A stretch of DNA of 38,639 nucleotides from assembly GCA_903824675.1 (NCBI GenBank), contig CAIJXV010000045.1, positions 1 through 38,639 of the forward strand. Reading direction: 5' to 3'. The DNA comes from an uncultured bacterium. Lineage in GTDB: Bacteria > Verrucomicrobiota > Kiritimatiellia > CAIKKV01 > CAIJXV01. Each line of letters starts with the position of its first letter. The first letter of the stretch is position 1. Position numbers and translations under genes: made by a program. Shown here one piece after another: positions 1 to 38,639 of this stretch. The notes under the pieces are model-generated. The model searched no databases and was not told where the DNA came from. It was given only the letters and a program-made list of their open reading frames with translations.

Positions 1-402
1 GTGGATGCCTTGGCGCATGCATGGGCGCGCCAAAATGGGCTGCGAATTATTCCGTTCGGAGCCTATGCCGCGAATCTGTTGGGTTTGTCAACCCAAGTAC
101 CGGCGAAATATGTGTACTACACGAATGGCCGTACCCAACAGATAAGGCTCGGCGGTTCGGATGTGCGGTTTCTCAATCGTGGGCCCAAAACCATGGAGGT
201 CAAGGGCCCCCTTGCGGCGCACATTTTCCAGGCCTTGCGGTACCTGGGGAAAAACCGGGTGTCCCCGGATGTTATCGCGCGGTTACGACGGTTGACTAGG
301 CCCCAGGATCGGGCTGACATCAAGCGGAATCTGAAACACGCAACCGCCTGGATGAAGCCGATTCTCAAAAGCGTACTACAAGAGGAATCCGTTCATGGAT
401 AA
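1..402 (+). CDS. AbiEi-type antitoxin (DUF6088-like), 5' end outside the window
   Basis: The reading frame is open from the first base, so the 133 visible residues are probably the C-terminal part of a longer protein. The GTG at position 1 is unlikely to be the real start. The protein is basic (many Arg/Lys) and resembles the C-terminal region of the type IV antitoxins found upstream of AbiEii toxins, with a segment PAKYVYYTNGRTQQIRLG followed by a helical tail. In that family the antitoxin represses its own promoter through an N-terminal winged helix, which would lie left of the window. Its stop (400-402) overlaps the start of the next gene by 8 bases, the usual arrangement of an AbiE pair. 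The assignment rests mainly on this context plus moderate sequence resemblance. Confidence 0.7.
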   Translation: MDALAHAWARQNGLRIIPFGAYAANLLGLSTQVPAKYVYYTNGRTQQIRLGGSDVRFLNRGPKTMEVKGPLAAHIFQALRYLGKNRVSPDVIARLRRLTRPQDRADIKRNLKHATAWMKPILKSVLQEESVHG

Positions 403-1432
403 CGTCGCTCAAGCAACGGCAGCAGACCAGAGCGCCCTTTTTCGCCGGGTGGAAGCGGGGTCAGATTGTAGGTGTCATGCGTCTATTATTGAAAAAGACT
501 TCTGGGTCTGCTGGACTTTGCGGCGGATCTTCGAAGTCCTTCAATTCCGTCCGCATCTGATCTTCAAGGGCGGCACGTCGCTGTCCAAGGTCTACCGGGC
601 CATTGAACGGTTTTCGGAAGACGTGGACCTCTCGTTGAGTCGTCGCGACTTGGGGTTTGCCGACGACCGGGATCCGGAGCAGGCGGGTATCAGCAAGAAG
701 GAGGCCCGACGGCGGCTGGATGCGCTGGTGTTGGAATGCCAGAAGGTCGTCCGTGAGAAGCTGCTGCCGGAATTGCGTCTGGATTTTGCCGCCGTGCTGG
801 GCAAATCAGGCTGGTCGGTGGAACTGGACCCCGCCGACCCGCAGACGGTGATATTTACCTATCCGTTCACTGAGGTATCGGGGGCCCGTCCGTATGTCCG
901 TCCGGCGATTCGGTTGGAAATGGGAGCGCGCTCTGACGATTGGCCGGCAGCGGATGCCGAAATCACGCCCTACGCGGCGGAGACGTTTCCCGGTTTGTTT
1001 TCCATCCCTTCCTGCCGGGTTCGCACGTTGGCGGCGGAGCGGACCTTCTGGGAAAAGGCGACATTGCTTCATGCCGAGTGTCACCGGCCGTTGGACAAAC
1101 CATCCCGCGAGCGGCTGTCGCGGCATTACTACGACTTGTACCGGCTGGCCCAGCAGTCGATTGCGGAGCAGGCGTTGAAACAGCGTGATCTCCTGGAGCG
1201 GGTTATCGTGCATAAGAGCTTTTTCTTTGCCCAGACTTGGGCGCATTATGAAACCGCCCGACCCGGTACGTTTCGCTTGCTGCCAGAGATGGCTCGGATG
1301 GATGCGTTGCACCGGGACTACCGGGCCATGGAAACCATGATATTCGGCGAGGCTCCCAAGTGGGACGACATCGTCCACGAGTTGGAGCGGTTGGAAGTAA
1401 GAATCAACAATTTGGGCGGGGGGCCGAGGTAG
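395..1432 (+). CDS. AbiEii-type nucleotidyltransferase toxin
   Basis: A 345-residue protein with the nucleotidyltransferase signature of AbiEii toxins. KGGTSLSKVY (about residues 58-67) is followed by ERFSEDVDLSL (71-81), which gives the G-[GS]-T-S and D-x-D metal/nucleotide-binding motifs. A later RHYYDLYRL segment (about 243-251) matches the conserved C-terminal helix of the family. Known members transfer nucleotides to RNA, arrest growth and can abort phage infection. The start lies inside the end of the antitoxin gene, so the two are probably translationally coupled. Length and motifs look intact, so the toxin should be functional if the antitoxin is complete to the left. The stop is TAG. 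Immediately downstream is restriction-system debris, which suggests a defence-gene region that has been rearranged. Confidence 0.88.
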   Translation: MDNVAQATAADQSALFRRVEAGSDCRCHASIIEKDFWVCWTLRRIFEVLQFRPHLIFKGGTSLSKVYRAIERFSEDVDLSLSRRDLGFADDRDPEQAGISKKEARRRLDALVLECQKVVREKLLPELRLDFAAVLGKSGWSVELDPADPQTVIFTYPFTEVSGARPYVRPAIRLEMGARSDDWPAADAEITPYAAETFPGLFSIPSCRVRTLAAERTFWEKATLLHAECHRPLDKPSRERLSRHYYDLYRLAQQSIAEQALKQRDLLERVIVHKSFFFAQTWAHYETARPGTFRLLPEMARMDALHRDYRAMETMIFGEAPKWDDIVHELERLEVRINNLGGGPR

Positions 1433-1467
1433 GCCGGTTCGTTTCTATCGCAACAGTCCAATCAGGG

Positions 1468-1625
1468 TCATTGCTCCGTTGACTGAGCCACCAGGGAAAG
1501 CAGTTGAGTTCTACGTTCCTTAAGGTTCGCATGGTTAAGGGTCTCGACCAATTCGCGCACCTTGGCTTTGGAGATCATTTCCTCGGCAGTCCTTAACGCC
1601 GGGGTAACGGTAGCCTGCCCCGTGA
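1468..1625 (-). pseudogene. C-terminal remnant of an unrecognised minus-strand gene
   Basis: About 45 codons on the minus strand, ending in a TGA at 1468-1470, read like a genuine helical protein C-terminus (LRTAEEMISKAKVRELVE, then an Arg/Leu-rich helix ending LVAQSTEQ). Further upstream in the same frame the composition becomes Ala/Ser/Arg-rich and is the antisense of the plus-strand restriction fragment, so the open frame to 1839 is not one gene. I infer a broken end of an older gene abutting another fragment near 1625-1685. I do not recognise the family, and the left boundary of similarity is only estimated. Confidence 0.3.
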
Positions 1626-1684
1626 TATCTGGCAGCGCGGCGACTGCAGCGCCTGCGGCGGCTTCGCTGGTATGGGTGTACACG

Positions 1685-1828
1685 CAGCAAGCCATCGTGG
1701 CGGAGATCGAAGCCGAGCAAGCGCTGGTGGCCGCCAATCGCGAACTGATCACCCGCTTCGAGAAGAAGATCCAAGCCACCCTCTCCCGCATCTGGGGGGA
1801 GGAAGCACCCATCGCCCCGGGGGCTTGA
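1685..1828 (+). pseudogene. Fragment of a type I restriction-modification subunit (HsdS/HsdM tail)
   Basis: The plus-strand frame encodes QQAIVAEIEAEQALVAANR, then ELITRFEKKIQATLSRIWGE before a TGA. This coiled-coil tail is very characteristic of the extreme C-terminus of type I specificity or modification subunits. Nothing upstream in the frame resembles the rest of such a protein: the preceding codons to 1562 are antisense to another fragment. It is therefore a 3' remnant left by deletion or recombination. Together with the AbiE genes just to the left it marks a site of defence-island turnover. Confidence 0.65.
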
Positions 1829-1830
1829 AC

Positions 1831-1897
1831 GGCGCTCACACGCGCCTACTACCAACGCCCTGTCGCTCCCGTTCGTTGTAGCGCCGTGTGAGGCGCG
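1831..1897. repeat. Imperfect palindromic repeat directly after the restriction remnant
   Basis: Arms GGCGCTCACACGCGCCTAC (1831-1849) and GTAGCGCCGTGTGAGGCGCG (1878-1897) pair imperfectly around CTCACAC/GTGTGAG. It has no coding potential. It resembles REP-like extragenic palindromes by size and GC content, but I cannot assign a named family. Confidence 0.45.
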
Positions 1898-1972
1898 TTT
1901 TCGGAGGTTCACTGATCATCGCGTAAGACCGGAGCCCCGAAGGGGTTCGTTTCGTTTCACACCCGTGGCTGC

Positions 1973-2056
1973 GGCTCGCAGGGACGCTCGCCCTCCAAAA
2001 AGACGACATCAAGACTGCGAGAGAATTCTAATGGAGGACGAGCGTCCCTGCGAGCC
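1973..2056. repeat. 25-bp inverted repeat, REP/MITE-like
   Basis: The left arm 1973-1997 (GGCTCGCAGGGACGCTCG then CCCTCCA) and right arm 2032-2056 (TGGAGGACGAGCGTCCC then TGCGAGCC) are reverse complements with one mismatch, separated by 34 bases. The structure would form a strong stem in DNA or RNA. It lies between the defence debris and the sugar-isomerase gene. Repeats of this style are known as REP sequences mobilised by RAYT transposases; no transposase is present here, so mobility is inference. Confidence 0.7.
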
Positions 2057-2235
2057 GTGTGGGCACCAGGTAAATCCTGCCGTTACCATTCGCCGCGGCC
2101 TCCTATGCGAGGATTTTCAGGGTTGACCGCCGCTTGCCTTTGCCGCTTTTTGTGGTAGCATCCGTTTTCGTATTGCCCATTTGGAATCGCTCCAATAATA
2201 CCGGTTTCCGTGAAAACAATAAGGGAGGAACGGCG

Positions 2236-3183
2236 ATGAAACGTCAGACTTTCGAAAGCAAAAACGATCGGATCCGCCAGGCTTTCATTGCCCTCAAAAA
2301 GAGCCGGCCGCAAAAACTCAAGGATCGACTCAATCTCTCCTGGAGCAACTGGGGATTTGGCATGGAATCACTGGCCGATTCTGCCCGCCGTCTCTCCCGG
2401 AATGGCATCCGGTTCATCGAACTGCACGGAAATCATTATGGGGCCGATTTGGGCTATAAGCCGGCCGAGACGCTTGAAATTCTGTGCGATCACGATATCC
2501 AGGTGGGCGGGGTGTGCGGCATGTTTTCAGCCGAAAACGATCTCTCTTCCAATAGCGGGCTGACCCGTCAGGCGGCCCTGGATTATTTAAAACGCACGAT
2601 TCCCTTCACCGCCGAAGTGGGCGGCAGCTACCTGCTCGTGGTCCCCGGCGCGGTCGGCCGCGCCAAGGCGTATGATTCCTCGGAATTTGCCCGCTCGGTC
2701 GAATCCCTTCGATTGGTCGCTGATCTCTTCGTCCAACACAACATCCGCGCCGCCGTCGAGCCCATCCGCGCCGCTGAAGTCAGTTTCTGCCATACCGTCG
2801 CCGATGCCAAATCCTATATCGACGCCGTCGCCCACCCCGGGGTCCAGCATATCAACGGCGATGTCTATCATATGCAGGTCGGCGAAAGTCATATTGGAAC
2901 GGCCATTCTCCAGGCCGGCCGGCAGTTGACCAATCTCCATGTCGCCGACAGCAACCGCTGTGCGCTCGGCGATGGGGCGCTGGATCTCGACACGCTGATC
3001 ATGGCCCTCTATCTGGTGGGCTATAATCAGCCCGGCTGCTATGTCACCCCCGAGCCGCTCGGCCCCGGCGGAGACCCCTACCCCGCCATGTTCGGGCAAC
3101 CCAATCCGGCCCTGCTGGATCGGCTCGTGCGCCGGACCGCCAGCTATTTCCATGAACGTGAAGACCAGGTCCGCGCCCTGTAA
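2236..3183 (+). CDS. Sugar phosphate isomerase/epimerase-like TIM-barrel protein
   Basis: A 315-residue protein of the xylose-isomerase-like TIM-barrel superfamily. Features seen are a first strand ending in IRFIELHGNHY, a metal-ligand-type Glu in AAVEPIRA, a buried HINGDVYHM segment and LHVADSNRCALGDGALD, typical of the C-terminal strands where the His/Asp/Glu metal site lies. Members isomerise or epimerise keto sugars or cyclitols with a divalent metal; the substrate cannot be read from sequence. The start chosen is ATG 2236, preceded by AGGGAGGA at good spacing; the longer open frame upstream lacks a ribosome-binding site. pyrF follows after 21 bases, so they may share a transcript. Confidence 0.85.
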   Translation: MKRQTFESKNDRIRQAFIALKKSRPQKLKDRLNLSWSNWGFGMESLADSARRLSRNGIRFIELHGNHYGADLGYKPAETLEILCDHDIQVGGVCGMFSAENDLSSNSGLTRQAALDYLKRTIPFTAEVGGSYLLVVPGAVGRAKAYDSSEFARSVESLRLVADLFVQHNIRAAVEPIRAAEVSFCHTVADAKSYIDAVAHPGVQHINGDVYHMQVGESHIGTAILQAGRQLTNLHVADSNRCALGDGALDLDTLIMALYLVGYNQPGCYVTPEPLGPGGDPYPAMFGQPNPALLDRLVRRTASYFHEREDQVRAL

Positions 3184-3204
3184 CGCCCCCCAAAGGATAT
3201 AAAT

Positions 3205-3912
3205 ATGCCGGCTGAATTGATCGTAGCTCTGGATGTTCCGACGGCGGATGCCATCAATCCGCTCCTGCGGCAATTGCCTTCCGAGGTCAATTTCTTCAAG
3301 GTCGGGTTGGAATTGTTTATTCGGGACGGAGTCCGGGCGATGGAACTCCTGGCCAAGCAACAGAAGCGGGTTTTTCTGGACCTCAAACTGCATGACATCC
3401 CTCACACCGTTGCCCAGGCCATCAAATCCGCAAGCCGGTTCGAAGCCGCTTTGATGACAGTTCATGCCGCAGGCGGTCGGGCCATGCTCAGCGCGGCAGC
3501 CGAGGCGGCCCACGAGTGCCCGGTCCGACCTCAGTTGATCGCCGTAACCACCCTGACCAGTCTCAACGAAAAAGACTTCGCCGATCTGGGCATTCAACGG
3601 ACCCTGGCCGAACAAGCCCTGGCGCTCGGCGCCATGGTATTGGAATGCCGCATCGATGGCTTGGTCACTTCGGTTCACGAAGCGCCGACCCTTCGGACGC
3701 ATTTCGGACCCCATCCCGTTCTGGTCACTCCGGGTATCCGCCCCGCCGGGTCCGACGTCGGCGATCAAAAACGCATCGCCACTCCAGCGGCCGCCATCCG
3801 CGCCGGAGCATCCTATCTGGTCGTCGGGCGGCCCATCCTTGAAGCCCCCAAACCCGGTGATGCCGCAGCGGCGATTCTGGCTGAAATGGCGAAAGCACAG
3901 AGTGGAAGCTAA
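3205..3912 (+). CDS. pyrF: Orotidine 5'-phosphate decarboxylase
   Basis: A 235-residue protein matching the bacterial enzyme that decarboxylates OMP to UMP, the last step of pyrimidine synthesis. The N-terminal IVALDVP carries the substrate Asp (residue 10), FFKVGLELF the second strand, and FLDLKLHDIPHTV (about 57-69) the catalytic D-x-K-x-x-D charge network (Asp59, Lys61, Asp64). LVTPGIRP and YLVVGRPI supply the phosphate-binding loop near the C-terminus. AAAGGA precedes ATG 3205. The length is normal and no key residue is missing. No other pyrimidine gene is nearby. Confidence 0.96.
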   Translation: MPAELIVALDVPTADAINPLLRQLPSEVNFFKVGLELFIRDGVRAMELLAKQQKRVFLDLKLHDIPHTVAQAIKSASRFEAALMTVHAAGGRAMLSAAAEAAHECPVRPQLIAVTTLTSLNEKDFADLGIQRTLAEQALALGAMVLECRIDGLVTSVHEAPTLRTHFGPHPVLVTPGIRPAGSDVGDQKRIATPAAAIRAGASYLVVGRPILEAPKPGDAAAAILAEMAKAQSGS

Positions 3913-4025
3913 TACAGCGACAAATCCATGTCGCAACGCAGTGAATGGAGCCGGGGTTGTGTAAGAAACAATTCATCCCCAAACAAACCTTGTGCCCTTC
4001 AGTTGAAACGTTAAGATTTAACCCC

Positions 4026-5522
4026 ATGCGTCGCACGATCCTGTTAACGATTCTGCTGGGTGCCGGCCTTCTCCTGGCCGGCGTACCCTCTTCGGCCTTC
4101 GCTTTCAACGTCGACAAAATCCGGCAATCGGTCGTCAAAATTTTCGTCTCGGTTCAACGGGAGGATTATTCCCAGCCCTGGCAACGGCGCGGGTTGACCG
4201 GCGGGACGGGAAGTGGTTTTTTTATCGGTCCCCGGCGAATCCTCACGAATGCTCATGTCGTCTCCGACGCGCGTTTCATTGAAATCCAACGGGAAAGCGA
4301 TTCCCGCCGCTATAATGCCCGGGTTCTCTTTATTGGACATGATTGCGACCTCGCCCTGCTCGAAATCGATGACCCCGCCTTCGGACCCGATGCGCCGCCC
4401 CTCGCCTTCGGCTCCAGCATGCCCGACCTGAATGATGAAGTCAGCGTCATCGGCTACCCCATGGGCGGCAACCGGCTGTCCATCACCCGGGGCGTGGTAT
4501 CCCGCATCGACCACAACCTCTACTCCCATAGCGGGGTGGATGCCCACCTCGTCATGCAGGTCGACGCCGCTATTAATCCGGGGAATAGCGGAGGCCCCAT
4601 TCTTTTCAAAAACCGGGTTGTAGGGCTCGCGTTCCAGGGTATGCTTGACGCGCAAAACATCGGGTATGCCATTCCCCTCCCGGTCATTTCCCACTTCCTC
4701 GACGACATTGCCGACGGCCAATATCACGGCTATCCCGAACTCGGAGTCGCCTGGCTCAACACCCGGAATCCCGCGCTTCGTAAGGATTTGGGCCTCGCGC
4801 CGGATCAAGGGGGCGTCGTAATAACCTCTATTGATCCTTTTGGGTGTGCCGCTCCCCTCCTCCAATCCGGCGATGTTCTATTAACCATCGAGGGGCACCC
4901 GATCGATGATGACGGCACCATCCGGATCGGCGGCACACCGGTGGAATTCACTGAAATTCTCGAACGCCGGCAATGGGGAGCGTCCATCCGTTGCAACCTC
5001 TGGCGCAACCGCAAACCCCTTACGCTCGATCTGCCGCTCCGCAACCTCACCGACCCCTTTGCCTATCGATTCCTTTATGACACCCCGCCGCCCTATGCCG
5101 TGGTCCAGGGCCTCGTCTTTCTACCCATCAGCCGTAATCTGCTCGCCGGACTCGGATCGGATCTCGGATCAGCCGATACCCATGCGCTCTATTATGTCTC
5201 CCAATTCGCCAAAATCGACGGACTCCACACCCATCGCACCGAGTTCGTCGTCCTCGCCAGCCGCCTCCCGCATCCCGCCAATACCTATCAACAAAATTTC
5301 ATCAACCACATCGTCGATCAGGTCAATGACCAACCGGTCGGTTCCCTCGCCGACCTGGTCCGCGCCCTCGACCATCCCCTTCGAGGCTTCCACGTCATCC
5401 GATTTCTCGCCGATCCACAACCGTTGATCCTCGACGCGGAGGTGGCCCAAAAAGCCGATCGAGATATCGCCGCAACCTACCGAATCCCGGTTCTGCATTT
5501 CACCGGGGAGGCGGGCCCATGA
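4026..5522 (+). CDS. HtrA/Deg-like secreted serine protease with PDZ-type C-terminus
   Basis: A 498-residue protein starting with a clear signal peptide (MRRTILLTILLGAGLLLAG, cleavage near SAFA), hence periplasmic or envelope-located. The chymotrypsin-fold triad is intact: His77 in LTNAHVV, Asp108 in CDLALLE, Ser188 in NPGNSGGP. Two PDZ-like regions follow: about 255-350 (VVITSIDP, GDVLLTIEGHPI) and 370-490 (IVDQVNDQPVGSLADL). The PDZ-like architecture resembles plant/bacterial Deg proteins with a second divergent PDZ rather than E. coli DegP. Such proteases degrade or remodel misfolded envelope proteins. ATG 4026 is preferred because the signal peptide starts there, although the Shine-Dalgarno is weak; an upstream in-frame ATG at 3945 exists. 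The stop overlaps the next start (ATGA). Confidence 0.92.
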   Translation: MRRTILLTILLGAGLLLAGVPSSAFAFNVDKIRQSVVKIFVSVQREDYSQPWQRRGLTGGTGSGFFIGPRRILTNAHVVSDARFIEIQRESDSRRYNARVLFIGHDCDLALLEIDDPAFGPDAPPLAFGSSMPDLNDEVSVIGYPMGGNRLSITRGVVSRIDHNLYSHSGVDAHLVMQVDAAINPGNSGGPILFKNRVVGLAFQGMLDAQNIGYAIPLPVISHFLDDIADGQYHGYPELGVAWLNTRNPALRKDLGLAPDQGGVVITSIDPFGCAAPLLQSGDVLLTIEGHPIDDDGTIRIGGTPVEFTEILERRQWGASIRCNLWRNRKPLTLDLPLRNLTDPFAYRFLYDTPPPYAVVQGLVFLPISRNLLAGLGSDLGSADTHALYYVSQFAKIDGLHTHRTEFVVLASRLPHPANTYQQNFINHIVDQVNDQPVGSLADLVRALDHPLRGFHVIRFLADPQPLILDAEVAQKADRDIAATYRIPVLHFTGEAGP

Positions 5523-7003
5523 ATCTCCGTTTTCTCCCGCTATTCCTTCTGGGTCTGCTCTTCGGAATAGGGCCCGGTCAATTGCACGCCCAAATTCCCT
5601 CGCCCGAAAAAAGTGTCGTTGAAATCGTCGTTAGCGCCCAGACGGTGGATCCCTCCCTCCCCTGGCAACGCAATCCCCCCGTCGTCCAATCCGGTTTTGG
5701 CGTGGTCGTCGCCTCCAACCGTTTCCTCGTTCCCGCCGATCTCGTCAATCACGCGGTCATGGTCGAAATCCGCCCCGCCCGCGATGCCCGTAAATTTCCT
5801 GCCCGCATCCTCCGCGTCGATCCCCAGGCGGGGGCTGCGCTCCTCGAATGCCGCAATGATCGCGATGCGGCCGATTTCCGTCCCCTGCCGCTCTTCCGTT
5901 CCGTTCGCTCCACCGGCGACGTCGCCCTCGTTCAATTCAATTCCCAAGGCGATATTCAAACCGATCGCGGCCAGATTCTCGCCGCCGCGGTTCAGGCCCT
6001 GCCCGATTCCGGATCGGCCCTCCTGATGATGCGGGTCCTCACCAGCCTCAACGCCGGTGGACGCGGAGCCCCGGTATTCATCGATGACCGACTGGCGGGA
6101 ATCGTCCTTCGCTTTGAGCGCGGCAATCAAACGGCCCAGGTCCTTCCCCTGGCCGCCTTGGATCACTTCCTGAACCCCGCCCCCTATCCCGGTGTCGCCA
6201 ATGCCGGATTCCTTTGGGAACCGTTGGTCGATCCCGTCCGGCGCCGTTTCCGCGGAATCGACATCCCCGACCGGGGCGTCGAAATCGTCGATACGCTCCC
6301 CGGCTCCGGCGCCGCTGAAACCCTTCTGCCCGGCGATGTCCTCCTCTCCCTCGATGGTTTTCCGATCGATGCCCAAGGGTACTATCCCGACCCCACGCTC
6401 GGCCGGCTCCTCCTCCCTCACCTCGTCAGCGGCTACCATCAACCCGGGGATTCCATCGGCGCCCAAATTGTCCGGCAAAACCAGACCACCAACCTGCTCA
6501 TCCGTCTGGCCCGCCGGGATGACCGCTTGAATCTGATCCCCGAAAATCTAACGTTGTCCCGGCCCGATTACATCGTGGAGTCCGGTTTCATTTTTCGCGA
6601 ACTCGGCGGTGATTATCTCCGCCAGTACGGGGCGCAGTGGATGGCCAAGGCCAATCCCCGTTTTGTACACCTCTACCTCACCCACGCCCAGGACCGGGAC
6701 GGCGAAAACGACAAGATTGTCATCCTGGTCGGCATCCTCCCCGATGCGGTCAATATCGGTTATCAGCATCTGCGCGACGGCCTCGTCCTCTCCGCCAACG
6801 GCCAGCCCATCAAATGTCTCGCCGATCTCGCCCACCAGATTCAAAAAGACGGCGGGCTCCGTCGCCTGCGGATCCACAATCTCGAGCAGGATCTGGTCCT
6901 GGACCCCGACCATCGCGTGGAAGCCAACCGGCGAATCGCCCAAACCTATCGGATTCCCGTTCTGCTCAGCATCGACTCCGAGGAGGAAGACACCCGTCCA
7001 TGA
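5519..7003 (+). CDS. Secreted catalytically dead HtrA paralogue (pseudoprotease)
   Basis: A 494-residue protein with signal peptide (FLPLFLLGLLFGIG) that aligns along its whole length with the preceding protease, including SLPWQRN versus SQPWQRR and the shared ending ATYRIPVLHF versus QTYRIPVLLS. All three catalytic positions are replaced: His by Asp74 (FLVPADLV), Asp by Gly105 (AGAALLE), Ser by Arg182 (NAGGRGAP). The PDZ-like half is well conserved (PGDVLLSLDGFPIDAQG, then GLVLSANGQPIKCLADLA). The frame is undamaged over almost 1.5 kb, so this is a maintained non-enzyme rather than a decaying copy. It overlaps both neighbours by ATGA. A plausible role is partner, inhibitor or substrate adaptor of the upstream protease; that is inference. 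Confidence 0.88.
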   Translation: MNLRFLPLFLLGLLFGIGPGQLHAQIPSPEKSVVEIVVSAQTVDPSLPWQRNPPVVQSGFGVVVASNRFLVPADLVNHAVMVEIRPARDARKFPARILRVDPQAGAALLECRNDRDAADFRPLPLFRSVRSTGDVALVQFNSQGDIQTDRGQILAAAVQALPDSGSALLMMRVLTSLNAGGRGAPVFIDDRLAGIVLRFERGNQTAQVLPLAALDHFLNPAPYPGVANAGFLWEPLVDPVRRRFRGIDIPDRGVEIVDTLPGSGAAETLLPGDVLLSLDGFPIDAQGYYPDPTLGRLLLPHLVSGYHQPGDSIGAQIVRQNQTTNLLIRLARRDDRLNLIPENLTLSRPDYIVESGFIFRELGGDYLRQYGAQWMAKANPRFVHLYLTHAQDRDGENDKIVILVGILPDAVNIGYQHLRDGLVLSANGQPIKCLADLAHQIQKDGGLRRLRIHNLEQDLVLDPDHRVEANRRIAQTYRIPVLLSIDSEEEDTRP

Positions 7004-8265
7004 CCGGTCTCCTCCTCCTAATCATCGCGCTCATCGGGGTCACGGTCCTCGAGATCCTCGCCGATGCGCTCAACTTGATTTCCGCCCGCTCAGGGCTGCC
7101 CGCGGAATTCAGCAGCCAGTGGAGCGCCGCCGATTATGACCGGGCCACCGCCTATCGGCAGGATAAAACCCGCCTCCGACTGCTGGTCGATTCCGTCAAT
7201 CTCCTGGGCTTGGTCCTCGTTCTGGTAGGCGGCCTCTTCGGCTTTCTCGACCGGCATCTGGCCGCACTTTGCGCCCATCCCATCGGTCAGGGTTTGCTCT
7301 TCATGTCCGCCTGTGCCATGGTCGCCTCGGTGCTGGATCTCCCCTTCTCCCTTTATCAAACCTTCGTCATCGAACGTCGCCACGGGTTTAACCGGATCAC
7401 CCCCCGGACATTCATCCTCGATCTCGTCAAAGGGTGGGTTTTGACGGCCGTCCTGGGGTTACCGCTTATTGCCGGTGTGTTCTGGTTTTTCCTCGCCTTC
7501 CCCCATTCGGCCTGGCTCTGGGCCTGGGGCTTCACCAGCCTCATCCAACTCTTTATCCTCTATCTCGCGCCCGTGGTCATTGCCCCTTGGTTTAATCGAT
7601 TCACCCCACTGCCCGAGGGCGACTTGCGCGACCGGATCGCCGCCTATGCTGCCCGTGAGAATTTCCGAATCCGGGGAGTCTATACGATGGATGGATCCCA
7701 ACGCTCCACGAAGGCCAATGCCTATTTCTGCGGGTTCGGCCGCTTCCGCCGGATCGTTCTTTTCGACACCCTGATCCAGAAATTCACCCCTGACGAAATT
7801 CTCACCGTGGTCGCCCACGAAATGGGGCATTTCAAACTCCGCCATATTCCCATCGTCATTGCCCAGGCGCTTGGCGTTAACGCCATCACCTTCCTGATCC
7901 TCGCCGGGTGCATCGGCTCCGCCCCCATCGCCCACACCCTCGGCTTCGACCATCCGTCCCTTCACGCCGGCTTGATGGCGACCCTCATCTTCCTGATTCC
8001 CGTCACCCTGCCCCTCAAGCTCCTCAATAATCTGCTCTCCCGACGCCATGAATACCAAGCTGACGCCTATGCCGCCCAAACCACAGGACAGCCCGAGATT
8101 CTCGGCCAGGCCTTGATCAAGCTGACCCGGGATCACCTGGCCGATTTAACCCCCCATCCCCTCAAGGTTTTATTGGATTACAGCCATCCCCCAATCCTCG
8201 CCCGCTTGAAAGCGCTGGCCCATCGAACCCAGCCCCCTGCATATCCGTCATCCCGTTCCCCCTGA
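7000..8265 (+). CDS. Membrane M48-family metalloprotease (Ste24/CAAX protease 1 type)
   Basis: A 421-residue polytopic membrane protein. An N-terminal membrane segment and a Ste24-type N-terminal domain (FVIERRHGFNRITPRTF) precede the zinc site HEMGH (His273, Glu274, His277), with the third ligand Glu351 in RRHEYQADAYA. Further hydrophobic segments lie at about 60-110, 150-200 and 285-345. In eukaryotes Ste24 cleaves prenylated proteins; bacterial homologues are envelope quality-control proteases. ATG 7000 overlaps the upstream stop (ATGA) with AGGAGG at 6981, so the three protease-type genes look translationally coupled. A longer open frame from 6637 is antisense-like Arg/Pro-rich sequence and not used. 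It converges on the giant gene with only 13 bases between stops. Confidence 0.92.
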   Translation: MTGLLLLIIALIGVTVLEILADALNLISARSGLPAEFSSQWSAADYDRATAYRQDKTRLRLLVDSVNLLGLVLVLVGGLFGFLDRHLAALCAHPIGQGLLFMSACAMVASVLDLPFSLYQTFVIERRHGFNRITPRTFILDLVKGWVLTAVLGLPLIAGVFWFFLAFPHSAWLWAWGFTSLIQLFILYLAPVVIAPWFNRFTPLPEGDLRDRIAAYAARENFRIRGVYTMDGSQRSTKANAYFCGFGRFRRIVLFDTLIQKFTPDEILTVVAHEMGHFKLRHIPIVIAQALGVNAITFLILAGCIGSAPIAHTLGFDHPSLHAGLMATLIFLIPVTLPLKLLNNLLSRRHEYQADAYAAQTTGQPEILGQALIKLTRDHLADLTPHPLKVLLDYSHPPILARLKALAHRTQPPAYPSSRSP

Positions 8266-8278
8266 AATACATTCCCCA

Positions 8279-11200
8279 TCAAGAAATCCCCAACTCCCGT
8301 CTTCTGGCGAAAGCACGGACCCCCAGGGCCACCAGCCCCCATAACACCGCAAACCCGAGTCCGCCGATTCCCGACACTTTGATCCAGGACGCCGATTTCT
8401 GATTCGCCGCCTGGAATTCGACGGTCATGGGTTTCCCCACCTCGGTCTGAAGCACCTGTTGAAAACTCAACTGGATTCCCCGCCGGGGAAGATTGATCCG
8501 CAACGGCAAACTCTTGCTCTCCGCCACTTCCTGGGCCGCCTGGACTTTGTCCCATTGAAGCTCGGCGTCTTGCGCCAGAAGGGCCTGCTGGGAAGCGCCC
8601 AACTGGACCGGGGCGTTCATTCCCGATGGCCGCCCCCCTTGTCGTGCCTGAGGCTGCTCCGTCTCCACAACTTCGGAATTATCCGCCACAAACTGTTGCT
8701 GGGCATTCACCAGGTTGAGAGCCTGGGCCTTCTTGACCTCGCCCTCCAGGCGACCCAAATCATTTCCCATCTTGCCTTTGGACCGCCGTGCGCGCTGATA
8801 ATAGTCATTCGCCTCGCGCAACTTGCCGCCGCTCAAATTACTCTTCACATTCCAGAGATCGGATTTGAGGGTGGCTTCCTCCTTGACCTGCGCGGCCTTC
8901 TCATCCTTTTGATACGCATCATAACTGTAGGTTGCGCTGACCGGCACAAGATTTCGCGTCAGCACAACCTCCGGAGTCGTTTTCTTCATCGATCCATCAA
9001 ATCCGCTGAACAGGTAGTCGGCCGGCAAAAACAGGTCCCATTGCGCATTCTTGAAGGGAATGTCCAGGGCCGGAGAAATCAGGTTCACCTTCCCCTTTCG
9101 GCTCGGAAATGGAGTCGCACCCACAAAGGTCAGTTCCACTTCCACCGGCAGGTCTACGTCGGTCCTCTCCATCGGGATCAGCAGTTTGCCGTTTTTACGA
9201 CTGGGCCGGACGGGCTGGCCCCCCACAAAGGCGGACCAAACTTGGGCGGTTTCAGGCAATTCCATCTCCAAATACTGACGGGCATTATTACGGACACTCA
9301 AGGCCATCTCGGTCATGATTTGTCCGTCTTCAGCCACCACCGTGGTCAACCGAACGTTTTCGGCCAGGGCCTGCAACACCTCGGCATCCTCAAATTGCTC
9401 AACCTTCAAACCCAGTTTATAACCCGGGCGCAAATAGCGGACGACCAAAACCGGCGGCTCGGCCGGCGTGCCCGCCCAGGACGGAACATCGTTTTTGTCC
9501 AGCCGCTGAAGATCGGACGAAAGGTTATGGGGGTCCAGACGGAGGCGCACGGGGACTGAAATGGCCAGAATTCCCGTCTCCCGTTCGACGCCCATCACTT
9601 CCACGCCGCCAAAATCAAACCCGCCCTCCTTGATCTGCCAGGGGAGATCCCACGTGGCCGTTAACAGGTAAGTCCCCCGCACCTTGTTTTGCAGTTCGAT
9701 GGTCCATTCCCGATTTTTTTCATCGTAGTCTTTCCGCCGGATATCGCGCCCGGTCACATCCACATTCCGATAAGCCGCGGGGACCCGCAACCGGAACAGG
9801 CGGGTCGGGGCATTCAGGATTTCATACCGGACCTGACTTCGTCCGTTCACCAGATTTTCAGTCAAAGAGGCCAGGGTTACCACTTCCGCCCGAACCCAGG
9901 CCTGCATGCTTTCCGTCGCGAGAGTCAGCGTCCACGGGGACTGAAGTCCATCACCGGCATCGCCCGGCAAAATTTTGAAGCCCAACCCGGCGCCCACCAT
10001 TCCGGCCACCGCGGCCACGGGAATTTCCGATAGGCCTTCAAAGCGCTCGCTCTTGATTTGGATCCCTTCCTCCGCCGATACGGATATCACGCCGCTGAGT
10101 TTCTGGATTCCCAGGGGCTGAGCGCCGGTCAGATTCAGCGAAGCGGGTAACGGATTAAGGAATCGGACCAATTCAAGATTGAGTCGATAGGCCCCCTGCG
10201 CCCGCTCCTTAAGGGTCACCTCGACCACGGGCCCGCCGCCTGACTCCCTGCCATTCTTCAAAACCCACTGGGACAGGTTGGTCCCGGTCAATTGTTCCAG
10301 ACGGTAGCCTTCCGGCAATCCAATCTGGAGTGTAAAGGTACCCGCGCGTTTGATGGTGTATTGGATCTCGGCATCCAGGGCGATCTGGTCGGATCCGATT
10401 CGGAAGACATTCCGAACGACGGCTTCGATTTGCGGTAACACGGGGTCCAGTCGAACCCTTAACCCGAAGTCCGGTTTCAAAAACCGATAGGCCGCCGCTA
10501 TGACCGGTTGGGTAGAAAGGAGAGGAACAGACTTGTCTTCGCCCCCCCCCGCCGGCGACGCATCCTTCAAGGCTTGATTAAATTCCGCCGAATCAATTTT
10601 CTGCACGCTGTCCTGGGTTTCATAGGATAAACTCACCTCGTCCTGTGCCATGAAACCCACCAAGCCGGTTTCGCGGGTGATATCGATGGGATGCGGAATT
10701 TCGATTTTCACTGCGGTCGATACCACGCCCTGCGGCTTTTCGGTTTCAACCAGCAGACGATAGCGACTGGCAATCCCCTTCATCAATTCGACCGTCAGAA
10801 TATCCTTTTCAACCGTCCAGGTCCGGATCGTTTGACCTTCGACCCTCATCAGCCGTTGTCCGGCGGGAAGCCGAACCCGAAGGGTCTTCAATTCGCCCTG
10901 CATAACCTGATAATCCAGGGTTGCCGCCACCTGCAACGCCCCGCCGTCAAAGGTCACCCGCGCCGCGTTCTGACAGAATAGGGTGGCCGCGATATCGGCT
11001 GCCCGGATGATCTTGGGCGTCCACGTCATCTCGAGTCGATTGGTATTGCTGAGCACCGCCTCCACCCGGGTCTCGCTGGAGACCGGGAGCGCGCCCGGAT
11101 CCTGCCCGCGGGGCGGCAGGTAGGTCAGCGCGATGGCGCCGGGAATTTCAACCGTGGCATCGGGCTCATCCAGCGTGATCAATGCCCTGGACAACAGGGC

Positions 11201-14200
11201 ATCGGGCAATCCGAATTGAAAACGGCGTGCGGGGGTATCTCCCTGGAGTTTAACCAGGTAACGCAGTTGGACTTTGACCGCTCCTTTACGTGGAATGAAC
11301 ACTCCAATCTGACCTTGGTTTCGAACCAATTTCACCGCCGGCCGGTTGAATCCCCAGCCCTGGCTCGATTTAACCTCAAACCCCTGCAAGGCCACATCGT
11401 TCCCCATCAGGAAAACGGTCTGATTGTCCCGCTCGGTTTGAATATCAAAAGTCGCATCAAAGTAGCCAATCCGCAGGGCGGATTTTGGGTCAGCGGTCCG
11501 GATCTCACCTTTGTAAACCGCGGAAAGAAGGGAGGCGGAAGCCGGTTCAACCGGCAGCGGGATCGGCTCGACCGCCAGCGCGGCCTGGGCCAGACAGACG
11601 GCGACCAGAAGCGTGGTGAGGATGGGCGGGACCGGAGGCGGGGTAAGGGGAGGTTCGGCTGCCGGCGGGCATTTCCCTTCCGACTTCGGTAAGGATTTGA
11701 TCTTAAAACAAACCCAAACCACGATGGCGATCGGAATCGCAAAGCCGATAAACACGGCACCCCATGCCAATAGGTCGCCGAGGAGGCGATATTGGATCAG
11801 GCAACTTATCAGGCCCCCCGCCATTAAGGCCAGACCAAGGGCTAGGACCAGACTGTGTCGATCTGCGCGCCGCCACTGCCAGACCATCAGCAGCAAACCC
11901 ACCAGGATGGCCACGCCCTGCAATCCGCTCCGAATCCGTTCATGAGCCTTCCGTTTCATCGTCAAGGCCTGAATGGTTAAGAGCTCGTTCCGGACATTTA
12001 AAACCTTTGTGAATACATAGCGCTGACCGGTCCGGGGAATTTCAATCCGGAGCGATTTCAAACCGGCGGTAACCGGCGATATAAAAGCATGAGACCCCGG
12101 CTTGGCGAGAACCATTTGACCCACGGCCCCTGAACCGCGAATATCGTCGAGGTTACCGTAAACCAACGGACTGTCGCTGGCCTCCTTACCCGACACGAAT
12201 CCTCCCCCGGAACCACCCAAATCCCGGGGTTCAGCCTCCGCGTCAGGTGCCGCAACCGGCTCGGGAGGAAGAACCACTTCGGCCATCGCAGCCCGTGAGC
12301 GGCTTCTCGCACCCGTTATGCTGGGAATCGCGATGGCAAGCAACAGGAGCACCGCCAACGCCCCTCCGATGGCCAGAAGACAACCCCGATACCCCTTCCG
12401 CGCAATAACAAATCCGAGGATCACCAACACCCCCACCAGCACCACCCCGACGGCCAACGGAAAGATCAAGTCGTCATTCCGCTCGAAGAAACGGACCCAT
12501 TCCCGCCAGGCTTCATAAAAGCCGTAAGTGGTCCCTCGGGCGATGATCATATTTCCTGCAAAGCGCGCCAGCCGGCAATCCTCAGGCACAAACACCTCCC
12601 ACTCGGCATACGTGGTCTGCATGTCGGTCTTCGGCGCCTCTATCCGCACCGGCTGGAACATTTTCTGGCGAATGCCCTCCACCTTCTGGGCATAGACAAT
12701 ATCCACGGCAAAGGCCTGGTCGCGCCGCCCATCGCGCGGGAGGGGAATCAATAACTGGGCCCCTTTCCGCTCGGGCTTGGCCGATTCACCTTTGACATAA
12801 CACGACCAGAAATCCGCTCCTTCCGGCAAGGTGAACATCTGGAATTGACGGTCATTATTCTTGATCATGAAGGACGCCTGCGTCAGCATCTGCCCATCCT
12901 CGGTCAGAACCGTGGTCAATTGCATATGATCAGCGGCCGCGTCCAGGATCGGGAGTTCTTCATAGCGGTTGACCTCCACCGACAGTCCGTACGTCCCGCC
13001 CTGATACCGATAGGCCAGCAAGACCGGCCGGGAAATCAAGGCCCGATCGCTTTCAGATAGTTCGGTTTCATCGATCCGCCGAATCGCATCACCGCCCGGC
13101 ACGGCGTTCAACTTCAGATTGCCGGCGCTGGTAATCGCAATACTCCCGGTCTCCCGCTCGACGCCTTCCGGATGAATGCCACCCACCGGCAAGGTGGCTT
13201 GATGGGGGTCGAATTGATAGTCATAGGTGACCACCAGCGAATACCCACCCCAGACCTTGTCCTGCAAGCTGATCACCCACGCCTCCCCCTGCAATTCTTT
13301 GCGGCGAATATTCGGCCCCGTAAAATCGACATTTTTCCATAAAGCCGGAACTTGCACGCGAAATTCCTGAACGCCCTGGTTCAAAATGGCATATCGAATG
13401 GTCGCGCTCCCACCCAGGAGTCCGTCGCCGACCGCAATCAGGTTAAACACTTCCGCGGTCACCTTGGGCTGGAGCCGGTCCGCCCGCAACACCAGGCTCC
13501 ATTCGGCTTGCTCGGCCTGATAGGCCAGCGTTGCATCGCCCCGCGACGGCAACAGGGCCACTGAAAGCTCGCGTAATCCCGTCATCTTTTCGGTCACGGC
13601 TTTCAATTGAATGCCACCCGCCGGAACCACACCGATTTGGGCCGTTTCCCGGATGGCGCCCGTCACGCGAATGGCTTCAATCGTCAGGGCTGGCAGGCTA
13701 TTGGTCCCGTCGGTCGGCCGGCGCAGGGCCTGCTCCAGTTGGATATCCAAAGCGCGGGCCCCTAACACCCGGTTCCCGAAATGAATCTGCAAAACCCCTT
13801 TATTCAGTTTCCATTCGGTCACGTCCTCTCCCCGGACCTCCGCCACGACAAACCCCTTGGGCGGATTCAACTCCACCGCATACAATCCCGCCTTTTCAAT
13901 ATTCAATCCCACCAGATGCTGAACCATCACCCGGGCCTCTTCCACCCGTACGGTCACCCGATCATCCGCTGTCACCACCGGCTCGATCCGCCGCAACTTC
14001 AACTTCAACCCGAAATCCGCGGTATGAAATTGATAGGCGGCCACGGCGCCCGCCGCGGCATTGATTTGCCGCAAGCCCGCCGCGGTCTCAGCCTCCACCA
14101 CCACATCTTCGGCCCGCAAGGTCATCCGTCCGGTCTCCCGATCCACGTCCTGGGGATGCGGCAGATCGATGACCACCCCGGCCGCCAGATCGAGAATGGC

Positions 14201-15058
14201 CTGCTCGGTTAGCAGGGTCAGCCCATACGCCTTTTCAACCGGCTTGAGAAATTCAATCGCCAGAATCTGTCCACCCGCTTCCGTCCGGATTTGCCAATCC
14301 CGGATCTCCTCCCCCTGGACTTGCGTCAACGACTGGCCCGCCGGAATCTTGACCACCAATCGGGGCAGAACGCCCTGTAAAATATCGAACTTATAATTCG
14401 AGGTGTACTTCACCACCGTCGGCAAAACCTGCAGGGAGACCCCGACCTCGCTCGTCAGGACGGCCTTCCGGGCCATGTCCATCGCCCGGCTTTGCCATCG
14501 GATGGAGACACGGCGATCGTTCCCCAGAATTCCCCGCACTTGAACCCCGTTCTCCTTGACGGTTTTCTCCACCACAACCCCCGTCAACAACTCCACATCC
14601 AGATCTTTCCCCACCGTTTGGAGATCCACCGAACCCACCACGGCTTCGGGTCCGTTCAATACCACCTGGTTCCAAGGTTCATTGCGGATCACCCGGGCCA
14701 CCAAATCCAATTCCATCTTGAATCGTCCTTCCCGACCGGCAATCAGGCGATAATCCTTACCCGATCGCTCCAGCCGGAAGTCCGGCGGCAAACGGGACCC
14801 CACCACGGTCATTTCACCGGAAAGAATCGTCAGGACTTTGCTGCCCTTGCCGACCACCTCGAGATCCAGGGCCATGGTGAACTGTGCGGTCTGATCCTTG
14901 ATGTTGCCTGAATACTGAACCGTATGAACCGTGATTTCCGGAAGGGCTTGATTGGGATCCGGGGCCGCAACCCCACCCTCCGGCCGGAAGCCCAGCCCCA
15001 GGGCGAAGCCCACGCCAATCCACACCGACACCCTGCGAAGCTGTTGTTTGAAATTCAT
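8279..15058 (-). CDS. Giant envelope protein, internal fusion of two homologous halves
   Basis: A 2259-residue protein of unknown function, starting after AGGAGGAACGGCT with a signal peptide (about 1-32). Half one is beta-rich (about 35-850), then hydrophobic segments near 865-887, 893-916, 1039-1060, 1067-1090 and 1097-1120. A signal-peptide-like stretch (TTLLVAVCLAQAALA, about 1148-1162) opens half two (1165-2259), which ends in a helical region and a final membrane segment (about 2228-2250). The halves align with an offset near 1190: RVQVPALWKNVDFTG/RLRVPAAYRNVDVTG, LTTVLTEDGQM/LTTVVAEDGQI, VKIPAGQSLTQVQG/VRLPAGQRLMRVEG, and GVERETGSIAI/GVERETGILAI. No catalytic motif is visible. A surface or periplasmic structural role is inference. 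The 15059-15255 gap probably carries its promoter. Confidence 0.85.
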   Translation of the reverse strand: MNFKQQLRRVSVWIGVGFALGLGFRPEGGVAAPDPNQALPEITVHTVQYSGNIKDQTAQFTMALDLEVVGKGSKVLTILSGEMTVVGSRLPPDFRLERSGKDYRLIAGREGRFKMELDLVARVIRNEPWNQVVLNGPEAVVGSVDLQTVGKDLDVELLTGVVVEKTVKENGVQVRGILGNDRRVSIRWQSRAMDMARKAVLTSEVGVSLQVLPTVVKYTSNYKFDILQGVLPRLVVKIPAGQSLTQVQGEEIRDWQIRTEAGGQILAIEFLKPVEKAYGLTLLTEQAILDLAAGVVIDLPHPQDVDRETGRMTLRAEDVVVEAETAAGLRQINAAAGAVAAYQFHTADFGLKLKLRRIEPVVTADDRVTVRVEEARVMVQHLVGLNIEKAGLYAVELNPPKGFVVAEVRGEDVTEWKLNKGVLQIHFGNRVLGARALDIQLEQALRRPTDGTNSLPALTIEAIRVTGAIRETAQIGVVPAGGIQLKAVTEKMTGLRELSVALLPSRGDATLAYQAEQAEWSLVLRADRLQPKVTAEVFNLIAVGDGLLGGSATIRYAILNQGVQEFRVQVPALWKNVDFTGPNIRRKELQGEAWVISLQDKVWGGYSLVVTYDYQFDPHQATLPVGGIHPEGVERETGSIAITSAGNLKLNAVPGGDAIRRIDETELSESDRALISRPVLLAYRYQGGTYGLSVEVNRYEELPILDAAADHMQLTTVLTEDGQMLTQASFMIKNNDRQFQMFTLPEGADFWSCYVKGESAKPERKGAQLLIPLPRDGRRDQAFAVDIVYAQKVEGIRQKMFQPVRIEAPKTDMQTTYAEWEVFVPEDCRLARFAGNMIIARGTTYGFYEAWREWVRFFERNDDLIFPLAVGVVLVGVLVILGFVIARKGYRGCLLAIGGALAVLLLLAIAIPSITGARSRSRAAMAEVVLPPEPVAAPDAEAEPRDLGGSGGGFVSGKEASDSPLVYGNLDDIRGSGAVGQMVLAKPGSHAFISPVTAGLKSLRIEIPRTGQRYVFTKVLNVRNELLTIQALTMKRKAHERIRSGLQGVAILVGLLLMVWQWRRADRHSLVLALGLALMAGGLISCLIQYRLLGDLLAWGAVFIGFAIPIAIVVWVCFKIKSLPKSEGKCPPAAEPPLTPPPVPPILTTLLVAVCLAQAALAVEPIPLPVEPASASLLSAVYKGEIRTADPKSALRIGYFDATFDIQTERDNQTVFLMGNDVALQGFEVKSSQGWGFNRPAVKLVRNQGQIGVFIPRKGAVKVQLRYLVKLQGDTPARRFQFGLPDALLSRALITLDEPDATVEIPGAIALTYLPPRGQDPGALPVSSETRVEAVLSNTNRLEMTWTPKIIRAADIAATLFCQNAARVTFDGGALQVAATLDYQVMQGELKTLRVRLPAGQRLMRVEGQTIRTWTVEKDILTVELMKGIASRYRLLVETEKPQGVVSTAVKIEIPHPIDITRETGLVGFMAQDEVSLSYETQDSVQKIDSAEFNQALKDASPAGGGEDKSVPLLSTQPVIAAAYRFLKPDFGLRVRLDPVLPQIEAVVRNVFRIGSDQIALDAEIQYTIKRAGTFTLQIGLPEGYRLEQLTGTNLSQWVLKNGRESGGGPVVEVTLKERAQGAYRLNLELVRFLNPLPASLNLTGAQPLGIQKLSGVISVSAEEGIQIKSERFEGLSEIPVAAVAGMVGAGLGFKILPGDAGDGLQSPWTLTLATESMQAWVRAEVVTLASLTENLVNGRSQVRYEILNAPTRLFRLRVPAAYRNVDVTGRDIRRKDYDEKNREWTIELQNKVRGTYLLTATWDLPWQIKEGGFDFGGVEVMGVERETGILAISVPVRLRLDPHNLSSDLQRLDKNDVPSWAGTPAEPPVLVVRYLRPGYKLGLKVEQFEDAEVLQALAENVRLTTVVAEDGQIMTEMALSVRNNARQYLEMELPETAQVWSAFVGGQPVRPSRKNGKLLIPMERTDVDLPVEVELTFVGATPFPSRKGKVNLISPALDIPFKNAQWDLFLPADYLFSGFDGSMKKTTPEVVLTRNLVPVSATYSYDAYQKDEKAAQVKEEATLKSDLWNVKSNLSGGKLREANDYYQRARRSKGKMGNDLGRLEGEVKKAQALNLVNAQQQFVADNSEVVETEQPQARQGGRPSGMNAPVQLGASQQALLAQDAELQWDKVQAAQEVAESKSLPLRINLPRRGIQLSFQQVLQTEVGKPMTVEFQAANQKSASWIKVSGIGGLGFAVLWGLVALGVRAFARRRELGIS

Positions 15059-15255
15059 AGCCGTTCCTCCTGACCAATGATGATGCCCGGGTTTGTTGAA
15101 TCTGAAACTAATCTACACCCAAATGCCCGTTCGTTAAGTAAAAGGGGTGTAAAAAGAAACCATTCCGGATATCCCTTGGCAATAATACCGGATCCCCCCG
15201 GCAGCCGGTTGCTAATGAACCGAGTGCCCCCAACCACCGCCATCCTGCCGGACGA

Positions 15256-16233
15256 CTACGAACACAAAGTCTTAAATAACTGCACTTCTTCGGGATTGAA
15301 GGGGGATCCATCAGAACGCAGAAGATCGTGAAACCACAAGGGGGGCTCCGATCCACCTTCCAACGAACCCCAGGGATAGATCGTCTGTGTTTTCCCGCTG
15401 ACGAGTCCCCAATTACAGCAACCGACCTGCTCTTTTTTAAACACCGGAAGGCAGGTTGCCACCTCACTGTATCCCCGGCGCAACCATTCCGTACAGATGA
15501 GGGGACGCCCATACTGGCGCAATTCGGTTATCTCTGCCGTCAAAACCTCAGCCGTATCGTAATTATGAAAAGTGATGAGGTCGGACGCCTCCACCAGAAA
15601 CGTATTCATCACCCGATTACTCGTCCAAATCCCGGCCGTCAACGGCTGGGAGGGTTCCAAACCCCTCGCCCATTCGAACACTTTGCAGAGCAACGGCAGG
15701 GACCGCTCGTCCTGCTTGCGGTTACCCGGTTCGTTGTAGAGATCCCACATCAAAATGCGATCATCCCGCCCAAAGGTTCTAATGATATCGCACACATAAT
15801 TTTCCAACCGCTGCCAGGCGGACGGATCGTTGACAACCGCCAGACCGGGACTCTGCATCCAACCGGAATTATGCACCCCGGGAATGGGAGTCGGTTGTTG
15901 GCCGGCCTTGGGATTAACGTTCCAGCAATCGTCAAAAATAACGAAGATCGGCCGGATGCCGCGCTAGGCCGTAAGGCGCAAAAAAAGATCAATTCTCGAC
16001 TTGAAGCCCGGCGCATCGACTTCCCAGGCTAAATCGTGCAGATAGACTCGAATCGTGTTCATGCCCAATCCAGCCGCCCACCCTAATTCCCGCTCCAGAG
16101 TCGGAACATCAAAGGTGTCGGCCTGCCACATTTCCAATTGATTGATGGCGGTACTGGGAATGAAATTACACCCCACCAGCCAAGGCTGTTGGCGATACCA
16201 CGTTTGGGCTTGTTCACAAGACCATCGGTTCAT
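15256..16233 (-). pseudogene. Clan-A (GH5-like) glycoside hydrolase gene with one in-frame amber codon
   Basis: The 325-codon frame reads through continuously except for a TAG at 15964-15966 (codon 90). Before it lies NTIRVYLHDLAWEVDAPGFK and after it RGIRPIFVIFDDCW, in the same frame, as expected for adjoining strands of one TIM barrel. Putative acid/base Glu is in WDLYNEPGN and the nucleophile Glu in LICTEWLRR, as in retaining clan-A beta-glycosidases. AGGAG precedes ATG 16231-16233. A CAG-to-TAG change would explain the stop. The natural terminator is also TAG, and other genes here end with TAG, so genome-wide amber recoding is unlikely. The substrate is unknown, and it probably lacks a signal peptide. 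Confidence 0.85.
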
Positions 16234-16251
16234 TTGACACTCCTGTTAGGC

Positions 16252-16776
16252 TTAACCTGTTTGGGAACTCATCGCCTCAACGACAAATGCGATATTGCCC
16301 TCGATCACCTTCAATGGCAACGGGCCGCAATGCCCCATGTCAGCCACCTCAACGTAATCCACTTTTAAATGATGCCGGCGCAGGGCGGGGACCATTTTAT
16401 CGCTGTGATGTCGCTTGGACACGGCCTTGTCATTGCCCCCGTGGATAATCCGATACGCAATATCGGGCATGGCCGCCGCCTGGCGCAGAGGGGAATGTTC
16501 GATGAACAGCCGGTCCTGACTCTCCGGATAACCCAGGAACGCGTGCCGGATGGTGGGAGGGAGATCCGGCCATTCGTTAAAATGATATTTCAAGTCGCAA
16601 ACAGGGCAATGGGCGAAGCAGGCGCGTACCCGATGTTTGGCATAGCGAGTGTAAAGCAAACTGCCCTGTCCGCCCATGCTACCTCCGGTACAAATCAAAG
16701 GACTACGCCCTTAATCTTCCCCCCCCAGATAGTCTTCCCCAACCCAGGCATATTCCTTGATCGATTCGGTGTTCAT
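16252..16776 (-). pseudogene. Decayed alpha/beta hydrolase (prolyl-oligopeptidase-like) gene
   Basis: The well-preserved part (16252-16698) has the nucleophile elbow CTGGSMGGQG, an Asp in HGGNDKAVS and a His in DMGHCGPLP, the order Ser-Asp-His of alpha/beta hydrolases. It starts right at the nucleophile, so the N-terminal half of the fold (roughly 100 residues) is missing. Upstream in the same frame, ATG 16774-16776 has a strong site (AGAGGAAG) and encodes MNTESIKEYAWVGEDYLGG before a TAA at 16711-16713. The likely history is a deletion joining a start region to the catalytic core. 16777-16875 holds a further short peptide-like remnant (EDFTWKYDD then TAA). It lies 18 bases upstream of the broken glycoside hydrolase, so both probably belonged to one operon. 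Confidence 0.7.
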
Positions 16777-16875
16777 CGGTCGTTCTTCCTCTCGGCTTGA
16801 AATACCTCGTCATCCGCCTTAATCGTCGTATTTCCACGTGAAGTCCTCAAGCGCATTTATGGTCCCAGGCGAACG

Positions 16876-17751
16876 CTAAGTCCACAACTCCAATCCATCG
16901 GCTGGAACGGCAACCTCTGCCAGGATCGGGTAGGTTTTCAACAACAAGGGGGGCACTTTTTGCCGCTCCCCGGTAACCCGGTTTTTTAATTGGAGCGCAT
17001 TCGCCAATTGCTTTCCGCAGAAATGATTATTCAGGATCACGGTCACCGTCGGGGCCTGTTTCGCAATAGCGTCCAGCCGTTGGCCGATCTGGGACAACTC
17101 GGTCCCGGAATAAAGATAGTCATATGTCTCATCCCGCCCCGCAGTCTTGCTGAACCAGGCCTCACGATTCCGGCCGTGCAGGCGAAAATAAGCACTCGAG
17201 GCCGCAGGACAAAAGTTCAAATCAAACGAATCCCGACCGGTGGGGTAATCCAAATGGACGGGAATAAATCCCGTTTCCGCTAAGAAAGCCAGGGCATCGA
17301 CCCGTTCCCAGGAACCGTGCCGAACTTCTGCATACAGGGGACTGCGCGCGCCGAACTGATCGCGAATCATTCGCAACCGATCCCGATGAACCGGCTGGTC
17401 ATCGAAATCATACCGGAACTGGGCCAGTAAACCGCGACAGACTCCCGCCTCCATCAACGGTTCGATCCCGTCCCCGAAGGCCTTTTGAAATGCAGCGTCC
17501 AAGGGCTGATCCGAATGGGTAAAATCCTTGTGGATCTTGACCGTGAAACCAAACCCCGGCTTTTCCAATGCCACCTCGGCCCATCGGGCGGCGGACTTCA
17601 CCGAAGCCGGACGATAAAAAGTCGAGTTGATTTCCAGACAATCCACAAAGTCGGACAGGTACCGCAGGGGATCCCGGATAGAACGGGGATATACGGTCCC
17701 CACCCAATCAGGATAGGACCATCCGGCCACACCAATATCAATCCGAGCCAT
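16876..17751 (-). CDS. DUF72 (YecE-like) family protein
   Basis: A 291-residue protein with the hallmarks of DUF72. It begins IDIGVAGWSYPDWVGTVYP, followed by LEINSTFYRPAS, FTVKIHKDFTH, LLAQFRYDF, YAEVRHGSW, and SAYFRLHGRN near the C-terminal strands. The fold is a TIM-barrel-like one with a conserved Arg/Glu/His pocket; the biochemical role of the family is not established. ATG 17749-17751 is taken as start; a TTG two codons upstream would add two residues. It follows the histidine kinase gene on the same strand after 63 bases, so co-transcription is possible. Confidence 0.9.
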   Translation of the reverse strand: MARIDIGVAGWSYPDWVGTVYPRSIRDPLRYLSDFVDCLEINSTFYRPASVKSAARWAEVALEKPGFGFTVKIHKDFTHSDQPLDAAFQKAFGDGIEPLMEAGVCRGLLAQFRYDFDDQPVHRDRLRMIRDQFGARSPLYAEVRHGSWERVDALAFLAETGFIPVHLDYPTGRDSFDLNFCPAASSAYFRLHGRNREAWFSKTAGRDETYDYLYSGTELSQIGQRLDAIAKQAPTVTVILNNHFCGKQLANALQLKNRVTGERQKVPPLLLKTYPILAEVAVPADGLELWT

Positions 17752-17814
17752 GTCCAACTTTCGTTACCGCTTTTCTCAAAACAAGGGAGACGGACTCCGC
17801 CGGGTCGAAAACAA

Positions 17815-19665
17815 CTAGGCTGAATCCTGCACATGAAATATCACCGTAAACACACTCCCCCCCCCGGTATTATCCGCATACGACACCGTCGCGCCCTGGG
17901 CCTCGGTCAAAGCCTTGACCAGAACCAATCCCAATCCCAACCCCGCCGGAGTGTCCAGCGCCCGCCCCCGCTCAAAGGCCTTGAATAACCGCCGCTGATG
18001 CTCCAGCGAAATTCCCGGCCCATGATCCATCACCTGGAGTACCGCCCGATTCGCTTGCGTCTTGAGGGTCACCCGTAAAACCCGGTCTGTTGCGGCCCGC
18101 GTGTACTTCTCGGCATTGTCCAGCAGGTTCTGCAAAATCTCCACCACGGCATCCCGGTCAAAGAGCACGCCCTCCATCGTCTCCGGACTTTCCAAAACCA
18201 CCTTTACACCCGCCGCTTCCAATGCCGGTTGGTGCCGGTCCAAACCTTCTCGGACCGTTACGGCCAGATCGCCCGGCATCGCCCGGACCGATATCCGCCC
18301 CCTTTCCAACCGGCTGAATCCCAGAACATTGGCCACCACCCGTCCCAGACGTTCGGCTTCACCGGCGATGGATTGCGCATATTGTTTCATTTTCGAAGGG
18401 TCGCCCAATCCGTCAGCCAACAGGTCGGCATAGAGCCGTAATCCCGCCAGCGGGGTCCGCAATTCATGTGCGGCACTCGCCGCAAATTGGGCGCGTTGCC
18501 GCGCCAGGCGATCCGCCTGCCAGACCAAACCCACCACACATAATCCCGCCAGAAGGGCAATCCCGGCCCCCGCAAAGAATACCCGTAGAAACCCACGCCG
18601 CAAGAGGACGGCGTCCCGTCGGGCTTTCTCTCGTCCCACCTGACGATCCACGCTGACCCGCCAGGACTCCCCCCCCAATTCCAACGCCGCATCGGTATCG
18701 GCGCGGGGACGACCGGGCAACAACCGGGCCGGCATATCCACGGCCCGGAAATAATCCGCCAAACCAGCCGTTGAAAGCACGAATCCTTGCAATCGACGGT
18801 TCTGTGGAGTTGTCACTTCCCGCAAGGCAACCAAGGTCGGCATTCCCTGGAGATAGACCGTGCGCCATTTCAAGGGGCCGACAAAAATCTGGACTTGCTG
18901 ATCCGCAACCCGTTCGGATTTTTTCTTCTTCCGGCCTGCAGAGGAATCCGCTTTTTTGCCTTCACGCAAGTTGGAGTAAAGTTCCTGCGCATCGACGTTC
19001 TGTTCCCAAGCCTGGGTTTCCATTTCCTCCACCCGGGGTTGCTCCGGCGCATTCAGGATCTGCTGTGATGCCGGTTCAGCAGTGACTTGTTGACGGGATT
19101 TTGCGACATCGGTTTGCACGGGTTGAGCGAGTCGGCCCCCACGAATCGGGGACGGCACGGATTCTCCCCGGATGGCGAAAAGGATGGAGGCCAAGCCCCG
19201 CTCCAATTCCCGCTGGATTTGACGATCCGCATCGGCGTCGGCCCCTTTTCGGGGGGTCCGTTGTTGGAGGCGTTCATCCGCTTCCGCAGTGGGAAGGGTC
19301 ACCGCACCGGTTTCGCCATCGGCCTGGAAATAGCATTGAATCAACGGATCTCCGGGTCCGGAGACCAAGGGTGAAGGAACCACGGAGGCGCCTTCAGAGG
19401 CCCCTTGGGGATCATGAAAATAGGCCTGGTAATGATAAAATGGCCGCTGGGATTCCGCCTCTAACAACGCGCTCAAGCGTTCGCTCAAGCGGGCGGCCAG
19501 TCGCGCCGAGATCTCGGCGGCAGACCGATCGGCCGAGGTCAACAACGCCTGGGCCTGTTGATCCACGGCATGCCAGCCCACTCCATACCAGGCAATACAC
19601 GGCATAACCACTGCGAGCGCAGTTAGAACGAGGGCCAGGATTAAACGATTGATCCGGACTTTCAT
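17815..19665 (-). CDS. Membrane sensor histidine kinase with large extracytoplasmic domain
   Basis: A 616-residue protein. One membrane segment at about 8-30 (LILALVLTALAVVMPCIAW) and another at about 360-381 enclose an unusually long outer region of about 330 residues. That region contains a charged low-complexity stretch (SSAGRKKKKSERVADQQ) and no recognisable named sensor domain. After the second segment comes the HisKA domain with His at about 399 (AAHELRTPLAGLRLYADLL), apparently without a HAMP linker. The ATPase boxes follow: NLLDNAEKYTR (N), DHGPGIS (G1) and AGLGLGLVLVKAL (G2). The start ATG 19663-19665 overlaps the response-regulator stop (ATGA), so the pair is co-expressed. The stimulus is unknown. 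Confidence 0.93.
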   Translation of the reverse strand: MKVRINRLILALVLTALAVVMPCIAWYGVGWHAVDQQAQALLTSADRSAAEISARLAARLSERLSALLEAESQRPFYHYQAYFHDPQGASEGASVVPSPLVSGPGDPLIQCYFQADGETGAVTLPTAEADERLQQRTPRKGADADADRQIQRELERGLASILFAIRGESVPSPIRGGRLAQPVQTDVAKSRQQVTAEPASQQILNAPEQPRVEEMETQAWEQNVDAQELYSNLREGKKADSSAGRKKKKSERVADQQVQIFVGPLKWRTVYLQGMPTLVALREVTTPQNRRLQGFVLSTAGLADYFRAVDMPARLLPGRPRADTDAALELGGESWRVSVDRQVGREKARRDAVLLRRGFLRVFFAGAGIALLAGLCVVGLVWQADRLARQRAQFAASAAHELRTPLAGLRLYADLLADGLGDPSKMKQYAQSIAGEAERLGRVVANVLGFSRLERGRISVRAMPGDLAVTVREGLDRHQPALEAAGVKVVLESPETMEGVLFDRDAVVEILQNLLDNAEKYTRAATDRVLRVTLKTQANRAVLQVMDHGPGISLEHQRRLFKAFERGRALDTPAGLGLGLVLVKALTEAQGATVSYADNTGGGSVFTVIFHVQDSA

Positions 19666-20351
19666 CGGGCCGCATCCTGTCCCCAGGCATAGCCCACGCC
19701 TTTGACGCAAACCACGATCCGGGGATCCGCCGGATCGCGCTCGATTTTAGACCGCAAATTGGCGACGGTCATATCGATCGTCCGCGTTTCCATATCGGGC
19801 CGCAAATTCCACACTTGCTCAAGCAACTCGGCCCGGGACACTGCCCGTGTGCGATGACGGTGGAGCCACCGGAGCAGGGCCCCTTCCCGCACGGTCAAGG
19901 TCGCAATCTGCCGTCCGCGAACGGCCTGTAACCGGCCCAGATCGAGCGTGCACCCGTCGTTTTTCAGCACCTCGGGCTCGACCGGCGTCGCCCGAACCCT
20001 TCGCCCCAGGGCTTCCACCCGGGCGAGCAATTCACGAGCGCCAAAAGGTTTGGTCACATAATCATCGGCCCCCGCCTTCAAACCCCGAACCTTGTCATCC
20101 TCCGACCCTTTGGCGGTCAACATCAGGATCGGCAGGGTCGGATGGGCGGGCCGGATCCGGCGGCAAACTTCAATTCCGTCAAATCCCGGCAACATGACAT
20201 CCAGCAAAATCAGGTCATACGTTCCCTCCCCGATTTTGCGGACCGCTTCGGGACCACTCCCCGCCGTATCCACGCCATATCCGGCGGTGTGGAGCAAATC
20301 CACCAACCCCTGACGCAAAACGGCTTCATCCTCGACCAACAGCAGGTTCAT
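19662..20351 (-). CDS. OmpR-family response regulator
   Basis: A 229-residue protein. The receiver domain (1-115) starts MNLLLVEDEAVLRQGL, with the phospho-acceptor Asp51 in LILLDVMLPG, the Thr/Ala switch region (LMLTAKGSEDDKVRGL) and the conserved Lys in YVTKPFGARELLARV. A winged-helix DNA-binding domain (about 130-225) ends with the OmpR-type sequence TRTIDMTVANLRSKIE. ATG 20349-20351 is chosen because the receiver domain starts there; a longer frame to 20513 adds residues unlike the family. It is transcribed first and coupled to its kinase, and lies back to back with the amidohydrolase gene across 97 bases. Confidence 0.94.
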   Translation of the reverse strand: MNLLLVEDEAVLRQGLVDLLHTAGYGVDTAGSGPEAVRKIGEGTYDLILLDVMLPGFDGIEVCRRIRPAHPTLPILMLTAKGSEDDKVRGLKAGADDYVTKPFGARELLARVEALGRRVRATPVEPEVLKNDGCTLDLGRLQAVRGRQIATLTVREGALLRWLHRHRTRAVSRAELLEQVWNLRPDMETRTIDMTVANLRSKIERDPADPRIVVCVKGVGYAWGQDAAR

Positions 20352-20448
20352 GCCGGCTATTTTGCCTGTTAAACAGGGACCTGCAAAGTAAAAGATGTGT
20401 AATATTTTCAGATTGTACCCATCGAGAAATAATAGGACAGTAGGCGGC

Positions 20449-21513
20449 ATGTCACCGAAATGCCATCTGGTCCGCCAGGAGCACATTCCCGTACGTGCCG
20501 CCTGTCCGGTCATCGACGCCCATAACCATCTGTGGGGACAGTGGGACCAGGTGGATCAATATGTCCGAATCATGGACGAGGTCGGGGTGGTCCAATATGC
20601 CGACTTAACCAGCAATCTCGACCTGAAATTTGTTCCGGGCGGATACGATTTCGCGCCGGCGGATATAGAGACCTTTTTCACCCGATGCGCCGATCGCCAT
20701 CCCGGCCGCTTCTTTGGTTTCACCGCGGCCACGTTTTCGCGACCCAAGAATCAACCGTTGTTCACCGATGCCACCGCCTTTGTCGAGGAAACCGTTGCGC
20801 TACTCGAGCGCCAGGTCGCCCGCGGCGCCCGCGGCCTTAAAATTCTCAAAGAATTGGGACTGCACTATCGGGATGGTGCCGGTCAGCTGATCGCGGTCGA
20901 CGATCCCCGCCTCGCCCCCATCTGGGACGCCGCCGGAAATCTCGGTATCCCCGTCATGCTCCACCAGGCGGATCCGTTGGGTTTCTTCGACCCCGTCACA
21001 CCGGACAACGAGCATTACGATTCACTGATCAAATATCCCTCCTGGAGTTTCGCCGATCCCACCCGCTTCCCCCGGCCCCGAACCATTCTGGCCCAACGGG
21101 ATCGACTCCTCGCCCGGCATCCCCGCACCACCTTTATCCTCGCCCATGTCGCCGGCCTGTCCGAAGACTTGGGTGAAGTCGCCCGCCTTCTCGATACCTA
21201 TCCGAATGCCTGCATCGACTTCAGCGCCCGCATGGATGAACTGGGCCGACAGCCCTATACCACCCGGGAATTCATGATCCGGTACCGCAATCGCATCCTT
21301 TTTGGAACGGACATGCCACCGTCCCTGGAAATGTACCGCTGTTATTTCCGCTTTCTGGAAACGTTCGACGAATATTTCTTCCCGCCCGATTACGACGGCA
21401 CCTTCAGCCGGGCCCGCTGGGCCATTTATGGCATCGGCCTGCCCCCCGCCGTCCTCGAAGATATCTATTTCAGAAACGCCCTGCGCCTGATCCCGGGGCT
21501 GAACGTCCATTAA
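20449..21513 (+). CDS. Amidohydrolase-2 family metal-dependent hydrolase
   Basis: A 354-residue TIM-barrel hydrolase. The first metal pair is His25/His27 in VIDAHNHLWG, a Lys-bearing strand is GARGLKILKELG, further ligands are in PVMLHQADPLG and TFILAHVAG, and the catalytic Asp is in RILFGTDMPPSLEMY. This is the order of the family that includes ACMSD and related decarboxylases and hydrolases; the substrate is not evident. The start ATG 20449 is preferred (AGTAGGCGG just upstream) over an in-frame ATG at 20395. It is divergent from the two-component operon, and the shared 97-base intergenic region could let the response regulator act on both directions, which is inference. Confidence 0.88.
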   Translation: MSPKCHLVRQEHIPVRAACPVIDAHNHLWGQWDQVDQYVRIMDEVGVVQYADLTSNLDLKFVPGGYDFAPADIETFFTRCADRHPGRFFGFTAATFSRPKNQPLFTDATAFVEETVALLERQVARGARGLKILKELGLHYRDGAGQLIAVDDPRLAPIWDAAGNLGIPVMLHQADPLGFFDPVTPDNEHYDSLIKYPSWSFADPTRFPRPRTILAQRDRLLARHPRTTFILAHVAGLSEDLGEVARLLDTYPNACIDFSARMDELGRQPYTTREFMIRYRNRILFGTDMPPSLEMYRCYFRFLETFDEYFFPPDYDGTFSRARWAIYGIGLPPAVLEDIYFRNALRLIPGLNVH

Positions 21514-21514
21514 T

Positions 21515-21540
21515 GGGTTTAACGGGGCCGCCCCCTAACC
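21515..21540. terminator. Possible bidirectional terminator hairpin between convergent genes
   Basis: GGGTTTAACGGGG and CCCCCTAACC can pair imperfectly around a short loop in the 31-base gap between the convergent amidohydrolase and glycosyltransferase genes. There is no clear U-tract on either side, so intrinsic termination is uncertain. Confidence 0.3.
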
Positions 21541-21544
21541 GGAA

Positions 21545-22327
21545 TCAGGCATTGCCCTTGGGATTCGGCGGGCAACGGTATAACTCGTAGAGCTTGGCGT
21601 ATTTCAAAAAAACACCATACGCCGAAATGACTGCGATCACCCACCCCAGCATCCCATCCATGAAGCCCCGCTTCAGGAAAAAGGCCTTGAAAAACCGGAT
21701 CGGCGGCCTGAAAAACAAATCACTCCAACTGAATTTTTTGCCCGTCTTGAACATGGTCCGGGCGGTAATGGTCGAAAAATCATTCAGCGTTTTGATCTGG
21801 TCCCGCAGATTGTCATAGGTGTAATGATACAGATGACCCTTCAGTCGCCGGACTTCACCGGGCACGGTAGTGCGGTCATGCGGTTCGCTACCGGCACACG
21901 TTCCCCGGTCCTTCCGAAACAAACGCATCTTGAGGTCGGGATACCATTCCCCGTGACGGATCCATTTGCCCATGTAAAACACCATCCGCGGAAATTCGTA
22001 TCCGTCGAAATCCGTGTTCCGGCCGGACTCAAATTCATCCAGAATCTCGTCGCGCAATTGCGGCGACACCTCTTCGTCGGCATCGACAAACAGAATCCAG
22101 GGACCTGCGGAGAGATCTTTGATCAGATTCTTCTGGCCGATGTAACCCAGCCACTCGTGCTGGTAAATCCGGGAGGTGTATTCCCGGCAGATTTCGACGG
22201 TCCGATCCTTGCTGAAGCTATCCACCACCACGATCTCGTCCGCCCAACGCAGACTCTCGAGACACCGGCGGATATTGTGCTCCTCATCCCCGGCCGTGAT
22301 GCAGGCTGATATTTTTTCGCGACTCAT
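21545..22327 (-). CDS. Family 2 glycosyltransferase, LPS-core type (WaaE/KdtX-like)
   Basis: A 260-residue GT-A fold protein. It opens ISACITAGDEEHNIRRCLES, then EIVVVDSFSKDRTVEI and the metal-binding ILFVDADEEVSP (D-x-D). The Trp/His/Arg-rich acceptor part (GKWIRHGEWYPDLKMRLF) and HLYHYTYDNL match the WaaE/KdtX group, which adds a sugar to the inner core of LPS. A C-terminal hydrophobic/basic tail (about 205-245) probably anchors it to the inner membrane face. ATG 22327 has GGAAACGGA upstream; ATG 22345 is an alternative that adds six residues. It is the last gene of the gdhA-lpxK operon, 31 bases after the heptosyltransferase stop. Confidence 0.9.
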   Translation of the reverse strand: MSREKISACITAGDEEHNIRRCLESLRWADEIVVVDSFSKDRTVEICREYTSRIYQHEWLGYIGQKNLIKDLSAGPWILFVDADEEVSPQLRDEILDEFESGRNTDFDGYEFPRMVFYMGKWIRHGEWYPDLKMRLFRKDRGTCAGSEPHDRTTVPGEVRRLKGHLYHYTYDNLRDQIKTLNDFSTITARTMFKTGKKFSWSDLFFRPPIRFFKAFFLKRGFMDGMLGWVIAVISAYGVFLKYAKLYELYRCPPNPKGNA

Positions 22328-22358
22328 AATTTTTCCGTTTCCCATGGGGGCCGCCGGC

Positions 22359-23408
22359 TCACCCGGTCAATTCCCGGATCGCAGTCCAAACCCGGTCAGG
22401 TTCAATCCGTTCCAATACCTGTCGGGCCGCCTCGGAATCGCGGGCAATATCCCGTGATCCACACGTCAAAGGATCGCTGACCACCCGACTCGTCTGCCCC
22501 AACGGGGCGGTTCGAGCGGGATCGGTCAGCCCGAAAACCCCGACCACCGGTGTTCCCACCGCTGAAGCCAGATGCAATCCCCCGCTGTCATTGGCGACCA
22601 CCAGCATACACACCTTGAGGATGGCGGCAAGTTCGATTACATCGGTCTGCCCGGCGAGATTGACCGCCCCACCCCCCATGGCTTCACGCACCTGGTCGCA
22701 CACGTCGCGATCCTCGGCCGTACCGGCCAGCAAAACGCGCAGGCCGGATTCCCGTTCCAACCGCCGGCCGATCTCGGCAAAATGGCGCACCGGCCAGCGT
22801 TTGGACGGACCCCGGGCGGCTCCGGGAAAGAGGACCGCCATCCGGTTCCGATCCGGATCAAGTCCAGCCGCAGTCAACACCCTCCGCCCGGCGTCCAGGG
22901 GCGGATCCAGATAGGGAGGCGGCGGCAAGGTGTCCAACTCCAAACCGAAGAGATCCACCGACTCCCACGCTTGGTGCATCCGCCCGCCCTCGAGGTGGGG
23001 CTGAATCCGGTGAGTCAACAGGTAATCCCGCACATGGCCGGGCAATCCGATTCGCACGGGAATGCCGGCCCGAAAAGGGATCCAGGCGGATCGGAACGAA
23101 TGCGGCTGGATCACGGCGACATCAAAGGCACCGTCCTGAACCCGACGACGGGTCCGCCCGGTTCCCTGCCACCCGCGTTCGAATTCCAGGATTTGCCCCA
23201 AACCCGGCACGCATCGCCAGAAGGGCATAAGGGATCGCCGCACCAGGAGGGTGATCGGCAGATCCGGATGCCGGGCGCGAAAAGCCGTCAGGGCCGGCAG
23301 GCTCATGACGGCATCGCCCAGCCAGTTGACGCCGCAGACCAGCAGGTTCTGCGCCGTGTTCAGTCGGTCGCGCGCTTCAGCGGAAACAAATTCGGGCGAT
23401 GCAGGCAT
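22359..23408 (-). CDS. waaF: ADP-heptose:LPS heptosyltransferase (GT9, WaaF-like)
   Basis: A 349-residue GT-B protein of family 9. The N-terminal NWLGDAVMSLPAL (acceptor-side loop), the central LFPGAARGPSKRWP, and the C-terminal VVANDSGGLHLASAVGTP with VVGVFGLTDP (nucleotide-sugar site) are all present, as in heptosyltransferase II. It transfers heptose from ADP-heptose to the growing inner core. The start overlaps the end of lpxK by 32 bases, with GGAAG eight bases before ATG, which implies translational coupling. The symbol is by family; WaaC or WaaQ specificity cannot be excluded. Confidence 0.9.
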   Translation of the reverse strand: MPASPEFVSAEARDRLNTAQNLLVCGVNWLGDAVMSLPALTAFRARHPDLPITLLVRRSLMPFWRCVPGLGQILEFERGWQGTGRTRRRVQDGAFDVAVIQPHSFRSAWIPFRAGIPVRIGLPGHVRDYLLTHRIQPHLEGGRMHQAWESVDLFGLELDTLPPPPYLDPPLDAGRRVLTAAGLDPDRNRMAVLFPGAARGPSKRWPVRHFAEIGRRLERESGLRVLLAGTAEDRDVCDQVREAMGGGAVNLAGQTDVIELAAILKVCMLVVANDSGGLHLASAVGTPVVGVFGLTDPARTAPLGQTSRVVSDPLTCGSRDIARDSEAARQVLERIEPDRVWTAIRELTG

Positions 23409-24552
23409 TGAAATCTTCCGCTCCGCTTAAGAGTTGAATCTCGACCCGTAAAAAATAGATGGGCACATCACAGCGATCGATCTTGGGAAACCGGACCGAA
23501 TCCTTTTCGGTCGTGAGAATGGCATCCACCCGCATCTCCCGGCTGTGATTGATGATATCCAGAATTTCCTGCTGGGCATACCGGTGATGATCCTCGAATC
23601 GTTCCCGGTTGATCAGCGTCGCGCCATGTCGCTCCAATTCCTGTTCAAAACCTTCCGGCGCGGCAATCCCCGAAAGCGCCGTGACATCCAATCCCCGGAG
23701 AAACTCCAGCGGATGCCGCTCCCCCGTGATGACATTCTGAACATATTGGGCACGGTGGGTACACTCGCTGATTTCCGCCCTCGGATTCAATGCCCGGATC
23801 TGCTCCTTGAGCGCACTGTTATCCCGGCCATCGCACTTGGTGATGAAAATAAAGTCCGCGCGACGCAGATTCTGGATGGGTTCGCGTAAAATGCCGCGCG
23901 GCAGAAGATATCCGCTCCCGAAGGGATTCCGGCGGTCCACCAGTACGATCTCAACCCGGTGCTTGAGCGCCAGGTATTGGAATCCATCGTCGAGAATCAG
24001 GGTGTCACATCCCAATTTTTCGATCGCATATCGGCCGCTTTTAACCCGGTCCTTGTCCACCAGCACGGCCACATCCTGCAAATTATTGGCCAGCATGTAG
24101 GGCTCGTCGCCACTCATATCGGAATCCAACAGGAGGGTTCGCCCGTCGGAAACGATCCGGGGCGGGCGCCGCTGATCGCGTAAGAGAATCGAGTCCACCA
24201 CCCGCTCGATCCAGCGGGGCTCGCGTTTTTTATAGCCGCGACTGAGAATGGCGACCTTGCGCCCCGCCCGCTGCAGATCCCGGGCAAAGACTTCCACCAC
24301 CGGCGTCTTCCCCGTCCCCCCCACCGTCAGGTTGCCGACGCTGATGACCTGGCAGCCGAGCGTATGATGACGCAGGATGCCACACCGGTAGAGGAACAGG
24401 CGAAATTGAACCACCGACTCAAAAAGCCGCGACAACTGCTTGAGATTCCACAGCAAGAGCCGAATCCAGGGATTGGGGATCTTGTGGGTATCCTTCTGCT
24501 GAATCACCTGGATCAGGAAATTTTCGAGCCGCTCAAACCCGCGTCGTTTCAT
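23377..24552 (-). CDS. lpxK: Tetraacyldisaccharide 4'-kinase (lipid A synthesis)
   Basis: A 391-residue inner-membrane-associated kinase that phosphorylates the 4' position of the lipid A disaccharide. The P-loop [12 protein letters not shown] lies at about 73-84, followed by [10 protein letters not shown], the GDEPYMLA motif, [12 protein letters not shown] (catalytic Asp region) and [30 protein letters not shown] and [10 protein letters not shown] complete the family signature. It is somewhat longer than typical enzymes (about 330-360) because of N-terminal and internal extensions. ATG 24552 follows GGGGAT at a reasonable distance; ATG 24585, only four bases after the upstream stop, is an alternative. 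The gene shows that the host makes lipid A and so has an LPS-bearing outer membrane. Confidence 0.94.
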
Positions 24553-24589
24553 GCGTGTGGTATCCCCGAAAAAATCCTTCCCCATCGCC

Positions 24590-25354
24590 TCAAACTACGG
24601 GATGACAGCGGTCACCGAGCAGGGTTTTCAGAATATTATCCTGGGGATGCCCCTGGCTGATATGCTGAATGAATCCTTCGGCATAGGGCACGCCAATGAC
24701 GGAACCCTCTTCCCGCGACCAGCCCCGCATCATTTCCAGGTATTGATCGTACCCGTTGTGATGCTTCAACCAATCGCGCTGGGATGCATGCTGGGCCAGC
24801 ATCGCCGCCTTGTCTTCGATCGCCGAGGTGATATCCACCCGGCAGGAGACCGGCAACGGCCGCCCGAAAATGTCTTTCAGCGTAATGGCATTCCAATAAT
24901 ACAAATAGGGGAAGCGTCCGGTCGCCTGGGTCGGATAACCACAATCGTAATTGGGCACCGAGGCGATGTAGGCCGCAGTCCTGACCAGCTTCGACGTTTC
25001 CTCATGGTCTGCCATGTAATCCATCGGAGGATTGGTCAGGATGATCCAAGGATCCACCTCGCGCACGATCCGGGTCGTCCGTTGCCGATAGAGGGAGCTG
25101 TATTCGACCTCGAGATCATATCCGCCGGCATAATGAAAATGGCCACCCAATAGTTTTGCGGAGGCTTCCGCTTCCTTCAACCGACGGGCGCGGATCACTT
25201 GCGGGGCCTCCGTCGGCGAACCGCCCTCTCCGCCGGCCATGCAGGCCAGGTGGATCTCGAAACCTTCGCGGGCGAGCAGGGCCAACGTGCCCGCCGCCAT
25301 GAATTCGATGTCGTCCGGATGACATCCGAACGCCAAAATTCGGTCCTTGGACAT
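24590..25354 (-). CDS. PIG-L (LmbE-like) family deacetylase
   Basis: A 254-residue protein with the zinc-binding AFGCHPDDIEF at the N-terminus (about 8-18) and MDYMADHEETSKLV (about 110-123), which supplies the third ligand His. Family members remove N-acetyl groups from GlcNAc-type sugars or conjugates (for example GlcNAc-PI, bacillithiol and mycothiol precursors). It lies between gdhA (18 bases upstream) and lpxK, inside what looks like an LPS operon. A role in deacetylating an amino sugar of LPS or its precursor is possible but not shown by the sequence. Confidence 0.9.
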   Translation of the reverse strand: MSKDRILAFGCHPDDIEFMAAGTLALLAREGFEIHLACMAGGEGGSPTEAPQVIRARRLKEAEASAKLLGGHFHYAGGYDLEVEYSSLYRQRTTRIVREVDPWIILTNPPMDYMADHEETSKLVRTAAYIASVPNYDCGYPTQATGRFPYLYYWNAITLKDIFGRPLPVSCRVDITSAIEDKAAMLAQHASQRDWLKHHNGYDQYLEMMRGWSREEGSVIGVPYAEGFIQHISQGHPQDNILKTLLGDRCHPVV

Positions 25355-25372
25355 AAGCTCGATTCCCCTCTG

Positions 25373-26611
25373 TTATTGGACCCCGCGCGCCACGGTGGCC
25401 CGGAAAACCTTGTCGAGCGCCAGACAATAGGCCGCCTGTCGCGGGGTCACCTTTTTTTCCTCCGCGAATTCGCGGACCCGGCGATAGGCCTTTTGCAAAC
25501 GCTGGAACAAACGCTGGTTGACCTCTTCCTCTTCCCAATAGAATCCTTCGCGATTCTGAACCCATTCGAAATAGGAAACAATCACGCCCCCCGCATTCGC
25601 CAGAATATCGGGGACCACCAGGACGCCTTTGCGCTTCAAAATCGCATCCGCTTCCGGGGTCGTCGGGCCGTTCGCGCCTTCGACAATCAACTTCGCCTGG
25701 ATACGCTCCGCATTATCCACGCGGATCGCATTTTCGATCGCACAGGGCAGCAGCACATCGCATTTACAGGTGAGCACATCCGCCACCGCTTCCGCACCCG
25801 GGAACCCCTTGATCCCGCCGGTTCGTTCCCGGAACTTCACCAGGTCACTGATATTAATGCCGTTGGCACTGTAAAGATTTCCGGTGACATCCCCGATCGC
25901 CACGACCTTGATCCCGCGCGCTTCGCAATCGAGCGCGGCATGACTGCCGACATTGCCAAAGCCCTGCACCGATACGGTGAAATCCGTCAGGTGCAGATCC
26001 TTCACGGCCTCCATCATCGCGCACACCACGCCCCGCCCGGTCGCTTCCTTCCGCCCCAGGGACCCGCCGATTTCAACCGGCTTGCCCGTCACCACCGCCC
26101 GGGCCACTTCGCGGTGTTTGCGATATTCGTCATAAATCCACGCCATCTCGCGGGAACTGGTCCCCATATCCGGCGCCGGGATATCGATATTCGGACTGAT
26201 GTCATTGACCAATCGATGGGTGTATTTACGAACCAACCGCTCCAACTCACTCACCGTCAGCGAGGCCGGATCGACCGAGATCCCCCCCTTTGCTCCGCCA
26301 AAGGGAATTTCAACCAGGGCTGTTTTCAAAGTCATCCACAGGGACAAGGCCTTGACTTCGTCGAGATCGACCTGGGGATGAAACCGAATCCCCCCCTTAT
26401 ACGGGCCCAACATGTCGCAGTGCTGCACCCGGTAACACAGGAAACAGTCCATGGTCCCGTCATCCTTCTGCAAGGTGGCGCGAAACATGATGACTTTATC
26501 CGGCACAATGAAACGCTCAACAAGCTGTTTGCCGGGATAACGCCGTTCCACTTCCAGAATTTGCGATGTTTCACGGACCAATTTTACGGCATTTTCAAAT
26601 ACATTAGACAT
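25373..26611 (-). CDS. gdhA: Glutamate dehydrogenase (Glu/Leu/Phe/Val family)
   Basis: A 412-residue enzyme interconverting glutamate and 2-oxoglutarate plus ammonia. Substrate lysines are seen in LGPYKGGIRFHP (Lys72), MTLKTAL (Lys96) and PFGGAKGGIS (Lys108, catalytic type), with IPAPDMGTSSREMAW following. The dinucleotide fold has VSVQGFGNVGSHAA (G-x-G-x-x-[GA/S]), and KLIVEGANGPTTPEAD with VPDILANAGGVIVSYFEW forms the C-terminal signature. The start is well supported by AGGAGGTTATC before ATG. It leads an operon that continues into amino-sugar and LPS genes. Cofactor specificity cannot be read reliably. Confidence 0.95.
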   Translation of the reverse strand: MSNVFENAVKLVRETSQILEVERRYPGKQLVERFIVPDKVIMFRATLQKDDGTMDCFLCYRVQHCDMLGPYKGGIRFHPQVDLDEVKALSLWMTLKTALVEIPFGGAKGGISVDPASLTVSELERLVRKYTHRLVNDISPNIDIPAPDMGTSSREMAWIYDEYRKHREVARAVVTGKPVEIGGSLGRKEATGRGVVCAMMEAVKDLHLTDFTVSVQGFGNVGSHAALDCEARGIKVVAIGDVTGNLYSANGINISDLVKFRERTGGIKGFPGAEAVADVLTCKCDVLLPCAIENAIRVDNAERIQAKLIVEGANGPTTPEADAILKRKGVLVVPDILANAGGVIVSYFEWVQNREGFYWEEEEVNQRLFQRLQKAYRRVREFAEEKKVTPRQAAYCLALDKVFRATVARGVQ

Positions 26612-26717
26612 GATAACCTCCTTGTGTCAGTGTTTACGGCAAAGCGCTTCCCCACTGACGCTCTAACCTCTTTACCACAGCGCCCTCTCACAGTCCAGTA
26701 TGGAAGACAATTTTGAA
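26612..26717 (-). promoter_or_regulatory. gdhA leader with inverted repeat
   Basis: This 106-base gap between the M6 protease stop and gdhA carries a strong Shine-Dalgarno (AGGAGG) and a 7-bp perfect inverted repeat, GTCAGTG (26626-26632) with CACTGAC (26653-26659), around a 20-base loop that itself contains AAGCGC. It could be an operator or a leader hairpin. No clear -35/-10 pair was found. Confidence 0.35.
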
Positions 26718-29700
26718 TTACTGCAGCCGAATCCGATAGAAATAGGGCCCGGCACCCAGGGTCGCATTGTCGGTATAAACATTCATCGGCGCGTGGGCGC
26801 CGATGTTCTGTTGGGTCCAGGTGAAACCCTGGAGTAAATTGGTCGATTTCAACAGGCTGTAGTTCTTCCCGGATACGCTCATCCACGAGAGGACCCACCC
26901 GTTCCCTACCGCGCCGGGCAGGGTCATTCCCAAAAACGAATTTCGATTGGTCGGATCCGTTCCCGCTGCATATTCCTCGACTTCAGACATCCGGTCGCCA
27001 TCCCGGTCCAGTTGGGATGTCAGATTGGTCAGATTATCTCCATAATACCATTCCCACCAGTCCGGCAGTCCGTCGCCATCAGCATCCCCGGTTCCCGAAT
27101 TCCAGGCGATCTGGTCCACCCATCCGGCATCGCTCCCGACGCTCACACTGGAATCCTTGGCGTAGGTCCAGCGAAAAACATGCTCTCCTGGCGGCAAACC
27201 GGCCTGGACCTGTTGCCATCCGGTCATTCCGGTCAGCCCGGAATAGGCCTGCCCGTCGATGGTAAAGATCAAGCCGTCATAATTGGTTTCGGAGGAGCAT
27301 CGCCACCAGAAGGACACGATTCCGGGACCATTGGTCCGGGCTTCAAACCACGCTTGCTGACCAGGGTCCAAGGGTCCGTTCTGGACGGCATCCACCCCAT
27401 CATGGGTGTTGGTGGTCTGCAGGAACCAGGCGGCATCGCCTCCGGCAGTCCAGTCCCAGGCCAGGTAATCGACAGCCGGCCCCACCGAGGCGGCCGAGGG
27501 AGTGAAGTTCAATTGATCCACCCAACCACAATCCAACCCCACACTTTCGCTGTAATCCTTGGAATACAGCCAGATCAACGGGTTGGGCCCGTTGGACAGG
27601 GGCCAGGAAACATGCGCCCAGTCACTCGTTCCGCTGCGATTGGTGACGACCAGGTAGTTCACCGCAAAGGCCAAAAAGTCATAATTCGACTCGGACGAAG
27701 TTCGCCACCAGAAATCCAGCGTGCCGGGCCCGACGACGTTGACGCTGATCGAATTCGTCTGATTATGTGTCAGGGGCCCGCTTTGAGCCGCGTCGATCCC
27801 GTCGTGGGTCGTGGTGCTCTGGCCCAACCAATCGGACGGTCCGATCAGCGTCCACAAATAGCTTTCCGCATCGATTGCTTCTGCCACGGAAATACCGGTC
27901 CCGGGCGTAAACTGCACCTCGTCCAGCCAGGCATAATCCAATCCCTGCGACTCCGTTTCATCCTTGATGTATTGCCAGCGGACATCATAGGTTCCGGCTT
28001 TCAAGGTCAGAATCCATCCTTCCCAGTCGGTTTCGCCGGAGGCATACAATTGGAGTTCATCATTGACGTAAAGCTCGACAAAATCATAGTTGAGTTCGGA
28101 CGATACTTTCCACCAGAAAACCAGGGACCCCGGCCCGGTCACCGTGGCTCGAATCCAGGAAACCTGCCCGTTCGTGATGCTCCCGCTTTGAGCCGCATCC
28201 ACCCCGTCATGAGTGTTGGTGGTCTGAGGGAACCAGACGGCATTCCCGCCGGTAAACCAAACCAGGTTGGACCCATCCAAGGCGGTGGCCAGGGCGGCAT
28301 TTCCCCCGATCACCTGCAGGGATACGGCCAGTGTTCGCGGTGAGTTGGTCGCCATCGGATCAGATACCGTCACCGTCGCCGCGTAAGTCCCTGCGGTCAG
28401 TGCGGCACTGTCGAAATTCAGGAGATGACTGTTATGCGCGCCCGCACTGGTCCCATTGGTCGGACTGACACTCAACCAGGCGGCATTGTCGACGATACTA
28501 TAGACCGAGGTCCCCCCGCCTTTGTTCCAAACCTCGAATGACCCTGCCGCAGCGATTTGCCCCTGAAAAACGGTCTGGGTTATGGCCGTTGCACTCACCC
28601 CCAGGGAGACCGGTAACGTATTCGACACAAAGGTGAATTGGTCCACCCACCCCGCATCGGCGCCGGAGGAAACACTATTATCCTTGATATACAGCCATCG
28701 CAAGGCGTGCGAGCCGGAAGCCAATGATAAATTGATGATTTGCCAGGGTTGTTCACCCGCCAGGGCGCCCACCTGCTCCACCCCGTCGACAAAAAAGCGG
28801 AGATAATCATATTGGGCCTCCGAGGAGACCGACCACCAGAAAGACACATCGCCCGGCCCCACCACCGTCGTCTGGATCCAGTTCGACTGGCTGTTGACGA
28901 GGTGACCGCTCTGGGCGGCATCGATCCCATCATGCGTAACCGAACCCTGGCTGAACCAGGCCGAAGCCCCGCCTCCCGACCAGACCCACGGAGTGGCATC
29001 CACGGCTTGCCCGATATTCGTGCCCTGAACCGTAATGGTGATCGCAACGGTTTGGGGGGAATTCCCGGCGCCCCCGGCGGAGAGGGAGAGAGTCGCCCCG
29101 TAAATGCCGGGTGCCAGGGCGGCGGTGTTGTACTGGATTGAATGGCTGTTGGTTCCTCCCGAACTGCTCCCCGATGCAGGACTGACCGACACCCAGGAGG
29201 CATTGGTGGCAAGGGTATACGATAAGGTTCCGCCCTCAACCCAGACACGCAACAGTTCGCTGGTGGCATTCTGTCCACTATTCACGGTTTGCGCATACAC
29301 ACTGGCATTCCGTCGTATCAACGGCAGACCGGACGACCCCTCAATCGTAAAATCGGCGGTCATGGACTTCGCAGAAGCGGACAGATTGGTGACATAAATT
29401 CCGGTATTGTCGCCGATATAGGAATGGCTGTTAGGCGTTGAAAGGGGCGTGAAGTTTTTTTCCGCCACGTAATAATCACCGGCATCCGCCCACCCATCTC
29501 CGGTCTCGATTTCCTCGAGGCCATCCGCCTCCATCAGCCGGATCAATTTATGCGCGGTGTCGGAATTGTTGTACAAAAAATCCGTTCCCCGCGCGTCCGG
29601 AGTGGCATCCACATGCCAGATCAACATCCCATCCGTCGGCCAGTCGGTGTCGTTCAGGGTCCGATACCGGTTTTCCACCATAAAATACTCGGCATAGGGC

Positions 29701-30767
29701 GCCGATCCGTTGGTCAAGCCCGGCATGATCGCCACGCTATCGGGGTTCTCCGCCAGGGCCCGGATCGCCAATTCCTGCGATCCCGAAGGCACAAATACCG
29801 GCTGAACCCAGTCCAGCATGAACTTGCTGAAGGAGTTGTGGTCCCCCCAATTCCCATCCATCATGTCCAGCCCTCCCACCCCGCCGGGTGGCCCGATCGC
29901 CGGTTTATAATCGTAATAATCGGGAAGACCTAACGCATGTCCGGTTTCATGGATAATGGTATCAGCCGAAAAGGTACTGCCTACCGGACGCGATTCCCAT
30001 TGCCATGAGAAATCATAAAATCGCACCCCATCCCGGGTCAGGTCCGTGAATAATTGCCACTGATAGCCCCACCAGAATCCACTCCAGCCGGTGTCGGGTC
30101 CGGCCCAGATCACGGCGAAATAATCGATCCGGCCATCCCCATTATTGTCGTATTGCGAATAATCATGCGTGCCATCATAAAAATCGACCACTTCCTTGAT
30201 GATCTCGTAGTTGGCGGCATTCCCTTCGCCATACGTGGTCGTGTACCAGCTCCGCGGATGTTGCATCGTGTGCCAGCCCAGGATGTTTCCTTGCAACGTC
30301 AGCTTGCCGTAAGAGGATCGTTCGTAATAGCGGCGCAGGCTTTCCCGGGGATATTCGCTCTGGATTCCATCCCCAAACAGGCGGGTCTCGATCTGTACTT
30401 CGGAATTCACATGCGCCTGATCCGGAAAATCGAGCAGGAACACCAGAAGTTCATTGGTCCCCGTCGTGGGCATCCCCTGCCAATTCGGCAACAACGCCGC
30501 AGCCACTTGCGGACGGGATGAATCATTCAGCGCCCCCGCATCGGTCAGTTTCCTGACCGTCCGCGCCGCCAGGGAGGGATTGACCCGGTGATTGCCGATT
30601 TCCAATGCCCGTACGGTACGATTCGATAATTCCGTAGAACTCAACCCTTTCAGGCTGTCCCGATCAGGCGGCTCCAGGGCCCATAGGAGTCCTCCGCTCA
30701 TGAGAAGCCCCAGCACTCCCTTTATCAGGGTTCGGCCTAATTTATCGGTTCCTCTTAACATAAGCAT
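26718..30767 (-). CDS. Secreted M6-family metalloprotease with BACON-like and jelly-roll-like repeats
   Basis: A 1349-residue exported protein with N-terminal hydrophobic signal (LIKGVLGLLMSGGLLWAL). The M6 peptidase domain (about 80-470) carries the zinc motif HETGHALGLPDYYD at about 271-284, with YFMVENRYR and WHVD downstream. Then follow a BACON-like module (about 486-582), a repeat module (588-714), a second BACON-like module (720-820) and three more repeat modules (826-956, 963-1088, 1096-1224). Each repeat module carries THDG-[IV]-DA-[AV]-Q and FWW-x-[CSTV]-SSE. A calcium-binding-type DGDGLPDWWEW...DRDGDRMSEVEE segment (about 1226-1270) and a C-terminal beta module end it. The modules probably bind carbohydrate or protein surfaces; this is inference. 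ATG 30761 is an alternative start. Confidence 0.88.
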   Translation of the reverse strand: MLMLRGTDKLGRTLIKGVLGLLMSGGLLWALEPPDRDSLKGLSSTELSNRTVRALEIGNHRVNPSLAARTVRKLTDAGALNDSSRPQVAAALLPNWQGMPTTGTNELLVFLLDFPDQAHVNSEVQIETRLFGDGIQSEYPRESLRRYYERSSYGKLTLQGNILGWHTMQHPRSWYTTTYGEGNAANYEIIKEVVDFYDGTHDYSQYDNNGDGRIDYFAVIWAGPDTGWSGFWWGYQWQLFTDLTRDGVRFYDFSWQWESRPVGSTFSADTIIHETGHALGLPDYYDYKPAIGPPGGVGGLDMMDGNWGDHNSFSKFMLDWVQPVFVPSGSQELAIRALAENPDSVAIMPGLTNGSAPYAEYFMVENRYRTLNDTDWPTDGMLIWHVDATPDARGTDFLYNNSDTAHKLIRLMEADGLEEIETGDGWADAGDYYVAEKNFTPLSTPNSHSYIGDNTGIYVTNLSASAKSMTADFTIEGSSGLPLIRRNASVYAQTVNSGQNATSELLRVWVEGGTLSYTLATNASWVSVSPASGSSSGGTNSHSIQYNTAALAPGIYGATLSLSAGGAGNSPQTVAITITVQGTNIGQAVDATPWVWSGGGASAWFSQGSVTHDGIDAAQSGHLVNSQSNWIQTTVVGPGDVSFWWSVSSEAQYDYLRFFVDGVEQVGALAGEQPWQIINLSLASGSHALRWLYIKDNSVSSGADAGWVDQFTFVSNTLPVSLGVSATAITQTVFQGQIAAAGSFEVWNKGGGTSVYSIVDNAAWLSVSPTNGTSAGAHNSHLLNFDSAALTAGTYAATVTVSDPMATNSPRTLAVSLQVIGGNAALATALDGSNLVWFTGGNAVWFPQTTNTHDGVDAAQSGSITNGQVSWIRATVTGPGSLVFWWKVSSELNYDFVELYVNDELQLYASGETDWEGWILTLKAGTYDVRWQYIKDETESQGLDYAWLDEVQFTPGTGISVAEAIDAESYLWTLIGPSDWLGQSTTTHDGIDAAQSGPLTHNQTNSISVNVVGPGTLDFWWRTSSESNYDFLAFAVNYLVVTNRSGTSDWAHVSWPLSNGPNPLIWLYSKDYSESVGLDCGWVDQLNFTPSAASVGPAVDYLAWDWTAGGDAAWFLQTTNTHDGVDAVQNGPLDPGQQAWFEARTNGPGIVSFWWRCSSETNYDGLIFTIDGQAYSGLTGMTGWQQVQAGLPPGEHVFRWTYAKDSSVSVGSDAGWVDQIAWNSGTGDADGDGLPDWWEWYYGDNLTNLTSQLDRDGDRMSEVEEYAAGTDPTNRNSFLGMTLPGAVGNGWVLSWMSVSGKNYSLLKSTNLLQGFTWTQQNIGAHAPMNVYTDNATLGAGPYFYRIRLQ

Positions 30768-30885
30768 TATGCTACCCGAAATAGGCGTTTTTGTCGATGG
30801 GGATCGGCTACTCCCTGGACACTCGCGGATTGTAAAGTTAAATGCCGCAGAAGTTTTCCCTGTTCTCCGCCCGGCTTCACTCGAT

Positions 30886-30964
30886 GTCGGCCCGCCCTCG
30901 GTGGCGGGCGTCCGGTAATGGAGGGGATTGGATCAGCGGACGCCGGGCGCAGAGGCCCGGCCTA
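30886..30964. repeat. 28-bp imperfect inverted repeat, REP-like
   Basis: Left arm 30886-30914 (GTCGGCCCGCCCTCGGTGG then CGGGCGTCCG) pairs with right arm 30937-30964 (CGGACGCCGGGCGCAGAGG then CCCGGCCTA) with several mismatches. It lies about 120 bases upstream of the M6 protease start and has no coding potential. Confidence 0.55.
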
Positions 30965-30974
30965 CAACCCATGA

Positions 30975-31023
30975 GATCCCTCGACTTCGCCTGCCCTGAG
31001 GATATCGAAGGGCTCGGGATGAC
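30975..31023. repeat. Dispersed GATCCCTCGACTTCGC...GCTCGGGATGAC repeat, interrupted copy
   Basis: GATCCCTCGACTTCGC (30975-30990) and GCTCGGGATGAC (31012-31023) are the two ends of the same arm seen uninterrupted at 35401-35426 and 35449-35474, here separated by about 20 extra bases. Such GTCAT[TC]CCGAGC elements are common as dispersed intergenic palindromes. Confidence 0.5.
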
Positions 31024-31035
31024 AATGGGTAGGGC

Positions 31036-31099
31036 GAGATCTTCCAGCCTTCGTAGTCACGCATTGGCGTGACGCAGTAGGCCCGAGCGAGCCGGATCT
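31036..31099. repeat. Palindromic element with perfect 7-bp core hairpin
   Basis: GTCACGC (31056-31062), ATTG loop, GCGTGAC (31067-31073) form a perfect stem. Outer ends AGATCTTCC and CCGGATCT extend the symmetry. It is one of several consecutive palindromes in the gene-free stretch. 31100-31360 shows nothing further that I can identify. Confidence 0.45.
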
Positions 31100-31363
31100 A
31101 AATATAAGATGGCTCACAGCAATCAGTTATAAAACGGCATTTCACATTACAATTCTCATATTCTTTGGACACTCGCGTAATCTCCGCGGTGCGGCAGTCC
31201 CCGACCTCATCGTCCCGCAGCCGCGGGACTCGCCCTTCCAACCGTCAATCTATAACAAGATGGATCATTCTCCCCTGGCGAAACTCTGGCGATACTGTGC
31301 ATCCGGCAGTAAAGCCAGACCTATGGGCTGGCTTGCGGGAGAGCAACCACGCGATACGCTCTT

Positions 31364-31648
31364 AGCCGGAACGATTCAGTGGCCGTAGGTTTCCGGGGTG
31401 GGCCGGGCGGTCCCTCGCACGGCCTTCTTTTCGGCCTCTGTCCGCCGCAACCTCGGCCCCTCCACGTGAAAAATAGTGATTTGTCTCATCTTGGCAATTC
31501 TCCGCTCTCTGCCTTCTGCCCTTTGCTCTCTGCTCCTAGCTCTCTCCTCCCTCCACCCGCCGCAGGGACCCGCCTTCGTCCATGCCCTACGCCGGGACAC
31601 GCGCGTCGGGCCACCTCGGAAACGGGCGGACACTGAATCGTTCCGGCT
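31364..31648. repeat. 285-bp element bounded by terminal inverted repeats, upstream of ptsI
   Basis: AGCCGGAACGATTCAGTG at 31364-31381 is exactly repeated in reverse complement at 31631-31648. The similarity continues inward imperfectly (GTTTCCG-[GA]-GGTGG) for about 45 bases. TTA flanks both outer ends. The interior (31417-31558) has a second, diverged copy at 36932-37051. There is no open frame of a transposase. It looks like a small non-autonomous element or a very large imperfect hairpin; which one cannot be decided from one copy. Confidence 0.55.
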
Positions 31649-31720
31649 TAGGCGATGATTTGGGGCTATTTTTACATGGCGGCCACGGAAAAATGTGCTA
31701 CGCTTCACCCCCATTCCGTC

Positions 31721-33424
31721 ATGAATAAACAGGAAAGCCATCCCGAACAGTGGTTTCAAGGTGTCCCGATCAGCCCGGGAATCGCCTGTGCCCGGGTTTG
31801 CCTGTTTTGCGAAAATGAATCGCCCTCCCTCCCCACGGAACGCACGTCCGGGCGCAATTACGAAAACGAGTTCGAACGGTTTCAATCGGCGCTCGCAACC
31901 GTCAGCCTGAGATTGGACGAGGTCAAGGCCCGGGTCGCCAAGGAAATCGGACCGGCCGAAGCCGAGATTTTTACAACCCAGCAGATGATTCTGCAGGATG
32001 AGCAATTGATCAAATCCGTCGTGGCCGGTATGCAGACGGATAATCTCACCTGCGAGACCGCCGTTCATCGAACCTTGAGTGCCTTCGAAAACCGCCTGCG
32101 CGCCGTCGCTTCAGATACCCTCCGGGAACGCGCCTCCGATATCAGCGAGGTCAAACGGCGCCTCCTCGAAGTCCTGGGCCATGGGACGTCCGGCTTCCAA
32201 TGCTCTCAATACGTCTGCCGACGCGGACGGGGTCGGATTGTCGCCGCCCGGGAATTAACCCCGCGACTGACCGTCGATCTCGATACGGAGCATGTCCAGG
32301 GATTTGTCACCGATCACGGCGGACTCACCTCTCATGCCGCCATCCTCGCCCGGGCGCTCGGCATTCCCGCCGTCAGCGGCATCCCCAAGGCCGACAGCGT
32401 GTTGACCTGCGGCGCCGAAACGCTGATCAACGGAAACACCGGCGAAGTCATCCTCTGGCCCTCCGCGGCCACCAAAGCCCGCTATCCCGTGGCCCGCACT
32501 TTTTCCCTGAATGCCGAACCCTGCGAGCCCATCCCGGGTCTCAAGGTGTATGCCAACATCAATCTGGTGGGCGATATGGCGCAAGCCCTCCAAATGAAGG
32601 CGGAGGGCATCGGCCTGTATCGCACCGAGTTCGAGTTCCTCGCGGAATCCCGCGCCCTCTCGGAAGAGGAACAATTCCAACGCTATTCCGCGGTCCTGCG
32701 CGCCTTCCCGGATCAACCCGTTCATTTCCGCCTGCTCGATCTCGGGGGTGATAAATCGGCCGATTTCCTCGAATTGTCGCGCGAAGATAATCCCGCCCTC
32801 GGGTTGCGCGGTGCGCGCCTGCTGATGGCCCGGCCCGACCTGTTGCGGACGCAAGTCCGGGCCATCGCCCGGGCCTCGCATGTGGCCCCCCTCAATCTCC
32901 TCTACCCCATGATCACCGATGCCGCCCAGTTCCTGAAATTGCGGGCTCAAGTCGAGGAAATCATGGCCCCGCTCCGCCCGGGCGCCATCCGGCACGGGGT
33001 CATGCTCGAAGTTCCCTCCGCCTGCCTCAACGCCCGGGACCTCCTCAAAGTCGCCGATTTCGCCAGCCTCGGCACCAATGATCTCTACCAGTACCTGTTC
33101 GCCCTCGATCGCAATAATGAACAACTGGCCGAGGAGTTCAAGCACGATCATCCGGTTTTTTGGAGTCTGATCCGGGACGTGGCCCGCATCGCCCAGCGGC
33201 TCAAAAAACCGCTCTCGGTCTGCGGCGAAATCGCCGGCCAGACCGACTGTGTCCTGAAATTGCAGGAACTCGGCATCGATACCGTCAGCATCCCCCCGCG
33301 ACTCATTCCCCGGCTCCGGCGCGCGGTGGCCGCCGCTCTTTATTCGCGCAAAAAAACCGTCCGCACGCCCAAACCGATTCGTCAATCGACGCGAAACAAA
33401 GCCCGAAAGGAGCCGTCGGCATGA
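31721..33424 (+). CDS. ptsI: PTS enzyme I (phosphoenolpyruvate-protein phosphotransferase)
   Basis: A 567-residue cytoplasmic enzyme that takes phosphate from PEP and passes it to HPr. It starts FQGVPISPGIA, with an N-terminal helical HPr-binding region (about 45-150), the phospho-His205 in DHGGLTSHAAILARALG, and a PEP-binding barrel with GIGLYRTEFEFL, FRLLDLGGDKSADF, SLGTNDLYQYLFALDR and VCGEIAGQ (catalytic Cys). The length is normal, with an extra basic tail (about 540-567). ATG 31721 fits the family start but has no obvious Shine-Dalgarno. No HPr or EII gene is present in the window. The stop overlaps the next start (ATGA), an unusual partner for an enzyme I. Confidence 0.94.
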   Translation: MNKQESHPEQWFQGVPISPGIACARVCLFCENESPSLPTERTSGRNYENEFERFQSALATVSLRLDEVKARVAKEIGPAEAEIFTTQQMILQDEQLIKSVVAGMQTDNLTCETAVHRTLSAFENRLRAVASDTLRERASDISEVKRRLLEVLGHGTSGFQCSQYVCRRGRGRIVAARELTPRLTVDLDTEHVQGFVTDHGGLTSHAAILARALGIPAVSGIPKADSVLTCGAETLINGNTGEVILWPSAATKARYPVARTFSLNAEPCEPIPGLKVYANINLVGDMAQALQMKAEGIGLYRTEFEFLAESRALSEEEQFQRYSAVLRAFPDQPVHFRLLDLGGDKSADFLELSREDNPALGLRGARLLMARPDLLRTQVRAIARASHVAPLNLLYPMITDAAQFLKLRAQVEEIMAPLRPGAIRHGVMLEVPSACLNARDLLKVADFASLGTNDLYQYLFALDRNNEQLAEEFKHDHPVFWSLIRDVARIAQRLKKPLSVCGEIAGQTDCVLKLQELGIDTVSIPPRLIPRLRRAVAAALYSRKKTVRTPKPIRQSTRNKARKEPSA

Positions 33425-35031
33425 CCCTTCTTTGCCGCTTGATGGATGCCCATCTCCGGATTTTCCCCTCCGCCAATCCCCGCTCCCTCCCCGCGCCCCA
33501 ACTCGATATCGCCCGGGGTGAAGCCACCGCCTTCCAACTTGCCATAACCAACCCGGACCCGGTTGAGGTGGCCAAGATCGCCGTTTTCGCCGAAGCCCCC
33601 ACCGGGTTTTCCCTCCGGATTCGCAGGGTCGGATTCGTGCCCCTGCCGCATTTCAACACTCAGGTGCCGGATGCGGAGCGCGATGGCGTCGGACGCATCC
33701 CCGGGCTCATTCCCGATCCTCTGTTCGACGACACCGTCTCCCTCCTGGCACCGCTCGAAACCGTTCCGTTCTGGATCTCGGTCCAATCCTCTCCCGCCGT
33801 GGTGCCCGGCCGGCATTCCCTGACCGTCCGCGTCGAAGTCGAAGGCCGGACCATTGCCCGCCTTAAAACCACGGTGACGGTCTACAACCTCCAGGCACGA
33901 CCCCGGCGCAATTTCCCCGTCGTCCAATGGTTTTATGTCGATGCCCTGCTCGATTGGTACCGCCTGCAACCCTTTGAAGAACGCTTCTGGCCCATCCTGG
34001 CCGCCTATATGGCCGACCTCCCGGCGCACGGACAGGACACCATTTATACTCCCGTCTTTACGCCGCCCCTCGACGGCGTCAAACGTCCCACGCAACTGCT
34101 CCATATCCGCCGGCGCGGTACCCGGTATGAATTCGACTGGCGCCAGGTTAAACGCTATGTGGACTTGGCAAAAAAACAGGGCATCCGCAATTTCGAGTGG
34201 ACCCATTTCTTCACCCAGTGGGGCGTCCGTAACGCCATCCGGATCTATGAAGGGCATGGCGAATCCGAGAAACTCCTGTGGCCCGTCGATACCGCCGCCT
34301 GCTCGCCGGTCTATCGCAAATTTCTCTCCCAATTCCTCCCGGAATTGAAAGCGTTTATCGATCGCGAGAAAATCACCGACCGCTCCTTCTTCCACGTCAG
34401 CGATGAGCCGCACGGAGAAGAACCCCTGGCCAACTACAAGGCCGCTCGGGCCCTGCTCAAGGAACTCGCACCCTGGATGAAAACCATGGACGCGCTGAGC
34501 GAAATCGTCTATGGACGGGAACACGTCACCGATATGCCCATCCCCAGCATTCATGTCACCAAGGCCTTCATGGAAGAAGACATCCCCTGCATGACCTATT
34601 TCTGCTGTGGCCCGCGCGGCACCTATCTCAACCGCCTGCTCGATACGCCCCTGGCGAAAATCCGGATGAGCGGCTGGCTCTTCTATCGGTTCAAAGCCCT
34701 GGGCTTCCTCCATTGGGGGTATAATTACTGGTACCAATCCCAGACCCGCAACCTGATCGATCCCTTCGCGGAATCCTCCGGCCTCGCCTGGCCCGGCTGG
34801 GCTTATGGTGACACGTTCGTCGTTTACCCCGGCCCCCAAGGGCCCATCGATTCGATTCGATGGGAAATCTTCGGCCTGAGCCTCCAGGATTATGCCCTCC
34901 TGCAAAATTGCGCCATTCCTCCCGATGGCCCCACTTTGAGACCGCTCCGCGATTTCAACGATTTCCCCAAAAAAATCAGTTGGTCCCTGCGGGCCCGGCA
35001 AAGGCTTCTACAGGCCGGAGCCGAAAAATAA
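33421..35031 (+). CDS. DUF4091 domain protein (glycoside-hydrolase-like)
   Basis: A 536-residue protein. An N-terminal beta-sandwich (about 1-155) is followed by a TIM-barrel-like part with VVQWFYVDALLDWY, WTHFFTQWGVRNAI, FFHVSDEPHGEEPLANYK (putative acid Glu/Asp), and a C-terminal DUF4091 segment with GWLFYRFKALGFLHWGYNYW, YGDTFVVYPGPQGPIDSIRWE and LQDYALLQ. Such proteins are thought to be carbohydrate-active because of this barrel, but the activity of the group is poorly defined. There is no signal peptide, so it appears cytoplasmic, compatible with coupling to PTS enzyme I. Start ATG 33421 overlaps the ptsI stop; the longer frame from 33160 lies inside ptsI and is not real. Confidence 0.9.
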   Translation: MTLLCRLMDAHLRIFPSANPRSLPAPQLDIARGEATAFQLAITNPDPVEVAKIAVFAEAPTGFSLRIRRVGFVPLPHFNTQVPDAERDGVGRIPGLIPDPLFDDTVSLLAPLETVPFWISVQSSPAVVPGRHSLTVRVEVEGRTIARLKTTVTVYNLQARPRRNFPVVQWFYVDALLDWYRLQPFEERFWPILAAYMADLPAHGQDTIYTPVFTPPLDGVKRPTQLLHIRRRGTRYEFDWRQVKRYVDLAKKQGIRNFEWTHFFTQWGVRNAIRIYEGHGESEKLLWPVDTAACSPVYRKFLSQFLPELKAFIDREKITDRSFFHVSDEPHGEEPLANYKAARALLKELAPWMKTMDALSEIVYGREHVTDMPIPSIHVTKAFMEEDIPCMTYFCCGPRGTYLNRLLDTPLAKIRMSGWLFYRFKALGFLHWGYNYWYQSQTRNLIDPFAESSGLAWPGWAYGDTFVVYPGPQGPIDSIRWEIFGLSLQDYALLQNCAIPPDGPTLRPLRDFNDFPKKISWSLRARQRLLQAGAEK

Positions 35032-35089
35032 CCCCTACCGTGACCCATCCTAACCCATTCCTCATAAAAATGACCATGGGCCTGGCGGG

Positions 35090-35402
35090 CAACAGGCCCA
35101 CCTTCCCTTCGGTCAACACGCCCTCCTTTCCTTCAGGCAACAGGCCTCCTTTCCCTTCGGTCAACAGGCCCACCTTCCCTTCGGTCAACAGGCCCACCTT
35201 CCCTTCGGTCAGCAGGCCCTCCTGTTCTTCGGTCAACACGCCCTCCTTTCCTTCGGTCAACACGCCCTCCTTTCCCTTCGGTCAACAGGCCCACCTTCCT
35301 TTCGGTCAGCAAGCCCTCCTTCCCTTCGGTCAGCAAGCCCTCCTTCCCTTCGGTCAACAGGCCCACCTTCCTTTCGGTCAGCAAGCCCTCCTTCCCTTCG
35401 GT
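35090..35402. repeat. Minisatellite of 13 tandem 24-bp units
   Basis: Thirteen units of the type CAACAGGCCCACCTTCCCTT+CGGT run without gaps from 35090 to 35402. Twelve are 24 bp and the eighth is 25 bp. Variants (CAACACGCCCTCC, CAGCAAGCCCTCC) are interspersed, which indicates repeated duplication. Because the period is a multiple of three, all six frames stay open over long distances, but the 25-bp unit shifts the frame and no start with a ribosome-binding site precedes it. It is therefore not a gene. It fuses directly into an inverted repeat at 35401. Confidence 0.9.
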
Positions 35403-35474
35403 CATCCCGAGCGGAGTCGAGGGATCTCCTCCGTCCCGCCACCCATGCGATTCCTCGACTTCGCTCGGAATGAC
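35401..35474. repeat. 26-bp inverted repeat (GTCATCCCGAGCGGAGTCGA family)
   Basis: Arms GTCATCCCGAGCGGAGTCGA-GGGATC (35401-35426) and GATTCCTCGACTTCGC-TCGGAATGAC (35449-35474) are reverse complements with a few mismatches, around a 22-base spacer. The first arm shares its GT with the last minisatellite unit. It lies 83 bases upstream of the M20 gene and may act as a hairpin; it is the same family as 30975-31023. 35032-35089 and 35475-35557 contain nothing else recognisable. Confidence 0.7.
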
Positions 35475-35557
35475 GGACTTTCAGTCGGATATTAAAAAAT
35501 GAAACCAATCGTTGTCGTTACATTTTTGAATAACCTGTTTTTCTAACGAGGTTCCAA

Positions 35558-36799
35558 ATGAGTAAGGCACAAATCCTCCCCCTATCCACCCATCTTCAAA
35601 CCCGATGGATGGAACTCTACCGCCATCTGCACGCCCACCCCGAGCTATCCATGAGCGAACAGGCGACTGCCGCGCGCATCGCCGATGAATTCACTCGCCT
35701 CGGATTCCAAGTCCAAACCGGCATCGGCGGCAATGGCGTCGCCGCGGTCCTGGCCAATGGACCCGGTCCGGTCATCCTCCTGCGGGCCGACATGGACGCC
35801 CTGCCCGTCGAGGAAAACACCGGACTTCCCTATGCCAGTCGGGTTCGCGTTCTTTCCCCCGACGGCCAATCCCTGCCCGTCATGCACGCCTGCGGACACG
35901 ATATTCATATGACCGTTCTGGTGGGTACGGCGGAACTACTCGCCGCCCATCGGGAAGACTGGTCGGGCACCTTGATCGCCATCGGACAGCCGGCGGAAGA
36001 AAAAATGAATGGGGCACAGGCCATGTTGGATGCCGGCCTCTACCAACGCATTCCCCGTCCCGATTTTGCCCTCTCGCTCCATGTCGCCCCCACCCTGCCC
36101 GCGGACACAGTTGGAATCTGCCCGGGTTATGCCTGGGCTTGCGCGGATCAGGTCCAAATCACCGTCCTCGGCGTCGGTGGACATGGAGCCACGCCACATA
36201 AGACCCGCGATCCCATTGTCCTCTCTGCCCAGTTAATCCTCGCCCTGCAAACCATCGTCAGCCGCGAGATTGACCCCGTCGATCCCGCCGTGATCAGTAT
36301 CGGCACCCTCCATGGCGGATCGGCCTTCAATATCATCCCCGACGAAGTCCGGCTCACCCTCACGCTCCGCACCTATGCCCCGGAGGTCCGCGAAAAACTA
36401 ATCGCCGCGATCCATCGTCAGGCGAAAGGTCTCGCCCTCGCCGCGGGCCTGCCAGAAAATCGCCTCCCGGTGGTCACGGTCAACCCCGCCTTTTGCCCAG
36501 CGGTCTATAACGATCCCGAGCTGACGGCTCGGATCGGTACCGCATTCCGCCGGGTACTCGGCGAACAAAAAGTGGTTGTGGTCAAACCGGAAATGGTCGG
36601 CGAGGATTTCGGTCTTTTCGGCCGGGTGACCCCCTCGATTCCCCTTTCGATTTATCGCCTCGGCGTCAGCCCGCCCAACAGCACGACCCCCTTCCCCCCC
36701 TTGCATTCGCCCCAGATGGCGCCCGTCGCTGATCTTGCGATTCCCACCGGCGTCCGCGCCCTCGCCGCCGCCGTAATAGATCTCCTGCCGCCCGCCTGA
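35558..36799 (+). CDS. M20-family amidohydrolase (N-acyl amino acid / hippurate hydrolase type)
   Basis: A 413-residue cytoplasmic metallohydrolase. Motifs in order are RHLHAHPELS (residues 22-31), LLRADMDALPVEE (74-86), the metal site MHACGHDIHM (109-118), IGQPAEEKMNG (142-152), LSLHVAPTLP (172-181), the dimerisation-domain GGHGATPHK, the binding segment LHGGSAFNIIPDEVRL, and EMVGEDFGLF near the end. This pattern is that of the M20D group (N-acyl-L-amino acid amidohydrolases, IAA-conjugate hydrolases, hippuricases). The exact substrate is unknown. GAGG lies eight bases before ATG 35558. It appears monocistronic, isolated by repeats on both sides. Confidence 0.93.
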   Translation: MSKAQILPLSTHLQTRWMELYRHLHAHPELSMSEQATAARIADEFTRLGFQVQTGIGGNGVAAVLANGPGPVILLRADMDALPVEENTGLPYASRVRVLSPDGQSLPVMHACGHDIHMTVLVGTAELLAAHREDWSGTLIAIGQPAEEKMNGAQAMLDAGLYQRIPRPDFALSLHVAPTLPADTVGICPGYAWACADQVQITVLGVGGHGATPHKTRDPIVLSAQLILALQTIVSREIDPVDPAVISIGTLHGGSAFNIIPDEVRLTLTLRTYAPEVREKLIAAIHRQAKGLALAAGLPENRLPVVTVNPAFCPAVYNDPELTARIGTAFRRVLGEQKVVVVKPEMVGEDFGLFGRVTPSIPLSIYRLGVSPPNSTTPFPPLHSPQMAPVADLAIPTGVRALAAAVIDLLPPA

Positions 36800-36931
36800 A
36801 ATCGGGTTCTTTCTGCATTACTGTGGGTTATTGCGTTTTGCCGATAAGAAAGGGAATTTCACGCAGAGCTCGCAAAGACGCTGAGGGGAACAGGCCGCGT
36901 GATGCACGATCCCGTTCCGGGAGCGCTCATC

Positions 36932-37051
36932 GCGCGGCCTTCTTTTCTGCCTCTATCCTTCGCGACCTCGGCGCCTCGGCGTGAAAAATGCGTATTTGTC
37001 TCATCTTGCAATTCTCCACTCTTTGCTCCTGGCTCTCTCCTCCCTCCACCC
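36932..37051. repeat. Second copy of a dispersed repeat also found at 31417-31558
   Basis: GCGCGGCCTTCTTTTCTGCC, then CGTGAAAAAT, ATTTGTCTCATCTTG and CTCTCTCCTCCCTCCACCC match in order the interior of the element upstream of ptsI, with indels. Just upstream, TTCACGCAGAGCTCGCAAAG (about 36857) is inverted relative to CCTCGGCGTGAA inside the copy. The rest of the gap 36800-37115 shows no gene. Confidence 0.6.
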
Positions 37052-37115
37052 AGCGCGGGGGAGGGTTGGGGTGAGGGGGCTCCGCGCAAACCGATCTATG
37101 TTTATAAAATGAACC

Positions 37116-38417
37116 CTATAACAAATCCAGGGGACTGGTCACCGGGTGGCGCAAATCCTTGACCACATGGGTATAGATCATGGTCGTCTCGACATTCTGA
37201 TGCCCAAGATATTCCTGGATTTGCCGGATGTCCACCCCATTGAGGAGCAGATGCGTGGCGAACGAATGCCTCAGAGTATGGACTGAGGCATGCTTAGGTA
37301 TTTGGGCTTTGGACAAAGCGTCTTTTAGCGCTGTTTGCAGGATGACCGGCGAAATATGATGACGCCGAATCAAACCGGAACGCGGATCCAAAGCTAATGT
37401 TTTGGTGGGAAAGACCCAATACCACGCCCATTCTTTTGCGGCTGATGGATATTTTCGGTCCAAGGCGTCTGGCATCCAGACACCCGCCAAATTAGCTTTG
37501 CGGTCCGCATCATACATCTCTTTAACGCGGTCAAGATGTTGCCGTAATGAAGTCTGAAGGCTTTCCGGTAAAAGCGTGGAACGGTCTTTATCGCCTTTCC
37601 CATTTCGGACAAACAAGAGATGACTGGAAAAATCGACATCCTTGACCCGAAGGCGGCAGCACTCCATCACGCGTAAACCACCCCCATACGTTAAGGCCGC
37701 CATTAAACGGGATACACCGGACATCAAAGCAAGCAAAGATTTGGTTTCGTCGACTGAAAAAACAACCGGTAAGTGCTGGCCTTTCCGAGCTCGAAGAGAA
37801 TGGCTGAAATCACCCATTTCAAAGTGCAAAACTTCGCGACAAAGAAACAAGATGGCGTTAAATGCTTGGTTTTGAGTCGAAGCTCCCACATGAAGATTTT
37901 CTGCCAAAAAGGCTAAAAAGTTATGTATCGACTCATTGGAAATCAAGAGTTTGCCGTCTGTGCGGGATTCGACCCTCGCCATATAGGCGAAAAATCGGGC
38001 AATCCAATCCAGATACGTGGTTTCAGTACGATATGCGTAATGTTTCAATCGAAGAGTAGATTGCGCCGCTGTGAGTGCCAGTTGAGAGTCAAAGAATCCG
38101 TCGGGCTCAACTTGGAAGCGGGGTTGCGTGATTGCCCATTGCGTATTTTTTAAAAAGTTATTGAAGAAAAGCGAAATAGCGCGCTCAGCCTGCTCGATTT
38201 GCCAGGGGGCCATGGATTGCGAGGATTCGATCCTTTCCGTAAAACCTCGAATTCGATCTTCCAAAGAGGCCGTTGGTTCGGGAACCGGTTGATCAAGGAA
38301 GCGGCGAACCCAGAGAACATAGAATCGGGCATTCCGTTCCGGCACCAAGTGGTTTTGTAGAATGAATTGGCCGAATTTCCCGAGTTCTATCTCATTGCTT
38401 GCGTTGTCGTTATGCAT
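37116..38417 (-). CDS. intI: Integron-type tyrosine recombinase, extended N-terminus
   Basis: A 433-residue site-specific recombinase. The catalytic residues are present: Arg in GGGLRVMECCRL, Lys in GKGDKDRS, His-x-x-Arg in VHTLRHSFATHLL, His in EYLGHQNVETT and the nucleophile Tyr in MIYTHV. The insertion diagnostic of integron integrases is seen in ALDRKYPSAAKEWAWYWVFP. About 110 residues precede the usual SAM-like core-binding domain (LRLKHYAYRTETTYLDWI), which makes it about 100 residues longer than IntI1. ATG 38415-38417 is chosen, with AAGGGG upstream; the longer frame to 38495 would encode repeat DNA. Cassettes, if any, would be expected beyond the right edge. Confidence 0.93.
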   Translation of the reverse strand: MHNDNASNEIELGKFGQFILQNHLVPERNARFYVLWVRRFLDQPVPEPTASLEDRIRGFTERIESSQSMAPWQIEQAERAISLFFNNFLKNTQWAITQPRFQVEPDGFFDSQLALTAAQSTLRLKHYAYRTETTYLDWIARFFAYMARVESRTDGKLLISNESIHNFLAFLAENLHVGASTQNQAFNAILFLCREVLHFEMGDFSHSLRARKGQHLPVVFSVDETKSLLALMSGVSRLMAALTYGGGLRVMECCRLRVKDVDFSSHLLFVRNGKGDKDRSTLLPESLQTSLRQHLDRVKEMYDADRKANLAGVWMPDALDRKYPSAAKEWAWYWVFPTKTLALDPRSGLIRRHHISPVILQTALKDALSKAQIPKHASVHTLRHSFATHLLLNGVDIRQIQEYLGHQNVETTMIYTHVVKDLRHPVTSPLDLL

Positions 38418-38438
38418 ATCACACCCCTTGTTCCCTTG

Positions 38439-38577
38439 ATAGACAAAGCTTCGCCTAACATAGATATTGCCGGGCAATTGCAAAGAGAAAAACAAGGGAT
38501 TTGGTGGCTTTTTGCCGTTCAGCGTCCTGGATAGCCAAAGCTTTGTCTATCCAAGGAAATACCGGGCAATTGCAAAG
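38439..38577. repeat. Pair of 47-bp direct repeats upstream of intI (possible attI region)
   Basis: Copies at 38439-38485 and 38531-38577 (period 92) each begin ATAG-[AC]-CAAAGCTT and end in an identical CCGGGCAATTGCAAAG. The second copy begins with a near-perfect palindrome (ATAGCCAAAGCTTTGTCTAT). The first contains GCCTAAC (38453-38459), a core-site-like heptamer (RYYYAAC). Its position immediately upstream of the integrase is where attI and the intI promoter are expected. No GTTRRRY heptamer occurs on the plus strand here, so the recombination point is unresolved. Confidence 0.6.
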
Positions 38578-38639
38578 TTATTCCCTGTTTTCCCGTTTGT
38601 GCAACCTGACAATATCTAGACCCTCATAAAGATTATTGA

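Follow-up and report, generated by a model that had tools for sequence, protein, structure and literature searches.

Two overlapping genes in the genome of an uncultured bacterium of the class Kiritimatiellae encode an active HtrA protease and, directly behind it, a full-length paralogue without an active site. This two-gene partnership is ancient and has been kept across the phylum Verrucomicrobiota and in leptospires. The first HtrA gene and its product are here named ACTIVE, the catalytically dead paralogue next to it PSEUDO, and the third gene of the row is referred to as M48.

The analyzed stretch of DNA (38,639 nucleotides, here referred to as the window) is one contig of a source genome of 4.24 Mb which is 96% complete. 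Related genomes of the class are recorded under names such as Kiritimatiellae, Lentisphaerae and Verrucomicrobia MAGs. The coordinates of its features are summarized in Table 1. A preliminary description of this DNA had reported two ATGA overlaps and nearly equal lengths of the two HtrA proteins, and both are found as described. The N-terminus of ACTIVE carries a hydrophobic segment. No further HtrA besides the pair was found when the source genome was searched.

Table 1. Features of the window
Feature	Position	Strand	Remarks
AbiEii-type nucleotidyltransferase (PF08843) and preceding short ORF	1-1432	+	short ORF truncated by the contig end
ACTIVE, Deg9/Deg2-type HtrA serine endopeptidase, 498 aa	4026-5522	+	trypsin-like domain, PDZ1 and PDZ_3; triad
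ATGA overlap, ACTIVE stop / PSEUDO start	5519-5522	+
PSEUDO, dead full-length paralogue, 494 aa	5519-7003	+	GNSGGP lost; PDZ1 and PDZ_3 retained
ATGA overlap, PSEUDO stop / M48 start	7000-7003	+
M48, Ste24/CAAX-prenyl-protease-1-type membrane metalloprotease, 421 aa	7000-8265	+	HEMGH
2259-aa protein	8279-15058	-	apparent repeats and membrane segments
1349-aa protein	26718-30767	-	matches Peptidase_M6 and BACON

Among the other genes of the window, the one for the 2259-aa protein is convergent with M48, and a Pfam search of this protein gave zero matches. The AbiEii-type gene and the short ORF in front of it possibly constitute a type IV toxin-antitoxin pair.

The residues given previously for both active sites were confirmed in the alignment. 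In ACTIVE the triad of His77, Asp108 and Ser188 is intact and located within the motifs TNAHVV, HDCDLALL and NPGNSGGP, respectively. The aligned positions of PSEUDO are occupied by Asp74, Gly105 and Arg182, and a triad is missing. Trypsin_2 and PDZ_3 were detected above the Pfam cut-off in both proteins, PSEUDO reaching 33.6 bits for Trypsin_2 against a cut-off of 27.6. The PDZ1 domains of both remained below the cut-off and are visible by structure (TM 0.84-0.86 to Deg9). The predicted models of the single chains (AF2) had a pLDDT of 83.5 and a TM of 0.84 to Deg9 for ACTIVE, and of 87.4 and 0.86 for PSEUDO, respectively. By sequence as well as by predicted structure the plant proteases Deg9/Deg2 were the best match of both proteins; those of ACTIVE were 5il9, 5ilb and 4fln, with E-values down to 1.6e-77. 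In domain order, triad and GNSGGP motif ACTIVE is a Deg9/Deg2-type HtrA. PSEUDO shares the domain order but has neither the triad nor GNSGGP. Both proteins end in TYRIPVL, as had been pointed out in the preliminary description. This motif is situated where the PDZ_3 region ends and is recurrent in the family, and it does not indicate a special bond between the two copies.

To follow the pair beyond the window we used a sample of 58 genomes of near relatives and a search of 346 genomes of the class. Among the near relatives, PSEUDO orthologues sit immediately 3' of the ACTIVE orthologue, and in the class-wide search PSEUDO was located directly behind ACTIVE in about 50 genomes. The gene ends overlapped in 18 of the 21 class pairs first examined, and no fused ACTIVE-PSEUDO gene was recognised among the matches listed. 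The proposed alignment of the paralogues revealed that the catalytic loss is conserved: an intact triad was present in none of the 50 class PSEUDO copies read, and GNSGGP was likewise absent from all 50. Single triad residues were kept in a few of these copies (Ser in 3/50, His in 5/50). The substitutions at the dead active site differ freely between species, which shows only that catalysis is unwanted. Since dozens of further genomes have the same inactivated paralogue in this position, PSEUDO is not a product of chance.

Downstream of the pair, five class loci carried genes for an unknown membrane-anchored protein, a transglutaminase-like protein, an ABC ATPase and a PF16949 permease; the first of these proteins follows the pair in 11 loci. 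As a conserved downstream partner this permease cluster was rejected, as it is not general and the genome of the window has its permease homologue elsewhere.

Outside the class, a search of 388 genomes of the Verrucomicrobiota yielded about 60 more genomes with two matches. We read 20 of these loci, and 19 contained the tandem pair, with W, Y, F or A in place of the Ser of the dead copy. The twentieth genus has kept both ACTIVE, with its triad intact, and PSEUDO at separate sites, which in a one-contig genome lie about 1.5 Mb from each other. Named records with the pair belong to Verrucomicrobiales, Pedosphaera, an Auribacterota genome, a genome labelled Victivallis and two Leptospiraceae; the loci found in Omnitrophota, Planctomycetota and Desulfocapsa contained a single active gene. 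Within the Leptospiraceae 21 of 22 genomes carried the pair, the first copy being active and the second inactivated in the loci read. Additionally, five Leptospiraceae genomes possessed another tandem pair in which the triad was lost in both copies. One copy of this double-dead pair groups with the active side of the family and the other with the dead side.

Two trees, of 73 and 51 proteins, placed every dead copy on one side of a branch with 100/100 support and united the paired active copies in one clade separate from the single genes. A tree of 45 proteins that included the double-dead pairs resolved the active copies less well among themselves. These unrooted trees assign a single origin to the dead copies. 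Separate inactivations joined by long-branch attraction were considered as well. They are countered by a tree of the PDZ domains, in which the split between dead and active copies was supported by 100/97 and both copies evolve at similar rates, and for the Leptospiraceae, the one family covered by the AU test, by the rejection of a separate duplication (p-AU 3.7e-5). The trees are consistent with vertical descent of the pair and with an old transfer between phyla alike.

The dN/dS ratios were determined by the Nei-Gojobori method for close species pairs, wider comparisons being near saturation. As called for earlier, both copies were compared, and both had low values: 0.156, 0.150, 0.121, 0.124 and 0.066 for PSEUDO and 0.051-0.080 for ACTIVE. 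The protease-like domain of PSEUDO by itself showed a dN/dS of 0.06-0.12. By these ratios PSEUDO is under purifying selection, and together with the inactivation conserved among orthologues they would qualify it as a pseudoprotease. Mean identities of ACTIVE in the class were 65.7% for the protease domain, 52.4% for PDZ1 and 45.6% for PDZ_3; those of PSEUDO were 36.4%, 44.4% and 46.7%, respectively. Within the class, PSEUDO is relaxed in the catalytic domain, whereas its PDZ portion has remained constrained, PDZ_3 as much as in ACTIVE. Distances in ACTIVE and in PSEUDO were correlated between the two matrices (r = 0.92, 0/2000 permutations), which is expected from co-inheritance and a shared species history and by itself does not prove contact. 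The suggestion that PSEUDO is selected for a non-catalytic role is upheld by the ancestral and universal loss of the site, intact frames, low dN/dS and co-inheritance. Conservation across genomes, dN/dS and the universal loss of the site also rule out chance or a recent pseudogene.

Very probably, then, PSEUDO is functional, and the likeliest role is that of a partner subunit. The overlapping translation, the retention of the full fold with both PDZ domains and the loss of catalysis alone would fit a subunit that takes no part in catalysis within a mixed oligomer. We consider it reasonably probable that the pair constitutes a hetero-oligomeric envelope HtrA with PSEUDO as its non-catalytic, PDZ-bearing subunit. 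ACTIVE would provide the proteolytic sites of this two-subunit enzyme; PSEUDO, predicted to retain the Deg9-like fold and the PDZ domains, is unable to cut. Owing to the overlapping genes both proteins would be made at a fixed ratio, and most likely they would join in mixed HtrA oligomers in the periplasm. PSEUDO may set the geometry or the activation state of the assembly and may contribute extra PDZ sites that bind substrates or partners. Physical contact between the two proteins we infer, as we do the geometry of the oligomers, their activation and their substrates. With no other HtrA detected in this genome, the pair probably carries out quality control of the DegP/DegQ type.

A more far-reaching version of the hetero-oligomer reading, which we put forward tentatively and hold to be somewhat doubtful, describes a widespread two-subunit HtrA. 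Such an obligate hetero-oligomer of one cutting and one dead subunit would have been fixed before the Verrucomicrobiota classes diverged and would be shared by Leptospiraceae and Auribacterota. Its dead subunit would determine architecture and substrate choice, and the second pair of some Leptospiraceae, dead in both subunits, would act as a pure binding scaffold.

PSEUDO might instead be an independent periplasmic chaperone or adaptor, delivering or protecting substrates by its PDZ domains outside of ACTIVE oligomers. The PDZ domains of PSEUDO are about as conserved in the class as those of ACTIVE while its protease domain is relaxed, and in some genomes both genes are retained far apart, as this role would allow. 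However, in most genomes the genes overlap tightly and keep a fixed order, which favours a stoichiometric assembly, and the entire HtrA fold is preserved beyond the PDZ domains; we regard an independent role as unlikely. Less likely still, PSEUDO could act as an intrinsic inhibitor, with ACTIVE kept switched off until its release by a signal. A stoichiometric inhibitor would agree with the overlapping expression and with the presence of an inactive homologue that shares the fold, but the sequence gives no pointer to inhibition over activation, and the precedent of MamE/MamO is an activating one.

The preliminary description had further proposed that all three genes belong to a single envelope module, with PSEUDO passing substrates to the M48 protease, as the second ATGA overlap in the genome of the window would suggest. 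The M48 product carries PF16491 and PF01435 as well as the HExxH motif, matches ZMPSTE24 structures and is by these features a Ste24/CAAX prenyl protease 1. Genes of this type were present in 28 of the 58 near relatives, but one adjoins the ACTIVE-PSEUDO pair solely in the genome of the window, and M48 was absent beside the pair in every other locus read. In the pair-bearing genomes of the nearest sample a Ste24-type M48 was mostly undetected or located on a different contig, and within the order the majority of pair carriers had none at the search threshold. Gene order and the pair carriers without a Ste24-type M48 rule out a conserved third partner, and we judge the three-gene module highly improbable. 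An order unique to this genome had been named in advance as speaking against a conserved module; this applies to the three genes, which were not found in conserved order in related genomes, and not to ACTIVE and PSEUDO. M48 lies outside of the conserved unit, its co-transcription here probably being a local accident. That PSEUDO is a duplicate in decay is hardly credible: its active site is free to vary between species, but its frames are intact in dozens of species, its dN/dS is 0.07-0.16 and its origin is one and ancient.

HtrA proteases are usually viewed as homo-oligomers. A dead partner conserved in many lineages suggests that envelope quality control may use mixed machines which are missed by the study of single genes. 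PSEUDO proteins annotated as serine proteases or PDZ proteins would be misdescribed. The double-dead pairs of the Leptospiraceae provide a natural test of the function of an HtrA assembly without cutting.

In the preliminary description such a partnership would be a new kind of module. This is too strong, since precedents exist in MamE/MamO, in plant Deg7 with its inactive domain and in an operon of Leptospira. No paper on a phylum-wide pair was found in a literature search that reached few subscription papers. In Leptospira interrogans two pairs of neighbouring HtrA genes, LIC20143-LIC20144 and LIC11112-LIC11111, were described in an in-silico study of 2020, which proposed a heterodimer for one pair from an operon with ATGA overlap, called the second proteins PDZ-only and cited their detection in transcriptome and proteome (PMC7709667). 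Judged from this description the LIC pairs probably belong to the ACTIVE-PSEUDO family, and the Leptospiraceae partners in our data are, in contrast to "PDZ-only", dead HtrAs of full length with a relationship to PSEUDO.

The pair has the fold of plant Deg9/Deg2 (PDB 5il9, 5ilb, 4fln) and the same succession of a trypsin-like domain, PDZ and PDZ_3. The plant proteins are active enzymes, whereas PSEUDO has no active site and is translated beside an active paralogue. Plant Deg7 likewise combines an active and an inactive HtrA domain working together, the latter reported to take part in trimerization (PMC3473262). Deg7 is however a single chain of about 1,100 residues, whereas the pair consists of two separate, overlapping genes. 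As in the pair, an active HtrA is accompanied by a trypsin-like pseudoprotease in MamE/MamO of magnetotactic bacteria, where MamO promotes proteolysis without a triad: it is needed for MamE-dependent proteolysis and its triad is not (PMC4794232). MamO carries a C-terminal TauE domain and a metal-binding di-histidine and is of separate origin; PSEUDO carries PDZ1 and PDZ_3. Membership of PSEUDO in the MamO family was rejected, since a Pfam search revealed no C-terminal TauE-like domain. The activation of MamE required the TauE domain of MamO (PMC4794232), and its mechanism is therefore not directly transferable to ACTIVE and PSEUDO.
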